Part shown: positions 1 to 64,000 of the stretch, in pieces | How positions within the stretch are numbered: position 1 is the stretch's first letter | How the letters are laid out: each line of letters begins with the position of its first letter | Source of the DNA: Halopolyspora algeriensis | GTDB taxonomy: Bacteria; Actinomycetota; Actinomycetes; Mycobacteriales; Pseudonocardiaceae | NCBI RefSeq assembly: GCF_003337235.1 | Contig: NZ_QPJC01000002.1 | Location: 248,001-312,000, forward strand | Reading direction: 5' to 3' | DNA: 64,000 nt | The notes under the pieces: model-generated | Seen by the model: only the letters and a program-made list of their open reading frames with translations | Databases searched by the model: none | Told to the model about the DNA's origin: nothing | Translations under genes and position numbers: made by a program

Positions 1-105
1 GATCTCGCCGGCTGTGAGGCCCTCGGGATTCTCGGCGAGCATGCGCAGCACGAGCAGGCCGCGCTCCAATGTTTGTGAGCCGTCGGCCTTGCGCGCCTCG
101 GCCAT
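1..105 (-). CDS. IclR family transcriptional regulator (N-terminal part, cut by window edge)
   Basis: Reading leftwards from an ATG at 105, the 35 visible residues (MAEARKADGSQTLERGLLVL...) match the start of the IclR winged-helix domain, in which a GSQTLERGL stretch precedes the first helix. The rest of the gene lies outside the window. It is divergent from the homogentisate operon, so by usual IclR behaviour it is the likely local regulator responding to an aromatic acid. The family call is firm for so short a piece; the effector is inference. Confidence 0.75.
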   Translation of the reverse strand, partial: MAEARKADGSQTLERGLLVLRMLAENPEGLTAGEI

Positions 106-237
106 GCGTCCTCCGGGGGATATCGGCGGGTTCGCCCGGGCCGAATCGGCTCACGGTATTGACATGAGTCACATCACGGCCCGATAGTGATGCAACATTC
201 GTAACACACCAGCTCGATAATTGCAACAGAGGTTGAT
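106..237. promoter_or_regulatory. Divergent promoter region, IclR gene / homogentisate operon
   Basis: This 132-bp spacer separates the IclR start from the monooxygenase start. A TTGACA at 159-164 followed after 18 bases by GATAGT (183-188) is a reasonable -35/-10 pair for the rightward operon. A GAGG at 229-232 serves as ribosome site for the GTG at 238. The IclR operator probably lies here, but no clear palindrome stands out. Confidence 0.5.
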
Positions 238-1938
238 GTGTACTTCACTCCGCGCCGCTACGCCTTCACTCCGTTTCCCTCGTCACCGCCGGATGCCGAG
301 CCCGAGACCGCCGTGGTCGTGGGGGCGGGCCCGGTCGGGCTCGCCCTGGCACTGGGGCTGTCCCGGCGCGGTGTGCCGGTGACCGTGCTCGAAGCCGGCG
401 ACTCGGTGGTCTACGGCAGCCGCGCGATCTGCCTGTCCCGGCACTCGTTGGAGGTGCTGGAACGCCTCGGCGTCGGCGAGGAGTTCGCCGAGCGCTCGCT
501 GCCGTGGACCTCCGGGCGCAGCTTCCACCGGGACGCCGAGGTGCTGTCGTTCGAGATGCCGCACGTCGACGGTGACGTCCGGACACCGATGGTCAACCTC
601 TCGCAGTCGGTGGCCGAGCAGATCCTGGTCGACGAGATCGGGAGAACCGACAGCTGCACCGTGCGGTGGCAGTGCCGCGTGCTCGACTGCACCGAGCAGG
701 ACGGTGTCGTGACCGTCCGGATCGCCACGCCGGAGGGGCAGCGGGAGCTGCGCACCCGATGGCTGATCGCAGCCGACGGTGCCCGCAGCACCGTGCGGGA
801 GTCGCTGGGGTTGCATCTGAACGGGACGAGCTACGAGGGGCGCTACGTCATCGCCGACATCCACTGGCGCAGCCCGCTGCCGACCGAGCGCCGGGTGTGG
901 TTCGACCCGCCCAGCAATCCCGGCTCCACGATCATCCTGCACCGCCAGCCCGACGACATCTGGCGGGTGGACTACCAGCTCGGCCCCGACGACGATCCCG
1001 AGGCCGAGATCGCCGAGCAGCGCATCCGCGACCGGATCACCCGGCATCTGGACTGGTTGTTGGGCAACACCGAGCCGTGGACGCTGGAGTGGTCCAGCCT
1101 CTACCGGGCGCACTCGCTGTCGCTGGATTCCTACCGGCACGGCCGGGTCCTGTTCGCCGGCGACGCCGCGCATCTGGTGCCGATCTTCGGGGTGCGGGGG
1201 CTGAACTCCGGACTGGAGGATGCCGACACGCTCGCGTGGACGCTGGCTTCGGTGGTCGGCGGCACGGCCGACCCCGCCCTGCTGGACACCTACGCGGCCG
1301 AACGTCGTGAGGCCTGGCGCCAGAACGTCGAGCAGGCCGAGAAGAGCACGCTGTTCATGACGCCGGGTACGCACGGCTACGCCATGACCCGTGATGCCGT
1401 GCTCACCCTGGCCCATCGCCGCCCCGTGCTGCGGCACCTGATCAACCCGCGCCAGTCCAGCGCCACCCACAGCCGGGCCTCGCCGCTGACGTGCGCCGCG
1501 ACCCGGGACGAATCTCCGGACCCGGTTCCGGGGGACCCGATTCCGGACCGAGCAGTACTCGCCGAATCCGCACCCGGACAGGTGCCGTCCAGTGTGAACA
1601 TCGAACGCGGTTCGGACTTCACCGTGCTGGGCGTGCGCACCGCGCCGGGCGCGCTCACCGACTTCGCGCAGAGCCTGCGCAAGCGACTCGCCCCGGCCGT
1701 GGGAGTCCGCGCGCTGGTGACGCACCACGGCAACGGCCACGAGCGGGCCATCCCGTGTCCGGAGGAGCGGCTGCTCGACGACTCCGCCGGAAACCTGGAA
1801 AGCGCCTTCGGTGCCGAGCCCGGTGAGGTGTTCGTCATCCGCCCCGACGGACTGCTGCTGGGACGTTTCCCCGGCCCCGACCACCTCGGTGCTCCCGAGG
1901 AGTTGGCCGACCACATCCTGCAGGGAGGGAGTCGATGA
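238..1938 (+). CDS. FAD-dependent aromatic hydroxylase (MhpA/PheA-type monooxygenase), probably makes homogentisate
   Basis: Single-component flavoprotein hydroxylase of 566 aa. Visible motifs are the N-terminal Rossmann fingerprint VVGAGPVGLALALGL (about 27-41), a DGARSTVRESLG motif (about 180), and the FAD-ribityl motif GDAAHLVPIFGVRGLN (about 304). A thioredoxin-like C-terminal domain ends in FVIRPDGLLLGRF, typical of the MhpA/phenol hydroxylase group. These enzymes use NAD(P)H and O2 to hydroxylate phenolic acids. It heads an operon with hmgA and fahA and no 4-hydroxyphenylpyruvate dioxygenase is in view. The likely substrate is therefore a hydroxyphenylacetate converted to homogentisate; this is inference from context. 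The GTG start follows a GAGG. The stop overlaps the next gene by 4 bases. Confidence 0.85.
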   Translation: MYFTPRRYAFTPFPSSPPDAEPETAVVVGAGPVGLALALGLSRRGVPVTVLEAGDSVVYGSRAICLSRHSLEVLERLGVGEEFAERSLPWTSGRSFHRDAEVLSFEMPHVDGDVRTPMVNLSQSVAEQILVDEIGRTDSCTVRWQCRVLDCTEQDGVVTVRIATPEGQRELRTRWLIAADGARSTVRESLGLHLNGTSYEGRYVIADIHWRSPLPTERRVWFDPPSNPGSTIILHRQPDDIWRVDYQLGPDDDPEAEIAEQRIRDRITRHLDWLLGNTEPWTLEWSSLYRAHSLSLDSYRHGRVLFAGDAAHLVPIFGVRGLNSGLEDADTLAWTLASVVGGTADPALLDTYAAERREAWRQNVEQAEKSTLFMTPGTHGYAMTRDAVLTLAHRRPVLRHLINPRQSSATHSRASPLTCAATRDESPDPVPGDPIPDRAVLAESAPGQVPSSVNIERGSDFTVLGVRTAPGALTDFAQSLRKRLAPAVGVRALVTHHGNGHERAIPCPEERLLDDSAGNLESAFGAEPGEVFVIRPDGLLLGRFPGPDHLGAPEELADHILQGGSR

Positions 1939-2141
1939 CCACCGTTGGATCCGCGCACGGGCTCGAGCAGTCCGTCGCCCATGCCGAGTTCGTCTGGCGC
2001 ACCGTCAGCGAGGCGATCGACACGGTTCCCGAGTCCGACCGGGAAGCCTTTCTGACCCGGTTCGTTCTGCTGGCCGCGCTCGACCACCTCGACGCCGACG
2101 AACTCACCGCCCTCATCGCCGAAGCCCGCGAGTCCCGCTGA
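1935..2141 (+). CDS. Small DUF2783-like protein of the hydroxylase operon
   Basis: 68 aa, starting ATGA-overlapped with the hydroxylase, so translation is coupled. The body is helical, with FVLLAALDHLDADELTALIA in the C-terminal half, resembling the DUF2783 family of small proteins found beside FAD-dependent aromatic hydroxylases. There are no Cys residues, signal peptide or membrane segment. It is presumably an accessory or stabilising partner of the hydroxylase. The family match is from memory of the pattern and is moderate; the role is inferred from position alone. Confidence 0.65.
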   Translation: MTTVGSAHGLEQSVAHAEFVWRTVSEAIDTVPESDREAFLTRFVLLAALDHLDADELTALIAEARESR

Positions 2142-2193
2142 CGGAGTCCGCGAGCGAAAAACACCGTCGGAAACGAGCAGAAGGGAGAGGATC

Positions 2194-3393
2194 ATGGCGT
2201 ACTACCGCCAGGTGGGGCAGGTGCCGGGCAAGCGGCACACTCAGCACCGCAAGCCCGACGGAGGGCTGTATTACGAGGAGTTGATGGGTGAGGAGGGGTT
2301 CTCCTCGGACTCGTCGTTGCTGTATCACCGCAACATCCCCTCGGCGATCGTGGACTCGGCGGTCTGGGAGCTGCCGGAGATGGACACGCAGCCGAATCAC
2401 CCGCTCAAGCCGCGGCATCTGAAGTTGCACGAGTTGTTTTCCGGTCAGGAGCACAAGAGCCGGGACGTGGTCACCGGTCGCCGGCTGGTGCTGGGCAACG
2501 GTGATGTGCGGATCTCGTACGTGGCCGCGGGAGAGACCTCGCCGCTGTATCGCAACGCCGTCGGCGACGAGTGTGTGTATGTCGAGTCCGGCGAGGCCAC
2601 CGTGGAGACGGTGTTCGGGGTGCTGGCCGCTCGTGCGGGGGACTACGTGCTGCTGCCACGGGGCACGACGCACCGCTGGATCCCGCAGGGCCAGGAGCCG
2701 GTGCGGGCGTACTGCATCGAGGCGGGCAGCCACATCACCCCGCCGCGGCGGTACCTGTCGCGGTTCGGGCAGCTGCTGGAACACGCCCCCTACTGCGAGC
2801 GGGACCTGCACGGACCGGACGAGCCGCTGCTGGCCGAAGGCACCGACGTGGAGGTCCTGGTCAAGCACCGCGGCTCCCGGGGGATCGTGGGCACCCGGTT
2901 CGTGTACCCGCAGCACCCGTTCGACGTGGTCGGCTGGGACGGGTGCCTGTACCCGTACACGTTCAACATCGACGACTTCGAACCGATCACCGGACGGGTG
3001 CACCAGCCGCCGCCGGTGCACCAGGTCTTCGAGGGCGACAATTTCGTGATCTGCAATTTCGTGCCGCGCAAGGTGGACTATCACCCGCTGTCGATCCCGG
3101 TGCCCTACTATCACTCCAATGTGGATTCCGATGAGGTGATGTTCTACTGCGGCGGCGACTACGATGCCCGCAAGGGATCGGGCATCGGCCAGGGCTCGAT
3201 CTCGCTGCACCCCGGTGGGCACAGCCATGGCCCGCAGCCGGGCGCGTACGAGCGCAGCATCGGCGCGGAGTCCTTCGACGAGCTGGCGGTCATGGTCGAC
3301 ACCTTCCGTCCGCTGGAACTCGGTGAGGGCGGACTGGCTGCCGAGGACCCGGCCTACGCGTGGTCCTGGTCCGGAAGGGGGCCTGCGTCGTGA
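2194..3393 (+). CDS. hmgA: Homogentisate 1,2-dioxygenase
   Basis: Cytosolic Fe(II) ring-cleavage enzyme converting homogentisate and O2 to maleylacetoacetate. At 399 aa it has the compact bacterial length. Family hallmarks are visible: HPFDVVGWDG and PYTFNIDDFEPITGR in the middle, YYHSNVDSDEVMFYC (the His and Glu are the metal-ligand region), and GGHSHGPQPGAYE near the C-terminus carrying the last His. The start ATG at 2194 sits behind AGAAGGGAGAGG. Its stop overlaps the next gene's GTG (GTGA), so hmgA, the unknown gene and fahA are translationally coupled. Confidence 0.95.
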   Translation: MAYYRQVGQVPGKRHTQHRKPDGGLYYEELMGEEGFSSDSSLLYHRNIPSAIVDSAVWELPEMDTQPNHPLKPRHLKLHELFSGQEHKSRDVVTGRRLVLGNGDVRISYVAAGETSPLYRNAVGDECVYVESGEATVETVFGVLAARAGDYVLLPRGTTHRWIPQGQEPVRAYCIEAGSHITPPRRYLSRFGQLLEHAPYCERDLHGPDEPLLAEGTDVEVLVKHRGSRGIVGTRFVYPQHPFDVVGWDGCLYPYTFNIDDFEPITGRVHQPPPVHQVFEGDNFVICNFVPRKVDYHPLSIPVPYYHSNVDSDEVMFYCGGDYDARKGSGIGQGSISLHPGGHSHGPQPGAYERSIGAESFDELAVMVDTFRPLELGEGGLAAEDPAYAWSWSGRGPAS

Positions 3394-4271
3394 GCATGGC
3401 GGATCTGTTGCACGGGTTGGTCGACGACGCCGGGTTGTTCCCGCCCACGGCGCTGGACATGCCCGCCGCCGTCGAGCGGCACCGGGCCGATCAGCAGGCC
3501 GGTGAACCGATGCTGACCCACCGGTTCCTGTGCCCGGCAAGCCGGCTCGACGAGCTGCGCGGGCAGCTGACCGGCTCCGATCGCTTCCGCCTCGGACTCA
3601 TCGCCGACCAGGGTGCCGACGGGCTGAGCGAGGTGCTGGACGCGGTGATCCTGGATCATCGACTGTCGCTGGCACTGCTGGAGATCCCGCTGGCGGCCTT
3701 CCGGGATCAGCACAGCTCCTCGGGAGTTTCGGCGGCGCTGCGGGAGCTGGAGCGCATCTCGGTCGAGGTGGCGGCCTACTTCGAGCCGGCCACGCTCGAC
3801 GACGTCGACGAGGTGATCGCCGAGCTGGCCGCCTCGGCCGGCGGTCGGCGCCGTGTGGGCGGCAAGCTGCGCTGCGGCGGGGTGCGCGCCGAGCTGTTCC
3901 CCGGCCCGCAGCAGGTAGCGCACTTCCTGCTCACGTGTGTGGGCGCCGGGCTGCCGTTGAAGGCCACGGCCGGGCTGCACCAGGCGGTGCGCCACCAGGA
4001 TCCCGAAACCGGGTTCACCCACCACGGCTACCTGAACCTGCTGCTGGCCGCCGCCGTCGCAGCGGGTGGGGCCGGGCAGGACGAGGTGCGCACGGTGTTG
4101 GAGATCGAGGATTCCGGCGAGCTGGCACGGCGTATCGGTGCCCTCGACCGGGATGCGGCGTTGCGCGCGCGATCGGTGCTGGTCAGCTACGGCTCGTGCA
4201 GCACGGGCACTCCGCCGCAGCAGGCACGCGACATACTGGAATCGACACGGGAAAGGAAGGGCGCACAGTGA
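3390..4271 (+). CDS. Conserved uncharacterised protein of the homogentisate operon
   Basis: 293 aa from GTG 3390, which overlaps the hmgA stop (GTGA) and follows GGAAGGGG at a good distance; an upstream in-frame start inside hmgA is less likely. Recognisable blocks are LLHGLVDDAGLFPPTALDM at the N-terminus and, past the middle, GGKLRCGGVRAELFPGPQQ and LPLKATAGLHQAVRH. I know this pattern only as a conserved hypothetical family accompanying hmgA/fahA and other catabolic genes. The KLRCGG/KATAGL segments look like a barrel-type active site, but that is a guess. No function is assigned. Its place between the dioxygenase and fumarylacetoacetase, with overlaps on both sides, suggests a role in the same pathway, where no maleylacetoacetate isomerase is visible. 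Confidence 0.75.
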   Translation: MSMADLLHGLVDDAGLFPPTALDMPAAVERHRADQQAGEPMLTHRFLCPASRLDELRGQLTGSDRFRLGLIADQGADGLSEVLDAVILDHRLSLALLEIPLAAFRDQHSSSGVSAALRELERISVEVAAYFEPATLDDVDEVIAELAASAGGRRRVGGKLRCGGVRAELFPGPQQVAHFLLTCVGAGLPLKATAGLHQAVRHQDPETGFTHHGYLNLLLAAAVAAGGAGQDEVRTVLEIEDSGELARRIGALDRDAALRARSVLVSYGSCSTGTPPQQARDILESTRERKGAQ

Positions 4272-5476
4272 CGGTGACAAGCTGGGTTCCGGTGCCTGCC
4301 GGTTCGGATTTTCCGGTGACCAATCTGCCCTACGGGGTGTTCGAACCCGCGGGCGGGCCCGCGCGGGTGGGGGTGGCCATCGGCGAGCACGTCCTCGACC
4401 TCGCCGCGGTCCTGGACGAGGAAACTTTCGCGCAGCCGAGCCTGAACACGTTCATGGCCCAAGGCCGCGAGCGGTGGCAGCAGACCCGGGCGCGGGTCAC
4501 CGATCTGCTCACCGACGAGGCCCATCGCAGCGAGGTGGAACCGGCGCTGTACCGCCTCGGTGACGTTCGGCTGCTGCTGCCGTTTTCGGTGGCCGACTAC
4601 GTCGACTTCTACGCCTCCGAACAGCACGCGAGCAACATCGGGCGGATGTTCCGGCCGGACTCGCCGCCGCTGATGCCGAACTGGAAGCACCTGCCGGTGG
4701 GCTATCACGGCCGGGCGGGCACCGTGGTCGCCTCGGACACGCCGATCGTGCGCCCCAGTGGGCAGCGCAAGCCGCCCCAGGCCGAGGCACCGATGTTCGG
4801 CCCGTCGCAGCGGCTGGACATCGAGGCCGAGGTCGGTTTCGTCGTCGGCGCGGGCAGTGACCTGGGCACTGCGGTGTCCACCGAGGATTTCGCCGAGCAC
4901 GTGTTCGGGGTGTGCCTGGTCAACGACTGGAGTGCCCGCGACATCCAGGCCTGGGAGTACGTGCCGCTGGGCCCGTTTCTGGGCAAGTCGTTCGCCACGT
5001 CGGTCTCGCCGTGGATCGTGCCGCTGGAGGCACTGCAGCAGGCTCGGGTGTCCACACCGGAGCAGGATCCCCAGCCGTTGCCGTACTTGCGGGAGAAGCA
5101 GCCGTGGGGGCTGGACCTGGACTTGGAGGTCAGCCTCAACGACGAGGTCATCGCCCGGCCGCCGTTCGACGCGCTGTACTGGTCACCGGCCCAGCAGTTG
5201 GCGCACATGACCATCAACGGCGCCTGCCTGCGTACCGGTGACTTCTACGCCTCGGGCACCGTGTCCGGTTCGGAGCCCGATCAGCGGGGTTCGCTGATCG
5301 AGCTGAGCTGGAACGGCGAGAACCCGCTGACTCTCAAGGACGGCTCCCAGCGGGTCTTCCTCGCCGACGGAGACACGGTGACCATCCGCGCCACCGCCCC
5401 CGGGGCCGAGGGCACCCGCATCGGATTCGGCGAGGTCACCGGCACCATCCACCCCGCGCGGGAGGAGCTGTCGTGA
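4268..5476 (+). CDS. fahA: Fumarylacetoacetase
   Basis: 402 aa. It hydrolyses fumarylacetoacetate to fumarate and acetoacetate, the last step of the homogentisate pathway. FAH-family blocks are clear: DYVDFYASEQHASNIG, LPVGYHGRAGTVV, IEAEVGFVVG, VCLVNDWSARDIQAWEYVPL and GPFLGKSFATSVSPW, which together supply the acidic metal ligands and catalytic His region. GTG at 4268 overlaps the preceding stop and gives the expected N-terminus (SWVPVPAGSDFPVTNLPYGVF). A longer open frame upstream is only the shadow of the preceding gene. It closes the operon before a strong hairpin. Confidence 0.95.
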   Translation: MTVTSWVPVPAGSDFPVTNLPYGVFEPAGGPARVGVAIGEHVLDLAAVLDEETFAQPSLNTFMAQGRERWQQTRARVTDLLTDEAHRSEVEPALYRLGDVRLLLPFSVADYVDFYASEQHASNIGRMFRPDSPPLMPNWKHLPVGYHGRAGTVVASDTPIVRPSGQRKPPQAEAPMFGPSQRLDIEAEVGFVVGAGSDLGTAVSTEDFAEHVFGVCLVNDWSARDIQAWEYVPLGPFLGKSFATSVSPWIVPLEALQQARVSTPEQDPQPLPYLREKQPWGLDLDLEVSLNDEVIARPPFDALYWSPAQQLAHMTINGACLRTGDFYASGTVSGSEPDQRGSLIELSWNGENPLTLKDGSQRVFLADGDTVTIRATAPGAEGTRIGFGEVTGTIHPAREELS

Positions 5477-5545
5477 GGGACAAGACTCTGGCCACGGCCA
5501 CCGAGGCGGTCGCAGTCCCGAGGTGAGCAGGCCACGGCGACAGTG

Positions 5546-5588
5546 CAGTGCGGCCTCTCCACCTGTAGCAGGTGGAGAGGCCGCACTG
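5546..5588. terminator. Bidirectional hairpin terminator
   Basis: A perfect 18-bp stem (5546-5563 with 5571-5588) encloses a 7-base loop. It lies between the convergent fahA operon and the Gly/Ala-rich gene, so it can end both transcripts. There is no U-tract, as is common in high-GC actinobacteria. Confidence 0.85.
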
Positions 5589-5617
5589 GATGTTCGGGGC
5601 GTGGACCCCTGGGAGCC

Positions 5618-6052
5618 TCAGAGGGCGAGGTCGGCCTCGCCGGCGAGGTCGGCGCCGGTGCTGCCGCCTGCGGCCTCGAGGTCGGCGTTGCCGAAGCCGG
5701 TGTCCGCACCGAGGTCGACGTTGGCATCGAGCGGGGCCTCGACCTCGACCTGGCCGCTGCCCTGGCCACCGACGGCGGTCCCGGAGTTACCGGCGGCGTA
5801 GGTCTCACCGACGGCGTCGACACCGGCCCCGGCGGAGCCGGTGCTCGCACCGAAGTCGGCCTCGACGGATCCGGTGTCGGCCTCCAGGCCTGCACTCGTC
5901 CCGCCCGTGGCGGCGAGGTCGGCACTGCTCTCGGCGACATAGGCAGCGTTGCCGTTGCCTGCGGCGCTGAAAGCGGCGTCGGCGTCGATGTCGGTGTCGG
6001 CACCGAAGCCGCCGCCGGCACTGCCGGAGGCGTTGAGACCGGCTGTGGTCAT
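5618..6052 (-). CDS. Acidic Gly/Ala/Asp-rich low-complexity protein
   Basis: 144 aa built almost wholly of G, A, D, S, T, E and V, starting MTTAGLNASGSAGGG. There are no Cys, Lys or Arg residues and no signal peptide. A GGGAG ribosome site precedes the ATG at 6052, and the gene ends just before the shared hairpin terminator, so this strand is favoured over the equally open opposite frame. Loose units such as GADTG, ADLEA and GSTGA recur. The composition predicts a disordered, strongly acidic polypeptide. Function is unknown. Confidence 0.6.
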   Translation of the reverse strand: MTTAGLNASGSAGGGFGADTDIDADAAFSAAGNGNAAYVAESSADLAATGGTSAGLEADTGSVEADFGASTGSAGAGVDAVGETYAAGNSGTAVGGQGSGQVEVEAPLDANVDLGADTGFGNADLEAAGGSTGADLAGEADLAL

Positions 6053-6548
6053 CGCGTGTACTCCCGTGTGTGCTGTGCGAAACCGGCAAGTCGGGCCGGT
6101 GCCTCCCCGCGGACAGCGCGGAGCCCGCTCGCCGAAACTGATCGTTCCGGGCGAAGTCTACACACGTGATGCGCTTGGCATCCACGGCGAAGCCGGCGGA
6201 GACGAATGGTGCTCGCGCCGCCGCGATCGGCCACCCTCCCGCACCGAGCACGGCATGTCCCGGCGCGCAAGAGACTCCGGAGGCTCGAGGCGTGTCAGCG
6301 GCCGGGATTGCCGGTACGGTGACGTGCTGCTGGATCGGCCCACCTGAGCTGGGCTGATGATTCCCGCATCGGGAGAGGACGCGCAGACCGTCCGTTTTGC
6401 TCACGCAGCGTTGTTGTGATCCGTCGTCGTGACTCGAGGGGACGAAGACGCTCAGGTCGGCGACGCGCCGAAGGGCGCTCCGAGCGGCGGTTCGGTCGAG
6501 GACGTTGCCGCCCGGCATCGACGTGCGATCTCGGTGGGGGAGGAGTAC
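6053..6548. other. 496-bp intergenic region without a supported gene
   Basis: This is upstream of both the Gly/Ala-rich gene (leftward) and the first USP unit (rightward), so it must hold both promoters. Short open frames exist on both strands but have neither ribosome sites nor recognisable protein patterns. A GGGGAC near 6440 resembles half of a DosR-type box, which is weak evidence. Confidence 0.4.
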
Positions 6549-6638
6549 ATGTCGAGTCGTCGTGACCGGTTCTGCGGCGGGCCGTGCCGTGTCTCGAAGA
6601 GGTGCTCGGCGTCCGTGCATGTGCAGGGGGAGACATGA
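6549..6638 (+). CDS. Small upstream ORF (29 aa) coupled to the USP gene
   Basis: ATG at 6549 follows a very strong GGGGGAGGAG site and encodes MSSRRDRFCGGPCRVSKRCS... ending in TGA at 6636-6638. That stop overlaps the ATG of the USP gene as ATGA. The peptide is basic with three Cys. Strong initiation plus stop-start overlap fits a coupling or sensing leader. Conservation is unknown, so expression is inferred from these signals only. Confidence 0.45.
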   Translation: MSSRRDRFCGGPCRVSKRCSASVHVQGET

Positions 6639-7090
6639 GCGAGCAGGAACAACGGATCGTCGTCGGGATCGACGGGTCGGCAGGGTCACGAGCTGCGTTG
6701 CGGTGGGCGCTGCGGTACGCGGACAAGACCGGGGAGGAAGTCACAGCTCTGATCGCATGGGCACATCCGACCTACTACGGGGTGGGGGCACCGATGCCCG
6801 AAGAGGATCCTGACAAAGACGCCGAACGTGCACTGCGGAAGGCGGTCGAGGAGACCACCTCGCTGCTGGGGTCGCAGGTGTCCGTCCGGCAAGAGGTCGT
6901 GCGGGGGCATCCGGCCGAGACCTTGGTGAACGCGGTCCGCAGCAACGACCTGCTCGTGGTGGGAAGCCGGGGACACGGTGGATTCGTGGGAGTGCTGCTA
7001 GGGTCGGTGAGTCAGCACTGCGTACACCACTCCCCGTGTCCGGTGCTCGTCGTCCGTCACGAGGAAGAGCCGGAAGGCGGACCCGCGTGA
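6635..7090 (+). CDS. Universal stress protein, single UspA domain
   Basis: 151 aa, one UspA domain. It begins IVVGIDGSAGSRAALRWAL and carries the ATP-binding signature VVGSRGHGGFVGVLLGSVSQ near the C-terminus (G-2x-G-9x-G-S type), so ATP binding is expected. The ATG at 6635 follows GGGGGAG and overlaps the stop of the small upstream ORF. It is the first of several USP genes here. Such proteins accumulate in hypoxia or dormancy in actinobacteria. Cytosolic; the partner is unknown. Confidence 0.9.
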   Translation: MSEQEQRIVVGIDGSAGSRAALRWALRYADKTGEEVTALIAWAHPTYYGVGAPMPEEDPDKDAERALRKAVEETTSLLGSQVSVRQEVVRGHPAETLVNAVRSNDLLVVGSRGHGGFVGVLLGSVSQHCVHHSPCPVLVVRHEEEPEGGPA

Positions 7091-7118
7091 GGGCGTGGAA
7101 AACGTCCACGGGGGCGTC

Positions 7119-7398
7119 ATGAGTGGCCGCAGCGAGCCGACGCAGGAACCCGCACCGGGATCGTTCCCGGCTGTTGCCCGTGCTGGATCCGACAGGGCGC
7201 GAACTCGTGATGCGTTGTGGTGCGGCGGCCGAGGCCGAGCCCGTCGCGACAACCTTCGCTCGTGAGGAGGGGCCGGGCGGGAACTCGGCATCGCGTTCGG
7301 GGCATGGGTGGTTTCCGGTGGGGAGGTGGCTGCCGGTCGTGTCACAGTGCGTCGTGCTGTTCCTCCTGGGCAGCGTGGCGATCGGACGGGCGGTGTAA
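7119..7398 (+). CDS. Possible small protein(s), one frame ending in a membrane segment
   Basis: Two frames compete here. ATG 7119, behind a GGGGG stretch, gives a 48-aa Arg-rich product ending at 7265. GTG 7123 gives 91 aa to 7398, ending in a plausible membrane segment (WLPVVSQCVVLFLLGSVAIG). Neither matches a family I know. The second could be a small membrane protein or simply leader sequence for the next USP. Treat as uncertain. Confidence 0.25.
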
Positions 7399-7484
7399 CT
7401 CGCTCATGCCTTCGTGGGGTGCTTCCCGTTCGCGAGACCCGGTCGCCGTGCTCCGGGGGCACAGCAGTGAACAGGAGTGGCGAT

Positions 7485-8315
7485 ATGGCAACAGCAGTAC
7501 AGGCGATCACTGCCGGGATCGACGGATCGAACGGGTCCTTCCACGCTGTTTCTTGGGCGGCTGCAGAGGCCTCCCGTCGGCATGCACGCTTGCATCTCGT
7601 GGTCGTCGACGACGACCCGCAGCGTGCGGGACACGCCGAGGACGTGATGCGGTACGCCCTCGAGCAGTGCCGCGCGCGGGAACCCGAGGTGGTCGTCACC
7701 GATGAGGTCGTCAGCGGTCACCCGGTCGAACAACTCCTGCAGCACTCCCGAAGTGCCCACATGCTTGTCCTGGGTTCGCGCGGACTGGGTGGGTTCGCGG
7801 GTGCACTGCTGGGCTCGGTCAGCGCAGCGGTCGCCACGCACAGCAGCTGTCCGGTGGTCGTCGTGCATGACGAGGAGGTGAACCCGAGCGGCCCCGTCGT
7901 CGTCGGTCTGGACAATTCACCCGCCAGCGATGCGGCTCTGCGTTTTGCCGTCGAATCCGCCGCTCAGCGACACTGCGAAGTGCTTGCCGTGCAAGCATGG
8001 CACGAGGAGGAACTGCTGGCCGTACCATTGCCTCCCTCCGAGCGGGACCAGGTTCGACAACGGATCGAGCACACTCTCGCCGACCAGGTGGCCCGTGTGA
8101 GCGAAACATGGCCCGCGATCCCGGTGCGGCGATCCGCGCCTCGTGGCCACCCGGTCGCGGTTCTGACCGATGCGGCGCGCGACGCGCAACTCCTCGTCGT
8201 CGGTCACCGAGGGCGAGGCGGTTTCAGCGGTCTGTTTCTCGGCTCGGTAGCCGCCGGTGTCCTCCACCACGCCCGGTGTCCCGTCGTGGTGGTGCGCACG
8301 GTAGAAGGGACGTAG
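7485..8315 (+). CDS. Universal stress protein, tandem UspA domains
   Basis: 276 aa with two UspA domains (about 6-135 and 143-274). Each ends with a nucleotide-binding signature: VLGSRGLGGFAGALLGSVSA and VVGHRGRGGFSGLFLGSVAA. The domain starts are ITAGIDGSNGSF and VVVGLDNSPAS. ATG 7485 follows CAGGAGTGG; the longer upstream frame lacks a ribosome site. The arrangement matches the double-domain USPs of mycobacterial dormancy regulons. It sits between other USP genes and is convergent with the HAD gene. Confidence 0.9.
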   Translation: MATAVQAITAGIDGSNGSFHAVSWAAAEASRRHARLHLVVVDDDPQRAGHAEDVMRYALEQCRAREPEVVVTDEVVSGHPVEQLLQHSRSAHMLVLGSRGLGGFAGALLGSVSAAVATHSSCPVVVVHDEEVNPSGPVVVGLDNSPASDAALRFAVESAAQRHCEVLAVQAWHEEELLAVPLPPSERDQVRQRIEHTLADQVARVSETWPAIPVRRSAPRGHPVAVLTDAARDAQLLVVGHRGRGGFSGLFLGSVAAGVLHHARCPVVVVRTVEGT

Positions 8316-8393
8316 TGCTGTCGATCGGCGACTCCCGAACGTGAGCCGCTGATGGTTGGCGACAGCGGTCATGGGGCGAGCTCGGTGCGGTTG

Positions 8394-9185
8394 TCACGGG
8401 TGCCCGGTGTCGGGTGAGGCCCGTGCGCCCGTCGGGCGCACGGTGATGGCGCCGACTCCGGTGACGACGGCGTGCGCGCCTGCGTGCAGCAGCTGCTGCG
8501 ATGCTCCCGAGCTGTCGATCCCGACAACCAGAGCAAACCCACCCGCACGTGCGGCGATGACGCCGGCTCGGGCGTCGTCGATCACGGCGAGCCGGGAGGG
8601 CGGGAGTCCGAGTCGGCGTGCGGCCTCCAGCAGGGTCGCCGGATCGGGTTTGCCGGAGAGACCGAGTTGTTGTGCTACCGCCCCGTCGACGCGGGCGTCG
8701 AACAGTGCGACGAGGTGGGCTCGCTCCAGAACGTCGGCGCAGTGACGACTCGCGGAGACGACTGCGGTGGCAAGCCGGTGCCGCCGCAAGTTGACGAGCA
8801 GAGCGTGGACCCCCTCGAACACCCGCACACCCTGGTCGGTCAGAGAGTCCAGGAAGAACCGGTCCTTGCGGGCTCCCAGCCCGTGGACGGTATCGCGGTC
8901 GGAAGGATCGTCCGGGTGACCGGCCGGGAGCGTGATCCCCCGGGAGTGCAGGAAATCGGCGACCCCGTCCGCGCGCGGCTTTCCGTCGAGGTACTGACGG
9001 TAGTCCTCCGCGCTCAGCGAACCGTGATTCTCCCCCGCTCCCGGCGGTCGCTGCAGGAGGTATTCGTCGAACAGGCGTTTCCACGCGCGGAGGTGCACCG
9101 TTGCGGTGTCGGTGAGCACTCCGTCCATGTCGAACAGGACTCCCCGGTGGCGGGAGGGGTCGATATTCGCCGTCACCACGACCAC
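8394..9185 (-). CDS. HAD hydrolase, beta-phosphoglucomutase type
   Basis: 263 aa. HAD motif I is FDMDGVLTDT (DxDxVxT), motif II the serine of AVVSASRH, motif III GKPDPATLLEAARRLG and motif IV VIDDARAGVIAARAGGF. The insertion with the GKPRADGVADFL helix is the beta-phosphoglucomutase cap signature. This enzyme interconverts beta-glucose 1-phosphate and glucose 6-phosphate. Its natural partner is the inverting GH65 phosphorylase encoded 2 kb away on the same strand. Mycobacterial OtsB1-like proteins join the same two domains in one chain. Confidence 0.85.
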   Translation of the reverse strand: MVVVTANIDPSRHRGVLFDMDGVLTDTATVHLRAWKRLFDEYLLQRPPGAGENHGSLSAEDYRQYLDGKPRADGVADFLHSRGITLPAGHPDDPSDRDTVHGLGARKDRFFLDSLTDQGVRVFEGVHALLVNLRRHRLATAVVSASRHCADVLERAHLVALFDARVDGAVAQQLGLSGKPDPATLLEAARRLGLPPSRLAVIDDARAGVIAARAGGFALVVGIDSSGASQQLLHAGAHAVVTGVGAITVRPTGARASPDTGHP

Positions 9186-9641
9186 CTGCCGGGTGAAGAG
9201 AGGTTGCCGGGGGTGTTCTCACCGAGGGTTTCTTCGGTGGTTCGGTGCAGGAGCTCCGTTGCGGTGCTTCGGGACGTGTTTCCTGCGCGAGGTCGGCCGG
9301 TGCCGAATTCGTTTCGCTCCGGCGATCCTTCTGCGAGGAGGATAGTCCCGGAATCCCGTCCCGAGAAAATTGATCACGATCTTTCGGCGAGCGATCCGGA
9401 GGCGCGTTCGTCGAGCGGTCCGTGATGTCCGGGTCGTGCAGGGTGCGGCCGGCTGCGGCGTCGCCGCGGAGGTGCCATGGTTGTGTGCGTCGAACACGTT
9501 GTGCGCGACGGCAGCGTCGACCGGGCGAAGAGGCGAGGCCGTGGGGGTGCGGGAGCCGGTCGGTGTGACCGGCGCGTGGTTGTCGTCGATGGTTCCCCGC
9601 ACGAGGCGGCTGAGGATCTGAAGTGGGCAGCGAGGTGGGGC
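9186..9641. other. 456-bp divergent intergenic region with a USP-like remnant
   Basis: It separates the leftward HAD gene from the rightward USP gene. No full gene is supported. The last 69 bases (9573-9641) are in frame with the USP and encode RVVVVDGSPHEAAEDLKWAA, which resembles a UspA N-terminus. On the minus strand an octamer GGGACTAT at 9342-9349 fits half of a DosR-type box. Confidence 0.4.
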
Positions 9642-10532
9642 ATGAGCGCTCGTGGTTCGAAGCCGATCGTGGTGGGCATCGATGATTCTCCTGCCTCCTT
9701 TCAGGCGCTGCGGTGGGCGGCGCGTGAGGCCGCCCACCGCAGCGCTCCCTTGCGCGTGGTGCATGGTGACGTGTCCTCGATGACGCATGGCCCCGACATG
9801 CCGATGGTGTCCTTTCCCGACACCTACCAGCACGCCGTGCAGCGTCAGGTCGAGCAGTGGCTGCGTAAGGCGGTGGAAGCGGTCGAGGTCGAGGCTCCCG
9901 GGGTGGAGGTGGACGTTCAGATGCGGACCGGGTCAGCGCGGACGGTGCTGATCGACGAATCGAAAACCGCGCAGCTGGCAGTGGTGGGCAGCCGTGGATC
10001 CGGTGGTTTCGGTGGCTTGGTCCTCGGCTCTGTGGCGGTGGCCCTGTGTCGGCACGGGCACTGCCCGGTCGCAGTCCTGCGTGGGCCTGACAACGGTGCT
10101 GCGATCGTCGGCCGTCCCGTGGTAGTGGGGGTGGACGGCTCCCGCGGAGGTGACCCCGCTTTGACGTGGGCCTTCGAGGCCGCCTCGGCGAGGTCCGCGG
10201 AACTGGTGGCGGTGCATGTCTGGCATGACCTGGTGGCCGGAGAGATGTGGACGCGGGCGCAGGTCGACTGCACTCGCGACTCGGTGCAGGCCGACGAGGA
10301 GCGCTTGCTCGCCGAGGTCCTGGCCGGATGGCGGGAGAGCTATCCGAATACAACGGTCCAGCAGGTCGTCTCCTGCGGAAAACCGGCCAAGGTTCTGCTG
10401 GAACGCGCCAACAACGCGCAGCTTCTGGTGTTGGGAGCGCGTGGACGAGGTGGTTTCGCCGGCCTGCTGCTCGGGTCGACCAGTCAGGTGTTGATCCACC
10501 ACTCACCGTGTCCCGTCCTCGTAGCCCGCTGA
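9642..10532 (+). CDS. Universal stress protein, tandem UspA domains
   Basis: 296 aa. Domain 1 begins PIVVGIDDSPASFQALRWAA and ends VVGSRGSGGFGGLVLGSVAV. Domain 2 begins PVVVGVDGSRGGDPALTW and ends VLGARGRGGFAGLLLGSTSQ. Both nucleotide-binding signatures are intact. ATG 9642 follows CGAGGTGGGG. The in-frame upstream stretch resembles a truncated third UspA start, so a longer product cannot be excluded. Same family as the preceding USPs. Confidence 0.88.
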   Translation: MSARGSKPIVVGIDDSPASFQALRWAAREAAHRSAPLRVVHGDVSSMTHGPDMPMVSFPDTYQHAVQRQVEQWLRKAVEAVEVEAPGVEVDVQMRTGSARTVLIDESKTAQLAVVGSRGSGGFGGLVLGSVAVALCRHGHCPVAVLRGPDNGAAIVGRPVVVGVDGSRGGDPALTWAFEAASARSAELVAVHVWHDLVAGEMWTRAQVDCTRDSVQADEERLLAEVLAGWRESYPNTTVQQVVSCGKPAKVLLERANNAQLLVLGARGRGGFAGLLLGSTSQVLIHHSPCPVLVAR

Positions 10533-10604
10533 CAGCGACGGAAAGGCTTCCGGGGCTCGTGGTCGAACTCGGCCGGGTGCCGCTCGAGGAGGCGGAGTTG
10601 CCGT

Positions 10605-11254
10605 TCAACCGTGGAGAACGGACACGGCACAGGGCGCCCGTTTCAGGAGCTCCAGACGTGTCGAACCACGCACGTGATGCTCGGAAGCACTGCGCCCGCC
10701 TCCGACAACGACCATTCCGGCGTGCCGGCGGGCGGCCGTGTCCAGAAGGGCGCCCGAGCCGGTGTCGTCGAGGCCCATCACGATCGGTCCGCTTCTCGGT
10801 TGCCGAGGACGGTTGTCGGAACCGGTGCGCAGCACGAGTAGGGGGCAGTCGGTTCGGGTCGCCAGTGCGGTGCTGACGGATCCCACCATGAGTCCGGTGA
10901 AGCCGCCGGACCCACGATCCGCGGTGACCAGAAGATCCGCGTCGTGTGATTGCGCGAGCAGAGCCGGCACGACCGGCTGCGCGATCAGATGGGTACGCAC
11001 CGCGCTCTCGGGTGCTCTCCGGTGACAAGCGCGCGCTGCGCGGTGAAGGAGATGTTCACCGCGGTCGCGGTGCAGTCGACCTTCCCGAGCGCCGACTTCG
11101 GGGTGGTAGTACGCATGGACGACATCTACGTCACCGGCTCGTGCGGCGGCCTCCGTGGCTGTCCACAGGGCTGCATGCCCCAGGTTTGATCGGAATGGTC
11201 GACCCCGACGACCAGGCGGGGCCGTGGTGTTGCGGTGCGCAACTCGGACACCAT
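10605..11254 (-). pseudogene. Decayed tandem universal stress protein
   Basis: Reading leftwards from ATG 11254, the UspA start LVVGVDHSDQTWG is followed near 11180-11200 by a frameshift. The shifted frame continues as ALWTATEAAARAGDVDVVHA and later carries VTADRGSGGFTGLMVGSVST (a complete domain-1 ATP signature). The second domain starts PIVMGLDDTGSG but jumps straight to the C-terminal part (VVVGGGRSASEHHVRGSTR), losing roughly 80 residues, and its signature is degraded. A frameshift plus an internal deletion makes this a broken copy of the intact neighbours. Confidence 0.7.
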
Positions 11255-11291
11255 GCGCGGCTCCTCGAGGAAGGGCGGTTTCGCCGTCGGG

Positions 11292-13712
11292 TCACGGTCG
11301 GGGTCTGCCGTTGTCGAGAGGGAACGTCGCTGTGGCTCCTGAAGCGAGGCGCGCGCTCCGACGGCCGCACCGGATGAGCACGGTGCGGTCCTGCAGAGCG
11401 GGCAGGGCGCTGACAGTGACCGAGTGGTCGTCGATTCTGATGGTGACCGGCTGTTGCCGGTACCGGATGGTCAGTTCCAGCGTTCCGAGTTCGGTCGGCC
11501 AGAAGGGGTTGATGTGCAGCACGCCCCCACGGGGTTCGATGCCGGCGAAGCACCGCTGCAACAGATCCATGCTGCCCACCATGGCGGCCAGGTGGATGCC
11601 CTCCGGTGTGGTGCCGTGCTGGGTGTTGTTGAGGTCGCTGGCCAGCGTGCGTTCGAAGAAGTCGACAGCTCGTTCCCGGTGCGCGCGCGCCAGCACCCAG
11701 GAGTGCACCACGGCGCTGAGCGTGGAACCGTGGCTGGTGCGCCGAAGGTAGTAGTCGATGTTGTCCGGTATGACTTCGGGCGTCAGCATGTACCCCAGTC
11801 CGCCGAGGATCTCTCCGAGTTCCTCGGCGGAGAAGAGGTAGAACAGCATCAGGACATCGGCCTGCTTGGAAATCTTGTACCGGTTGGGGTCATCCCCTGC
11901 GCTCTCGAGGATCCTGTCGAGGCGTTGGACGTCTCCGTAACGTGTGCGGTGTTCCTCCCAGTCGAGCTCGGCGAGCTGCTCGTACCCTTCGAACTGGCTG
12001 ATGATGCTTCCCTCGTGGAAGGGAACGAACATGCGGCGGGACAGGTGCTTCCACCGGTCGATCTCCTCGTCGCGGATGTCGAGTGCGGTGATGAGTTCGG
12101 CGCGGCGCTGCGGGGAGAGAGCGGCCAGAGTGCGAACTGCGGTGCTGCACAGCCAGGCTGTCATGACATTGGTGTAGGCGTTGTTGTCGATGCCGAGCTG
12201 TTCCCGCCCCGGGTAGCCGGTGTGGTACTCGTCGGGTCCGACGACGTGGCGGACAACGTACCTTTCCCGGATGGGGTCGTACTGGGCGATCGAGGAGAAG
12301 AATCGAGCGACATCGAGGATGATCTCGGCGCCGTAGTTCTCCAGGAAATCCCCGTCTCCGCTGACTTCGCAGTAGTGCCAGACGTTGTGGGCGATGGCCG
12401 TCCCGATGTGGCGCTGCAGGTGGGTGGCATCCGGAATCCACCTTCCCGAACGGGGATTGAGGTGGATTCGCTGGCTTTCCTCGCGGCCGTTGCTGCCGCT
12501 TTGCCAGGGAAACATGGCGCCGCGGTGTCCGCAGGCGCGGGCGCTCTCGCGAGCACGAGCGAGTCGTCGATACCGGTAGAGCAGCATAGCGCGGGCCACG
12601 CGCGGAAGACGCAACGTGATCGTGGGGAGCACGAACAGCTCGTCCCAGAAGACGTGCCCTCGATAGGCCTCACCGTGCAACCCTCGAGCGGGCACGCCCG
12701 CGTCGATGTCCACCGTGTGTTCGGAGATCGTCTGCAGCAGGTGGAACGAGTGCAGTCGAATCGCCTGCTGAGTCGGTTCGCTCGTCGAGGGGCTGAAGTG
12801 GAAACGCGACCGCAGCCGGTCCCACGCGCGAGTGTGGTCCTCGAGGAGCTCGCCGAAGGCGGGGGAGTTGTGTGCGCTGTCCACGGCTTCGGCGGCGGGT
12901 TCGGTGATGGCGACGTCGCGAGACGTGTACAGCGAGACGATCTTTTCGACGCGGACCTCCTCGCCCCGCTCGACCCGGGTGGTGATGTCGTGGGCGATGG
13001 TGGCCTCGCGTCGGTGAACCGCGCGTTCCGGGGTCGCGGGGCTCTCGTTGAGCCACATGCGGGTGCGAGCGGCCTGCGCCACGCGGATCCGGGACTGGGA
13101 GGTTTGCGCGTGCAGCAGGATCACATCGGGAGCATCCTCGCGTGTGACGTGGTCCGTGAGGTGCTGTCCACCGAGTGCGCTGTAGCGTACGACGCCGCTG
13201 TTGGTGACGCCTCCGTCCAAGCCCGCGCGGAAAGTGATGTTGCCGGACCAGTTCTCCGGGTGAAGCGTTGTCTCCAGCCCCGCGACGTGGGGGGAGTCCA
13301 TGCTGACGAAGCGGCGCTGGGTCAGGCGAGTGGTCCGTCCCGCTCCGTCCCGGAACCGGATCTCGCGCAGCAGCACCCCTCTCTTGAGGTCGAGTTCCTG
13401 CTGGTACCCCACTATCGTGACGTTGGTGAGATCGAACCACTCGGCGTCCTCGGCGCGGAAAGTCAGCGGTAGCCAGTTGGGCATGTTGACCAGTGATTCG
13501 TTCTCCACTTCTCGCCCGGCAACGCAGGCGGTCAACCGGTTGTAGCATCCCGCGACATAGGTGCCCGGGTAGTGCACGTCGTCGGCGCGGGACTCGGGCG
13601 CGGCACCCCGGGTTGCGAAGTATCCGTTCCCCAGCGTGCACAGCGCTTCCCGGCGTCCCTCGTCTCCGGGGACGAAGTCGTCGAAACGAAGATTCCGTGG
13701 TTCCGTGGTCAC
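11292..13712 (-). CDS. Glycoside hydrolase family 65 disaccharide phosphorylase (trehalose/maltose/kojibiose type)
   Basis: 806 aa from GTG 13712, behind a GCAGGGA site; a longer frame upstream lacks family similarity. The GH65 layout is complete: N-terminal beta-sandwich, linker, (alpha/alpha)6 barrel, C-terminal cap. HVFWDELF lies at about 353-360, the general-acid Glu in VVGPDEYHTGY at about 495, KISKQADVLMLFY, and the phosphate loop TSHGSTLS. The enzyme phosphorolyses an alpha-glucosyl disaccharide to beta-glucose 1-phosphate. Together with the beta-phosphoglucomutase-type HAD enzyme this feeds glucose 6-phosphate. Which disaccharide is used cannot be read from the sequence. The USP setting suggests stress-linked use of stored trehalose or maltose. 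Confidence 0.88.
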   Translation of the reverse strand: MTTEPRNLRFDDFVPGDEGRREALCTLGNGYFATRGAAPESRADDVHYPGTYVAGCYNRLTACVAGREVENESLVNMPNWLPLTFRAEDAEWFDLTNVTIVGYQQELDLKRGVLLREIRFRDGAGRTTRLTQRRFVSMDSPHVAGLETTLHPENWSGNITFRAGLDGGVTNSGVVRYSALGGQHLTDHVTREDAPDVILLHAQTSQSRIRVAQAARTRMWLNESPATPERAVHRREATIAHDITTRVERGEEVRVEKIVSLYTSRDVAITEPAAEAVDSAHNSPAFGELLEDHTRAWDRLRSRFHFSPSTSEPTQQAIRLHSFHLLQTISEHTVDIDAGVPARGLHGEAYRGHVFWDELFVLPTITLRLPRVARAMLLYRYRRLARARESARACGHRGAMFPWQSGSNGREESQRIHLNPRSGRWIPDATHLQRHIGTAIAHNVWHYCEVSGDGDFLENYGAEIILDVARFFSSIAQYDPIRERYVVRHVVGPDEYHTGYPGREQLGIDNNAYTNVMTAWLCSTAVRTLAALSPQRRAELITALDIRDEEIDRWKHLSRRMFVPFHEGSIISQFEGYEQLAELDWEEHRTRYGDVQRLDRILESAGDDPNRYKISKQADVLMLFYLFSAEELGEILGGLGYMLTPEVIPDNIDYYLRRTSHGSTLSAVVHSWVLARAHRERAVDFFERTLASDLNNTQHGTTPEGIHLAAMVGSMDLLQRCFAGIEPRGGVLHINPFWPTELGTLELTIRYRQQPVTIRIDDHSVTVSALPALQDRTVLIRCGRRSARLASGATATFPLDNGRPRP

Positions 13713-13980
13713 TGGCGATCCCTGCGGTGCTTCTGCGCTCCGGACGGTGCGGAAGAGCTGAAGCGGGGACCATCGGTTCCGGTGGTTGTCACTGCTCTCA
13801 CCTCGCTGTGGCCGCAGTGCTTCCAGTATGCGGATCCGGACGCCTGATCTCAGTGGATGTGGGCGCGAGCAGCAGCGCAACCGCCGCTTTCGAGTCGCGT
13901 GGAAACCTTGAACAGGTCGGCGGGACAGCGGTGCTGCTGTCGGAGCGCACCCGGCAGTCACCCACTGTTGCACGGCAGGC
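13713..13980. other. Intergenic region upstream of the GH65 gene
   Basis: 268 bp that should hold the GH65 promoter. GGGGACCATCGGTTCC at 13765-13780, about 55 bp before the GH65 start, is partly palindromic and matches about half of a DosR-type box. No gene is supported here. Confidence 0.3.
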
Positions 13981-15228
13981 TCAGCGGCCGGGATTGCCGA
14001 TGCCGAACTCCATGAGGTCGCGGCCGACGACCAGCCGCCCGGAGAAGTGCCTGCGCGCCACGTTCAGGTGCTCGTCCGGAGCATTGCCGGGCACGATGTG
14101 GGAGAACACCAGCGTGCCGACCCCGGCTTGCTCGGCGAGCAGACCGGCGTCCTCGGGCAGGGTGTGCGCGCTCAGCAGGTGGTTGCGCAGGGCTTCTTCC
14201 GTGGGGGTCAGCGGTGGCGGCATGAGCACGTCGACCCACTGCTGGGTGATCACCTCGTGCACCAGGATGTCGGCACCGCGAGCCAGTTTGACCAGATTGT
14301 GGCTCGGTCCGGTGTCGCCGGAGAACACCACGGAGCCGTCGTCGGTGTCGAACCGGAACGCGAAGGCCGGGACAAGCGGGAAATGGTCGACCAGGGTGGC
14401 GGTCACCCGGACCTTGTCGTCGCGGTAGACCTCGAACGGTTCCATGCCCTGCGGGGTGTGGTTGTCGTTGGGGTGGTAGCCGATGCCGTCCGGGATGGCG
14501 ATGTCGTTGATCGTGAAGATCTCCCGCAGGTCGGGATACCGGTTGTCGCGCATCCGGTCGTTGATGTCCAACGCGAAGGCCTGGTACAGGGAGTCGGTCA
14601 TGTCCACGGTGCCCGGCACCGGATTGTCCGGGTTCTCCACCCGGATGTCGGGAGCGGATTCCCCGGGCTTGGTGAAGATCGGTTCCATGACCACGTTGCC
14701 GTGCTCGTCGACCCGCCGGCCGGGACCGAACACCTGGATCGGCTGCTGCGAGGGACGGCTGCGCAGGCCGTTGGTCCAGCCGAGCATGAAGTAGTCGAAG
14801 TAGTCCGCCACGTGGTCGGAATGCAGGTGGGTCAGAAACATCGCCCGGATCATTTCCTCGCCCCAGAATCCGCCGGGAGTCCGCATCTCCGGCGGCACCA
14901 GTGCGGCCTGCTTGAACCGCTTGCCGGACCCGTCACCGAAATCGACCAGGTACACGTCGCCGTCGACGACCACGGCCGAGCCGATGCCTTCACGTTCCGA
15001 ACCCGGCCACCACACCGGGCCTCCGCTGGTGCCCAGCAGCGTCAACCGGGACCGGTGGTTGCGCGCCTCGGCGTCCCCGACCGGCTTTCCGGCCGACTCC
15101 GGTGGTGCTGCCGCAGCGGTTCCCGTCGCAGCCGTCACCCCGGTCGCCAACGCAGCGGCACCGGCGCCTCCCAGCAGTCGGCGGCGGCTCACTGCCTGCT
15201 GCACAGCCTGAGTGACGATCTCGCACAT
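13981..15228 (-). CDS. Tat-exported metallo-beta-lactamase-fold hydrolase
   Basis: 415 aa from ATG 15228, behind GAAAGGTG; an in-frame GTG at 15255 has no ribosome site. The N-terminus has a twin-arginine signal: SRRRLLGGAGAAALATGV and then an Ala-rich cleavage region. The metal motif THLHSDH is followed by SGDTGPSHNLVKLARGADILVHE and a late FSHIVPG His, giving a two-Zn MBL site of the RNase Z/arylsulfatase-like type. It is a secreted hydrolase of unknown substrate. A perfect 14-bp palindrome lies 55 bp upstream. No operon partner. Confidence 0.85.
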   Translation of the reverse strand: MCEIVTQAVQQAVSRRRLLGGAGAAALATGVTAATGTAAAAPPESAGKPVGDAEARNHRSRLTLLGTSGGPVWWPGSEREGIGSAVVVDGDVYLVDFGDGSGKRFKQAALVPPEMRTPGGFWGEEMIRAMFLTHLHSDHVADYFDYFMLGWTNGLRSRPSQQPIQVFGPGRRVDEHGNVVMEPIFTKPGESAPDIRVENPDNPVPGTVDMTDSLYQAFALDINDRMRDNRYPDLREIFTINDIAIPDGIGYHPNDNHTPQGMEPFEVYRDDKVRVTATLVDHFPLVPAFAFRFDTDDGSVVFSGDTGPSHNLVKLARGADILVHEVITQQWVDVLMPPPLTPTEEALRNHLLSAHTLPEDAGLLAEQAGVGTLVFSHIVPGNAPDEHLNVARRHFSGRLVVGRDLMEFGIGNPGR

Positions 15229-15282
15229 GAACGGCACCTTTCGCAAAAAGGACACGGGGGTTGCGCCGAAAACTAAGCGGCA

Positions 15283-15296
15283 CCGTTCATGAACGG
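15283..15296. promoter_or_regulatory. 14-bp perfect palindrome upstream of the exported hydrolase
   Basis: CCGTTCATGAACGG is its own reverse complement and lies 55 bp upstream of the leftward start at 15228. Length and placement suit an operator for a dimeric TetR- or MerR-type regulator. No such regulator gene is adjacent. Confidence 0.4.
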
Positions 15297-15422
15297 AAAT
15301 ATCGAATCACGGTCGATCGAGAGGCAGTGCCTATCGATTGTGCGGGGTCGAGTAGGTGATGATCACCGCTGACCCGGCCCGGTCACCGGCATGTTGTCGC
15401 ATGATCCGAAAGGGAGACACAT

Positions 15423-16259
15423 CTACTGCTGCTTGCGGTAGCGCTCTGCGAGATCGGGCACGCTGCCGCGGCGCAGCTCGGCCTCTACCGTGACCAGCCG
15501 GTCCACGGCCTGCGCGTCCTCGAGTCCCGGGGCACAGAGAACCTCGCCGTTGTCCAGCGCCACCAGGGAGGCGGTGACCACGTCCTCAGCGCTCATGCCA
15601 CCCTCGGCGTGGGTGCGTTCCCGCTCACCGGTCACCGGTTCCTCACCTTGGGTGAGGTGGAATTCGGTGGCGGTGAGCCCGGGGCACAGGGCCTGCACCC
15701 GGACAGGGGTGTCGGCGAGTTCGGCGGCCAGGGTGCGGCTGAAGGTCACCATGTGGCTCTTGGTGCCCGCGTAGGTGCTGCGGTGGGGCAGCGGTTCGGG
15801 CGGCAGCGCACCGGCGAAGGCCAGCAGGGAGGCGACGTTGACGATCGCGCCGCGCTGCTGTTCGAGCATCCCCGGCAGAGCCGCCCGGGCCAGCAGGGTA
15901 GGGGCGGTCACGTTGACGTCGATGACCCTGCCGAGCAGTGCGGGATCGACCTGATCGAACGGGCCGTAGCCGTTGATCCCGGCGTTGTTGACCAGCACGG
16001 TGACGTCCTGCTGCTGCACGCGTTCGAGAAGCCGCGCGCGATCGTTGCTGTCGGCGAGGTCGGCGACGATCGTTTCCACCGGTGCCGCGGCCGGGCGCAG
16101 CTGCCGCGCGAGCTCGTCCAGTCGCTGCTCACGGCGGGCGACGAGCACCAGGCCGTAGCCCCGCTCGGCGAGCCGCCTGGCGAACACGGCGCCGATACCG
16201 GAGGACGCTCCGGTGATGACGGCGACCCCTGCACCCGGCTGGTCCTGCTCGGTTCCCAC
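15423..16259 (-). CDS. SDR family NAD(P)-dependent oxidoreductase
   Basis: 278 aa classical short-chain dehydrogenase. It has the cofactor loop TGASSGIGAVFARRLAERG (about 16-34), the NNAGINGYG motif, a catalytic Ser in NVASLLAF and the YAGTK (YxxxK) pair. GTG 16259 follows GAGAGGGT. LVARREQRLDEL after beta-2 suggests NADP(H). It resembles the general DltE/YqjQ-type SDRs; the substrate is unknown. It is divergent from the AurF-type oxygenase operon and could share control. Confidence 0.85.
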   Translation of the reverse strand: MGTEQDQPGAGVAVITGASSGIGAVFARRLAERGYGLVLVARREQRLDELARQLRPAAAPVETIVADLADSNDRARLLERVQQQDVTVLVNNAGINGYGPFDQVDPALLGRVIDVNVTAPTLLARAALPGMLEQQRGAIVNVASLLAFAGALPPEPLPHRSTYAGTKSHMVTFSRTLAAELADTPVRVQALCPGLTATEFHLTQGEEPVTGERERTHAEGGMSAEDVVTASLVALDNGEVLCAPGLEDAQAVDRLVTVEAELRRGSVPDLAERYRKQQ

Positions 16260-16424
16260 GTGACCCTCTCGCTTCGTGCCGACCCTGGCTCGGCTCCAGG
16301 CTATTCGTCAGCCCGCAGCATCGCAGGCAGGCGTGGCGGAGTGGGGATCGTTCGTGCAGAGGAGCAGGATTCTTGCCGACGGTTGGCCCTGAGGTCTTGA
16401 CCCGGCCGTGCCGGACAGTGCACT

Positions 16425-16455
16425 GTTACCAGTAGTAACAGTTACCGTTGGTAAC
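16425..16455. promoter_or_regulatory. Double operator before the diiron oxygenase operon
   Basis: Two 15-bp inverted repeats sit side by side with a 16-bp period: GTTACCAGTAGTAAC (16425-16439) and GTTACCGTTGGTAAC (16441-16455). This is 25 bp upstream of the 16480 start, the position of a repressor site. The TetR-family style GTTACC...GGTAAC suggests control by a TetR-type repressor encoded elsewhere. Confidence 0.65.
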
Positions 16456-16479
16456 CCATCGCCTTGCTGAGGGAGACCC

Positions 16480-17397
16480 ATGGCCAGCGCCACTGCCGGA
16501 GCCGACGCGGCACCGACGCAGTCCGACCGTGACGATGTCGCTCGGAGGTTGCTGCACTCGTCCGAGGCTCTTTCCTACGACCCCGCCCAGGAGGTCGACT
16601 GGGAGACGCCCCTGGACACGAACCATCACGGTGCGAGTCCGGAGTGGAGCACCCTGTACGGGACGTCGTATTGGGCGGAGATGACACCGGAGCAGCAGCG
16701 CGAGCTCACTCGCCAGGAAGCGGCTTCGGTGGCCAGTACCGGCATCTGGTTCGAGATGATCCTGCAGCAGATGATGCTGCGCGACTTCTACGCCAAGGAT
16801 CCGACCGAGCCCGCGTTCCAGTGGGCGTTGACCGAGATCGCCGACGAGTGCCGGCACTCCATCATGTTCGCGCGGGGTGCCGCGAAGCTCCGCGCTCCCG
16901 CGTACCGCCCGCGCCGTCTCGTGGTCGAGCTCGGCCGCGCGTTCAAGACCCTCGCCTTCGGGGAGGCGGCCTACGCCGCGATCCTGGTCGCCGAGGAGGT
17001 CCTCGACGTCATGCAGCGGGACTGGATGCGCGACGAGCGGATCGCTCCGTTCGTGCGCACCATCAATAACATCCATGTCGTCGAGGAGTCGCGGCACATG
17101 AAGTTCGCCCGCGAGGAGACCCGAAGCCGACTCGCGGGCGCGGGTTGGCTGCGCAGGCAGATCAACGCCCTGGTCGTCGCGATCGTGTCGTACTTCATCG
17201 TCACGAGCATGGTGCACAAGAAGGTCTACGCCAACGCCGGTCTCGACCCCGAACGGGCCACTCGGGAGGCGAAGAACAACGAGCATCACAAGTCGCTGCT
17301 GCGCTCGAGCTGCTCGGGCCTGATGGAGTTCCTCGGCTCGGCCGGGCTGCTCACCAAGGCCTCGATGTGGATCTACAAGCGCGCGAACCTCCTCTGA
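16480..17397 (+). CDS. AurF-family diiron oxygenase (p-aminobenzoate N-oxygenase type)
   Basis: 305 aa helical diiron protein. Metal ligands show in ADECRHSIMFARG (ExxH, about 123-135) and VVEESRHMKFAREE (about 205-218), with an earlier Glu in LTRQEAASVAST. AurF oxidises an arylamine to a nitro group. Actinobacterial homologues of this size are mostly unassigned and may act on lipids or other amines. The following gene encodes a ferredoxin-fused reductase 5 bp downstream, an obvious electron donor. The double operator upstream suggests substrate-induced expression. The start follows GAGGGAG. Confidence 0.82.
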   Translation: MASATAGADAAPTQSDRDDVARRLLHSSEALSYDPAQEVDWETPLDTNHHGASPEWSTLYGTSYWAEMTPEQQRELTRQEAASVASTGIWFEMILQQMMLRDFYAKDPTEPAFQWALTEIADECRHSIMFARGAAKLRAPAYRPRRLVVELGRAFKTLAFGEAAYAAILVAEEVLDVMQRDWMRDERIAPFVRTINNIHVVEESRHMKFAREETRSRLAGAGWLRRQINALVVAIVSYFIVTSMVHKKVYANAGLDPERATREAKNNEHHKSLLRSSCSGLMEFLGSAGLLTKASMWIYKRANLL

Positions 17398-17402
17398 CAC
17401 TC

Positions 17403-18950
17403 ATGGCCTACGCGATCACCCAAACCTGTTGCAGCGACGCGTCGTGCGTGTCGGTCTGCCCGGTCAACTGCATCCACCCGAGGCCGGACGAGCCGGACTT
17501 CGGCACGACCGAGATGCTCTACATCGATCCGCAGACGTGCATCGACTGCGGCGCCTGCGCGGATGCGTGTCCGGTCGGTGCGATCTTCCCGGCCGAGAAC
17601 CTGACCGGACCGCTGAAGGCGTATCCCGAGGTCAACGCCTCCTACTACGCGGACCGGGCGCCGACATCGGAGGAGCCCGACCCGGCGCCGAACTTCCACG
17701 CCTGGGGTCCGCCGGTGTTCGACCGCACCATCCCCAGCGACTTCGCGCCGCTGGACGTCGCGGTCGTGGGTACCGGCCCTGCGGGCATGTACGCCGTGGA
17801 GGACCTGCTGCTGCACACGAACGCGCGGGTCACCCTGATCGACCGGCTGCCGGAGGCAGGCGGGCTCGTGCGCTACGGCGTGGCACCCGACCACGTGTCG
17901 ACGAAGCAGATCGGCGAGACGTTCGCCCGCTTCCACACGCATCCCCGGCTGACGATGCGGCTGGGTCTCGAGATCGGCAGGGACGTCACCGTCGACGAAC
18001 TGGCCGAGCACCACGATGCCGTGATCTACGCGGTGGGGGCCTCGTCGGCGCGCCGGCTCGGCATCCGCGGCGAGGACCTGCCCGGCAGTGTTGCAGCGAC
18101 GACGGTGGTGGCCTGGTACAACGGCCATCCGGACGTTCCGGCCGACGCGATCGACCTGTCGGCCGAGCGCGTGGTCGTGGTGGGCACCGGCAACGTTGCG
18201 CTCGACGCGGCCCGGATCCTGACCATGGACCCGAGCACGCTGGAAAACACCGCGATCGCCCCGGCGATCCTGGACAAGCTCCGATCGAGCGGGGTCCGCG
18301 AGGTCGTGCTGCTGGGACGCCGCGGCCCCGAGGCGGCGGCCTACACCAGCCCCGAACTGCTCGGGATCGCGCAGCGGGAGGACGTCGAGCTGGTGGTGGA
18401 CGCGCACGATGCACAAGTCGGACAGACCATCGATGCCGCGGCGTCCGAGGACAAGGCCGGTCTGCTGCGGGGCCTGCCACGCGAGACCGTCGACTGGTCC
18501 GCACCGCCGGCGCACGGAGGGCGCCGCATCGTGCTGCGCTTCCACTCCGCACCCCGGGAGATCCTCGGCGACACGGAGGTGCGAGGACTGCGCGCCACCG
18601 GCCGCACCGATGACGTGGAGATCGCGGCCGGTCGGGTGATCCGGGCGGTCGGGTATCGCGGGGCTCAACTCACCGGCCTGCCGTTCGACGAGGAGTCCGG
18701 GACCATCCCCCATGCAGAGGGGCGTGTGGACGGCCTGCCGGGAACCTACGTCGTGGGCTGGATCAAGCGTGGTCCCTCGGGCGGCATCGGCGCCAACAAG
18801 GTCTGCGCCCGGGAAACCGTCGGCACGCTGCTCGACGACGCCATCGCGGGCCGGCTCCCTCGACCGCGCCGAGGCCGCAAGGCCTTCGCCGCGCTGTCCG
18901 CGCGCCGCCTGCGGCGACGCCGCAAACGCGCCGCCGGTCGGGCTGTGTGA
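17403..18950 (+). CDS. Ferredoxin-fused ferredoxin-NADP reductase (FprB-like)
   Basis: 515 aa. The N-terminal 7Fe-type ferredoxin module has cysteines in CCSDASCVSVCPVNC and CIDCGACADACPVGAI. The rest is an adrenodoxin-reductase-like module: FAD fingerprint VAVVGTGPAGMYAVEDLL, VRYGVAPDH, and NADP-binding VVVVGTGNVALDAARIL. The same fusion occurs in mycobacterial FprB. It starts 5 bp after the diiron oxygenase gene and probably carries electrons from NADPH through FAD and Fe-S to the diiron centre. The highly basic tail (ARRLRRRRKRAAG) is unusual and could mediate docking. Confidence 0.9.
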   Translation: MAYAITQTCCSDASCVSVCPVNCIHPRPDEPDFGTTEMLYIDPQTCIDCGACADACPVGAIFPAENLTGPLKAYPEVNASYYADRAPTSEEPDPAPNFHAWGPPVFDRTIPSDFAPLDVAVVGTGPAGMYAVEDLLLHTNARVTLIDRLPEAGGLVRYGVAPDHVSTKQIGETFARFHTHPRLTMRLGLEIGRDVTVDELAEHHDAVIYAVGASSARRLGIRGEDLPGSVAATTVVAWYNGHPDVPADAIDLSAERVVVVGTGNVALDAARILTMDPSTLENTAIAPAILDKLRSSGVREVVLLGRRGPEAAAYTSPELLGIAQREDVELVVDAHDAQVGQTIDAAASEDKAGLLRGLPRETVDWSAPPAHGGRRIVLRFHSAPREILGDTEVRGLRATGRTDDVEIAAGRVIRAVGYRGAQLTGLPFDEESGTIPHAEGRVDGLPGTYVVGWIKRGPSGGIGANKVCARETVGTLLDDAIAGRLPRPRRGRKAFAALSARRLRRRRKRAAGRAV

Positions 18951-19126
18951 GCCTGAGCTGAAGGCCCGGTGAGGTGAGCCCGCTCGTCGGTCATCCGGGC
19001 CTGCGAAAGCGAGCCCATGTGGGGGCCTTTTCACGTGGACATCGTGGACTGAGCTGCTGGGTCAGGACGAGGCCCTGGCCCAGCTGCCCTGCGATGCGTA
19101 GAGCCGTGCCGCTGCCTGCTCGAGAC

Positions 19127-19182
19127 GAATCACAATGATAATTGCCTCGATAACTTCAGTGTTGAATGAAATCAATCCGAAA
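19127..19182. other. AT-rich patch in a gene-poor gap
   Basis: Between the reductase gene and the DUF4236 gene, about 55 bases are far richer in A and T than anything around them (from AATCACAATGATAATTG onward). No gene is supported in 18951-19244. The base change suggests imported or residual DNA next to the intron fragment. Confidence 0.4.
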
Positions 19183-19244
19183 CCGACGCATCCACCTCCG
19201 AAGCAGCGGCGAGACAAAGGCCAGGAAGAGGAGTGACTGCGCGG

Positions 19245-19439
19245 TTACGAGCCGCGGTTGTCCTTGCGGCTGCGGCGGCCGGTCCAGTGCCACGGCCCGG
19301 GCAGGTTCACCCGTTGCCTGCGGTGCCGCGAGTTCCAGGACCACGGGCCCAGTTTGATCGACCAGGAGGAGAGCCCACGTTGGGTGACGTGCAGCGTGAC
19401 CGGGCCGAGCCGCAGCGGCTTGCGGAACCGGAGCCCCAT
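19245..19439 (-). CDS. Small DUF4236-like protein
   Basis: 64 aa from ATG 19439, behind a near-perfect AGGAGGT site. It starts MGLRFRKPLRLGPVTLHV, followed by LGPWSWNSRHRRQRVNLPGP. This matches the short beta-rich DUF4236 pattern (RFRK...LGP...VSxxG...LPG). It is basic with a polar tail. The function of the family is unknown; members are often attached to or near mobile DNA. It lies immediately downstream of a truncated coding fragment on the same strand. Confidence 0.65.
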   Translation of the reverse strand: MGLRFRKPLRLGPVTLHVTQRGLSSWSIKLGPWSWNSRHRRQRVNLPGPWHWTGRRSRKDNRGS

Positions 19440-19450
19440 GAACGACCTCC

Positions 19451-19621
19451 TCAGGTAGGCACAGCGGACTGAGCATAGCGGGCCAGGATGCCGACCTGGT
19501 CCAGCAGATCCTGCGGTGCGGCCTCGAGATCCAGCGGGTATTCGACGACGGACACTCCGCATTGCGCAGTGGCATCCTCGGACCACCGCAGCCACGACCG
19601 GTTGACCAACGGGCAAGGCAT
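19451..19621 (-). pseudogene. Orphan C-terminal coding fragment next to the intron remnant
   Basis: The frame read leftwards from 19621 to 19451 has strongly codon-biased third positions. It encodes about 56 residues ending VEYPLDLEAAPQDLLDQVGI plus 11 more, then a stop 12 bp before the DUF4236 start. There is no ribosome site at the only ATG and it abuts the group II domain V. It looks like the surviving end of a gene cut off by that element. The parent family was not recognised. Confidence 0.35.
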
Positions 19622-19626
19622 GTGGA

Positions 19627-19660
19627 GAGCCGGATGCGGGGAAAGCCGCGCGTCCGGTTC
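19627..19660 (+). mobile_element. Group II intron domain V (3' end remnant)
   Basis: Exactly 34 bases reproduce the domain V hairpin: GAGCCGGATG at the 5' side with the catalytic AGC triad, a GAAA tetraloop, and CGTCCGGTTC at the 3' side. Compared with the well-known ai5-gamma domain V, the lower stem keeps pairing through a paired change (G-C for U-A at positions 7 and 28), while the pair closing the tetraloop is G-G. A weak 7-bp stem follows (GGCGGCC/GGCTGCT, 19665-19683) where domain VI would be. No reverse transcriptase or 5' intron domains are visible upstream, so this is a fragment. Confidence 0.7.
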
Positions 19661-19762
19661 GAGCGGGCGGCCTTGAGGGCTGCTGCAGGATCTGACCAAG
19701 CAGATCCCACGCCGGCCCGCCTCAGCACCGCGCTTGGCACAGAAGGGCTCGACAGTCCCTGG

Positions 19763-20767
19763 TCACAGCGCGCTTGCGCGGTGGTCGCACCCGCAGCTGC
19801 GTCGGAGGATCAGAGTGGCGGCGGACGGGGCCGGTGATGGGCTGCTGGTGCCCAGCAGCTGATCGACGGCGTGTTCTGCCATGGCGTGCAGGGGCTGCTG
19901 AGTCACCGTCAAGGCCGGGGCGGTGTAGGCGCTGTCGGGAGTTCCGTCGAGGCTGATCAGTGCAAGGCGGTCGGGGACGACAAGTCCACCTGCCCAGGCC
20001 CCGGCGAGGATCCCGATGGCCTGTTCATCCGTGGCGGTGATCAGGGCACGCGGCATGGTGCCGTCGGTGATGCGGCGCTCGGCCACGGTGGCTGCTGCGG
20101 CGCGGGAGTAGTCGCAGCGCAGGAGTTCGGCGTCGGCGACAGCGGCGTGCCAGGCCTGCCGTCGCAGGCCCACGGGCCCGATGTCGTGGGGACCGGCCAA
20201 AAACGCGATCCGCTCGTGCCCGTGTCGGCGCAGATGCGCCACCGCCTCGTGCACTGCGGTGCGGTTGTCGGCGGCGATCACGGGAGCATGCGCCTCGGTG
20301 GGCTGGTGGTGCACGTACACGGCGGGTACACCGGCCTCCTCGGCGTGGGCCGCCACATCGGCGCCCCCGTCCGCGGAGACGATCACGAGCCCGTCGACCT
20401 GGGCCGCCAGGAATCGCTCGACGAGGTCCTGTTGGCGGTCTGCGGCGTATCCGGCGTTGCCGATCAGCGTGAGTTTGCCGCGCTCGTCCAAAGCCCGCTC
20501 GATGTGCCCGGCCAACGTGGCGAAATACGGGGTTTGCGCATCAGCCAGCACCAGGCCCACCACGCCGGTCGTGCGAGAACGCAGCGCGCTGGCCACCCGG
20601 TTGGGCCGGTAACCCAGTTCGGCCGCCGCGGCGAGCACCCGCTCGCGGGTCTCGGCAGCCACCGGACGGGGACCATTGTTGATCACGTAGCTGACCACGG
20701 CGGTCGAGGTCTCCGCCCTGCGAGCTACGTCCGCCAGTGTCACCGCCCGATCCGTTCTCCTGGCCAT
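19763..20767 (-). CDS. LacI family transcriptional repressor
   Basis: 334 aa. The N-terminal LacI helix-turn-helix with hinge (VTLADVARRAETSTAVVSYV, then ETRERVLAAAAELGYRPN) is followed by a periplasmic-binding-protein-like effector domain (GLVLADAQTPYFATLAGHIE, HERIAFLAG, LALISLDGTPDSAYTAPALT). It is divergent from the adenosine deaminase gene, with a LacI-type operator between them. It probably controls that gene and itself in response to a nucleoside or sugar; the ligand is inferred from the neighbour only. Confidence 0.92.
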   Translation of the reverse strand: MARRTDRAVTLADVARRAETSTAVVSYVINNGPRPVAAETRERVLAAAAELGYRPNRVASALRSRTTGVVGLVLADAQTPYFATLAGHIERALDERGKLTLIGNAGYAADRQQDLVERFLAAQVDGLVIVSADGGADVAAHAEEAGVPAVYVHHQPTEAHAPVIAADNRTAVHEAVAHLRRHGHERIAFLAGPHDIGPVGLRRQAWHAAVADAELLRCDYSRAAAATVAERRITDGTMPRALITATDEQAIGILAGAWAGGLVVPDRLALISLDGTPDSAYTAPALTVTQQPLHAMAEHAVDQLLGTSSPSPAPSAATLILRRSCGCDHRASAL

Positions 20768-20785
20768 AGTCCTTGCATTCTGTCA

Positions 20786-20799
20786 TCTAAACGATTAGA
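20786..20799. promoter_or_regulatory. LacI-type operator
   Basis: TCTAAACGATTAGA has 5-bp inverted arms around a central ACGA containing the CG step typical of LacI-family sites. It lies 18 bp upstream of the repressor start and about 160 bp upstream of the deaminase start. Confidence 0.6.
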
Positions 20800-20957
20800 C
20801 AAGAGAGGGGTCCACGAACCACGACCCGGCGGACCTCTGCTTTGCCGCACCGGTCACCACCTCCAGCTGTGCACGAGGGGAGAAGCCACGTCTGCTCTTC
20901 GGCACCTGCGCCACGAACCCGCAACCTGCCTGAGCCGACCACCGGGGAAAGACATCG

Positions 20958-22019
20958 ATGACTTCGGACACCGCACCAGCACCCGTGCCGCGCTACGAAC
21001 TGCACTGCCATCTCGACGGGTCGCTGCGCCCGAGCACGATCGCCGAATTGGCCCGAGAGCAGGGCATCGCCTTGACCGCACCCGTCGAGCACCTGGTCAC
21101 CGCGCCGGCGGACTGCGGCAGCCTGACCCGGTTTCTGCCCTACTTCGACCTGCCGCTTCAGGTGCTGCAGACCCCGGAGGCGCTGCGCCGGGCCGCCCGC
21201 GAACTGGTCGAGGACTTCCACGCCGACGGTGTGGTCCACGGCGAGGTGCGCTTCGCGCCGCAACTGCACGGCCACCGGGGCATGACCCAGGACGAGGCGG
21301 TGTCCTCCGTGGCCGAAGGACTGACCGCAGGTCGGGGCGCCACGGGGGTTGCCACCGGGCTGTTGCTGTGCTGCCTGCGACACCAGACACCGCAGGAGAG
21401 CCTGGCGGTCGCCGAGACCGCGCTGCGCCACCGGGGCGTGGTGGCCGGACTCGACCTGGCCGGTGACGAACAGCTCTATCCCGCCACCCCGCACCGGGGC
21501 GTGGTGGCCGGACTCGACCTGGCCGGTGACGAACAGCTCTATCCCGCCACCCCGCACCGGGGCGCTTTCGAGCTCGCCCACGCCGCGGGGCTCGCGTGCA
21601 CGGTCCACGCCGGTGAGGCGGCCGGCCCAGCCGGCATGTGGGAAGCCATCGACGTGCTCGGCGCCCGCCGCATCGGCCACGGCGTCCGCTGCGTCGGCGA
21701 CCGTGCCCTGCTCGACCGACTGCGGCGCGAGGGCATCGCCCTGGAGATGTGCCCGACCAGCAATGTCCAGACCGGAGCCGTGGCCGGCCTGCTCGACCAT
21801 CCCGCCACCGCCCTTCTCGGCGACGGACTGTCGGTCACCATCAACACCGACGCCCGCACCACCTCGGCCACCACCCTGGGCCACGAGTTCCGCATGCTGC
21901 GCGAAGCGGCCGGGTGGACCACCGAGCACGAAGCACGCGCTCAATCCCACGCCGCCGAGGCGGCCTTCACCCTGCCTGCAGCCATCGAACCATCCCGAGC
22001 CCGTCGGCGAGAGCAGTGA
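20958..22019 (+). CDS. add: Adenosine deaminase with an exact internal tandem duplication
   Basis: 353 aa, amidohydrolase-fold nucleoside deaminase (adenosine to inosine). Zn ligands are His16 and His18 in ELHCHLDGS. Later motifs are TVHAGEAAGP, RRIGHGVRC and TINTDARTTS. Residues 158-178 are repeated exactly as 179-199 because of a 63-bp DNA duplication. The active-site strand GLDLAGDE therefore occurs twice, within two copies of a 21-residue unit. Without it the protein would be about 332 aa, close to family length. An extra strand in a TIM barrel could disrupt activity. Divergent from the LacI repressor. Confidence 0.9.
   Translation: MTSDTAPAPVPRYELHCHLDGSLRPSTIAELAREQGIALTAPVEHLVTAPADCGSLTRFLPYFDLPLQVLQTPEALRRAARELVEDFHADGVVHGEVRFAPQLHGHRGMTQDEAVSSVAEGLTAGRGATGVATGLLLCCLRHQTPQESLAVAETALRHRGVVAGLDLAGDEQLYPATPHRGVVAGLDLAGDEQLYPATPHRGAFELAHAAGLACTVHAGEAAGPAGMWEAIDVLGARRIGHGVRCVGDRALLDRLRREGIALEMCPTSNVQTGAVAGLLDHPATALLGDGLSVTINTDARTTSATTLGHEFRMLREAAGWTTEHEARAQSHAAEAAFTLPAAIEPSRARRREQ
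21429..21554 (+). repeat. Two perfect 63-bp tandem copies inside the deaminase gene
   Basis: 21429-21491 and 21492-21554 are identical, and the first 10 bases recur at 21555, which is the crossover homology. The frame is kept (21 codons per unit). No divergence between copies points to a very recent event or an assembly artefact. Confidence 0.95.
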
Positions 22020-22158
22020 CCTCTACCTGGGTCCAGCGCCATTGCGAAGCACATACACGAGGGCGTCGACCACCTGCACCCCGCAAGGTGTCCACGGCCT
22101 CTCCCCGGCGACGGCGGCGCCGGGGGCGGAGCATCCCCTCACAGGAAGGACGCAAGCA

Positions 22159-22839
22159 TTGCCGCACAACCTCGTCTTCGACGCCGACGACACCCTGTGG
22201 GAGAACAACGTCCTGTTCGAACGCGCCGTCGAGCTGTTCCTCGACCACGTCGCGGGATCAAGCTTGCCCCGCGAACAGGTCCGGGCCCGGCTGGACGAGA
22301 TCGAGAAGGTCAACAGCCATCGGTACGGCTACGGCGTCGACGTCTTCGAGCGCAGTCTCGGCGAGTGCGCAACCGAGTTCCGAGGTCTGCTCGGCGAGAC
22401 CGACCGCCAGGTGCTCCGGGTCGCGTGCGCACCGATCCGCGCCCAAGAGGTGGAGCTCATCGACGGGGTTGTCGACACGCTGCGCGCGCTGTCCCAACGG
22501 CATCGGCTTTTCCTGCTCACCAAGGGAGATCACACCGAGCAGACCGGCAAGATCGAGGCCTCGGGCCTGGCCGGGTTCTTCACCGACATCACGATCGTCC
22601 GGGAGAAGGAGACCCCGGTCTACCGGGACTTCCTCGCTCGGCGCGGCCTGGCTGCCGCCGACACCTGGATGATCGGAAACTCGCCGCGCTCGGACATCTG
22701 GCCCGCACTGGAGGCCGGGCTCGGCGCGGTCCTGGTGCCGCATCCGATGACGTGGTCGTTGGAAAGCCGCGATCTGCCCGACGGACACGCGAAGTTCCAC
22801 ACCGTCAGCCCGTTCGCCCAACTCGGACGGCACTTCTGA
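22159..22839 (+). CDS. HAD family hydrolase
   Basis: 226 aa. TTG at 22159 is chosen as start because AGGAAGGA lies 9 bases upstream and it begins directly before the first HAD strand. HAD motif I is FDADDTLWENN (DxDxT), motif II FLLTKGDHTEQTGKIE, motif III KETPVYRDFL, and motif IV MIGNSPRSDIWPALEAG. The DDTLWEN form is seen in phosphatase-like HADs close to GmhB/YjjG-type enzymes. It lies 139 bp after the deaminase, so a nucleotidase role in purine salvage is possible but unproven. A hairpin follows. Confidence 0.82.
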   Translation: MPHNLVFDADDTLWENNVLFERAVELFLDHVAGSSLPREQVRARLDEIEKVNSHRYGYGVDVFERSLGECATEFRGLLGETDRQVLRVACAPIRAQEVELIDGVVDTLRALSQRHRLFLLTKGDHTEQTGKIEASGLAGFFTDITIVREKETPVYRDFLARRGLAAADTWMIGNSPRSDIWPALEAGLGAVLVPHPMTWSLESRDLPDGHAKFHTVSPFAQLGRHF

Positions 22840-22945
22840 AGCAGCACTCGGTGGCTCTCGACCCGGTCCGCGACCGTGCGCGGGAGTCCACACGAGACGT
22901 CCCGGGGCGTTCCTCCGGTGGGGACAGTGCGCCGAAGAGAAAAGC

Positions 22946-22979
22946 CTCCCCGCGCTGTGCTTGGCGGCCGCGCGGGGAG
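22946..22979 (+). terminator. Hairpin after the HAD hydrolase gene
   Basis: A 10-bp perfect stem (22946-22955 with 22970-22979) encloses a 14-base loop about 107 bp past the stop. It is a plausible terminator for the deaminase-HAD unit. The rest of 22840-23268 has no supported gene. Confidence 0.55.
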
Positions 22980-23268
22980 ACATCCCTTACCAGCGATTTT
23001 CGTCTGATAGGGACCTTTGATGCTAGCTCCTCACCCGGAGGGGGCGACATACCACGATCCGGTGATCCGCAAGCGCCACCGCCATGTGGCCACCGTGGCG
23101 ATCCAGCACGGCAATGCGCATCGGGATGGCCCGCGCCCGGTTGTGCCGCGCCACAGTGCTCTCTGCTTTTTCGGAAATCACCGTTGCGGCAGCGCGGTGT
23201 GCTGCAGCATGCTAAGCAGATCAACTTACTCGCCGGTAACGAGAGTGCCCCGGAAAGCGAGGACGGAT

Positions 23269-24564
23269 ATGAGGTGGCGGAGTGGAAGGCCGTCGAGGAC
23301 GAGAACGAGAATCGTCACCGCCATCGCCGCGGTGATGCTGGCCGGGGCTTCCGCGGTGTCGCCGGCGCCGACATCGGTCGCCGACGGTGCTCACGAGGGC
23401 AGGGACCTGCGCGAGGTGCTGTTCGTCGGCAACAACTGGGACGGCACCGTGGACGTGATCTCCCAGGACGGGCAGTTTCGGCACCTCGGACGGATCAACG
23501 TCGTCCCGGACCTCGACGAGCGGATGCGCGAGATTCACACCGATCCCGTCCGCCTGGGTTACTACCTCGGTATCCGGGCGCTGATCGGTGAGGGCCACGA
23601 CCAGTACGTCGACGACATGTACACCAGCCCCGACGGCCGGCTGCTGATCGTGTCCCGGCCGAGCCTGGCCGACGTGGTCGCCATCGACATCGCCACCGGC
23701 GAACTCGTCTGGCGCTTCCGCGTCGACGGTCAGCGCTCCGACCACATGGCGCTCTCTCCCGACGGACAGCACGTGGCCGTGTCCGCCTCGACCGGCAACG
23801 TCGTGCACATCCTCGACATCGACACCGGCAAGGAGGTCGGCAGGTTCCCCTCGGGCGACTCGCCCCACGAGAACGTCTACTCACCCGACGGCGAGAAGAT
23901 CTTCCACGCCAGCATCGGCTACGTCTACACCCCGCTGGACCGACCGGCCCTGGACTCCACCAAGGGCAAGCGCTACTTCCAGGTCGTCGACGCCGACACC
24001 CACGAGATCCTCGAGCGCGTCGACATGGGCACCAAGCTCGACGAGGCCGGCTATCCCGACCTGAGCGGGGCCATCCGGCCGATGACGTTCTCCCCCGATG
24101 GGCGCTACGTCTACTTCCAGGTGTCGTTCTTCCACGGCTTCGTCGAATACGACCTGCGGCAGGAGAAAGTGACCCGGGTGGCCAAGCTGCCGATCGCCGA
24201 CCATGTCGAGGACACACCTCGCGAACAGTATCTCCTCGACTCCGCCCACCACGGCATCGCGATGAATCCCCAAGGGTCGAAGCTGTGCGTGGCGGGCACG
24301 ATGTCGGACTACGCCACGATCGTCTCGCCGAAGACCTTCCGGCACCAGGAACTCGTCCGGGGCGGCAAGAAGCCGTACTGGGCCACCGAGAGCAGCGACG
24401 GGCGCTACTGCTTCGTGTCCTGGAGCGGCAGCGACCGGATCTCGGCCATCTCCTACGCCACCGGCGAGGAGGTCGCCCGCGTGCCGGTGGGTGACCACCC
24501 GCAGCGGATGCGTCTGGGCCACGTGTCCGCCGACTGGATCGGAAAGCAGCAGAACAGCGGCTGA
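23269..24564 (+). CDS. Exported YVTN-type beta-propeller protein
   Basis: 431 aa from ATG 23269 (GAGGACGG site); the open frame extends upstream without any signal. The basic start RTRTR is followed by a hydrophobic stretch (IVTAIAAVMLAGASAVSP), a secretion signal. The rest is a beta-propeller with repeated DGR or DGQ turns: YTSPDGRLLIVSRPSLADVV, MALSPDGQHVAVSASTGNVV, NVYSPDGEKIFHASIGYVYT, MTFSPDGRYVYFQVSFFHGF, and STDGRYCF-like turns near the end. No enzymatic residues are evident. Function unknown, probably extracellular binding or scaffolding. Confidence 0.8.
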   Translation: MRWRSGRPSRTRTRIVTAIAAVMLAGASAVSPAPTSVADGAHEGRDLREVLFVGNNWDGTVDVISQDGQFRHLGRINVVPDLDERMREIHTDPVRLGYYLGIRALIGEGHDQYVDDMYTSPDGRLLIVSRPSLADVVAIDIATGELVWRFRVDGQRSDHMALSPDGQHVAVSASTGNVVHILDIDTGKEVGRFPSGDSPHENVYSPDGEKIFHASIGYVYTPLDRPALDSTKGKRYFQVVDADTHEILERVDMGTKLDEAGYPDLSGAIRPMTFSPDGRYVYFQVSFFHGFVEYDLRQEKVTRVAKLPIADHVEDTPREQYLLDSAHHGIAMNPQGSKLCVAGTMSDYATIVSPKTFRHQELVRGGKKPYWATESSDGRYCFVSWSGSDRISAISYATGEEVARVPVGDHPQRMRLGHVSADWIGKQQNSG

Positions 24565-24575
24565 GCAGCGGGCGC

Positions 24576-24609
24576 GGCGGCTCTCACCACCCGGCAGGGG
24601 AGAGCCGCC
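24576..24609. terminator. Convergent hairpin terminator
   Basis: A 10-bp perfect stem (24576-24585 with 24600-24609) lies between the beta-propeller gene and the leftward aldo/keto reductase gene. It can serve both. Confidence 0.7.
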
Positions 24610-24633
24610 ACGTCGTGTCCGGGGTGTCCGGGT

Positions 24634-25608
24634 TCAGACGACGCCTTCGGGGGTGGCTCCCTCGATGGAGACGCCCTCGGCGGTGATCCGCTCGATCTCG
24701 GCGAGGTCGTCGTCCGAGAGCCGCACATCGGCGGCGGTGAGGCTGTCCTCGATGTTGCGGCTGCTGCGCGCGCCCACGATGGCCGCGTGCACGCCGGGCT
24801 GGGCCAGCGTCCAGGCGATCGCGAGCTGGCCCACGGTGATGCCCCGCAGGGCGGCGAACTCGGACAGCTGCTCGACCACCGCGAGGTTGCGGCGCAACGT
24901 CTCGCCCCGGAACGCCGACGAGTGGGCCCGCCAGTCGTCTTCGGCGAACGTGGTTTCGGCGTTCATCGTCCCGGTCAGCAGCCCGCTGGCCAGCGGACTG
25001 TAGACGAGAACACCGATGTTGTGCTGCCGCGTGTAGGGCAGCACCTCCTGCTCGATGCCGCGTCGGAACAGATGATACGGCGGCTGCAGGGTCTCGACCG
25101 GCCGGGTGTGCTCGAACTCGGTCATGTGGGCGACGTCGTAGTTGGACACGCCGACATGGCGGATCTTGCCCTCGTCGACGAGCTCCTGCAGGGCTTCCGC
25201 GGTCTCCTCGGCCGGGGTCTGCTCGTCCGGCCAGTGCACCTGGTAGAGATCGATGTGGTCGATGCCGAGGGCGCGCAGGCTCTGCTCCACACCCGAGCGC
25301 AGGAAGTCCCGGCTCGCATCCCGGGAACGCTCGGCGCCGGGATTGACGCCGCCCTTGGTGGCGATGACCAGTGCATCCCGGTCGCGTTTGAGCTCGTCGG
25401 CCAGTGCTCTGCCGAGGACGCCCTCGGAGCGGCCGAACCCGTAGGCCTGGGCGGTGTCGAAGAAGTTCACACCGAGGTCGCGGGCATGGCGGATGGCACC
25501 GATCGCGGCGTCCTCGTCGAACACGCCCCATTCGCCGCCGAGCTGCCAGGTGCCGAACGCGATGCGTGACACCTGCAGTCCCGTCCTGCCCAGGGTGGCG
25601 GTCTGCAT
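24634..25608 (-). CDS. Aldo/keto reductase
   Basis: 324 aa NADPH-dependent (beta/alpha)8 reductase. The catalytic set is visible: FDTAQAYGFGRSE (Asp and Tyr), VIATKGGV (Lys) and LYQVHWPDE (His). The cofactor pocket segment GARSSRNIEDSL is near the C-terminus. It belongs to the YakC/general-stress-type AKR group by the LGRTGLQVSRIAFG start. ATG 25608 follows GAGGAGGG. Broad carbonyl reduction or detoxification is likely; the exact substrate is unknown. Single-gene unit. Confidence 0.9.
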   Translation of the reverse strand: MQTATLGRTGLQVSRIAFGTWQLGGEWGVFDEDAAIGAIRHARDLGVNFFDTAQAYGFGRSEGVLGRALADELKRDRDALVIATKGGVNPGAERSRDASRDFLRSGVEQSLRALGIDHIDLYQVHWPDEQTPAEETAEALQELVDEGKIRHVGVSNYDVAHMTEFEHTRPVETLQPPYHLFRRGIEQEVLPYTRQHNIGVLVYSPLASGLLTGTMNAETTFAEDDWRAHSSAFRGETLRRNLAVVEQLSEFAALRGITVGQLAIAWTLAQPGVHAAIVGARSSRNIEDSLTAADVRLSDDDLAEIERITAEGVSIEGATPEGVV

Positions 25609-25747
25609 GGACCAGGCCCTCCTCAGTCCTGCGAGATGCTGCTCGGTCGTGTCCAGGGTAGTCGGATTCTTGATCGATCGAGGGCGGGTCGGGGCGGGTG
25701 GCTCCGTCGAGAGCGGATGACGTGTCGCTCGAAGAGGGCCCTTCCGA

Positions 25748-26209
25748 TCACTGCGCCGCGATGAGGGCCTGTGGAGCGGTCTGTTCCATGCGAGTTTTCA
25801 ACCAGTCCAGATGCGTGCTCGTCTCCTTGTGGCAGCGGGCGACGAGTTCGAGCAGTTCACGGTCCCGCAGTGCCTCGGCTGCTTGTCCGACCAGCTTCCA
25901 GGTGATCTCCACGACGGAGGCGAGCATGTAGACGTCCTGGAGGTCACGCAGCAGTCCCACGGGTCCGCTGCGGATCCGGCCGAGCCCTTCGGCGTGCAGA
26001 CGCTCCGGTTCGTCTTCCTGACGAGCTTCGCCATAGCGCTGCACGATCGGGTCCAGTGCTTCGTAGTGCGCCAGGCACTGCTGAGCCAGTGTGTGGGACA
26101 GGAAGTGAACGTCGGGTTCCGCGGCGTGCCCGTCGGCAACCTGCCGGAAAGACTCGGCGAGGACACGTTCGGCTTCGCGCAGTAACCCCAGGTAGACGGG
26201 CAGCTTCAT
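25748..26209 (-). CDS. Helical ferritin-like partner protein of the molybdopterin oxidoreductase
   Basis: 153 aa, all-helical, starting MKLPVYLGLLREAERVLAES. His, Glu and Asp are scattered through the helices (EPDVHFLSHTLAQQCLAHYE, and CHKETSTHLDWLKTRM near the end), suggesting a four-helix bundle that may bind metal. I recall this only as a conserved hypothetical accompanying similar oxidoreductases. Its ATG overlaps the oxidoreductase stop (ATGA) and has a GGGAGGAG site inside that gene, so the two are coupled. It may be a chaperone or metal-handling partner; that is inference. Confidence 0.7.
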   Translation of the reverse strand: MKLPVYLGLLREAERVLAESFRQVADGHAAEPDVHFLSHTLAQQCLAHYEALDPIVQRYGEARQEDEPERLHAEGLGRIRSGPVGLLRDLQDVYMLASVVEITWKLVGQAAEALRDRELLELVARCHKETSTHLDWLKTRMEQTAPQALIAAQ

Positions 26210-28686
26210 GGATGCTCCTCCCGCGTGGCGACGGCGGGCGGTTCGACGGGGGCGATGCGCTCGTCGGCCATGGCCTCGCTGCCACCGACGGTGGGTCGCA
26301 CCGTGCCCGGCCGAGCCGGGCGCGAGGCCGCCGTGGTGGGGGCCGGAGCCGGACCGTCACCGGTGGCGACTTTGTCGACACGAACGGCGGCGACCTTGTA
26401 GACCGGCTGCTTGGACACCGGATCCCATTCGGTGATCGTCAACTCGTTCGCGCTGCGCGGGTGCTCGCCGGGGCCGACACCATCGGTGTCCCAGTAGCCG
26501 TAGTGGAAGGGCGCGAAGACCACACCCTGCCGGCCTCGGCCGATCCGCGCGGCGACGACGATCTCCCCGCGGCGCGAGGCGACGCGGACGATGTCGCCTT
26601 CGATGACACCCAGCCGCTCGGCGTCTTCCTCGGCCAGTTCCACCCACGCTTGCGGTGCGGCTCGGTCCAGCGGCTCGGCACGGCCGGTTTTGGTGCGGGT
26701 ATGCCAGTGGTACACGGTGCGGCCGCTGGTGTAGCGCAGTGGGTAGTCCTCGTCGGGTTCCTCGTGCGGCGGTTGGTAGGGCGCTGCCTTGAGCAGTGCC
26801 CGCCCGGCCGGGTTCATGGCGCGGTAGGCCTGTTCACCCACGACTGCCCCGGTCACGAGGTCGTGACCGTAGGTTTCGCAGTAGTCCGGATCGGTGGGGA
26901 AGACACCGTCCTCGTAGAGACGCACGGTCCCGTCGGGATGCTCGTCATTGCAGGGCCACGGGATGCCACTACCTCCGCGGAACCGTTCGTAACTCAGTCC
27001 CGTGTAATCACACGGCCGACCGCGGGTGCACTCCCGCCAGGCATGGAACGCTCCTTCGGGGTCGGACCAGGGAACGAGCGGATTGCCGTCCCGGTCGCGG
27101 AAGTCCATGCGGTGGGCGTAGTCGAGGAAGATGTCCAGGTCGCTGCGCGCCTCGCCGGGCGGTTCGACGGCCTTGTCGCTCAAGTGCACCGTGCGGTTGA
27201 CATTGGTGAACGTTCCGGTTTTCTCGCCCCACGCAGCGGCGGGCAGGACCACGTCCGCCAGCTGCGCGGTCTCGGTGAGATAGAGGTCCTGGACGACGAG
27301 GAACAATTCCTCGCGGTGCAAAAGCTCGCGGATGCGGGCCAGCTCCGGCAGGGACACGGCGGGGTTGGTCGCCTGAACCCACAGAAAATTGATCGAGCCC
27401 TGCTCGGCGTAGCGGAAGATCTGCATCGCATGGGTGGGCGGGGCCCAACTGGGAATGTCGAGCGGGTCGACGTTCCACACCCGGGCCAGTTCGGCGACAT
27501 GGTCGGTATTGCCCCAATTGCGGAACCCCGGCAGGTCTCCGTCCGCGCCGGTCTCCCGGGTGTTCTGTGCGGTGGGCTGCCCGTTCATCTGCAGAATGCC
27601 GCAACCGGGACGGCCGAGCAGACCGCGCAGCAGATGCAGATTGTTGACGTTGCACGAGGCCGCGGTGGCCTGATGGGACTGATAGAAACCCTGCAGGACG
27701 GTGGACAGCACCCTTTCGGTGGTGCCGAAGATCTCGGCGGTCCGACGCACGTCGTCGGCGTCGACACCGCACACCTCGGCCACCCGTTCCGGCGTCCACG
27801 GCTCGACCACGTCGCGCAGCTCGTCGAAGTGCAGAGTGTGCGCGGCGACGTAGTCCTCGTCCATCCAGCCGTTGACGATCACTTCGCGGACCAGCCCGTT
27901 CATCAACGCCTGGTTGGTGCCGTTGCGGACGGGAAGGTGCACGTCGGCGTGGCGGGCGACCTCGGTCTCGCGCGGATCGACGCACACCACTTTCGGCGGG
28001 TTCTGACCGGCGAGTCGGTCCAGTACCCGCATCCACAGCACTGTCTGAGTCTCGGCCATGTTGTGGCCATAGAGAAAAATCGCGTCGCATTCGTCGATGT
28101 CGACGTAGCTTCCCGGCTGCCCGTCGGAGCCGAAGCTTTCCTTCATCGACGCGGCAGCCGTCGCCGTGCACAAGCGTGTGTTGCCGTCCATGTGCGGTGT
28201 CCGGATGCCGGCTTTGCCCACAACCGACAGCGTGTAGTACTCCTCCAAGAACAGCTGCCCGCTGGTGTAGAACCCGTGCGACAACGGTCCTTTCTCCTGC
28301 AGCAGTCGCCGGCTGTTGTCCACCACGCGCTGCATCGCGGTATCCCAGTCGGTGGCGACCAGGCGGCCGTTCTCCCGCACCAGGGGCCGGGTCAATCGGT
28401 CCTTGTTGTCGACACCTTGCCAGCTGCCGAACAGGCCCTTCGGCCCCAGGCGACCGTGGTTGACGATGTCGGTGGCACGTCCCCGCACACCGACCATCCG
28501 CCCGTCCTTGACCGCGATATCGCAACCGCACCCGTTGCTGCACAGCACGCAGGCCGACTGCACCCACCGGTCGACATCGTCGTCACCCACCCCCTCGGCC
28601 AGCTTCTGGTCGACACGGACGGGCCAGCGCTGATCCTGCTCGTACGGGGTCCGAGTACCCCATACCTCGGCGATGCGGTCGATCAT
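26206..28686 (-). CDS. Molybdopterin-dependent oxidoreductase (assimilatory nitrate reductase / formate dehydrogenase-like)
   Basis: 826 aa from ATG 28686 (GGGAG site). Residues 46-55 hold an N-terminal iron-sulfur cluster motif, CVLCSNGCGC, with four cysteines close together. The usual distant fourth Cys (GRLCxKG) is Gly here (GRLGPKG). The Mo-ligand Cys173 lies in TRLCTATAAASMKESFGSDG. LYGHNMAETQTVLWMR, DPRETEVARHADVHLP and a C-terminal molydopterin-dinucleotide domain (RYTSGRTVYHWHTRTKTGRA, VFAPFHYGYWDTDG) complete the DMSO-reductase family fold. It is cytosolic with no Tat signal. The long extension upstream in the same frame is non-coding. Coupled to the helical protein downstream. The substrate is uncertain. 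Confidence 0.85.
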   Translation of the reverse strand: MIDRIAEVWGTRTPYEQDQRWPVRVDQKLAEGVGDDDVDRWVQSACVLCSNGCGCDIAVKDGRMVGVRGRATDIVNHGRLGPKGLFGSWQGVDNKDRLTRPLVRENGRLVATDWDTAMQRVVDNSRRLLQEKGPLSHGFYTSGQLFLEEYYTLSVVGKAGIRTPHMDGNTRLCTATAAASMKESFGSDGQPGSYVDIDECDAIFLYGHNMAETQTVLWMRVLDRLAGQNPPKVVCVDPRETEVARHADVHLPVRNGTNQALMNGLVREVIVNGWMDEDYVAAHTLHFDELRDVVEPWTPERVAEVCGVDADDVRRTAEIFGTTERVLSTVLQGFYQSHQATAASCNVNNLHLLRGLLGRPGCGILQMNGQPTAQNTRETGADGDLPGFRNWGNTDHVAELARVWNVDPLDIPSWAPPTHAMQIFRYAEQGSINFLWVQATNPAVSLPELARIRELLHREELFLVVQDLYLTETAQLADVVLPAAAWGEKTGTFTNVNRTVHLSDKAVEPPGEARSDLDIFLDYAHRMDFRDRDGNPLVPWSDPEGAFHAWRECTRGRPCDYTGLSYERFRGGSGIPWPCNDEHPDGTVRLYEDGVFPTDPDYCETYGHDLVTGAVVGEQAYRAMNPAGRALLKAAPYQPPHEEPDEDYPLRYTSGRTVYHWHTRTKTGRAEPLDRAAPQAWVELAEEDAERLGVIEGDIVRVASRRGEIVVAARIGRGRQGVVFAPFHYGYWDTDGVGPGEHPRSANELTITEWDPVSKQPVYKVAAVRVDKVATGDGPAPAPTTAASRPARPGTVRPTVGGSEAMADERIAPVEPPAVATREEHP

Positions 28687-28798
28687 CCACAGTCTCCCGT
28701 GAGCGTGCGGGCAGTGACAGCATTCGATGTGCGGTCGTGTTCTTTTCGGGGCGGGACGCCTGCCGGCGGCAGTGCCGGGTCGCCGGCTGTGCTGCTGT

Positions 28799-28825
28799 CC
28801 GGACGCTGCTGCGCAGCGTCCGGAA
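28799..28825. terminator. Hairpin between the copper-storage-like gene and the oxidoreductase gene
   Basis: An 11-bp stem (28799-28809 with 28815-28825) has a 5-base loop. It lies 37 bp after the leftward stop at 28862, so it likely terminates that transcript or attenuates read-through into the oxidoreductase gene. Confidence 0.55.
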
Positions 28826-28861
28826 CCGAGTCGACGTTCCGGTGCCCGGCCGGGATCGAAA

Positions 28862-29263
28862 TCAGCCGATGGCGTGCAGCAGGGTCTGGCAGGTGTCGGC
28901 GCAGCGCCGGCACTCCTCGGCGCAGATCCGGCAGTGCTCGTGCATGCTCGCGTGCTGGTGGCACTCGCTGCCGCAACTGGTGCAGGCCTGGATGCATGCC
29001 TGCAGCTGCGCGCGGGTGATGTTGGCGTCGTAGCCGGTGTGGCGGGACAGCACACGGGCGGTCGTGTCGCAGATGTCGGCGCAGTCGAGGTTGCTGCGCA
29101 CACACTTGCGCAACTGGTCCACCGACTGCTCGCTCAGGCACGCGTCCGCACAAGCGGTGCAGGTCTGGGCACATTGCAGCGTTGCCTGCACCGCGTCGGC
29201 GAGCAGACCCCGATCCAGGTTGATCGTGGCCGGGTAGCTGTCCATCATCTCTCGAACGGGCAT
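28862..29263 (-). CDS. Cys-rich four-helix copper-storage-like protein (DUF326/Csp family)
   Basis: 133 aa with about 18 Cys spaced along helices: CAQTCTACADACLSE, KCVRSNLDCADIC, LQACIQACTSCGSECHQH and HCRICAEECRRCADTC. The CxxxC-type spacing down a four-helix bundle is the Csp/DUF326 pattern, where Cys residues lining the core bind many Cu(I) ions. No export signal, so it is a cytosolic Csp3-like form. ATG 29263 follows AGGAGGA. It may buffer copper, which would otherwise damage the nearby Fe-S/Mo enzyme, but that link is inferred from position. Confidence 0.88.
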   Translation of the reverse strand: MPVREMMDSYPATINLDRGLLADAVQATLQCAQTCTACADACLSEQSVDQLRKCVRSNLDCADICDTTARVLSRHTGYDANITRAQLQACIQACTSCGSECHQHASMHEHCRICAEECRRCADTCQTLLHAIG

Positions 29264-29541
29264 GCGTTCCTCCTGACTTTCGGTGGCCTCTCGTCCATAC
29301 CCGCAGCAAGGCGCCGGTATTCAGTGGTGCCACCCGTCGGGAGCGCGCGCATCGATGCCTCGCCGCTGGACGGGTGTTTGAGCTGGTGAGGCGTTTGGGG
29401 GCGGGGATCGGCGGGTAGGCATCCCGGCGTGATGGGAAAAGTTCCGCACGCGCGGTCGAGCGGCATGCCGGTGCCGGGACACGGCGGGGGATGCCGACAG
29501 CGTGCGGTGACCGCGGGGCCGTTGTCGAGGGGATGGATCGA

Positions 29542-29814
29542 ATGAGCAGCCCGGGAGCGAACCGTCCTTCCGCCCGTCCTTCCGCGAGCGCTCGGGGCGA
29601 TTACGACAGTGCTGCGGTCGAGTACGTCCTGCGGGACCGCCGGTGGCAGGGCTGGAGCGAGCTGCTGGAGTGGCTGCGTGCCGAAGGGGTCAACGATCCG
29701 CACCTGGCACAGGGCGAAGTGCAGGCACTGCGCCAGGACGCCGAAAGTGCGGCCGCGCGCGATGCTCCCTTCACCAACGATGCCGACCGGTTGTGGCGGG
29801 AGTTGAAGCAGTGA
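29542..29814 (+). CDS. Small hypothetical protein
   Basis: 90 aa from ATG 29542, nine bases after GAGGGG; the ATG at 29533 is too close to that site. A disordered Ser/Ala/Pro start is followed by a helical part (YVLRDRRWQGWSELLEWLRA, then DADRLWRELKQ). No motif or family recognised. First of three small genes in a row on this strand. Confidence 0.5.
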   Translation: MSSPGANRPSARPSASARGDYDSAAVEYVLRDRRWQGWSELLEWLRAEGVNDPHLAQGEVQALRQDAESAAARDAPFTNDADRLWRELKQ

Positions 29815-29881
29815 GCAGCCCCGGAACCCGCGGGTGGATGCCTTCCGCAGAGCACGGTGCGCGCCGAGCGGGGAGGTCATG

Positions 29882-30067
29882 ATGAGCGAGCGCGATCGCA
29901 AGCAACGATTCCCGGTCGAGGACGAGCCCGACTTCGCCGAGGAGCACACTCGGTCCACCTACGCCGAGGAGAACGCCGAGTCCCCCGGCATGTCCGAGGA
30001 CGAGGCGGTTCCCGAGGACGAGAACACGGGCGGGCAGACGACGAAGGAGCCGAAACGGCCGCTGTGA
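29882..30067 (+). CDS. Small acidic disordered protein
   Basis: 61 aa (MSERDRKQRFPVEDEPDFAE...), very rich in Glu, Asp and Pro. ATG 29882 follows GGGAGG; the adjacent ATG at 29879 is too near it. There are no hydrophobic segments or Cys. It probably is unstructured in solution. Function unknown. Confidence 0.5.
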   Translation: MSERDRKQRFPVEDEPDFAEEHTRSTYAEENAESPGMSEDEAVPEDENTGGQTTKEPKRPL

Positions 30068-30167
30068 GGCTGCCGCCGCTTCGATGCCCGGTGACGGAGC
30101 ACCAGCCTTCCGGGGATCGGCGGTGTGTGGAAAAAGGACGGACAGGCAGGAAGCGAGGTGACCCACC

Positions 30168-30407
30168 GTGACGGATCGGGAACGCTCGCCCGGTGTGGAC
30201 CGGGAGTCCACCGGGGAACCGGTCGAGCCCGGCACAGTCCGGCAGCCCGCTTCGGACGAGGCGGAGGACGAGGGCTACGACGAGGGAGCCGGGGACCGGA
30301 TCAGCCCGGAGGACACCCGGGAAGACGGGCCCGAGACGCCGGAGGAAACCCGGCAGGTGCCGCCGTCGTCGACCCGGCACCTGCCCGAGGACATGCCGCC
30401 GGAATGA
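30168..30407 (+). CDS. Small acidic disordered protein
   Basis: 79 aa from GTG 30168 (GAGGTG upstream), starting MTDRERSPGVDRESTG and again dominated by Glu, Asp, Pro and Gly (DEAEDEGYDEGAGDRISPED). Similar in character to the preceding small protein but not an obvious copy. Function unknown. Confidence 0.5.
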   Translation: MTDRERSPGVDRESTGEPVEPGTVRQPASDEAEDEGYDEGAGDRISPEDTREDGPETPEETRQVPPSSTRHLPEDMPPE

Positions 30408-30455
30408 AAGGGGTGCGCGGACCGGGGTCGCTACCCGGGCCCGTCTGCGCTCTGC

Positions 30456-31367
30456 TCACCCCCGCTCGTGGTGCAGCTCCACGAGTCGATGCTCGGACGG
30501 GACGGACGGCTGGTCGGCGTGGCAGGTCAGCCTGCGTTCGGGGTGAGAGGGAACCGAGCGCAGGCGCACCCGGTAGTGACCCCCGTCCGGGGCGGTGAAC
30601 GTCGCCTCGACCTCGTCGCCCTCCCGACGGGAGGAGATCAGCGGCAACTCGTCGACACCGCAGATCTCGGTCTCCTGCCGCAACAGGCACTCGGCGGCCT
30701 GCGTGGCGAAACCGTAGGCAGTGCGCCCCCGTAAATACCTGGTGTCGAGCTCGCCTCGCGCATAGGCCTCGGCGAGCGGGACGGCATCGTCGGAAGGAAC
30801 CCGCCCGAAGTAGAACCCGTGCGGCAACGCGAGGAGGTTGCCCGCGAACCGATCCCCGCCGATGTGCGAGACCTCCCAGGTCTGTTCCGGAAAGTGCTTG
30901 CTGAGCGCTTCGGCCACGGGTCGGCCCTGCTCGGCGCAGCAGGGATCGTGCCGTCCGTGGGTGCAGACGAAGTACAGCGGGTCCGGCACGGGCTGCAGCC
31001 CGGGGCGATCCCCGCGGGCCAGCCCCTCCAGGTCGAGGTCGAAGACGTCGGCGGGACCGTCGAGCACGGCCTGCTCCACCCAGCCTTCACCGAGGCCGGT
31101 GCGGGCGAGGAAGCAGTGCCGTTGCCCGGAACCCTGGCCCTGGCGCCGTACCCGCCGGATGAGTACCACGCGCAGCCGCAGTCTGCGGCAGATCTCGTGC
31201 AACCTCGTCGACACGTCCGCATCGAGTCGGCTGTCGCGCAGCGCGTCCACCCCCCACGGCCCTGGTTCTTCGAGCAGCACCCAGCCGCGGACCGTGGAGG
31301 CGGTGCCGTGCAACGGTTCGTGCAGGGAGCGGCTGCGCGTCTGGCAGCGTGCCCGCGCTTCACCCAT
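30456..31367 (-). CDS. Sucrase/ferredoxin-like family protein (thioredoxin-like [2Fe-2S])
   Basis: 303 aa from ATG 31367 (GAGGT six bases upstream). It overlaps the end of the JmjC gene by eight bases, so expression is coupled. The cluster region reads YFVCTHGRHDPCCAEQGRPV with Cys ligands; the typical family segment VSHIGGDRFAGNLLALPHG follows. The name comes from the Suc/Fer-like domain; the fold is a thioredoxin-like [2Fe-2S] ferredoxin. It plausibly supplies electrons or Fe-S redox function to the neighbouring oxygenase. The longer frame upstream belongs to the next gene's region. Confidence 0.82.
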   Translation of the reverse strand: MGEARARCQTRSRSLHEPLHGTASTVRGWVLLEEPGPWGVDALRDSRLDADVSTRLHEICRRLRLRVVLIRRVRRQGQGSGQRHCFLARTGLGEGWVEQAVLDGPADVFDLDLEGLARGDRPGLQPVPDPLYFVCTHGRHDPCCAEQGRPVAEALSKHFPEQTWEVSHIGGDRFAGNLLALPHGFYFGRVPSDDAVPLAEAYARGELDTRYLRGRTAYGFATQAAECLLRQETEICGVDELPLISSRREGDEVEATFTAPDGGHYRVRLRSVPSHPERRLTCHADQPSVPSEHRLVELHHERG

Positions 31368-32580
31368 CCGTGACCTCGAGCAACCCCTCTCGGACGAGCC
31401 GCCGCAGGAGAACGAGACGGCTGGCAGGATCCAGGTGCGACGCGAGATCGCGGGCGGTGAGAGTGCTCCCGGCGGCGATCTCGCGCATCGCCGGTTCGAC
31501 CCAGCCGGGCACGCGCAACTCCCGGTCGCCGAGCAACACCCGCACCGGATCGGTGCCGCCGGAGCGGATCTCGCACACCGCACCCGGGCGCCGGCGCAGC
31601 CGGGTGTCGTCGTCCAGCGTGGCCAGGCGCATGCGGTCGACCAGCCCACCGTGCAGCAACGAGGGGCGGCCGGTGAGGAAGCGGTCGGCGAGATCGTCGG
31701 TGACGTCGCGGGCGTCCAGCTTCTCCAGCCGCGTGCCCAGTTCCTCGAGCCGTTCGCCGAGCTGTGTGGCCAGCGCTTCGGTGTCGCGGTGGAACCCCAC
31801 CGGTAGTGGGGCCTCCAGCGCCGGGTCGTCGAGGAGCTGGGTGAGTGCCCGTTCCAGCACCTGCCGCCACCGCGTCGGGTGGATGCCGACCGTGAGGTGC
31901 CCGGACAGGGTGTGCTGCGTTCGCGCGGCGTGCCGAGTGCCGGTCGGCAGGTAGACGGCGGTTCCCGGCACCAGCTCGACGTTGTCGGCCGCGTGCTCGT
32001 CGGCGGTGCCGTCCTCGTCGGGGCCTTCCCCCGTGTTGCCGCTCCCGCCGTGCTCGGCCGGGGCCGGCCAGATCTGCCAGGTCTTGCGCCCGAACGCCTG
32101 CAGCACGAACACGTCGTGGGTGTCGCTGTGCGGATGGAAGCCCTGCGAACCCGGTGGAGTGAGATAGGCGTTGACCTGGCACGAGTGGCCGAGGGCGAGC
32201 TCCAGCGACCGGCAGAAGCGGGTCAGGGGCGGCCAGTAGCGCTGCAGCCCCTGCAGCACGAGGGTCGCTCCCTGTTCCACGGCGCTGAACACCCGGGCCG
32301 GATCGGCGATGCCGCTCATCGGCGCGTTGCCGATCCGGGCCGACTGCGTGTACTCCGAGGACGGAAGGACCCGGCCTTCCCGCACGAGCCGGAAAGCCGG
32401 GGTGCGCAAGCCGTATCCCGACAGCAGCCGGTCGACGTCGTCGAGGCCGAGCAGGTCCTCGAATCCGTCCGGCGTCGGGCCGTGCACCATGACCCGTCTG
32501 CCCCACACCTGCTCGGCGAAACGGTCGGGGTCACCGACGCAGCGCCGCAGGGATTCGGTGTCCACGTCCGGTGCCGTCAC
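31360..32580 (-). CDS. JmjC/cupin-type Fe(II)/2-oxoglutarate oxygenase
   Basis: 406 aa from GTG 32580, overlapping the stop of the repeat peptide gene (GTGA). The double-stranded beta-helix carries the metal motif FHPHSDTHDVFVLQ (HxD) and a distal His in LSGHLTVGIHPTRW, with KTWQIW between. The C-terminal 150 residues form a helical/winged-helix region, as in ribosomal oxygenases of the YcfD/ROXA type. Such enzymes hydroxylate a protein side chain using O2 and 2-oxoglutarate. The tight coupling to an Asp-rich repetitive peptide makes that peptide a candidate substrate; this is inference. A ribosomal protein is the alternative. Confidence 0.85.
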   Translation of the reverse strand: MTAPDVDTESLRRCVGDPDRFAEQVWGRRVMVHGPTPDGFEDLLGLDDVDRLLSGYGLRTPAFRLVREGRVLPSSEYTQSARIGNAPMSGIADPARVFSAVEQGATLVLQGLQRYWPPLTRFCRSLELALGHSCQVNAYLTPPGSQGFHPHSDTHDVFVLQAFGRKTWQIWPAPAEHGGSGNTGEGPDEDGTADEHAADNVELVPGTAVYLPTGTRHAARTQHTLSGHLTVGIHPTRWRQVLERALTQLLDDPALEAPLPVGFHRDTEALATQLGERLEELGTRLEKLDARDVTDDLADRFLTGRPSLLHGGLVDRMRLATLDDDTRLRRRPGAVCEIRSGGTDPVRVLLGDRELRVPGWVEPAMREIAAGSTLTARDLASHLDPASRLVLLRRLVREGLLEVTDG

Positions 32581-32777
32581 GAGTCCCGCGAGTCGCTGTC
32601 GGAGTCCTGGGTGTCGGCGTCGTCGGACTGATCGGTGCCGTCGGCGTCCTGCGTGTCGGCGTCGTCGGACTGGTCGGCGTCCTGCGTGTCGGCGTCCTTG
32701 GTGCGGGCGGCGATTCCGCCTGCGCCCACGGTTTCCATGTCCTCGTCGCGCAGCGGGCGGTTCGGGTCCTGCTCCAT
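32577..32777 (-). CDS. Asp-rich repetitive small peptide, possible oxygenase substrate
   Basis: 66 aa from ATG 32777 (GGAGG five bases upstream; GTG 32789 is an alternative). The first half, MEQDPNRPLRDEDMETVGAG followed by GIAAR, is leader-like. The second half is built from DADTQD (three times) and DQSD (twice), ending DSDSDSRDS. There is no Cys, no aromatic residue and no signal peptide. It overlaps the JmjC oxygenase gene by four bases. The leader plus repeated acidic core layout resembles a RiPP-style precursor, but no cyclase, protease or exporter is adjacent. Not a family I recognise. Confidence 0.6.
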   Translation of the reverse strand: MEQDPNRPLRDEDMETVGAGGIAARTKDADTQDADQSDDADTQDADGTDQSDDADTQDSDSDSRDS

Positions 32778-33087
32778 GGTGGCCTCCACATTCTCGAGCG
32801 CTCGTGCATTTCTCGCCGGTGCGGGAGTTTTCCACGCCTCTTCTCGCCCTGCCGCCCGGAAAGCGAGGCAGCGGCACAGTACTGCCCACCCGGGTGAATC
32901 CGGCTCCCGCGACGGTGGTTCTCATGGTCGCCGAGGCGTGGTGCGGCCGCCCTGCGCTGCCGGTGGCACATTCGTCGTCTCGGGCGCGATGAGTTTTCAC
33001 CGCCGACGTTGTCGATATCGGCGAGGCGGTCCACGCGGGCGCCTCGATGACCTACAGTTGGTTTTTCGGGTGGGAGGGGTGAGGAGC

Positions 33088-34128
33088 ATGGCCACGGTCA
33101 GCAAGCCGGCCGGCACCGACAAGCCGGTCAGCACGGGCAGCCCGGTCGACGGGGATTTCCTGCGAATGGCCGACCCGTATCGGCGCGAGTTGCTCGCGCA
33201 CTGCTACCGCATGCTCGGCTCGGTGCACGACGCCGAAGACCTGGTGCAGGAGACCTACCTGCGCGCGTGGCGCTCCTACGACCGCTTCGAGGGACGATCC
33301 TCCCTGCGCACCTGGCTCTACCGGATCGCGACCCGCACTTGCCTGACCGCGCTGGAAAGCCGCGGGCGGCGTCCACTGCCCACCGGCCTCGGCGGGCCCG
33401 GTTCCGACGCCGCCGACGACCTGGTGCAGCAGCCGGAGACGCCGTGGCTGGAGCCCATCCCCGACGGCATGGTCGATGACGAGCGCACCGACCCCGCCGC
33501 GATCGTGACCTCGCGCGAGAGCATGCGGCTGGCCCTGATCGCCGCCATGCAGCACCTACCGCCCCGGCAGCGTGCCGTGCTGATCCTGCGCGACGTGCTG
33601 CAGTGGCGGGCCGCCGAGGTCGCCGAAGCATTGGACACCTCGACCCCCGCCGTCAACAGCATCCTGCAGCGCGCCCGGGCCCAGCTCGAACAGGCCGCGC
33701 CGAAACCCGAGGAGGTCGTCGAACCGGCCGGCTCGGAGCAGCGTGCTCTGCTCGACCGCTACGTCGCGGCTTTCGAGGACAAGGACGTCAGCGCCATCGT
33801 GGAGCTGTTCACCTCCGATGCCGTCTGGGAGATGCCGCCGTTCACGGGCTGGTACCGCACACCGGAGAACATCGGTCGCCTCATCGACACGCAATGCCCC
33901 GCCGGGCCGGGTGATATGCGACTGGTGGCCACCGAGGCCAACGGCCAGCCCGCCTTCGGGGTGTACATGCGCGGCGACGACGGGGTGTATCGGCCGTTTC
34001 ACCTGCAGGTGCTCACGCTGACCGCCGCGGGCGTGGCCCATGTCGCCGCGTTCTTCGACCACCGCCTGTTCGCCACGTTCGGCTTGCCGGAAACCGCCCC
34101 CGACCGGCCGCTGCGGCCGGCGCACTGA
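33088..34128 (+). CDS. ECF RNA polymerase sigma factor with C-terminal SnoaL-like domain (SigX5/SigG type)
   Basis: 346 aa. Sigma region 2 is DPYRRELLAHCYRMLGSVHD with AEDLVQETYLRAWRSYDRFE; region 4 is HLPPRQRAVLILRDVLQWRA with EVAEALDTSTPAVNSILQRA. Residues 220-340 form a SnoaL/NTF2-like domain (RYVAAFEDKDVSAIVELFTS, FTGWYRTPENIG). This fits the ECF group in which the fused domain replaces an anti-sigma factor and tunes activity. ATG 33088 follows GAGGAG. The downstream TIGR03086 gene is its usual companion. Confidence 0.9.
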   Translation: MATVSKPAGTDKPVSTGSPVDGDFLRMADPYRRELLAHCYRMLGSVHDAEDLVQETYLRAWRSYDRFEGRSSLRTWLYRIATRTCLTALESRGRRPLPTGLGGPGSDAADDLVQQPETPWLEPIPDGMVDDERTDPAAIVTSRESMRLALIAAMQHLPPRQRAVLILRDVLQWRAAEVAEALDTSTPAVNSILQRARAQLEQAAPKPEEVVEPAGSEQRALLDRYVAAFEDKDVSAIVELFTSDAVWEMPPFTGWYRTPENIGRLIDTQCPAGPGDMRLVATEANGQPAFGVYMRGDDGVYRPFHLQVLTLTAAGVAHVAAFFDHRLFATFGLPETAPDRPLRPAH

Positions 34129-34141
34129 CGCGGGCACCACG

Positions 34142-34729
34142 ATGTCTCGCGAATCCGCGACGGCACCGCTGATCGGCGGTGTCGGGCTGCTCGAACGAGC
34201 AGTTGGCTACACCCTGGGCAGTCTCCGGCTCATCACGCAGGAAATGCTGCCGTATCCCACGCCCTGCCGGGAGTGGGACCTGCGCACGCTGCTGGCGCAT
34301 CTCGACGAGTCCCTGACGGCGCTGCACGAGGGACTCGACACCGGGCATGTCGACCTGGGTGCGGGTGGCGCGGGCGGTGCTCCGGCCACCGACCTCGTCA
34401 CCACGGTGCGCACTCGTGCTCACCTGCTGCTCGGGGCCGGAGCTCGTGCCGACAGCGACGAGGAGATCTCCATCGCGGGCTCGCCGTTGGCGACCAGCAT
34501 TCTGACGAGTACCGGAGCCGTCGAGATCGCCGTCCACGGGTGGGACATCTCCCGGACCTGCGCAGAGCATCGGCCGATACCGCCGCCGCTGGCCGAGGAG
34601 CTGCTCGAACTCGTACCGCTGTTCGTCACCGACACCGACCGCCCCGCACGTTTCGCCGCGCCCGTGGACGTGCCGCCGCAGGCCGGTCCGGAGGAGCACC
34701 TGATCGCCTTCCTCGGCAGGAATCCCTGA
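34142..34729 (+). CDS. TIGR03086-type metal-binding protein (DinB / maleylpyruvate isomerase-like)
   Basis: 195 aa, helical DinB-like fold. Typical blocks are CREWDLRTLLAHLDESLTAL near the start (the conserved His), and EIAVHGWDISRTCAEHRPIP, the VHGWDIA signature with another metal His. The start at 34142 is 13 bp after the sigma factor stop. Family members often sit behind such ECF sigma genes. Some bind metal and act as thiol-dependent isomerases; the activity here is unknown. Confidence 0.82.
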   Translation: MSRESATAPLIGGVGLLERAVGYTLGSLRLITQEMLPYPTPCREWDLRTLLAHLDESLTALHEGLDTGHVDLGAGGAGGAPATDLVTTVRTRAHLLLGAGARADSDEEISIAGSPLATSILTSTGAVEIAVHGWDISRTCAEHRPIPPPLAEELLELVPLFVTDTDRPARFAAPVDVPPQAGPEEHLIAFLGRNP

Positions 34730-34846
34730 CGGTTCCGAGGCTCACGCGGTCGTGTGCTCGCTGCGACCGTGTGCCGCACATGCGGGCGGGCCTGCCGGGC
34801 ACGCATCCTCGGGACGGTTGCCCGCTGCATCCGAGGGAGGTCTGCG

Positions 34847-35839
34847 ATGGGCAGGATCCGGTTGCTGGCCACCGGAGGAACGATCGCCAGCCGCTCCGGC
34901 GCCGCCGGGCGGGTGGCCGCGGCCACCGGGGCCGAGCTGCTGGCCCGGGTACGGGTGCCCGATCGTGTCGAGGTCGAGCCCGTCGACGCGGTGACCACCG
35001 GCAGCTTCGCCCTGCAGTCGACCGATCTGGAAGCGCTGCTGCGCAACCTGGCCGCGGCGCTGGAGGAGGGCATCGACGGTGTCGTGGTCACCCACGGCAC
35101 CGACACCATGGAGGAGGTCGCCTTTCTGGCGGGTCTGCTGCACGCCGATCCGCGGCCGGTCGTGTTCACCGGAGCGCAGCGCCCTGATGACGATCCCGCC
35201 CCGGACGGGCCTGCCAACCTTGCCGACGCGCTGAGACTGGCGGCCGATCCGCACGCCCGCGACCGCGGGGTGCTGGTCGGTTTCGACGGGTACGCCTATC
35301 CCGCGCGCGGCGTCGCCAAGGCCGACACCCTGGGCGCGCATGCCTTCACCGCTCCCGGGCGGGGCCCGGCCCTGCGCGTGGCCGAGGACCGGGTCCGGTC
35401 GCTGACTCCGCCGTCACCGCCACCGACGTTGCCCGTCCGCCCGGGCGAGCTGGTCCTGCCGCGGGTCGACGTCGTGCCGCTCTACGTCGGTGCCGACGCC
35501 GCGTTGCTGCACGCCGCGGTGGCGGCCGGGGCGCGGGGACTGGTGCTCGCGGCGTTCGGAGCGGGCAACGCCACTCCCGCCGTGGTCGATGCCGTGCGGG
35601 ACGTGGTGGCCCGTGGTATGCCGGTGCTGGTCTGCTCCCGGGTTCCCGCGGGCCCTGTGGCACCGCTCTACGGCCATGGCGGCGGAGCGGATCTGCAAGC
35701 CGCCGGAGCACTCTTCGGCGGGGACCTCAGCCCCTGGCAGGGCCGGATGCTGCTGGCCACGGCCCTGGCCTGTGCTGCCGAAGAACCCGCGGTACTGGTG
35801 CACCGCTGGCTGGAGGCCGGTGGCGACGGCGAGAGCTGA
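34847..35839 (+). CDS. L-asparaginase (type I/II family)
   Basis: 330 aa. Both nucleophile motifs are intact: [13 protein letters not shown] near the N-terminus and [19 protein letters not shown] around residue 82. [19 protein letters not shown] is the usual segment between domains. ATG 34847 follows GGGAGG; the longer open frame has no ribosome site. It hydrolyses asparagine to aspartate and ammonia in the cytosol (no signal peptide). It lies 50 bp upstream of the deacetylase gene, so the two may be cotranscribed. Confidence 0.9.
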
Positions 35840-35889
35840 CGGTGCCGCACGGAATCGGCACGGTGAACCGTCGACGAGCAGGAGGAACC

Positions 35890-36768
35890 ATGAGCAAGGA
35901 CATCCTCGTCTCCTACGGAGTGGACGTCGACGCCGTCGGCGGTTGGCTGGGCTCCTACGGCGGGCAGGATTCCCCGGACGACATCTCCCGGGGGATGTTC
36001 GCGGGCGAGGTCGGGGTACCTCGCCTGGTCGAGCTGTTCCGTCGCCACGGGATCACCCAGAGCTTCTTCTGGCCGGGGCACTCGGTGGAGACCTTCCCCG
36101 AGCAGTTCGACGCCTGCGTCGCGGCCGGCCACGAGATCGGCGTGCACGGCTACAGCCACGAGAACCCGATCGCGATGAGCCGTGAGCAGGAAATCGAGGT
36201 GCTGGACCGCTGCGTCGAGCTGATCGAGCAGCGGTCCGGCAGGCGCCCCACCGGCTATGTGGCGCCCTGGTGGGAGTTCAGCCCGATCACCAACGAGCTG
36301 CTGCTGGACCGCGGCATTCGCTACGACCACTCGCTGATGCACCACGACTGCCTGCCCTACTACGTGCGTACCGGGGACAGCTGGACGAAGATCGACTACG
36401 AGCGGCCCGCCCGGGAGTGGATGCAGCCGCTGGTTCGCGGTGAGGAAACCGACCTCGTCGAGATCCCGGCGAACTGGTACCTGGACGACCTGCCGCCGAT
36501 GATGTTCGTCAAGGCCAGCCCCAACAGCCACGGCTTCGTCAATCCGCGCGACATCGAACAGCTCTGGCGGGACCAGTTCGACTGGATTTACCGCGAGCAC
36601 GACTACGCCGTGTTCACCATGACCATCCATCCCGACGTGTCCGGCCGGCCCCAGACACTGCTCATGCACGAGCGGCTCATCGAGCACATCAACGCCCACG
36701 AGGGCGTTCGCTGGGTGACCTTCGACGAGATCGCCGCGGATTTCGCCCGTAGGCAACCGCGCCACTGA
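35890..36768 (+). CDS. Polysaccharide deacetylase family protein (PuuE/PgdA-like)
   Basis: 292 aa NodB-homology metal-dependent deacetylase. The first metal motif is [11 protein letters not shown]; the His pair is [21 protein letters not shown] and [11 protein letters not shown]-like segments follow, and [13 protein letters not shown] carries the late catalytic His. There is no signal peptide, so it acts inside the cell, like the allantoinase PuuE and related amidases rather than secreted peptidoglycan deacetylases. The asparaginase neighbour fits an amide-nitrogen role. ATG 35890 follows GGAGGA. Confidence 0.85.
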
Positions 36769-36950
36769 CTCCGGCACTTCTGCTGCCGGGCTCCTGTCGC
36801 CGGGCCCGTCGACGAAGCCCGTCCCGCACCGACCTCCGGTCGGGTGAATGTCCCGGGCAGGCTCCGTGCTGGCACCGCAACGGGCTGTCACTCGAACGGC
36901 GGGGAATCCGTGCGTTCCCGGAGGTGGGCGCGAGCAGCGCGGTCGCGCAG

Positions 36951-36969
36951 GTTACCAACCAGTAGTAGC
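36951..36969. promoter_or_regulatory. Candidate operator upstream of the acyl-CoA dehydrogenase gene
   Basis: The stretch GTTACCAACCAGTAGTAGC lies 34 bp before the start at 37003. It shares the 10-mer ACCAGTAGTA with the double operator before the diiron oxygenase gene (16428-16437). A common TetR-type regulator is possible but weakly supported. Confidence 0.3.
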
Positions 36970-37002
36970 GTGAGGTGACCCCAGGATTACAGGAGGTCAG
37001 CG

Positions 37003-38952
37003 ATGACCGCAGTGGATCCGAATCGCACGGCTCAGCCGCAGCAGCGCTCCGTCGATGAGCGCGAGGCCAGGCAGGTCGCAGAGCAAGCCCGCGAAACCCG
37101 ATGGGACAAACCCAGCTTCAGCAAGGAGATCTTCCTCGGCCGGTTCCGGCTCGATCTCATCCACCCCTATCCGGAAGGGGACCAGCAGCATCGCGAGCGC
37201 GACGAGGAGTTCCTCGCCCGGCTGCGCCAGTTCTGCGAGGAGAAGGTCGACGGTACCGACATCGAGCGCAACGGGGTCATCCCGGATGAGGTCCTCGCCG
37301 GGCTCAAGGAACTCGGCGCGCTCGGCATGAAGATCGGCACCGACCACGGCGGGCTCGGCCTGTCCCAGGTGTACTACAACAGGGCGCTGGCGATCGCGGG
37401 CTCGGCGCATCCGTCACTGGGCGCGCTGCTGTCGGCGCACCAGTCGATCGGGGTGCCGCAGCCGGTGAAGCTGTTCGGCACCGCCCAGCAGCGCGAGGAG
37501 TTCCTGCCGCGCTGCGCGCGCACCGACATCAGCGCCTTCCTGCTGACCGAACCGGACGTGGGCAGTGATCCCGCGCGACTGGCCGCCACCGCCACCCCGA
37601 CCGAGGACGGTGACTACCTGCTGGACGGGGTGAAGTTGTGGACCACCAACGGCGTGATCGCCGACCTGATGGTGGTCATGGCCAGGGTGCCGTCCGCGGA
37701 AGGTCGCCGGGGCGGGGTCACCGCCTTCGTGGTCGAGGCCGACAGCCCCGGGATCACGGTGGAAAACCGCAACGCGTTCATGGGGTTGCGTGGTATCGAA
37801 AACGGCGTGACCCGGTTCCACCGGGTGCGTGTTCCGGCGAAGAACCGCATCGGTGCCGAAGGGGCCGGTCTGAAGATCGCGCTGACCACGTTGAACACCG
37901 GCAGGCTCTCGCTGCCCGCGATGTGTGCGGGTACGGCCAAGTGGTGCGCGAAGATCGCCCGCGAATGGTCGGCGGCGCGGGTGCAGTGGGGCCGGCCGAT
38001 CGGCGAGCACGAGACGGTCTCGGGCAAGATCGCTTTCATGACGGCCACGGCGTTCGCGCTGGAGTCGGTGTCGGAGCTGTCCAGTGAGATGGCCGACGAA
38101 CAACGGCACGACATCCGCATCGAGGCCGCCCTGGCCAAGCTGTACGGCTCGGAGATGGGGTGGTCGATCGCCGACGAACTGGTGCAGATCCGCGGTGGCC
38201 GCGGCTTCGAGTCCGCCGAGTCGCTGGCGGCCAGGGGTGAGCGCGGGGTCCCGGCCGAGCAGGTCCTGCGCGACATGCGGATCAACCGGATCTTCGAGGG
38301 ATCCACGGAGATCATGCACCTGCTGATCGCACGGGAGGCCGTGGACGCCCACCTGTCGGTGGCCGGCGACATCATCGACCCGGACGCCGGACTCGGCCGC
38401 AAGGCCAAGGCCGCGGCGCGGGCGGCCAAGTTCTACGCGGGCTGGCTGCCGACGCTGGCGACGGGCAAGGGACAGCTGCCGAACTCCTACGCCGAGTTCG
38501 GCCCGCTGGCCGGTCATCTGCGCTACGTGGAGCGCGCCAGCCGCAGGCTGGCGCGGCAGACGTTCTACGCCATGTCGCGCTGGCAGGGCAAGATGGAGCT
38601 CAAGCAGCGGTTTCTGGCTCGGATCGTCGACATCGGTGCGGAACTGTTCGCGATGAGCGCGAGCTGCGTGCGTGCGGAGATGCTGCGCAAGCAGGATCCG
38701 GAGCAGGGGCGCTCGGCCTACGAGCTGGCAGGGACCTTCTGCGCCCAGTCCAGGCTCCGGACCGAGGAGCTTTTCCGCCGCCTGTGGACGAACACCGACA
38801 CGGTGGATCGATCCCTGGCCCGGACGGCCCTGGAGGGCAGGCACACCTGGCTGGAAGAAGGCGTGCTCGACCCGTCCATCGAAGGCCCCTGGATCGCCGA
38901 TACCCCGCCGGGGCCGTCGGCGAAGGAGGACGTCCACCGCAGAGCGGGATAG
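37003..38952 (+). CDS. Acyl-CoA dehydrogenase (large FadE type)
   Basis: 649 aa flavoenzyme that introduces the alpha-beta double bond in acyl-CoAs. Motifs are LLTEPDVGSDPARLAATATP (FAD site), DGVKLWTTNGVIADLMVVMA, RGIENGVTRF, the arm RGGRGFES, and the loop MRINRIFEGSTEIMHLLIAR. A C-terminal helical extension of about 200 residues sets it apart from 380-aa enzymes and matches large actinobacterial FadE proteins. ATG 37003 follows AGGAGG. Long-chain substrates are likely by family; it stands alone rather than in a pathway operon. Confidence 0.9.
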   Translation: MTAVDPNRTAQPQQRSVDEREARQVAEQARETRWDKPSFSKEIFLGRFRLDLIHPYPEGDQQHRERDEEFLARLRQFCEEKVDGTDIERNGVIPDEVLAGLKELGALGMKIGTDHGGLGLSQVYYNRALAIAGSAHPSLGALLSAHQSIGVPQPVKLFGTAQQREEFLPRCARTDISAFLLTEPDVGSDPARLAATATPTEDGDYLLDGVKLWTTNGVIADLMVVMARVPSAEGRRGGVTAFVVEADSPGITVENRNAFMGLRGIENGVTRFHRVRVPAKNRIGAEGAGLKIALTTLNTGRLSLPAMCAGTAKWCAKIAREWSAARVQWGRPIGEHETVSGKIAFMTATAFALESVSELSSEMADEQRHDIRIEAALAKLYGSEMGWSIADELVQIRGGRGFESAESLAARGERGVPAEQVLRDMRINRIFEGSTEIMHLLIAREAVDAHLSVAGDIIDPDAGLGRKAKAAARAAKFYAGWLPTLATGKGQLPNSYAEFGPLAGHLRYVERASRRLARQTFYAMSRWQGKMELKQRFLARIVDIGAELFAMSASCVRAEMLRKQDPEQGRSAYELAGTFCAQSRLRTEELFRRLWTNTDTVDRSLARTALEGRHTWLEEGVLDPSIEGPWIADTPPGPSAKEDVHRRAG

Positions 38953-39256
38953 GCGAGCCGGAGACTGCGCCCGGGACGCCGGTTCGCCGGCGTCTCGGGC
39001 GGTCGCTGTCCGCGGTGAAGTGCGAGACCATGTCGGCACGCTCTCGGTGACCGGCGAGGCGTGCGGTTTCTCGGCAGGCGGCCACCGCCGCGAGCAGTAC
39101 CGTGCGAATCGGGGCGGTCACGCAGGGTGGATGCTCGTAGGGTGGGTCGAGGGGCGCAACCGTTTCCTGACAGGCTTGCACCGAGGCCGACGTTCGGCTC
39201 GCCCAGCCGTCGCAGGTCGGCAACGACAAGATCGCTTGTCCGAAGGAGGAAATACC
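38953..39256. other. 304-bp intergenic region
   Basis: It lies between the acyl-CoA dehydrogenase and aldolase genes on the same strand. No gene is supported; it presumably holds the aldolase promoter and a 5' leader. No convincing hairpin or promoter pair was picked out. Confidence 0.4.
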
Positions 39257-40273
39257 GTGTTCAGCGACGATATGCGGCTGATCGCACAGCAGATGGTTGC
39301 CGAGGGTAAGGGCATCCTCGCGGCTGACGAGAGCACCGGCACGATGGAAAAGCGCCTGCACGCCGAGGGGCTGGACTCCACCGAAGAGGTGCGGCGGCAG
39401 TACCGCGAGCTGATCGTGTCCACGCCGAAGCTCGGCAACTCGATCAGCGGTGTGATCCTGTACGACGAGACGATCCGTCAGTCTTCGGACGAGGGAACTC
39501 CGCTGCGCCGGATCGCGGCGGACAACGGGGTCATCCCCGGCATCAAGGTGGACAAGGGAGCCAAGCCGCTCGCGGGCAGCGACGGTGAGAAGGTCACCGA
39601 GGGGCTGGACGGGCTGCGCGACCGTCTCGCCGAATACGTCGAGCTCGGCATGAAGTTCACGAAGTGGCGGGCCGTGCTCGACATCGGCGACGGCCGTCCG
39701 AGTGACTACGCCATCCACGCCAACGCCCACGCTCTGGGCCGGTATGCGGCGCTGTCGCAGGAGGCGGGACTGGTGCCGATCGTCGAGCCCGAGGTGCTCA
39801 TGGACGGCGACCACTCGCTGCAGGCCGCCGAGGAAGCGACCACGCGCACGCTGCTCGCGGTCTTCGACGAACTGGCCAAGCAGAACGTCGAGCTGGAGGC
39901 GATGGTTCTCAAACCGAACATGGTGGTGGCGGGCAAGGACCACCAGCCTCAGCCCAGCTCCGAGGAAGTGGCCGAGGCCACCGTGCGCACGCTGCGGCGC
40001 ACCGTGCCCGCCGCGGTACCGGGCATCGCCTTCCTCTCGGGCGGGCAGAGCGACGAGATGGCCACGACGAACTTGAACGCGATCAACCAGCTCAGGCCGC
40101 TGCCCTGGCAGGTCACCTTCTCGTTCGGGCGGGGCCTGCTGGCGCCGACGCTGCACGAGTGGGCGGGCAAGAGCGAGAACCTCGGCCGTGCCCAGGAGAC
40201 ACTGGCCCACCGGGGGAAGCTGAACGCGGCTGCCCGTGACGGCCGCTACAACGCCGAGCTCGAACACGCCTGA
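39257..40273 (+). CDS. Fructose-bisphosphate aldolase, class I
   Basis: 338 aa Schiff-base aldolase cleaving fructose 1,6-bisphosphate to two triose phosphates. The eukaryote-like class I pattern is clear: GKGILAADESTGTMEKRL, GVILYDETIRQSS, GIKVDKGAKPLAG, MKFTKWRAVLDIGDG, VPIVEPEVLMDGDH, the Schiff-base Lys in MVLKPNMVVAGKD, and FLSGGQSDEMAT. GTG 39257 follows AAGGAGGAAA. It is relatively rare beside the class II enzyme in actinobacteria. A hairpin terminator follows. Confidence 0.95.
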   Translation: MFSDDMRLIAQQMVAEGKGILAADESTGTMEKRLHAEGLDSTEEVRRQYRELIVSTPKLGNSISGVILYDETIRQSSDEGTPLRRIAADNGVIPGIKVDKGAKPLAGSDGEKVTEGLDGLRDRLAEYVELGMKFTKWRAVLDIGDGRPSDYAIHANAHALGRYAALSQEAGLVPIVEPEVLMDGDHSLQAAEEATTRTLLAVFDELAKQNVELEAMVLKPNMVVAGKDHQPQPSSEEVAEATVRTLRRTVPAAVPGIAFLSGGQSDEMATTNLNAINQLRPLPWQVTFSFGRGLLAPTLHEWAGKSENLGRAQETLAHRGKLNAAARDGRYNAELEHA

Positions 40274-40280
40274 TCCCACT

Positions 40281-40298
40281 CACGGCGTTTTCGCCGTG
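40281..40298 (+). terminator. Short hairpin after the aldolase gene
   Basis: CACGGCG and CGCCGTG pair across a TTTT loop 8 bp after the aldolase stop. It lies between convergent genes. Confidence 0.6.
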
Positions 40299-40399
40299 CC
40301 GTGGGGCGCTGCCGGGACCCGGGCTCGCACGCTCGGCTTCCGGCACCGCCCGGCTACGGACGGACCGGCACTCTTGCTGTGGTGCCGGCCGGACCGGGA

Positions 40400-40906
40400 T
40401 CAGGAGGAAGCGTTGCCGAAGTCCTCCGGGGAGATCCGATCCAGGAATGTCCGGAACTGGGTGATCTGATCCTCCGAGGGCTCGTCCTCGGCAGCGGTCT
40501 CATCGGTGATGTCGTCGGCGGCGATACCCTGCTCGGCCAGCAGGGTGTCGTCGGCGACGATCGGGGTCCCGGTGCGCACCGCAAGGGCGACCGCATCGCT
40601 GGGGCGGGCCGACACGGTCCGGCCCTCGGGAAACACCAGCTCGGCGTAGAAGGTTCCCTCGTGCAGCTCGGTGATGCGGACTTCGTCCACGTGCGTGCCC
40701 AGAGCTTGGATGACATCGGCGAGCAGGTCATGGGTCATCGGCCGGGCAGGGCGCTGCTGGGTGCGAGCCAGCGTGATGGCCATTGCCTCGGCTTCCCCGA
40801 TACCCAGTGCCAAGTACCGCTGGCCGGAAGTCTCCCGCAACAGCAAAAGAGGCGTGTGTTCCGGCTCCGTGATTCCCACCGTCTGGATGTGCATTGGCAA
40901 CCACAC
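40400..40906 (-). CDS. Bifunctional nuclease family protein (DUF151)
   Basis: 168 aa. GTG 40906 is preferred because AGGAGG sits nine bases upstream; the ATG at 40894 has no ribosome site. Family blocks are LLLLRETSGQRYLALGIGEA, ARPMTHDLLADVIQALGTHV, YAELVFPEGRTVSARPSDAV and ALAVRTGTPIVADDTLL. It ends with the acidic segment QITQFRTFLDRISPEDFG common in actinobacteria. Homologues have DNase/RNase activity in vitro; the role is uncertain. Stand-alone gene. Confidence 0.85.
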   Translation of the reverse strand: MWLPMHIQTVGITEPEHTPLLLLRETSGQRYLALGIGEAEAMAITLARTQQRPARPMTHDLLADVIQALGTHVDEVRITELHEGTFYAELVFPEGRTVSARPSDAVALAVRTGTPIVADDTLLAEQGIAADDITDETAAEDEPSEDQITQFRTFLDRISPEDFGNASS

Positions 40907-41118
40907 CGCGCTGCACCTCCTCGATCGACTGTCCGGCCACGTACGGACCGGTCGGCGTGGGCTCGGGCGTTTTTCGCCCGGATGCGCCGAGACCGTCCGG
41001 CCTCGGCGCGAGGCCCTACGCCCCACCCTAGAGAAGTGGTTCCGACATGGTGGTTGCGGCGCTGCGGTGGACCACCACGTACGGCGCTCCGTAGCGCTCG
41101 CGGAGCTGCTCGTTCACG

Positions 41119-41136
41119 AGAAGAGAATAGTCTTCT
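41119..41136. promoter_or_regulatory. Inverted repeat over the IclR gene start region
   Basis: AGAAGA and TCTTCT arms are separated by six bases, ending 3 bp before the ATG at 41140. No Shine-Dalgarno sequence is seen in that space, so the site may be an autoregulatory operator and the mRNA could be leaderless. Confidence 0.45.
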
Positions 41137-41139
41137 GGT

Positions 41140-41940
41140 ATGAAGAACAAGCCGCCGTATGCGCTGGCGTCCGTGGACAACGCGTTGCTGCTGCTGCAGA
41201 TGCTTCGCGATCACGGGAGTCTGCGGGTCAGTGAAGCCGCCGAGGAACTGGACATCGCCCGCTCGACCGCGCATCGCCTGCTGTCGATGCTGGTCTACCG
41301 GGATTTCGCGATGCAGGACGATCGCCGCACCTACGTTCCCGGCCCCGCGTTGACCGCCAGCCAGGTGGTCGGGCGCCCGCTGCAGCAGCTCCGCCGCTGC
41401 CTCGGTCCGCACCTGGACGCGCTGTGTGAGCGGGTGCAGGAGACGGTCAACCTCATCGTTCGGGTCGGTGTGCAGGCACGCTTTTTGGCCAGCGTGGAAT
41501 CCACGCAGGTCCTGCACGTCGGGGACCGGCAGGGCACGATTCTGCCCGCGCATCTGACCTCAGGTGGTAAGGCCTTGCTCGCGGAGCTGGAACCCGAACA
41601 GCTCGAGCGGCTGTACGCTTCCTCGGCTGCCGGCCCGAAAGAGCCCGGCGAGACCGGAACCGGCGATCCGCACCTGTCCGAGCAGGCGTGGGCGGAGCTG
41701 CTGCGGGAGCTGGAAGCGGTGCGCACGCGCGGCTACAGCCTCAACATCGAGGGAACCGAAGCGGGCGTGTCGGCGGTCGGTGCTTGCGTCTACGGTGCCT
41801 CGGGGGAGGCGCTGGGGGCGGTATCCATTTCCGCGCCCTCGGCGAGGTTCGACAAGCAGCGCATCCCCGGCTTCGTGCGCGAGCTCAGGGCCATGGCCGC
41901 CGACGCGCAGGGTGACCTGCGTTCCCTGTCGCAACTGTGA
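41140..41940 (+). CDS. IclR family transcriptional regulator
   Basis: 266 aa. The winged helix (ASVDNALLLLQMLRDHGSLR, VSEAAEELDIARSTAHRLLS) is followed by the IclR effector domain, with FLASVESTQVLHVGDRQG, HLTSGGKALLAEL and the C-terminal GYSLNIEGTEAGVSAVGACV block. It lies beside the cou-like cluster and may regulate it or a distant aromatic operon. The start at 41140 has no clear ribosome site. Confidence 0.88.
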   Translation: MKNKPPYALASVDNALLLLQMLRDHGSLRVSEAAEELDIARSTAHRLLSMLVYRDFAMQDDRRTYVPGPALTASQVVGRPLQQLRRCLGPHLDALCERVQETVNLIVRVGVQARFLASVESTQVLHVGDRQGTILPAHLTSGGKALLAELEPEQLERLYASSAAGPKEPGETGTGDPHLSEQAWAELLRELEAVRTRGYSLNIEGTEAGVSAVGACVYGASGEALGAVSISAPSARFDKQRIPGFVRELRAMAADAQGDLRSLSQL

Positions 41941-42084
41941 GCGCCGGACGTGCCCGGTCATTCTGGAGAGTGGCAGGGACCGATCCCGGCAGAGCGATGT
42001 CGCCGATGGTGAGCAGTTCCTCCGGAGGGTGCCGGAGGTTTCGCTACCGGCGCCGCTACGCACAACGGCCCCAGCCACTCTCAT

Positions 42085-42567
42085 TCACTCGAACATGCGG
42101 TAGACGGCTTCGGCGATGCAGGCGGGCCGCTCGCTGCCTTCGAGTTCGATGGTGGCGTCGACGGTGACCTGAACACCGCCTTTGGGCAGTTCCTCGTGCT
42201 GTGCGAGGGTGGCGTTCAGGCGCACTCGGCCGTCTGCGGGGACGGGGTTGACGAAGCGGACCTTGTTGAGCCCGTAGTTGACCTTCGTGGTCACGCTGTT
42301 CACGGTGAGCACTTCCTCCCACATGGGGATGATCAGTGACAGGGTGAGGTAGCCGTGGGCGATGGGGCCACCGAAGGGGCTTTCGGCCTGGGCACGTTCG
42401 GGATCGGTGTGGATCCACTGGTGATCGTCGGTGGCGTCGGCGAAGGTGTTGATGCGGTCCTGTCCGATGGCGAACCACGAGCTGGCTCCGAGTGACTTGC
42501 CCTCGAATGCTCGGAGTTCGGCCAGGGTGTCCAGTGTGGTCGTGTTCGTGGCAGTGTCGGTGGACAC
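42085..42567 (-). CDS. MaoC-type enoyl-CoA hydratase (CouM-like)
   Basis: 160 aa single hot-dog domain. The hydratase-2 dyad lies in DATDDHQWIHTDPERA (Asp and His), followed by GGPIAHGYLTLSLI. It would hydrate an aryl-propenoyl-CoA to the 3-hydroxyacyl-CoA. It is last in the leftward group with the SDR and amidohydrolase. Together these match the CouN-CouO-CouM set known for hydroxycinnamate side-chain shortening in Rhodococcus and the phd set in Corynebacterium. GTG 42567 follows AGGAGGAA. Confidence 0.85.
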   Translation of the reverse strand: MSTDTATNTTTLDTLAELRAFEGKSLGASSWFAIGQDRINTFADATDDHQWIHTDPERAQAESPFGGPIAHGYLTLSLIIPMWEEVLTVNSVTTKVNYGLNKVRFVNPVPADGRVRLNATLAQHEELPKGGVQVTVDATIELEGSERPACIAEAVYRMFE

Positions 42568-42624
42568 GGTTCCTCCTGTGGGAGTTGACCTGTGGGGTGA
42601 GGAGCTCTCGCGTGACGTGCTGGG

Positions 42625-43515
42625 TCAGTCGCCGAGGCCCAGCACCCGGAGTGCGTTGTCCTTGAAGATCAGCGGGCGGACCTCGTCTTTGATGTCGAGC
42701 TTGTCGAAGTCGCGCATCCAGCGGTCGGGTTGGATGACGGGGAAGTCCGAGCCGAACAGCACTTTGTGCCGCAGGAACGAGTTGGCGGCCTGCACCAGTT
42801 GCGGCGGGAAGTACTTCGGCGACCAGCCCGACAGGTCGATGTGGACGTTGGGTTTGTGGGAGGCGCTGGAGATTGCTGCGTCCTGCCAGGGCACCGACGG
42901 GTGAGCCATGATGATGGTCAGCTCGGGGAAGTCGGCGGCGACGTCGTCGAGCAGCATCGGGTCGGAGTAGCGCAGCTTGATGCCGTGCCCGCCGGGCAGT
43001 CCGGCGCCGATGCCGGTCTGCCCGGTGTGGAACAGGGCGGGCACCCCGCATTCGGCCAGCGTTTCGTACAGGGGGTAGAAGTCGCGGTTGTTGGGTTCGA
43101 ATCCCTGCAGGCTGGGGTGGAACTTGAACCCTTTGATCCCGTAGTCGTCGACGAGTGTGCGCACGCGCTTGATGGCCGTTTTGCCCTGCCAGGGGTCGAC
43201 GGAGCCGAAGGGGATGAGCACGTCGTTGTGGCGGGCGGCGCCTTCGGCGATCTCCTCGACGGAGTTGACCGGGTGACCGGTGGCGGAGGAGGCGTCGACG
43301 GTGAACACGATCGCGGCCATGTTGCGCTCGCGGTAGTGCTCGGCCATGGTCTCCAGGCTCGGGGTGCGCTCCTGGCCGGACTTGAAGTACTTCTCCGAGG
43401 CCGTGATCAACTCGTCGTCGAGCGATTTGTGGCCGCAGCCGTCGATTTCGACGTGGGTGTGCACGTCCAGCGCGGTGATGGCCTCGGAGTCGAGGCCGTA
43501 TTCGTAGCGGCTCAT
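42625..43515 (-). CDS. Amidohydrolase family C-C hydrolase (CouO/PhdC-like)
   Basis: 296 aa TIM-barrel amidohydrolase of the ACMSD/resorcylate-decarboxylase branch. The N-terminal metal motif is ALDVHTHVEIDG (HxH), then GIKGFKFHPSLQGFEPNNRD, PALFHTGQTG, IIMAHPSVPWQDAA and FGSDFPVIQPDRW (late Asp). In the hydroxycinnamate pathway a protein of this type replaces thiolase and hydrolytically splits the 3-ketoacyl-CoA to an aromatic acid and acetyl-CoA. ATG 43515 overlaps the SDR stop (ATGA), so the two are coupled. No thiolase gene is present in the cluster, which supports this role. Confidence 0.78.
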   Translation of the reverse strand: MSRYEYGLDSEAITALDVHTHVEIDGCGHKSLDDELITASEKYFKSGQERTPSLETMAEHYRERNMAAIVFTVDASSATGHPVNSVEEIAEGAARHNDVLIPFGSVDPWQGKTAIKRVRTLVDDYGIKGFKFHPSLQGFEPNNRDFYPLYETLAECGVPALFHTGQTGIGAGLPGGHGIKLRYSDPMLLDDVAADFPELTIIMAHPSVPWQDAAISSASHKPNVHIDLSGWSPKYFPPQLVQAANSFLRHKVLFGSDFPVIQPDRWMRDFDKLDIKDEVRPLIFKDNALRVLGLGD

Positions 43516-44423
43516 TGCGCGGATGCCTCCTCGGGGAGTTTCTCGCCGACGGATTCGAGGTGATCGGCGAAAGTGGTCGGCCATTCCTGCTCGATCGCCT
43601 CGGCGTCCCAGCCGCCGTCGTGGTAGGCGGTGGTGGTCATGTCCGGGTGCGACCACAGCGCCAGGCGGTCGCCGCCGACGCCGACGGCTTGGCCGGTGAC
43701 CTCGGCGGCGGCGTCACCTGCGAGGAAGGCCACGATGCCTGCGGCGTCTTCGGGGCCGCCGAAACCGAGCTCGCGGCGGGCGAAGGACGGCAGCTGTTCA
43801 CCGTTGTGCATGGCTTCGACGTAGGGCTTGAGGAACGGCACCGTTTCGGTCATCGCGGTGGCCGCCACCGGCACGACCGCGTTGACGGTGATGTTCGCCC
43901 GCTGCAGTTCCATGGCCCAGGTGCGGACCATGCCGAGGATGCCCGCCTTGGCGCCGGAGTAGTTGGTCTGGCCGAAGTTGCCGCGCTGGCCGGCCGGGGA
44001 GCCGATGCAGATGATGCGGCCGCCCTCGCCCTGTTCGCGCATCCTGATCGCCGCGGCGCGCACGCAGGTGAACGTGCCGCGCATGTGCACGTTCAGCACC
44101 TGGTCGAAGTCCTCGTCGGTCATCTTCCACACGACCTTGTCGCGCAGCATGCCGGCGTTGGTGACCAGGATGTCCAACCGTCCGAAGGTCTCGACGGCAC
44201 CGTCGACCAGTGCCTGGGCGACCTCCGTGCTGCCCACGGCGCCGGTGACGGCATGCGCCTTGCCGCCTTCGGCGGTGATCGCGGCGACGGCGGCGTTGGC
44301 GGTGTCGGCGTTGATGTCGTTGACCACGACCGCGGCACCACGCCGGGCGAGTTCCCGGGCGTAGGCCAGACCGAGTCCCTGGCCGCTGCCGGTGACGATG
44401 GCGACCTTGCCGGTGAGATCCAT
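43512..44423 (-). CDS. SDR 3-hydroxyacyl-CoA dehydrogenase (CouN/PhdB-like)
   Basis: 303 aa short-chain dehydrogenase of the MFE-2 dehydrogenase type. The start VAIVTGSGQGLGLAYARELA and VVVNDI point to NAD binding. Then come VTNAGMLRDKVVWKMTDEDF, a catalytic Ser in GSPAGQRGNFGQ and YSGAK (YxxxK). It oxidises the 3-hydroxyacyl-CoA made by the MaoC hydratase. First gene of the leftward operon. ATG 44423 follows AGGAG, with a MarR operator 54 bp upstream. Confidence 0.85.
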   Translation of the reverse strand: MDLTGKVAIVTGSGQGLGLAYARELARRGAAVVVNDINADTANAAVAAITAEGGKAHAVTGAVGSTEVAQALVDGAVETFGRLDILVTNAGMLRDKVVWKMTDEDFDQVLNVHMRGTFTCVRAAAIRMREQGEGGRIICIGSPAGQRGNFGQTNYSGAKAGILGMVRTWAMELQRANITVNAVVPVAATAMTETVPFLKPYVEAMHNGEQLPSFARRELGFGGPEDAAGIVAFLAGDAAAEVTGQAVGVGGDRLALWSHPDMTTTAYHDGGWDAEAIEQEWPTTFADHLESVGEKLPEEASAQ

Positions 44424-44476
44424 GGCGACTCCTGATGTTCGAGGCCGATTGCCTAATTTAGATGAAAACAACTACT

Positions 44477-44491
44477 ATTGAGAATGTCAAT
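44477..44491. promoter_or_regulatory. MarR-type operator, copy 1
   Basis: ATTGAGAATGTCAAT has 5-bp inverted arms ATTGA/TCAAT. It lies between the divergent SDR and MarR genes. The same 15-mer, apart from two central bases, recurs at 49388-49402 before the other operon of the cluster. Confidence 0.75.
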
Positions 44492-44538
44492 GATTGATGA
44501 ATGGTGTATTGTGCGCGGTACGAACGAGAGGACTGTTG

Positions 44539-45015
44539 ATGAGTACGAACCATCCGTTGGCCGAGGACCTCGGCTTCCTGCTGTCCCGGGCCAGTGGCGT
44601 GGTGGCCCGCTCGGCCAGCGCGTCGCTGGCGCCGCTGGGATTGCGGGTGCGCTCCTACTCGGTGCTGGCCTTCGCCGGCGAGGACAGCGCCGGGGTGACC
44701 CAGCGACGTCTGGCCGCCCTGATGGGGTTGGATCCCAGCCAAGTCGTGGCCCTGGTCGACGATCTGGAAAGCAGCGGTCTCGTCACCCGAGCCCCCGACC
44801 CGACCGACCGCCGCAACAAGCTGATCATCGCCACCGAGAAGGGGCACCGGATTCGCGAGGAGGCCCAGCAGCGGGTGGATCGGGCGCAAAGCGGCCACTT
44901 CGACGGGGTGCCGCAGCAGCACCTGGAGCAGTTGCGCTCCATGCTGCGACGCATTGCGATCCCGGAGGAGGTGCCGGCGGGCTCCGGTACCGAGTCGGCG
45001 AGCGGTGCGCAGTGA
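44539..45015 (+). CDS. MarR family regulator (CouR/PhdR-like)
   Basis: 158 aa winged helix. It has the pattern RLAALMGLDPSQVVALVDDL with ESSGLVTRAPDPTDRRNKLI, the DPTDRR wing being the MarR hallmark. ATG 44539 follows GAGAGGA; an in-frame ATG at 44494 is inside the operator region. By analogy with CouR, it probably represses both operons and is released by an aryl-CoA thioester made by the ligase. The operator palindromes at both promoters support one regulator for both. Confidence 0.87.
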   Translation: MSTNHPLAEDLGFLLSRASGVVARSASASLAPLGLRVRSYSVLAFAGEDSAGVTQRRLAALMGLDPSQVVALVDDLESSGLVTRAPDPTDRRNKLIIATEKGHRIREEAQQRVDRAQSGHFDGVPQQHLEQLRSMLRRIAIPEEVPAGSGTESASGAQ

Positions 45016-45099
45016 CGGTCGACCCCCGGGGCGCCGAAGCGGCCCCGGGTCGATGACCTCGACGAGACGCCATCACTGCTCGAGACGCGGAGAGACCTG

Positions 45100-46422
45100 T
45101 CAGAACTTTTCCTGGGTGAGCTCGTTGTCCTTGCTTTCGCGGGTGAGCAGGATGGCCACCATGCTGGCCGAGCTCACTGCGGCGAGGATCCCGAAAACGG
45201 ACAGGATGTTCTTGCCGGAGGCGGCATACAGCGAGGTGAGCAGTATCGGGGTCAGTCCGGCACCGATGAGGGTGGCGAGCTGGTATCCCAGAGAGGCGCC
45301 GGTGTAGCGGGCCGTGGTGCCGAACTGCTCGGAGATGAACGCCGCCATCGGACCGTAGGTCATGGCGTGGCAGTTCAGACCCAAGAAAAAGGCCAAGAAG
45401 ATGAGCACCACGTTTCCCGAAGCCACCCAGTGCAGGATCGGGTACAGCAGGGCTGTGAAGAGGACGAGACCGGCGACCATGACGGGGCGTCGGCCGAGGG
45501 TGTCGGACAGGCGCCCCAGGCCGATGACCGTGAAGATCTGGCTGAAGGAAGCCAGGCTGAAGCAGAACAGAAGGACCGACTCCTCGGATCCCTGGGCCGC
45601 TCCGTAGGTGATCGCGAAGGTCGCGAACAAAATCTGCATCGCGAAGCTCGCGCTGCATCCGAACGTGGTCAACAGCAAGTTCTTCGGCCGGCGCAGCACC
45701 TGCAGGACCGGCACGGTGGGTTTCTTCCCGGTGGGTTCGGCCGTCGCCGCCCGGAAGATCGGACTCTCCGAGACACGGGCGCGAACGAACAAACCGACGA
45801 CCAGCAACACTCCGGACAGCAGGAAAGGCACGCGCCAACCCCAGTTCAGGAACTGGTCGCGGGGCAGGGATGAGAAAATGCCCATCATCACGGTACCCAG
45901 CACCGCGCCGGTGGGGGCTCCGGCGTTGGTGAACGAGGCGGCGAACCCGCGCCGCTTCTTCTCCGAGTGTTCCAGGGCCATCAGCGCGGCACCGCCCCAC
46001 TCGCCACCGAGGGCCACGCCCTGCCCGATCCGGAGCAGGACCAGAAGGATCGCTGCCCAGGACCCGATGAGAGCGGGCGGTGGGATGAGGCCGATGCAGA
46101 AGGAAGCCAGTCCCATGATGCTCATGGAGATGAGCAGCATCCGCTTGCGTCCGAGGCGGTCACCGAAGTGCCCGAAGAGCGCGCCACCGAGTGGGCGGGC
46201 GAGGTAGCCGGCGGCGAAGGTCCCGTAGGAGGCCACCGTGGCCGCCAGCGGATCGAGTCCGGCAAAGAAGACCGGACCGAAGACCAGCGAGGCGGCGGTG
46301 GCGTAGAGGAGGAAATCGTAGAACTCGATCGTGCTGCCGAGGTAACTCGACAGTACGACTCTTCGGATTTCTTTTCTGCGTTGCGCAGCCGGCATGGCGG
46401 CGGCGACATCGGTGACCGTCAT
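45100..46422 (-). CDS. MFS transporter, metabolite:H+ symporter type (CouT/PhdT-like)
   Basis: 440 aa, twelve predicted membrane helices. The MHS-family loop GHFGDRLGRKRMLLISM and the start SYLGSTIEFYDFLLYATAAS are typical of aromatic-acid/sugar-acid symporters. The second signature RLSDTLGRRPVMVAGLVLF is in the C-terminal half. It lies downstream of the CoA ligase and would import the hydroxycinnamate-type acid. ATG 46422 follows GGGAG. Confidence 0.88.
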   Translation of the reverse strand: MTVTDVAAAMPAAQRRKEIRRVVLSSYLGSTIEFYDFLLYATAASLVFGPVFFAGLDPLAATVASYGTFAAGYLARPLGGALFGHFGDRLGRKRMLLISMSIMGLASFCIGLIPPPALIGSWAAILLVLLRIGQGVALGGEWGGAALMALEHSEKKRRGFAASFTNAGAPTGAVLGTVMMGIFSSLPRDQFLNWGWRVPFLLSGVLLVVGLFVRARVSESPIFRAATAEPTGKKPTVPVLQVLRRPKNLLLTTFGCSASFAMQILFATFAITYGAAQGSEESVLLFCFSLASFSQIFTVIGLGRLSDTLGRRPVMVAGLVLFTALLYPILHWVASGNVVLIFLAFFLGLNCHAMTYGPMAAFISEQFGTTARYTGASLGYQLATLIGAGLTPILLTSLYAASGKNILSVFGILAAVSSASMVAILLTRESKDNELTQEKF

Positions 46423-46534
46423 GGATACTCCCGGTCGGTGGTGGGCGGTTTTCGGGCAGGATCGGGTGCGACAGCGAGTCCCGGATGAAGAAAGTCCCGG
46501 GGATCGAAGGTGTTTGGAGCCTGCGGTCGAGGAG

Positions 46535-48058
46535 TTATCCGGCGTAGTGTTCGCGGAGTTCGTGCTTGCGGATCTTGCCGCTGGCGTTGCGCGGGATCTC
46601 GTCGAGAACGAGGAACGTTTTGGGGATCTTGTACTTGGCGAGGCGTTCGGTGAGGAAATCAACCATGTCCTGTTCGGACAGATGGGTGCCGCTTTCGAGG
46701 GTGACGGCGGCGCGACCGACCTCACCCCACTTCTCGTCGGGAACGCCGAAGACCGCGCAGCTTGCCACGCCGGGCAGGTCCATCAGCGCGGCCTCCACCT
46801 CGGCGGGGTAGATGTTCTCGCCACCGGAGATGATCATGTCCTTCATCCGGTCGACGACGGTCACGAAGCCGTCCGCGTCGGCGACCCCGACATCTCCGGA
46901 GCGGAACCAGCCCTCATCTGCGGAAGCATCGGCGGTGGCGTCCGGGCGGTTCCAGTAGTCGCGCATGACGTTGGGACCGCAGATCTGGATCTCACCGCGC
47001 TGCCCGGGATCCACCGGTTCGCCTTCCGAATCGGCCAGACGGACGTCGGTGAAGAAGTGCGGAACACCGGCGGTGCCCAGCTTGTGCTCGACGTTGCCGG
47101 GGGTGAGGATGAGCGCGCCCGGACCGGTTTCGGTCAGGCCGTAGGCCTGGCACAGCTTGATCCCGCGGTCGGCGTAGGTGCGCAGGGTGCGCGGCGGGAC
47201 CGGTGCGGCGGCGACGATCATCCGGCGGATCGACGACAGGTCCGTGGCCTCCCAGTTCGGGTGGCTGCTGAGGGAATCGCACATCGTCGGCGCGCCGAAC
47301 ATGTAGGTGATGCCCTCGCGTTCGACGACGCTCAGCACCCGCTCGGCGTCGAAACCCTCCTCGACGCACACGGTGCCGCCCTTGAGCAGGGTGGGCAGCG
47401 CGACGAAATCCAGGGCCGCGGTGTGGAACAGCGGCGCGCAGACCAGCGACACCTCGTCGCTGAGCAGGTCGAGGTCGACGATCGCGTTCATCGCGGAGAA
47501 CACGATGTTGCCGTGGGTGAGCACCACACCCTTGGGGCGTCCGGTGGTGCCGGAGGTGTACATGATGAAGCACGGATCGTCATGGGAGACCGGCTCGTCG
47601 ATGCGCGCCGTGTCGGCACCGGCGATGATCTCCTCGTAACCGACGGCGTCGGTGTCGGGCGTGCCGTCGACGACGACCCGCTGTGGCGTTCCGGCCTGCT
47701 CGGCGGCTGCGATGCCGACCTCGGTCAGCTCGGCGGAGTGGAGGAACACCGAGACACCCGCGTCCTGCAGGGAGAACGCGACCTCGGGAGCCGTCAGACG
47801 TGCGTTGAGCGGGACGAAGATCGCTCCCAGCAGGCCCGAGGCGAACAGTGCCTCGAGATAGGAGGGATGGTTCCTGCTCAACAGGGCCACGCGGTCACCC
47901 TTACCGACACCGAGGTCGCGCAGGGCATGGGCCAGGCGCGTCACCCGGTCGTCGAGCTGGGCGTAGCTCCGGTTTTCCCCGCGGAAGGTGATCGCGGTCT
48001 TGTCGGGATTCAGCCGGAGCCGGCGGTAGGGCCAGGAGCCCACACCTTCATTGCGCAT
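46535..48058 (-). CDS. Aryl/acyl-CoA ligase (AMP-forming; CouL/PhdA-like)
   Basis: 507 aa ANL enzyme. The ATP loop is MYTSGTTGRPKGVVLTHGN; A5 motif AYGLTETGPGALIL; A7-A8 DEGWFRSGDVGVADADGFVT with DRMKDMIISGGENIYPAEVE; and the late catalytic Lys in IPRNASGKIRKHELR. It activates a carboxylic acid to its CoA thioester, here most likely a cinnamate or phenylpropionate. ATG 48058 follows AAGGAG. Flanked by the dehydrogenase and transporter in one operon. Confidence 0.88.
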   Translation of the reverse strand: MRNEGVGSWPYRRLRLNPDKTAITFRGENRSYAQLDDRVTRLAHALRDLGVGKGDRVALLSRNHPSYLEALFASGLLGAIFVPLNARLTAPEVAFSLQDAGVSVFLHSAELTEVGIAAAEQAGTPQRVVVDGTPDTDAVGYEEIIAGADTARIDEPVSHDDPCFIMYTSGTTGRPKGVVLTHGNIVFSAMNAIVDLDLLSDEVSLVCAPLFHTAALDFVALPTLLKGGTVCVEEGFDAERVLSVVEREGITYMFGAPTMCDSLSSHPNWEATDLSSIRRMIVAAAPVPPRTLRTYADRGIKLCQAYGLTETGPGALILTPGNVEHKLGTAGVPHFFTDVRLADSEGEPVDPGQRGEIQICGPNVMRDYWNRPDATADASADEGWFRSGDVGVADADGFVTVVDRMKDMIISGGENIYPAEVEAALMDLPGVASCAVFGVPDEKWGEVGRAAVTLESGTHLSEQDMVDFLTERLAKYKIPKTFLVLDEIPRNASGKIRKHELREHYAG

Positions 48059-48086
48059 GGTTGCGTCTCCTTGCGGAAAATGCGGA

Positions 48087-49253
48087 CTATTGTTTGGTGA
48101 GCTTGCGGCCGATGATTTCCTTCATGATCTCGGTGGTGCCCGCGTACAGGGTGCCGCCGCGACAATCGAGGTAGTCCTGTGCGACGTCGTACTCGGCCAT
48201 GAAGCCGTAGCCTCCGTGCAGTTGCAGGCAGCGTCCGACGACCTTCTGCTGCAGTTCGGTCACCCACCACTTGGCCATCGCCGCGGTGACCTCGTCGAGC
48301 TTTCCGGCGGAGGCGTCGAGAATGCAGCGGTCGACGAAGGTCTGGGCGATCTCGATCTCGGTGGCCAGTTCGGCGAGGTAGAAGCGGTTGGCCTGGAAGT
48401 CGGCGATTCGCCTGCCGAAAGCCGTGCGCTGGCAGCTGTGGCTCAGTCCCTGCTCGAAGGTGCGCCGCAGGGCCGCCATCGCGGTGACCGCCACGCTGAG
48501 CCGTTCCTGCGGCAGGTTTCCCCGCAGGTACTCGAAGCCCCTGTTCTCCTCGCCGAGGATGTTGGCTCGGGGCACGCGGGCGTTGTCGAAGGCGAGTTCG
48601 GCGGTGTCCTGTGCGGACAGACCGACCTTGCGCAGCGGGCCGCTGCGGGTGAACCCGGGGGTGTCGGCGTCGACGAGGACGATGCTCATGCCCTGCCGCC
48701 CGGCGGAGGGGTCGGTACGTGCCACGACCAGGAAGACATCGGCGATCATGCCGTTGCTGATGAAGGTCTTGGCGCCGTTGAGCACGAGGTCGTCGCCGTC
48801 GGGGATCGCCGTGGTGGTGATGGCGGCGAGGTCGCTGCCTGCCTCGGGCTCGGTCATCGCCAGGGCGCCGATGAGTTCCCCGGAGCACAGCGGTGCCAGC
48901 CGGCGCTGCTTCTGTTCGTCGTCGGCCAGGGAAGTCAGATAGGGCGCGACGAGATCGTTGAAGCCGCTGAGGTTCATCGCCACCGCGGTGGCGCCGACCC
49001 GGCCGAGTTCCTCGATGAGCACGGCGTGGAACCGGAAGTCGTCGACCCCGCCGCCGTTGTACTTCTCCTCGGCGCTGATGCCGAGCAGCCCCAGCTCACC
49101 GGCACGGCGGTAGATGTCGCGGTCGACGTGCCCCTGCTCGGCCCACTTCTCCAGGTACGGAGCGACTTCCTGCTCGGCGAAGGCGCGTGTGCTCTGGCGG
49201 AATATGTCGTGTTCGTCGTCGAAGATCGTCCGTTGCAGCGAGACCGAACTCAT
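48087..49253 (-). CDS. Acyl-CoA dehydrogenase of the aromatic side-chain cluster
   Basis: 388 aa. FAD motif AMTEPEAGSDLAAITTTAIP, KTFISNGMIADVFLVVART, LGEENRGFEYLRGNLPQERL and the C-terminal GGYGFMAEYDVAQDY are standard. The catalytic Glu likely lies in LYAGTTEIMKEIIGRKL. It would desaturate phenylpropionyl-CoA-like substrates to cinnamoyl-CoA, letting saturated acids enter the same path. First gene of the leftward operon. ATG 49253 follows GAGGAGAGGA. The shared MarR palindrome lies 135 bp upstream. Confidence 0.87.
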   Translation of the reverse strand: MSSVSLQRTIFDDEHDIFRQSTRAFAEQEVAPYLEKWAEQGHVDRDIYRRAGELGLLGISAEEKYNGGGVDDFRFHAVLIEELGRVGATAVAMNLSGFNDLVAPYLTSLADDEQKQRRLAPLCSGELIGALAMTEPEAGSDLAAITTTAIPDGDDLVLNGAKTFISNGMIADVFLVVARTDPSAGRQGMSIVLVDADTPGFTRSGPLRKVGLSAQDTAELAFDNARVPRANILGEENRGFEYLRGNLPQERLSVAVTAMAALRRTFEQGLSHSCQRTAFGRRIADFQANRFYLAELATEIEIAQTFVDRCILDASAGKLDEVTAAMAKWWVTELQQKVVGRCLQLHGGYGFMAEYDVAQDYLDCRGGTLYAGTTEIMKEIIGRKLTKQ

Positions 49254-49387
49254 GCTCGTCCTCTCCTCGTGTCCGGAGCAGGTCGCACCGTGATCCGCCG
49301 GACTGGTGGAGCCTGCCGCGCACGACCGCCGTGGCCGTGAAGCTTCGGCACGGTTTCCATGGTGCGAATCACAGGGAAACACCAACC

Positions 49388-49402
49388 ATTGAATATGTCA
49401 AT
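49388..49402. promoter_or_regulatory. MarR-type operator, copy 2
   Basis: ATTGAATATGTCAAT is an inverted repeat with the same arms as the copy at 44477-44491. It precedes the dehydrogenase-ligase-transporter operon and indicates joint control. Confidence 0.75.
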
Positions 49403-49486
49403 GGAGTTATTTCTCAATGGTCTGGCGGCGAGCTCCGTCCGGCGGTGCTCGGGCTCGGCTCCGCGGCGCATTCGGGAAGGACGGTG

Positions 49487-52243
49487 CTATGCCCTGTCGT
49501 CGCCGGGCTCGGTGCGGAAGCGCGCGGCGAGCTCGCCGCGCGAGCCGATGCCCAGCTTGGCGTAGATCCGTGTGAGGTGGAACTGCACCGTCTTCACCGA
49601 CACGAACAGTTCCACGGCGGCCTGCTTGTTGCTCATGCCCGCGGCCACGAGCTCGGCCACGGCCTGTTCCTGGGCGGTGAGCTGCGTGAGATCGGCACCC
49701 GAGCGTTGGGCCTTGAGGCCGCTCGCCTTCAGTTCGCGGTCACAGCGTTCGACATAGGCTCGGGCGCCCAGGGTCGCGTAGGCGTCTCTGGCGTTGCGCA
49801 GGACGACATCGGCTTCCCGTCGCTTGCCCGCTCGGCGCAAGGTCTGCCCGTAGGCGAAATTCACCCGCGCCCGGTCGTAGGGCAGTGGCAAGTCGGTGAG
49901 CTGGGCAAGAGCGTTGCCGAAGTGGCCCTTCGCCGCCTCGATATCGCCTTCCGTCCCCGCGATGCGCCCGCGTACGTAGCCCAGGCGCGCCAGGGTGGAA
50001 CGATGCCCCCGCTCGGCAGCCAGGGCCTCGTACGGGGTCAAGAAGGCGTCGGCCTCCGCTGCCCGGTTGGTCATGACGAGCGCGTTGGCGTAGACGTCCT
50101 GCCAGGGCCAGAGGCCGGGTTCGTCGATTCCCTGCCGTGGCTGTATCTGGAGGAGGGGTTCCAGGGAGCGGATGACGGTCTCGTAGTCGGCACGGGCTTC
50201 GGCGTACTGGGCTCGCGCCAGGCAGGCGGGCACCAGCATGATCTCGTAGGTGTGTGCTGCCACCGAGGCCCGCTGCAGGTGCTCGTGCGCGGCTTCCCAG
50301 TTTCCGCGCAGGGCATGGGTCTGGGCTCCGGTCCAGTGCACCAGGGGACGCACCAGCTCCAACCCCGTGTGCTCCAGTTGCGTCACGGCGCGGTCGACGG
50401 TGTGCATGGCATCGTCCCAGGCACCGAGGACGAACTCCGCCCGGGCCAGCCAGGCCTGCGCCCACAGCGAGATCCGCGCGGACCCCCTGCGGTACCTGGT
50501 GGGGGAGGCGCCTTCCAGTTCCCTTCGGGCGGTTTGCGGGTCGTCGAGGGCCAGATCCAGCCAGCCCTTGCCCATCTGCACCCGTTGCAACTGGGCTCCG
50601 GCGCCGACTTTCGCCGAGACTTCCCGATAGGCGGATTTGGCTTCCCGGATCCGTCCGGTCGCGGCCAGGCCGAGCCCTATGATGGCTTCCGATTCGATGG
50701 CCGACGGGTTCTGAGGATCCACCGCCAGCTCCACGGCCCGGCGGGCCCATGTGACCAAGTCGGCTCCATGCAGGCGACTCAACGAGTGCAGCACCCGGCG
50801 TTGACAGATCAGGGCGGCCGTGTCCGGTTCCCGGTTCGGGTCACATTGCTGCCAGGCGCGTGCCAGGAGCAGCTCCGCTTCGTCCGGACGGCCGAGCAGG
50901 ATGGCGAGGTAGCCGAGCACGGCATCGCGGGGAGCGCCGGCCGGAAAGCTTTCGATGGCCGGGGAGAATGCGATGGCCTTGGGCAACTCACCCGCACCGA
51001 CCAGGGCATCGACGGCTCGGACCAAGCGGCGCTCGCGGTCCGCCTGGGCGGGGCTGAGGCGGATCGCGCTGATCAGTGCGTCGCCGACGGCCGACCACGC
51101 TCCCAGGGCGGCTTGCCGGGAGGCGAACTCGTCGAGCTCATCGGCCAGACCCGCGTCCGCGAACGGGGCGGCTGCCACCCGATGCATCAGTCGTGTGCCC
51201 TCGTTCTCGGTGATCTCCGCTGCTTTCCGGTGCAACTCCTGACGTCGCAACGGCTGCAGGTCGGCGTAGACGGCGGCCTGTACGAGAGGGGACGGGAAAG
51301 TGAGTGTGGTCAAGCCGCGACCGACGCCGACGGTCAGCAGGCTCGCCTTGCTGGCCTCGTCCAGCGCGAGGACGGGTTCTTCGAGTTCCGCCAGTGCCGT
51401 GGCTTCGGTGAAGGAGATGGTCTGCCCCAGAACGGCGGCGGATTCGACCAGGGCACGTGCCGACGGGCCGCAGGCATGCATGGCGCGCACGACGGTGGCT
51501 GCCAGCTGCCGAGGTGCCGGCAGCATCGGTTGCCATTCCAGCCAGACCTCGGAGGGGGCCTCGTTCAGCAACTGCCTGACGTGGAGGGGGTTGCCGCGGG
51601 TGTGGTCCGACAGGCGCTGCGCGGTCGAGGAGGACAGGTCCACCCCGGCCCACCGGATGGCCAGGTCCTGCACTTCCGCGGGGGTCAGGGGTGCCACCCG
51701 CACGGTGGGACCACGGTGGCCGGAGAGGAACTCGTGGACCTCCGCCGGGGAGTTGTCCTGTCGGTCCTCCCGGGTGGCCAGAATGATCAGCACCTTCTCG
51801 CGGGCCATCCGTCGGAAGGCCGACGACAGTGCTCGCAGAGATTCGACGTCCGCCTGGTGAGCATCGTCGACGACGATCACCACCGGTTCTTGCTCCTGGA
51901 TCCGGGACCAGGAATCGAGCAGGTGACAGCCCGCGTCGACCGGATCCTGTTCCCCCTCGCACGGCCGGGCCGACGCGGCGAACTCCCCGGTGCCGCGCTT
52001 CAGCTGCTCCACGACACCGAAAGGCAGGGAGGATTCCCAGGAAACGCCGCTGGATCGGAAAACCCGAACGCCGCCCTGGTGCGCGAGGAACTGCTCCAGC
52101 AGTGTCGTCTTGCCGATTCCCGCGGGGCCTTCCACCAGGACCATGGTCGACCGCCCCCCGCGAGCAGTGGTGAGCAGGTGCTCCAGCTCGGAGAGTTCTC
52201 GTTGACGGCCGACCATGCCATGCAGTCCTTCGGAGTCCGTCAC
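49487..52243 (-). CDS. Large ATP-binding LuxR-family regulator of benzoate catabolism (BenR-like)
   Basis: About 918 aa LAL-type regulator. An N-terminal AAA module has Walker A EGPAGIGKTTLLEQFL and Walker B VVIVVDDAHQADVESLRALS; a long TPR-like helical middle follows; the C-terminal LuxR helix-turn-helix is LTAQEQAVAELVAAGMSNKQ with KTVQFHLTRIYAKLGIGSRG. The start is uncertain: GTG 52243, GTG 52285 or ATG 52216 (MVGRQREL) are all possible. It follows benD on the same strand. Corynebacterium glutamicum has a LuxR-type BenR in exactly this place, so it is probably the benzoate activator. Confidence 0.85.
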   Translation of the reverse strand: MTDSEGLHGMVGRQRELSELEHLLTTARGGRSTMVLVEGPAGIGKTTLLEQFLAHQGGVRVFRSSGVSWESSLPFGVVEQLKRGTGEFAASARPCEGEQDPVDAGCHLLDSWSRIQEQEPVVIVVDDAHQADVESLRALSSAFRRMAREKVLIILATREDRQDNSPAEVHEFLSGHRGPTVRVAPLTPAEVQDLAIRWAGVDLSSSTAQRLSDHTRGNPLHVRQLLNEAPSEVWLEWQPMLPAPRQLAATVVRAMHACGPSARALVESAAVLGQTISFTEATALAELEEPVLALDEASKASLLTVGVGRGLTTLTFPSPLVQAAVYADLQPLRRQELHRKAAEITENEGTRLMHRVAAAPFADAGLADELDEFASRQAALGAWSAVGDALISAIRLSPAQADRERRLVRAVDALVGAGELPKAIAFSPAIESFPAGAPRDAVLGYLAILLGRPDEAELLLARAWQQCDPNREPDTAALICQRRVLHSLSRLHGADLVTWARRAVELAVDPQNPSAIESEAIIGLGLAATGRIREAKSAYREVSAKVGAGAQLQRVQMGKGWLDLALDDPQTARRELEGASPTRYRRGSARISLWAQAWLARAEFVLGAWDDAMHTVDRAVTQLEHTGLELVRPLVHWTGAQTHALRGNWEAAHEHLQRASVAAHTYEIMLVPACLARAQYAEARADYETVIRSLEPLLQIQPRQGIDEPGLWPWQDVYANALVMTNRAAEADAFLTPYEALAAERGHRSTLARLGYVRGRIAGTEGDIEAAKGHFGNALAQLTDLPLPYDRARVNFAYGQTLRRAGKRREADVVLRNARDAYATLGARAYVERCDRELKASGLKAQRSGADLTQLTAQEQAVAELVAAGMSNKQAAVELFVSVKTVQFHLTRIYAKLGIGSRGELAARFRTEPGDDRA

Positions 52244-52308
52244 AGCGTCGACAGTAGTCCCGGCAATCGGCCGGGCACCGGGCACCGCGTCAGGTGTGGA
52301 ACGCTCTC

Positions 52309-53103
52309 CTACCCGAGATCACCACCGGCGACGGGCAGTACCGTCCCGGTGATGTAGGAGGCCTCGTCGGAGGCCAGGAACGCGATCGCAGCCGCTTGCT
52401 CGTCCAGGCTGCCGTAACGCTTCAGCAGGGACGATTCCGTGGTCTGGTCGACGACCTGTTGGGCCCACCGCTTCTCCTGCTCGCTCTCGGTGCCGGGGCC
52501 GCGCGCGATCCGTCGGGGAGGTGCTTCGGTCCCACCCGGTGCGGTGGCCACCACCCGGATGCCGTGCTCGGCGACTTCCCAGGCCAGCGAGGCGGTGAGC
52601 GCTCTGACTCCGCCCTTCGACGCCGAGTAGGGGATCCGGTTGATTCCCCGGGTGGCCACCGAGGAGACGTTGACGATCGTCCCGGAGCGCTGCTCGATCA
52701 GGTGCGGCAGCACGGCCCGGCAGGTCCACAGCGTGGGGAACAGGGAGCGCTGCACTTCCGCCTGGATCTGCTCGGCGGTGAAGTGCTCGTAGGGCCGCAT
52801 CCGGATCGCGCCACCGACGTTGTTGATCAGCACGTCGATGCGACCGTACTGCTGCCGGGCCTCGTCCATCGCGGCCTCGGCACCGGCGAACTGCTCCAGG
52901 TCGGCGGTCACCCCGTGCGCCCGACCACCGCCGTCCCGGATCTCCTCGGACACCTCGTGGACCAGTTCGGAGCGGTCCACCAGCACGACCGAGGCCGCTT
53001 CGGCGGCCAGCCGCCGGGCCACGGTCATGCCGATGCCCTGGGCCGAGCCGGTGACCACCACCACCTTGTCGCGAAAGCGCTCGGGAGAGATCGTGCCGGT
53101 CAT
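52309..53103 (-). CDS. benD: Benzoate diol dehydrogenase (1,6-dihydroxycyclohexa-2,4-diene-1-carboxylate dehydrogenase)
   Basis: 264 aa SDR oxidising the benzoate cis-diol to catechol and CO2 with NAD+. Cofactor loop VVVTGSAQGIGMTVARRLA, VLINNVGGAIRMRPYEHF (NNVGG, typical of BenD), SSVATRGINRIPYSASKGG (Ser, YxxxK), and the tail GTVLPVAGGDLG. ATG 53103 overlaps the benC stop (ATGA). Fourth gene of benABCD. Confidence 0.93.
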   Translation of the reverse strand: MTGTISPERFRDKVVVVTGSAQGIGMTVARRLAAEAASVVLVDRSELVHEVSEEIRDGGGRAHGVTADLEQFAGAEAAMDEARQQYGRIDVLINNVGGAIRMRPYEHFTAEQIQAEVQRSLFPTLWTCRAVLPHLIEQRSGTIVNVSSVATRGINRIPYSASKGGVRALTASLAWEVAEHGIRVVATAPGGTEAPPRRIARGPGTESEQEKRWAQQVVDQTTESSLLKRYGSLDEQAAAIAFLASDEASYITGTVLPVAGGDLG

Positions 53104-54143
53104 GCGGGCACGCTCGCTTCCGCGTCCGCCTCCTGCACGGCGGCCACGTTGAACTTCTCGAAGAAGAAGTTCGCCGGGGCGATCCCCTCGGCGCTCAGGT
53201 AGGCCCGGACCGCCTCGACCATGGCCGGAGGCCCGCACAGGTACACGTCGACGTCGCCGCCGTTGAGGTGCTCCTGCTCGAGGTGGTCGGTGACGTAGCC
53301 CTTCTTGGGGGCACTGCCGGCCTCGTCGGACATGCAGTAGTCGAAGGTGAATCCGTCGATGACCTCGGCGTAGTGCCGCAGCTTGTCCAGCTCCACCAGG
53401 TCGGCATCCCGGGAAACCCCGTAAACCAGGTGTATCGGGTGTTCGAGCTCGGTGCCTGCCAGCTTCTCCAGCATCGACAGCAGCGGTGCCAGGCCGGTGC
53501 CGCCTGCCAGCATCAGCATCCGGCGTTTCGGCTCGCGCAGGAAGAAACTGCCCAGCGGGCCGGTGAGTTCGAGCTTGTCACCCACCTCCGCGCGGTCGCG
53601 CAGATACTCGGACATGAGACCGCCCTCGGTGATGCGCACCAGGAAGGACACGGTCTTGTCCTCGGGACCGCTGGAGAACGAGTAGGACCGCGTGGCCTCG
53701 GTGCCGGGAACGGAGACGTTGACGTACTGGCCGGGCAGGAAGGCCAGCGCGTCGCGGTCGTCGAGCTCCAGCCTGAAACCGACCGTGGTCTCGGAGAAGC
53801 GCCGGATCTCGGTCATCGTGGCCGAGTGGGTGGCCGCCTGCGTCTTGGCCGCTGCTGAGGTGCTCGGAATCTGCAGCACGAGGTCGCTGTGCGGCGTCAT
53901 CTGACACGGCAGCGCGTACCCCTGCTCGGCCTCGGAATCGGTGAGCGCGTCCTCGATGTAGTCGCCACCGTCGTAGTCACCGGACTCGCAGAAGGACTTG
54001 CAGGTGCCGCAGGCACCGTCCCGGCAGTCGAGGGGAATGTTGATTCGCGCCTTGTAGGACGCATCGGCCACGGTCTCGTGCGGAGCGCAGGTGATGAACC
54101 GGGTAACACCGTCCTCGAAGCTCAAGGCAACCTGATGAGTCAT
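53100..54143 (-). CDS. benC: Benzoate 1,2-dioxygenase electron-transfer component
   Basis: 347 aa reductase. An N-terminal plant-type [2Fe-2S] domain (LDCRDGACGTCKSFCESG, and a late Cys in GYALPCQMTP) is followed by an FAD domain (FLPGQYVNVSVPGTEATRSY) and an NADH domain (LMLAGGTGLAPLLSMLEKL, VYLCGPPAMVEAVRAYL). It transfers electrons from NADH to the BenAB oxygenase. Overlaps benD by four bases; 60 bp downstream of benB. Confidence 0.95.
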   Translation of the reverse strand: MTHQVALSFEDGVTRFITCAPHETVADASYKARINIPLDCRDGACGTCKSFCESGDYDGGDYIEDALTDSEAEQGYALPCQMTPHSDLVLQIPSTSAAAKTQAATHSATMTEIRRFSETTVGFRLELDDRDALAFLPGQYVNVSVPGTEATRSYSFSSGPEDKTVSFLVRITEGGLMSEYLRDRAEVGDKLELTGPLGSFFLREPKRRMLMLAGGTGLAPLLSMLEKLAGTELEHPIHLVYGVSRDADLVELDKLRHYAEVIDGFTFDYCMSDEAGSAPKKGYVTDHLEQEHLNGGDVDVYLCGPPAMVEAVRAYLSAEGIAPANFFFEKFNVAAVQEADAEASVPA

Positions 54144-54203
54144 GGAAAAGCTCGATTCGCCAACGAAAGAGGGATAGAGGAAAAGAGAAAAAGAGCAGGA
54201 GAA

Positions 54204-54716
54204 TCAGATGTGGTAGATGTCCACCACGTGATGGATGTAGTCGTTCGTCAGCACGACCTTCTTGCGGGTGATCAGCGGACTCTCACCCGAGAAGTCGATG
54301 GTGTAGAACGACGTCCCGAAGTACGTGTCGGTGTGGTGGTAGCGGTAGTACAGCGTGAACCAGTTGAACCGGACGTCGACCACGTCGCCGCGCTGCTCGG
54401 TGATCTCCACGTTGGTGATGTTGTGCCCGGTGCGGGGCTCGGGCATGCTCGTGGCCGCCGAGCGGTCGGTCCGGATGCGAAACACCCGGTCCTCCAGCCC
54501 GCCCTTGTTCGGGTAGTAGATCAGCGAGATCTCGCTCTGGGGGTCCGTGGTGAGTTCGCCGTTGTCGTCCCAGGCCGGCATCCAGAACTCGACGTCCGGG
54601 TGGTAGCACTCCAGCCAGGTCTCGAACTCGCGGTCGTCGAGAAAGCGCGCCTCGCGGTAGAGGAACTGCCGCACGTCCTCCACGGTCACGGTCGCGGTAT
54701 CGGCCACTGCGGTCAT
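54204..54716 (-). CDS. benB: Benzoate 1,2-dioxygenase small subunit
   Basis: 170 aa ring-hydroxylating dioxygenase beta subunit, NTF2-like fold. Typical are VRQFLYREARFLDDREFETW, YHPDVEFWMPAWDDNGELTT and the C-terminal SPLITRKKVVLTNDYIHHVV. It is structural, packing with the BenA trimer. It lies between benA and benC in the operon. Confidence 0.94.
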   Translation of the reverse strand: MTAVADTATVTVEDVRQFLYREARFLDDREFETWLECYHPDVEFWMPAWDDNGELTTDPQSEISLIYYPNKGGLEDRVFRIRTDRSAATSMPEPRTGHNITNVEITEQRGDVVDVRFNWFTLYYRYHHTDTYFGTSFYTIDFSGESPLITRKKVVLTNDYIHHVVDIYHI

Positions 54717-54748
54717 GGTGCTCGCCCTTCTTCTGCTGCTGAAAAGCC

Positions 54749-56122
54749 TTACCGGCTGCTCTCGGCGGACTTCTTCTCCTCGGCTTCCACGGCCTCGCGC
54801 ATGGCCTGCTTCCAGTAGCCGTGCTGAACGGGGTACAGGCCCTCGTCCTCGTTCTTCTTGCCTGCCGACAGGACACCGGTCATGCCCAGCGACTGGGCCA
54901 CCTCGTCCGGGCCGGAGAGCTCATGGGTCATGCCGCGGGTCATGTCGTTGAACGGAGCCGCCGTGGCCAGGTAGGTCTTCTGGCAGGAGCGGAACTCCTC
55001 GAGGTCGTCCGGGGTGGCCATACCGGAGGCGTTGAAGAAGTCCTCGTACTGCCGGATCCGCCACGCACGGGCCTCGGCGCTCTCGCCCTTCGGGGCGATG
55101 CAGTAGATGGTGACCTCGGTCTTGTCCGGTGCGATCGGGCGGAAGTGCCGGATCTGGGTGCTGAACTGGTCCATCAGGTACACGTTCGGGTACAGGCACA
55201 GGTTGCGGGATCCCTTGACCATGAACTCGCCCTTGGCCTCGCCGTGCTCGCTTTTGAGCTCGTCCATCTTGTCCCACAGCGGGCGGTCCTGCGGGTTTCC
55301 CGCCCAGGTCCACAGGCACAGGTGCCCGTTGTCGAAGGACCAGTAGCCACCGCCGGACTTGCCCCAGCTGCCCGCGTCGAGCGTCTTGGTCTCGTTCTTC
55401 GACTCGCCGGTGTCGCGACGTGCCGTGGTGGCGGCGTAGTTCCAGTGCGTGGCGGAGACGTGGTAGCCGTCGGCGCCGTTCTCGGCCTGCAGCTTCCAGT
55501 TGCCGTCGTAGGTGTAGCTGGAGGAACCGCGCAGCACTTCCAGACCCTCGGGGGACTGGTCGACGAGCATGTCGATGACCTTGGTGGTGTCGCCGAGGTG
55601 CTCGAGCAGCGGCTTGACGTCCGGGTTGAGGCTGCCGAACAAAAAGCCCCGGTAGCTGTCGAAGCGTGCGACCTTGGTGAGGTCGTGCGAGCCGTCGGTC
55701 TTGAACTGCTCCGGGTAGCCGGCCTCGCGCGGGTCCTTGACCTTGAGCAGCCTGCCGTCGTTGCTGAACGTCCAGCCGTGGAACGGGCAGGTCAGCGTGG
55801 TGCGGTTGTCCGTGCGGCGGCGGCAGATCATGGCGCCGCGGTGGCTGCAGGCGTTGATGAGCGCGTTGAGCTCGCCCTTCTTGTCCCGCGTGATGACGAT
55901 CGGCTGGCGACCCATGTAAGTGGTGAAGTAGTCACCGACGTCGGGGATCTGACTCTCGTGGGCGAGATAGATCCAGTTGCCCTCGAAGATGTATTTCATC
56001 TCGAGCTCGAACAGCTCCTCGTCGGTGAAGACATTGCGGCGGATCCGGCGGACACCTTTCTCGTGATCCTCCTCCACCGCGTTGTCGAGGATGCTGCGGG
56101 CATTGTTCAACGTCTCGATCAT
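54749..56122 (-). CDS. benA: Benzoate 1,2-dioxygenase large (Rieske) subunit
   Basis: 457 aa catalytic subunit converting benzoate to the cis-1,2-diol. Rieske ligands are Cys92/His94 and Cys112/His115 in [10 protein letters not shown] and TCPFHGW. The mononuclear iron site shows in [23 protein letters not shown] 56122 is chosen because GGAGG precedes it; an in-frame TTG at 56134 overlaps that site. First gene of the leftward benABCD-regulator operon, divergent from the LysR gene. Confidence 0.96.
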
Positions 56123-56497
56123 CGATGCCTCCAAATCGCCGGTGCGGGTCCCGCCGAGTCACTCGGTGTCGAGCAGTGCGCAACCCGCTCGCAACGTTGT
56201 CGCAACACCCTGGCACCGACGTGTCCGCCGTCACGTCAGGTATTTGCCTAGTGTTGACCTAGACATCCACTAAGAGGCATTGACTCTGAATCGGATGGCA
56301 CTGAGTATTTGTTGACACTCAATGGTGTGGCTTACGCTCGGCCGGACACACTGCTGTGTCCGGCAGCACAGGCGAGCCGGCCGCGCCACCGTTCGAGCCG
56401 CCGTTCTTCGGCAATCACGCGCAAGCCCGACAGGTGTGCGGCGTGGTGCCGTACTCGGCAGGGCAGCTTGTGGGGCCGGTTTCGTAGGGAGGCGTCC
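56123..56497. promoter_or_regulatory. 375-bp divergent control region, benA / LysR-catB
   Basis: This holds the promoters for the leftward ben operon and the rightward regulator-cat operon. A TTGACA at 56312-56317 is part of a small palindrome TTGACACTCAA (56312-56322). A second TTGACC occurs at 56254-56259. The region is more AT-rich than its flanks. It is the expected site for the LysR- and LuxR-type regulators. No gene is supported inside it. Confidence 0.5.
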
Positions 56498-57427
56498 GTG
56501 GAGCTCAGGCATCTTCGCTATTTCGTCGCCGTTGCCGAGACACGCCACTTCGGCAAGGCGGCGGAGCGACTGCACATGGCACAGCCCCCGCTGTCGCAGG
56601 CCATCCGGCAGCTCGAGGCCGACCTCGGAGCCGAGTTGTTCACCCGGACCACGCGCCGGGTCCAGCTCACCGGTGCCGGGGAGGCCTTCTACGACGATGC
56701 ACTGCGCATCCTGCAGTCCGTGGACGACTCCGCACGCCGGGTGAAGCGCATCGCCGAGGGATCCCATGGTGTGCTGCGTCTCGGCTTGACCGGGCTGGCC
56801 TCGTACCGCTACCTGCCGGAGATCGCCCAGGTCGTGAAGCGGGACATGCCCGGCGTCGCTCTCGAGATCCACTCGGAGATGCTCACTCCGGCTCAGGAGC
56901 TCGCTCTGATCGGTTCCACCATCGACGTCGGGATCCTGCGACCGCCCATCCGCGAGGACGGGATCGCCCAGCGCGGCATCGCCCGCGAACCGCTGGTGCT
57001 GGCGCTGCCGGAGAACCACTGGCTGGCGGACGAGCCCACCGTCAACGTGGGAGACCTGAGGATCGAGCACTTCATCATGTACTCGGCCGCATCGCGGTCG
57101 GTGGTCAACGATGCGGTGGTGCGGAGCTGTCTGGCCGCCGGCTTCTACCCGCACCGGGAGCACGAGGGGGCTGAAACCTCCATCCTGCTGGCTCTGGTGG
57201 CGGCCGGACTCGGAGTCGCCCTCGTACCGGATTCGGTGCGGGCCATCGCGCTGAACGGCGTCGTGTTCAAAACGGTCCACGGTGCCGAGAGTGTCGAGCT
57301 GGCGCTGGCCTGGCGGGAGAACGACCCCTCCCCGCTGCTGCGGAACCTGCTGTCCACGTTGGACAACAACAATCTTTTCGTCACCGCTGATGCCGTCGAG
57401 GATGTCCGTGAAGATCACCAGAGTTGA
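56498..57427 (+). CDS. LysR family regulator (CatR/BenM type)
   Basis: 309 aa. GTG 56498 follows GGGAGG and gives the classic start VELRHLRYFVAVAETRHFGK, then AAERLHMAQPPLSQAIRQLE (helix-turn-helix). The effector half has the two alpha/beta subdomains with GSTIDVGILRPPI. CatR/BenM-type activators sense cis,cis-muconate (and benzoate) and drive cat and ben genes. It overlaps the catB start by 20 bases, so the two are cotranscribed. An upstream frame extension lacks signals. Confidence 0.9.
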   Translation: MELRHLRYFVAVAETRHFGKAAERLHMAQPPLSQAIRQLEADLGAELFTRTTRRVQLTGAGEAFYDDALRILQSVDDSARRVKRIAEGSHGVLRLGLTGLASYRYLPEIAQVVKRDMPGVALEIHSEMLTPAQELALIGSTIDVGILRPPIREDGIAQRGIAREPLVLALPENHWLADEPTVNVGDLRIEHFIMYSAASRSVVNDAVVRSCLAAGFYPHREHEGAETSILLALVAAGLGVALVPDSVRAIALNGVVFKTVHGAESVELALAWRENDPSPLLRNLLSTLDNNNLFVTADAVEDVREDHQS

Positions 57428-58511
57428 GGCGATCCCGTTCGCCATTCCCTATACGAAGCCGCTGCGATTTGCCAGTGGAGAGGTGCACACCGCCGATCAC
57501 GTGCTGGTGCGGGTGCACACCGACGAGGGCCTGGTCGGTGTGGCCGAGGCTCCACCGCGGCCGTTCACCTACGGCGAGACCCAGGCTTCCATCGTCGCCG
57601 TGATCGAGCAGGTGTTCGCGCCGGAGATCGTGGGCCTGCCGGTGACGGACCGGGAGGGGATCCGGGACCGGCTGGAACGGACCGTGGCCAACCCGGCGGC
57701 CAAGTCCGCCATCGACATGGCGGTGTGGGACGTGATCGGCAAATCGGTGGGGCTGCCGGTGACGGAACTGCTGGGCGGCTACACCGACCGGATGGCGGTG
57801 GCGCACATGGTCGGGTTCGCCGCACCGGAGAAGATGGTGGCCGAGGCCGAGCGGATGCGGGCCGAGTACGGGATCACGACGTTCAAGGTCAAGGTGGGGC
57901 GCCGACCGTTCAGCCTCGACGTCGAGGCCTGCCGCGCATTGCGGGAGGGGCTCGGCGACGACGTCGAGCTCTACGTCGACGGCAACCGGGGCTGGACTGC
58001 CTCGGAAGCCGCCCGGGCGTTGCGCGCGATGGAGGATCTGGATCTGACCCTGGCCGAGGAGCTGTGCCCGGCCGATGACGTGCTGAGCAGGCGCTGGTTG
58101 ACCGGGCAGAGCCGGATCCCCGTCGTGGCCGACGAGAGTGCCACGACCCCGGGCGAGGTCACCCGGGAGTTGCTGGGCGGATCGGCACATGCGATCAGCA
58201 TCAAAACCGCCCGGAGTGGTTTCACCACCTCGCAGCGCATCCTGTTCCAAAGCGAGGGGATGGGGGCCGAGGTCGTCATGGGCAACCAGGTCGACGGCCA
58301 GATCGGCACCCTGTGCACCGTCACCTTCGGCACGGCCTATTCGAGCACCTCCCGACGAGCGGGCGAGCTGTCCAACTTCTTGGACATGAGCGACGACCTG
58401 CTGACCGAGCCGCTGGAAATCGTCGACGGCACCGTGTTCGTCCGTCAGCGTCCCGGTCTGGGCATCGACATCGACGAGGACAAGCTGGCCCACTACCGCC
58501 AGGACCGCTGA
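57408..58511 (+). CDS. catB: Muconate cycloisomerase
   Basis: 367 aa enolase-superfamily enzyme turning cis,cis-muconate into muconolactone. The catalytic Lys pair lies in YGITTFKVKVGRRP (KxK). Metal ligands are in ELYVDGNRGW (Asp), LAEELCPADD (Glu) and PVVADESATT (Asp/Glu); ISIKTARSGF carries the second Lys. GTG 57408 is preferred since GAGG lies six bases before it; ATG 57402 or 57390 are alternatives. It overlaps the LysR gene and precedes catA. Confidence 0.93.
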   Translation: MKITRVEAIPFAIPYTKPLRFASGEVHTADHVLVRVHTDEGLVGVAEAPPRPFTYGETQASIVAVIEQVFAPEIVGLPVTDREGIRDRLERTVANPAAKSAIDMAVWDVIGKSVGLPVTELLGGYTDRMAVAHMVGFAAPEKMVAEAERMRAEYGITTFKVKVGRRPFSLDVEACRALREGLGDDVELYVDGNRGWTASEAARALRAMEDLDLTLAEELCPADDVLSRRWLTGQSRIPVVADESATTPGEVTRELLGGSAHAISIKTARSGFTTSQRILFQSEGMGAEVVMGNQVDGQIGTLCTVTFGTAYSSTSRRAGELSNFLDMSDDLLTEPLEIVDGTVFVRQRPGLGIDIDEDKLAHYRQDR

Positions 58512-58579
58512 CCGGTAAAAGTTCCGCGCAGGACATGTCCCCGACGCGGTTGTTGAAGTGACGAAACAGGAGTAAGGCA

Positions 58580-59431
58580 ATGACCGAACAACTCACCGAG
58601 CAGACCGCGACCGCCGCCGCCTCGGGCAATTCCGCCACCGAACGCTTCCTCGAGAAGGGGGTGGGCGCCGACAGCAGCACCGAGCGTGTGGACATGCTGG
58701 CGTCCGAGCTCGTCGGGGCGGTGCACGACATCATCCGCCGCCACAAGGTCACCTACGCCGAGTACGACGCCCTGAAGGCGTGGTTGATCCAGGTCGGCCT
58801 CGACGGGGAGTGGCCGCTGTTCCTCGACGTGTGGATCGAGCACGTCGTCGAGGAGGTCGCCAACGAGAGCCGCGAGGGCACCGCAGGCAGTATCGAGGGG
58901 CCGTACTACGTGCCCGACTCGCCGAAGCTGCCCGCCGAGGCCACGCTGCCCATGCGTGACGACGAGCCCGGCACGCCGCTGCTGTTCCAGGGGCAGGTCA
59001 CCAGCACCACCGGGCAACCGCTGGCCGGGGCGCACGTGGAGATGTGGCACGCCGACGACTACGGATACTACTCCCAGTACGCGCCGGGGCTGCCGGAATG
59101 GAACCTGCGCGGCACCGTGGTGGCCGACGACCAGGGCCACTTCACAATCCGCACGATCCAGCCCGCGCCGTACCAGATCCCGCACGACGGGGCCTGCGGC
59201 AAGCTCATCTCCGCCGCCGGCTGGCACGCCTGGCGCCCGGCGCACCTGCACCTGAAGGTCTCCGCCGCCGGCCACCAGTTGATCACCTCGCAGCTGTACT
59301 TCGCAGGCGGCGACTACGTCGACAACGACATCGCCCAGGCGGTCAAGCCGGATCTGGTTCTGCACCCCACTCCGGCAGGCAGTGGTAACGGCAACGAGGT
59401 CACCTACAACTTCGTCCTCGACCCTGCCTAG
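58580..59431 (+). CDS. catA: Catechol 1,2-dioxygenase
   Basis: 283 aa Fe(III) intradiol dioxygenase opening catechol to cis,cis-muconate. An N-terminal helical dimerisation domain (DIIRRHKVTYAEYDALKAWL) is followed by the iron site: Tyr in EGPYYVPDSP, Tyr in DYGYYSQYAPGLP, and HxH in WRPAHLHLKVSAAGH. ATG 58580 follows ACAGGAG. It is 68 bp downstream of catB. A hairpin and a 240-bp gap separate it from catC. Confidence 0.96.
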   Translation: MTEQLTEQTATAAASGNSATERFLEKGVGADSSTERVDMLASELVGAVHDIIRRHKVTYAEYDALKAWLIQVGLDGEWPLFLDVWIEHVVEEVANESREGTAGSIEGPYYVPDSPKLPAEATLPMRDDEPGTPLLFQGQVTSTTGQPLAGAHVEMWHADDYGYYSQYAPGLPEWNLRGTVVADDQGHFTIRTIQPAPYQIPHDGACGKLISAAGWHAWRPAHLHLKVSAAGHQLITSQLYFAGGDYVDNDIAQAVKPDLVLHPTPAGSGNGNEVTYNFVLDPA

Positions 59432-59592
59432 AGGGATTCGTGATCGCTTTGCGTGGCGGTGCCGGTGGCGGAACCTCAGCCGCCGCCTCGCTGCGGGATC
59501 CCGGACTCAGGTAGCCACCTACATCACGCTCGGGCTTTCCTCGCGAGGCGACGGCTGAGAACCCGCGGCGGTGCACGTTGCTTACGGGGGTG

Positions 59593-59613
59593 CAATGCGG
59601 CTTCGCCGCATTG
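59593..59613 (+). terminator. Hairpin in the catA-catC gap
   Basis: A 9-bp stem (CAATGCGGC with GCCGCATTG) has a TTC loop, 59 bp before catC. It could terminate some catA transcripts, stabilise the upstream mRNA, or attenuate catC. Confidence 0.5.
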
Positions 59614-59671
59614 TGAAGAATCCCTGAGGAATGGTTCCGACAATCGACCGTATGATTCGGAGGAGGAGACC

Positions 59672-59968
59672 GTGCTGTTTGCGGTGAAAATGGACGTGCA
59701 CTTGCCGCCGGACATGGATTCCGACGTCAAGGCCGATATCCTCGCGCGGGAGAAGGCCTACTCGCAGGAAGTGCAGACGTCGGGTGAGTGGCCACACATC
59801 TGGCGCTGCGTGGGCCAGTACTCCAACCTGAGCATCTTCGATGTGGACAGCAACCAGCGGTTGCACGACATCCTGTCGCAGTTGCCGTTGTTTCCCTACA
59901 TGCACATCGATGTGACCCCGCTGGCCACGCATCCCTCCGACATCGCATTGCTGGAGCGGAACCCCTGA
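59672..59968 (+). CDS. catC: Muconolactone delta-isomerase
   Basis: 98 aa, the standard CatC length, forming a decamer that converts muconolactone to beta-ketoadipate enol-lactone. Typical motifs are LFAVKMDVHLPPDM at the start, AREKAYSQEVQTSGEWPHIW (catalytic Glu region) and the terminal LPLFPYMHIDVTPLATHPSD. GTG 59672 follows GGAGGAGGAG; the longer open frame upstream has no site. Last cat gene before benE. Confidence 0.95.
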   Translation: MLFAVKMDVHLPPDMDSDVKADILAREKAYSQEVQTSGEWPHIWRCVGQYSNLSIFDVDSNQRLHDILSQLPLFPYMHIDVTPLATHPSDIALLERNP

Positions 59969-60007
59969 CCTTTCCCGGGCTCCTTCCGTTCCCGGGCGAG
60001 TCCGCCG

Positions 60008-60057
60008 CCGGAGCCGTGGGTGAACGCGCCGATGCCACGCGCCGCCCACGGCTCCGG
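60008..60057. terminator. Hairpin between catC and benE
   Basis: A 13-bp stem (60008-60020 with 60045-60057) has a 24-base loop, 40 bp after the catC stop. It is the likely terminator of the cat transcript. Confidence 0.55.
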
Positions 60058-60096
60058 TGACTGTGCACCGTCCACACCACTGACGATTCCACTGCC

Positions 60097-60127
60097 GCAC
60101 CGCCGAATGCGAGGCATTCGGCGGTGC
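60097..60127. terminator. 14-bp perfect hairpin just before benE
   Basis: GCACCGCCGAATGC pairs with GCATTCGGCGGTGC across a GAG loop, 36 bp before the benE start. Being the second strong stem in 120 bp, it may terminate catC mRNA or attenuate benE. Confidence 0.6.
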
Positions 60128-60162
60128 CTTCGGCGTGCGCGAGAGGCGAGGACACGGCGAGT

Positions 60163-61434
60163 ATGACCATCGAGCAAACGGAACGCACGGACAGCGGAAA
60201 CCGCCTGTTCGAGCCTCCCGTGCGGCCATTTCCCACCGTGCGCCGCATGGCCCGGGATTTCGGCGCCCTCTACGCCGCAAACGGGCTGATCGGCCTGATC
60301 TTCGCGGCCACCGGACCGGTTGCGGTGATCCTCGCGGTCGGCAAGCAGGGTGGACTGTCACAAGCGCAGCTGGCCTCGTGGATCTTCGGGGTGTTCTTGC
60401 TCAACGGCATCCTCACGGTCCTGGCGTGCTGGGCCTACCGGCAGCCGCTGTCCTTTTTCTGGACGATCCCCGGCACCGTGCTGGTCGGTCCCGCGCTGGA
60501 CCACCTGGCATGGCCGGAAGTGGTCGGCGCGTTCCTCGCCACCGGGGTGTTGATCCTCGTTCTCGGCCTGAGCGGATGGGTCGGCCGGGTGATGGAAGCC
60601 ATCCCGATGCCGATCGTGATGGGCATGGTCGCCGGAGTGTTCCTGAGCTTCGGTCTCGATCTCGTGCATGCGCTGGTCGGCGACATCGCGATCGCGGGCC
60701 CGATGGTGCTGCTGTTCTTGCTGTTGAGCCGGCGCAGCTCGCTGGGCCGATGGATCCCGCCGATCATCGGGGCATTGCTGGTCGGCGGGATCGCGGTGGC
60801 ACTGTCCGGGCGCTTCGCGCCGGATCCCGCTGCGACGCAGTGGATCGCCACCCCGATGCTCCAGGCCCCGCAATGGTCGTGGCAGGCAATGCTCGAACTG
60901 GTCGTTCCGCTGGCGATCACGGTGCTGGTGGTGCAGAACGGGCAGGGCGTGGCAGTACTGCGCTCGGCAGGCCACACCGCGCCGGTCAACACGGTCGCCA
61001 TCGCCTGCGGAGCCTGGTCGATGCTGACGTCGTTCGTCGGATCCGTGTCCACCTGTCTCACCGGGCCGACGAATGCCCTGCTGACGGCCTCGGGGCAGCG
61101 GTCACGCCACTACATCGCCGGAATTTCCTGCGGAGTGCTCGCGATCGTGTTCGGGCTGTTCGCCCCGTTGTTCACCGACCTCATGCTGGCCACGCCCGGT
61201 GCGTTCATCGCCACGCTCGGCGGGTTGGCGATGCTGCGGGTGTTGCAGTCCTCGTTCGTCACCGCGTTCAACGGCCGGTTCACCTTCGGTGCGTTGATCA
61301 CCTTCGTCGTCACCGTGGCCGATGTGGAGATCCTCAACATCGGTTCGGCCTTCTGGGGTCTTCTCGCCGGCCTGACCGTGTCGTGGCTGCTGGAGCGCTC
61401 CGACTTCACCACGCTCGACGAGGAGCGGGCCTGA
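60163..61434 (+). CDS. benE: Benzoate/H+ symporter
   Basis: 423 aa with about twelve membrane helices, BenE family (nucleobase-transporter-like fold). Characteristic are LYAANGLIGLIFAATGPVAV at the start, WTIPGTVLVGP, AIPMPIVMGMVAGVFLSFGL and the helix-break region SVSTCLTGPTNALLTASGQR. It imports benzoate into the cell. ATG 60163 follows GAGGAC. Two hairpins separate it from catC, so its expression may be adjusted independently. Confidence 0.93.
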   Translation: MTIEQTERTDSGNRLFEPPVRPFPTVRRMARDFGALYAANGLIGLIFAATGPVAVILAVGKQGGLSQAQLASWIFGVFLLNGILTVLACWAYRQPLSFFWTIPGTVLVGPALDHLAWPEVVGAFLATGVLILVLGLSGWVGRVMEAIPMPIVMGMVAGVFLSFGLDLVHALVGDIAIAGPMVLLFLLLSRRSSLGRWIPPIIGALLVGGIAVALSGRFAPDPAATQWIATPMLQAPQWSWQAMLELVVPLAITVLVVQNGQGVAVLRSAGHTAPVNTVAIACGAWSMLTSFVGSVSTCLTGPTNALLTASGQRSRHYIAGISCGVLAIVFGLFAPLFTDLMLATPGAFIATLGGLAMLRVLQSSFVTAFNGRFTFGALITFVVTVADVEILNIGSAFWGLLAGLTVSWLLERSDFTTLDEERA

Positions 61435-61488
61435 ATCCACGGGCCGGCGAAAAAATCGTTCCCGGTGGGTTGCCGGTCGTTCTCAAAG

Positions 61489-61535
61489 GGCAGCCGAGCA
61501 GTGCCTGCTGCACGTGGCAGCCGAGCAGTGCCTGC
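61489..61535 (+). repeat. Two 20-bp direct repeats
   Basis: GGCAGCCGAGCAGTGCCTGC occurs at 61489-61508 and again at 61516-61535, a 27-bp period, in the gap before the next operon. It could be tandem binding sites for a regulator of that operon or a simple duplication. Confidence 0.5.
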
Positions 61536-61601
61536 GGTAATTTCCTGCGGGATGACACGTCGAGCGGTGATAGTGGCAACCGATCCGACGGGACGTAGCC
61601 G

Positions 61602-62063
61602 ATGAGTGCCGTTCTCCGATGGACGGGGATCGGAAAGCTGATCTCCTTCTACCGACACATCCAGTTCAGTGCCCCGTGGACGACCACGGGATCGGCGAGC
61701 ATGCTCGTCTGCGGCATCGGTGCGATTCATCTGTACCTGCTGAGCGGCAACTTCGGTTTCCCGACCTACCTCAATGCCTATTTCGCGCTGCTGTCGGCCG
61801 CTGCGCTGCTGTCGGCGGTGGGGATGCTGCTCGGGCGCAGGCCGGGATGGGGACTGGGAAGCCTGGTGGCCCTGGCGGCGATCGCGGTCTACGTCGCAAG
61901 CCGCACCCTGGGACTGCCCGGCCTTCCCGAGTTGGTGAGCCGGTGGGACGACCCGCTGGGTACTTTTTCCCTGGCGCTCGCGGTGCTGTTGTTGTTCGTG
62001 CACGTGTCGGTGGTCACCGGCATGAACGTCGCCGTTCCCCGGCGGCGGGACTGGCACGACTAG
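61602..62063 (+). CDS. Small four-helix membrane protein of the cytochrome/molybdopterin operon
   Basis: 153 aa. About four hydrophobic segments: ASMLVCGIGAIHLYLLSG, YFALLSAAALLSAVGMLLG, SLVALAAIAVYVASRTLG and FSLALAVLLLFVHVSVVTG. The soluble start YRHIQFSAPWTTTG faces the cytosol or outside. No Cys pair or haem His pair is clear, and the family was not recognised. It lies 37 bp before the cytochrome b / molybdopterin fusion and probably forms a membrane complex with it. Confidence 0.6.
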   Translation: MSAVLRWTGIGKLISFYRHIQFSAPWTTTGSASMLVCGIGAIHLYLLSGNFGFPTYLNAYFALLSAAALLSAVGMLLGRRPGWGLGSLVALAAIAVYVASRTLGLPGLPELVSRWDDPLGTFSLALAVLLLFVHVSVVTGMNVAVPRRRDWHD

Positions 62064-62100
62064 GAAGTCACCGGCACGATCCGCGCGAAAGGAAAGCGCG

Positions 62101-63591
62101 ATGTACGAGCTTGATTTTCCCGTCTGGATCCGCATCACACACTGGGTCAATCTGCTGTTCATCACCCTGCTCATCCGCAGTGGGGTGGAAATCCTCGGTA
62201 CTCACCCCAAGCTCTACTGGCGCAACGACAGCAAGCCGGGCACCGAGTGGGCGAGATTCACCCGCAAGACCATGCCGACCGACAAGCTCTACGACACGTT
62301 GGACGAGGAGGAGAGCTACTCCTCACTGGTGTCCATGCCCGGTCACAAACAGCTCGGGCTGGGGCGGCACTGGCACTTCTTCAGCGTGATCGGCTGGATC
62401 CTGACCGGCCTGACCTATGTGATCCTGCTGCTGGCCACCGGTCAGTGGCACCGGTACTGGCCGTACTCGTGGTCGATTTTCCCGACGGCGTGGCACGACC
62501 TGCTCACCTACCTGAGCTTCAACCTTCCGCCTCTGCTGCCGGGACAGCCCTACGACGCGCTCCAGAAGCTGACCTACGCCTTCGTGGTGTTCGTCCTGGC
62601 GCCGTTTCAGATCCTGACCGGGGCCGCGCAGTCACCGGCGATCGAGGCCCGCTTCCCGCGGTACGTCCGCTTGTGGGGAGGGCGCCAGGCGGCCCGCAGC
62701 CTGCACTTTTTCGGCCTGATTCTCTTCGTGCTGTTCATCGTCGTCCACGTGACGCTGATCGCCGTCTGGGGCTGGGGGATGCTCACGTCCCTGATGATCT
62801 TCGGTGACGTCGAAAGCAGGCAATGGGCCATTGTCCTGTCCCTGGTCATCATCGCCGCGGTCGTGGCCGTGCACTGGGCAGCCACGAAATACACCCTGAG
62901 ATATCCCCGCCGCACGCAGCGAGCGCTCGGTGCGGTGGTCATGGGAGTTCGGAAGTGGTCCCTGAAACCGCTGGTGTCCAAGCAGAACTACTCGGCAGCC
63001 GAGCTGTCCCCCGAACACCGGGTCAACGGCAAACCACCGATCAGCGACGATTACAAGATCATGGCTGCGCACAACTTCGCCGACTGGAGACTCGAGGTCG
63101 CGGGCCTGGTCGAGAATCCCATGACCTTCACCCTGCAGGAGCTGCAAGAACTGTCCGGCACGCAGACTCAGCGAGTCCTGCACAACTGCGTCCAAGGCTG
63201 GTCCAGCATCGGGGAGTGGAGCGGCGTGCCACTGCGGACGATCGTGGAGCTGGTCGGGCCACTGCCTGAAGCTCGCTTCCTCTGCGTGCTGAGCATGCAG
63301 GACTCGGGTCGGGACGAGCCGAGCGCACCGGGTCAGGGACAGTTCTACGAGATCATCGACCTGAGCCTGGCACGGCATCCCGACGCCCTGCTGGCCTACG
63401 AGATGAACGGCGGCTTGCTGCCCATCGAACACGGCGCCCCCCTGCGTCTGCGACTGGAGAACCAGGTCGGTTTCAAGATGGCCAAGTGGATCGACCGCAT
63501 CGAGTTCGTCTCCGACTACTCCGGTATCGGCGAGGGAATGGGGGGATGGCGCGAGGACAACGTGTTCTACGACAAGAACGTGGAGATCTGA
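62101..63591 (+). CDS. Cytochrome b561-like / sulfite-oxidase-fold molybdopterin fusion protein
   Basis: 496 aa. Residues 1 to about 260 hold several membrane helices with candidate haem His (RITHWVNLLFITLLIRSG, LGRHWHFFSVIGWILTG, SLHFFGLILFVLFIVVHVTL), a cytochrome b561-type anchor. Residues about 300-496 are a sulfite-oxidase-like molybdopterin domain: MAAHNFADWRLEVAGLVENP, the Mo-ligand Cys in RVLHNCVQGWSSIGEWSGVP, and NQVGFKMAKWIDRIEFV. Joining both in one chain is unusual compared with two-gene MsrP/MsrQ-type systems. It could exchange electrons directly with the membrane quinone pool; the substrate is unknown. Its stop overlaps the zinc-ribbon gene (TGATG). Confidence 0.78.
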   Translation: MYELDFPVWIRITHWVNLLFITLLIRSGVEILGTHPKLYWRNDSKPGTEWARFTRKTMPTDKLYDTLDEEESYSSLVSMPGHKQLGLGRHWHFFSVIGWILTGLTYVILLLATGQWHRYWPYSWSIFPTAWHDLLTYLSFNLPPLLPGQPYDALQKLTYAFVVFVLAPFQILTGAAQSPAIEARFPRYVRLWGGRQAARSLHFFGLILFVLFIVVHVTLIAVWGWGMLTSLMIFGDVESRQWAIVLSLVIIAAVVAVHWAATKYTLRYPRRTQRALGAVVMGVRKWSLKPLVSKQNYSAAELSPEHRVNGKPPISDDYKIMAAHNFADWRLEVAGLVENPMTFTLQELQELSGTQTQRVLHNCVQGWSSIGEWSGVPLRTIVELVGPLPEARFLCVLSMQDSGRDEPSAPGQGQFYEIIDLSLARHPDALLAYEMNGGLLPIEHGAPLRLRLENQVGFKMAKWIDRIEFVSDYSGIGEGMGGWREDNVFYDKNVEI

Positions 63592-63860
63592 TGGGCACCG
63601 AGAAGACCCGTCCGGAGAGCACGGTGCTCAGCGACCGGCAGAAGCACCGGGTCACCGAACAGCTCCGGCACGAGCAGACCACGTGCGCAGGCTGCGGTTC
63701 CGGGGATTTCACGGTCGGACAGGCCCTGTATGTGGGATTCTTGTTCCTCGACGAGGAAAACGGGAATTACATGGTGGCACTGACCTGCAACAATCCCGAA
63801 TGCCCCGCTCCTCGTACCGGGATCACCCTGCACGAGTCGGCGTTCCTCGACGTCGGTTAG
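63591..63860 (+). CDS. Small zinc-ribbon-like protein
   Basis: 89 aa from ATG 63591, overlapping the preceding stop. Cys pairs in TTCAGCGSGDF and ALTCNNPECPAPRTG (CxxC ... CxxxxC) form a probable zinc ribbon. The rest is a short beta-rich core (YVGFLFLDEENGNYMVALTC). No family name recalled. Strict coupling to the fusion protein suggests an accessory, assembly or sensor role. Confidence 0.6.
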   Translation: MGTEKTRPESTVLSDRQKHRVTEQLRHEQTTCAGCGSGDFTVGQALYVGFLFLDEENGNYMVALTCNNPECPAPRTGITLHESAFLDVG

Positions 63861-63899
63861 CCGACCGGGAGCAGGCGGGACGTCGGCTGCGGCCGAAAA

Positions 63900-63935
63900 C
63901 GGCTCCCGGGCGGCCACCGGCAGGCCCGGGAGCCG
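63900..63935. terminator. Convergent hairpin terminator
   Basis: A 12-bp perfect stem (63900-63911 with 63924-63935) follows the zinc-ribbon gene by 40 bp and precedes the stop of a leftward gene at 63937, so it serves both. Confidence 0.75.
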
Positions 63936-63936
63936 G

Positions 63937-64000
63937 TCAACGGCGGTCCTCCAGCGGGATGGTTGGGCGCGCGATGCCCAGTCGCTCGGCCAGCGGCTGC
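63937..64000 (-). CDS. C-terminal end of a leftward gene (cut by window edge)
   Basis: Reading leftwards, the frame ends QPLAERLGIARPTIPLEDRR and a TGA at 63937-63939, right after the shared hairpin. About 20 residues are too few to name a family. A leftward gene here is supported by frame and terminator placement only. Confidence 0.4.
   Translation of the reverse strand, partial: QPLAERLGIARPTIPLEDRR

Follow-up and report, generated by a model that had tools for sequence, protein, structure and literature searches.

An aspartate-repeat peptide encoded with a JmjC oxygenase and a Suc_Fer-like protein: an apparently undescribed RiPP-like cassette of actinobacteria

Introduction

Within the 64,000-nucleotide stretch of Halopolyspora algeriensis DNA analysed here (the window), a short gene for a peptide of repeated aspartates overlaps the gene of an oxygenase, which in turn overlaps the gene of an iron–sulfur protein. 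This arrangement raises the question of whether the peptide is the substrate of the enzyme encoded beside it, and of what would be made if it were. The first-pass annotation had described a 66-residue peptide with three DADTQD and two DQSD repeats, overlapping genes for a JmjC oxygenase and a thioredoxin-like [2Fe-2S] protein, and had read their order as precursor, modifier and redox partner. Here, we examine the locus, its relatives in public genomes and the predicted structure of the oxygenase, and weigh the explanations that the cassette admits.

Results

Organization of the locus

Translation of positions 32777–32577 gives the peptide MEQDPNRPLRDEDMETVGAGGIAARTKDADTQDADQSDDADTQDADGTDQSDDADTQDSDSDSRDS, and the translation and a repeat count confirm its 66 residues with DADTQD three times and DQSD twice. 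The coordinates and the Pfam matches likewise bear out the three overlapping genes, whose features, all on the minus strand, are as follows:

32783..32787, minus strand: GGAGG ribosome-binding site of the peptide gene (from sequence; similar sites in most homologs)
32577..32777, minus strand: Asp-repeat precursor-like peptide gene, 66 aa (translation, upstream ORF in relatives, purifying selection in frame)
32730..32753, minus strand: leader motif LRDEDMET (family form LxDDDM/IxT), the presumed recognition sequence (kept across clades with the core varying)
32580..32696, minus strand: repetitive Asp core (DADTQD three times, DQSD twice), the presumed modified part (Asp in all cores; tandem repeats visible at the DNA level)
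31360..32580, minus strand: JmjC_2 (PF08007) Fe(II)/2-oxoglutarate oxygenase, 406 aa, GTG start (Pfam, conserved active-site residues, AlphaFold2 model)
31363..31611, minus strand: C-terminal winged-helix domain of the oxygenase (AlphaFold2 model of the domain alone; structural matches to winged helices of ribosomal oxygenases and to RREs)
30456..31367, minus strand: Suc_Fer-like (PF06999) thioredoxin-fold [2Fe-2S] protein, 303 aa, the presumed redox partner (Pfam, adjacency, invariant CX8C, HX3D)

The GGAGG site lies 5 nt ahead of the ATG of the peptide gene, the peptide stop and the oxygenase GTG start (32580) share the four nucleotides GTGA, and the Suc_Fer-like gene starts with an ATG at 31367, overlapping the end of the oxygenase gene by 8 nt. 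The front part of the peptide ends near residue 27 with LRDEDMET, after which the acidic repeats follow. Both downstream proteins score above the curated Pfam cut-offs, the oxygenase with JmjC_2 at 8e-21 and its neighbor with Suc_Fer-like at 3e-17, and the oxygenase is the sole PF08007 gene in this genome. A consensus scan for promoters and terminators at the locus found nothing, as is expected of such a scan in a high-GC genome.

The cassette recurs across actinobacteria

Among the first ten relatives of the oxygenase found in public genomes, which came from Halosaccharopolyspora, Nocardioides, an unclassified actinomycete and assemblies of Nitriliruptorales and Acidimicrobiia, all ten have directly upstream a short ORF whose leader resembles that of the window peptide and whose repeat is rich in Asp. 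A wider search covered 395 genomes at the level of the class, 396 at that of the phylum and 150 at that of the family, and at E<=1e-60 relatives were present in 53 of the 396 phylum genomes. An Asp-rich short ORF stands directly upstream of 102 of the 103 related JmjC genes that score above 255 bits, whereas the same test is passed by 25 of the 404 other genes taken from these loci, and the top-scoring ORFs upstream of these control genes have neither the leader nor the repeats. The first-pass annotation had named oxygenase orthologs that lack the peptide and act on a ribosomal protein as evidence that would speak against its proposal; above 255 bits, just 1 of 103 related oxygenases is without the peptide.

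Counted over loci with enough upstream sequence, the D-rich ORF is found in 58/58 loci at 400–700 bits, 44/45 at 255–400, 17/20 at 200–255 and 6/12 at 130–200, and a Suc_Fer gene is adjacent in 56/58, 36/45, 13/19 and 1/12 loci of the same bands. The cassette is common to many actinobacteria and its D-rich upstream ORF occurs far above chance. This recurrence across the loci of relatives strongly supports the proposed order of precursor, modifier and redox partner.

The peptide is a translated gene

Searches of NCBIfam, Pfam and PHROGs gave nothing useful by way of a family for the peptides, and coding was examined by codon comparison of 17 pairs of orthologous peptides in three frames. In the proposed frame, 320 changes are synonymous and 137 non-synonymous, versus 48:414 and 36:431 in the other two frames, and 382 of 536 base differences fall in third positions. 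The window peptide and its relative L002 differ mostly by non-synonymous codon changes, so the strongest coding signal comes from other clades. Most homologous peptides also have a GGAGG-like site ahead of their ATG. Judged from these sequence comparisons, the peptide is translated and is under purifying selection in the stated frame.

High-GC DNA with short repeats readily yields long open frames, and the ORF might on that account have been a low-complexity by-product of the sequence upstream of the oxygenase, and no gene. The presence of the ORF at 102 of 103 loci, with a ribosome-binding site and a conserved leader, argues against such an artefact, as does the excess of synonymous changes in the proposed frame set against the ratio of about 1:10 in the other frames. 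The artefact was rejected, and we assign it practically no probability.

A conserved leader precedes a variable core of aspartates

Peptides of the family range from 33 to 163 residues, the shortest being truncated by a contig end, and contain 6 to 37 aspartates each. There are two main types of repeat, one DADGTDGD-like with Asp spacings of 2 and 3, and the other GADGG/EGPADGG..HDGGADG-like with an Asp spacing of 4. The leader LxDDDM/IxT is retained across both types, and the core switches among DADTQD, DADGTDGD and GADGG/EGPADGG repeats. The first-pass annotation had suggested collecting homologous loci to see whether the leader is conserved while repeat number varies; in the collected loci the leader is conserved, and the sequence of the repeats varies as well as their number. 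Since the repeats vary and the leader is kept, selection appears to act on the leader and on many spaced aspartates. A short encoded precursor with a conserved leader and a variable core, beside a modifying enzyme, is one of the marks of a RiPP system, and the cassette shows this arrangement.

No residue other than aspartate occurs in all cores of the two main clades, which makes aspartate the likeliest target of modification. The remainder of the core is made of Gly, Ala, Thr and Ser, with almost no aromatics, Lys or Cys, and clade A cores have neither Cys nor Phe. Thr is missing in 34% of clade B cores; His is lacking in 89% of clade A cores and present in many of clade B.

The oxygenase has a JmjC active site and a predicted ribosomal-oxygenase fold

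The HxD...H iron triad and the 2-oxoglutarate lysine are present in 122 of 122 family sequences. The AlphaFold2 model of the oxygenase (pLDDT 87) matches NO66 over its full length (Z 27.3, 374 residues, 23% identity), followed by MINA53 (Z 24.7) and YcfD (Z 19–20), and sequence profiles agree with these structural matches. By its PF08007 match above the cut-off, its conserved triad and lysine and its predicted JmjC fold, the protein is a JmjC_2-type 2-oxoglutarate oxygenase. NO66 and MINA53 are hydroxylases of protein side chains.

The C-terminal 88 residues, modeled alone with AlphaFold2, gave a pLDDT of 90.5. The first structural matches of this isolated domain are the winged helices of MINA53, NO66 and YcfD, and the next are largely RREs, with McbB at Z 8.1, TigE at 7.2 and PbtF and MccB at 7.0, then TbiB1 at 6.9, PqqD and ThcOx at 6.8 and a cyanobactin heterocyclase at 6.0. 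A few unrelated enzymes (Rv2067c, GdmN, PKMT1) are also among the matches. In sequence, the domain has no Pfam match to PqqD (PF05402), with an hhalign probability of 0.6%, and no significant hhalign match to the ArsR-type winged helix HTH_20. As no sequence profile links it to PqqD, the domain is called RRE-like by its predicted fold rather than by sequence; known RREs often have no similarity to PqqD, so that the missing match lowers the case for RRE membership and does not exclude it. The same winged-helix fold is also present in ribosomal oxygenases, which counts against reading it as an RRE.

Leader and winged helix are lost together in one clade

The peptides of one clade start MSEQNLEGPADGG... 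and are without the leader motif. In a tree built from the catalytic part of the oxygenase only, these leaderless rows form a single clade of 15 with an SH-aLRT support of 99, two of which (L070 and L075) have a different acidic peptide. Leader labels were assigned by pattern and then corrected by eye for about 15 rows. Scored with a profile built from clade A sequences only, the C-terminal domain of the leaderless clade gets 0, versus 20–48 for the leader-bearing sisters apart from L047, L060 and L071, and scores from a wider profile are biased towards leader-bearing rows. In the alignment, the region LPGLDxxDxVVLVRRLLREGV is shortened in the leaderless clade to LGxDLARRLVLAG, and L071, with a degenerate leader, is intermediate. 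The loss of the leader and the loss of most of the winged helix therefore coincide in one clade; as this is essentially one event, it is good, though indirect and not independent, evidence that the winged helix recognizes the leader. Together with the RRE-like fold of the oxygenase's winged helix, the coincidence adds weight to the precursor–modifier–redox architecture.

The Suc_Fer-like protein is the only widespread neighbor

The third protein of the cassette carries both the PF06999 match and the CX8C cluster motif of Suc_Fer-like proteins, and in these respects resembles the thioredoxin-like ferredoxins Apd1 and Aim32, the latter with the motif CX8C..HX3H (PMC8482512). CX8C is invariant in the cassette members, but Asp takes the place of the second His of HX3H in 81 of 82 (HX3D) and Glu in the remaining one (HX3E). 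A phmmer search of the PDB with the cassette protein found no solved relative. In some lineages, e.g. L028, L034, L042, L051, L107 and L109, the Suc_Fer gene is missing and the peptide and JmjC genes are intact, so the protein is not strictly needed and probably supports the reaction rather than performing it.

When neighboring genes within 4–6 kb were clustered at some 70 loci, only Suc_Fer recurred across distant clades; the remaining repeated neighbors reflect synteny within lineages, for example a large regulator-like protein encoded at five Nocardioides loci. This clustering found no conserved protease, exporter, regulator or immunity gene. The missing protease and exporter count against the RiPP-like reading and make a classic secreted natural product no more than a possibility, although the genes for leader removal and export may be housekeeping ones.

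The more distant relatives of the oxygenase also look like RiPP genes from their sequence contexts. At the Streptomyces clavuligerus locus, the JmjC gene has upstream of it the gene of a 48-aa peptide, with LEPDEIEV as its leader and DxDPxDP twice in its core, and downstream of it genes for an S9 peptidase and an ABC transporter. Another distant group has the peptide MDPIEVEVEDLAEVTSRDITAGGDSDGTDSSSDFI with a prolyl-oligopeptidase-like gene close by. In Dolichospermum, the peptide encoded upstream of the relative contains a double-Gly site, and in Pseudanabaena a LanM gene is found in the vicinity of the relative.

Discussion

Relation to known systems

The oxygenase shares with NO66, MINA53 and YcfD a full-length fold, the HxD...H iron site, the 2-oxoglutarate lysine and a C-terminal winged helix; it differs in having about 23% identity to them by structural alignment and in adjoining an Asp-repeat peptide and Suc_Fer rather than ribosomal proteins. 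JmjC enzymes that hydroxylate RiPPs have been reported in BipG and PbsQ of the biphenomycin type, which act on ornithine and, as here, are encoded with a precursor peptide (PMC12707348, PMC12257519). Their ornithine is made from Arg within a non-repetitive core, and their large clusters include an MNIO, a B12 radical SAM enzyme and a protease, unlike the three-gene cassette and Asp core of this locus. Bregman et al. (2025) mention in passing RRE folds fused to PF08007, with a beta3-alpha3 winged helix like that of our oxygenase, and bacterial RRE-JmjC homologs in RiPP-like contexts; their passage on RRE-JmjC proteins names no precursor, class or partner (PMC12710340).

Hydroxylation of peptidyl Asp to beta-hydroxyaspartate is reported for SmaO of a graspetide cluster, where SmaX then converts beta-hydroxy-Asp to aminomalonate (both as reported in PMC13097080), and for the MNIO PesHI in nitrilobacillins (PMC13060819). 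SmaO and PesHI modify few sites near peptide ends, in contrast to the tens of tandem-repeat aspartates and the JmjC enzyme found here. A full-text literature search for the core repeat strings returned one unrelated paper only, and searches that paired JmjC with RiPPs, Asp-rich peptides or Suc_Fer turned up no account of the class in the full-text literature covered, most subscription journals lying outside that coverage. The cassette thus apparently represents a RiPP-like class, with a core of Asp repeats, that has gone undescribed, in a setting where JmjC RiPP hydroxylases are already known.

A probable mechanism and its alternatives

What the analysis establishes is the order of the genes, the coding of the peptide, the conservation, the residues of the active site, the folds as predicted, and the loss of the winged helix along with the leader. 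We consider it probable that the cassette works in the manner of a RiPP pathway, with the winged helix binding the leader, the JmjC domain hydroxylating the repeat aspartates and Suc_Fer aiding the reaction. In such a system, the ribosome would make a short precursor whose acidic leader (LxDDDM/IxT) is conserved and whose core consists of aspartate repeats. The C-terminal RRE-like winged helix of the oxygenase would hold the leader, and the JmjC domain would use Fe(II), O2 and 2-oxoglutarate to hydroxylate the side chains of Asp residues throughout the repeats. The site of hydroxylation would most likely be C-beta, judging from PF08007 enzymes and from the Asp beta-hydroxylation of RiPPs (as reported in PMC13097080, and in PMC13060819). 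The Suc_Fer-like protein would probably keep the iron reduced or supply electrons. The resulting peptide would contain much beta-hydroxyaspartate, could plausibly act as a Ca2+ or Fe3+ ligand, and might stay inside the cell.

Of the alternatives, one that we regard as possible, with an appreciable minority of the probability, is that the peptide works at full length as a small acidic intracellular protein that binds Ca2+ or another metal, hydroxylation tuning its affinity and its level being tied to the supply of oxygen and iron. Such a protein would call for no protease, exporter or immunity gene, in keeping with the neighbor clustering, its partner is an Fe-S protein, and the D-x-D-x-x-D spacing of the core resembles that of acidic metal-binding loops. 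Against this reading, the leader is set apart from the core and the oxygenase has an RRE-like domain, as is typical where processing depends on a leader, and Streptomyces relatives carry S9 peptidase and ABC transporter genes.

A different possibility keeps the peptide as the substrate of a leader-guided oxygenase and changes the chemistry: the enzyme might, for example, oxidize Thr, Ser, Gly or His, desaturate or cross-link the peptide, or hydroxylate it ahead of a cleavage. 2-Oxoglutarate enzymes catalyze several reactions on peptides, SmaX takes beta-hydroxy-Asp further to aminomalonate (as reported in PMC13097080), the cores are well supplied with Gly, Ala, Ser and Thr, and many clade B cores contain His. 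We judge other chemistry unlikely, as neither His nor Thr occurs throughout the family in the way that Asp does, and the PF08007 relatives of known activity are hydroxylases (of His, Arg and Orn). More improbable still is that the enzyme is a bacterial ribosomal oxygenase like NO66 or YcfD and the acidic peptide its regulator, mimic or chaperone rather than its substrate. This is what the full-length fold match to NO66, MINA53 and YcfD, winged helix included, would suggest, as would the standing of the enzyme as the genome's only PF08007 protein; yet a ribosomal substrate needs no variable neighboring peptide, and the repeats change freely at a steady Asp density, behind a leader conserved in the manner of a recognition tag. 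The patchy presence of the gene at the strict threshold is also unlike that of a gene for ribosome maintenance.

Implications

If the proposed hydroxylation of aspartate holds, the cassette would be a widespread, apparently undescribed class of ribosomal peptides with a minimal three-gene pathway, and multi-site aspartate hydroxylation would be added to the bacterial JmjC repertoire. The predicted fold of the oxygenase also connects the ribosomal-oxygenase winged helix with the recognition of RiPP leaders, suggesting that the two have an origin in common. In siderophores, hydroxyaspartate serves as an Fe(III) ligand, and it is also present in Ca-binding EGF domains, so a polymer of hydroxyaspartate repeats could handle metal. 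As a speculative extension, about which we remain doubtful, the product could be a genetically encoded poly-(beta-hydroxyaspartyl) polymer that varies in length, produced by a JmjC enzyme that an RRE guides and that proceeds along the repeats, and serving as an intracellular metal buffer or an oxygen- or iron-responsive ligand, which would be a class of biopolymer undescribed before. Such a hydroxyaspartate repeat polymer could be a new metal-handling material.

Fe-S ligands of the Suc_Fer proteins

The Suc_Fer protein of the cassette, the [2Fe-2S] protein presumed to be its redox partner (window 30456-31367), and its 82 homologs share five invariant cysteines and, in nearly all of them, carry HX3D where the cluster motif of Aim32 reads HX3H. 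Judged from these sequences, the cassette proteins may use a different Fe-S ligand set from Aim32. At locus L008 an additional Suc_Fer paralog with HX3H intact (4845-5642) lies immediately upstream of the peptide.

Other genes in the window

Two further genes of the window are:
28862-29263, minus strand, small protein rich in Cys that matches DUF326
33088-34128, plus strand and so divergent from the cassette, ECF sigma factor whose C-terminal domain is SnoaL-like
The Cys-rich protein is similar to copper-storage four-helix proteins. No sigma-factor cluster was found recurring next to other cassette loci.

Variant peptides and distant JmjC relatives

L107 and L109, which lack an adjacent Suc_Fer gene, have cores with unusual repeats (ADGTDQGVxGGTYGPRDA; GAGDAAGDGAGD). 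At L070 and L075, whose JmjC genes fall within the leaderless clade, Suc_Fer is absent and a repeat-free acidic peptide lies upstream (DDPELxGADLxEDQxxGxGPTxEPGA).

Five loci with distant JmjC relatives (L094-L096, L099 and L100) have short upstream peptides of the type MDPIEVEVEDLAEVTSRDITAGGDSDGTDSSSDFI, which had no NCBIfam matches, and a prolyl-oligopeptidase-like gene close by. On a Streptomyces clavuligerus plasmid (L179, 3769-7116 and beyond), a 48-aa peptide with an LEPDEIEV leader and two DxDPxDP units is followed by JmjC, S9 peptidase and ABC transporter genes, likely a RiPP cluster of a type related to but distinct from the cassette. Of two cyanobacterial relatives, one adjoins a peptide that resembles a precursor and has a Gly-Gly site (Dolichospermum L181, 2439-4924) and the other lies in the vicinity of a LanM gene (Pseudanabaena L180); the association of JmjC with RiPPs extends here beyond actinobacteria.
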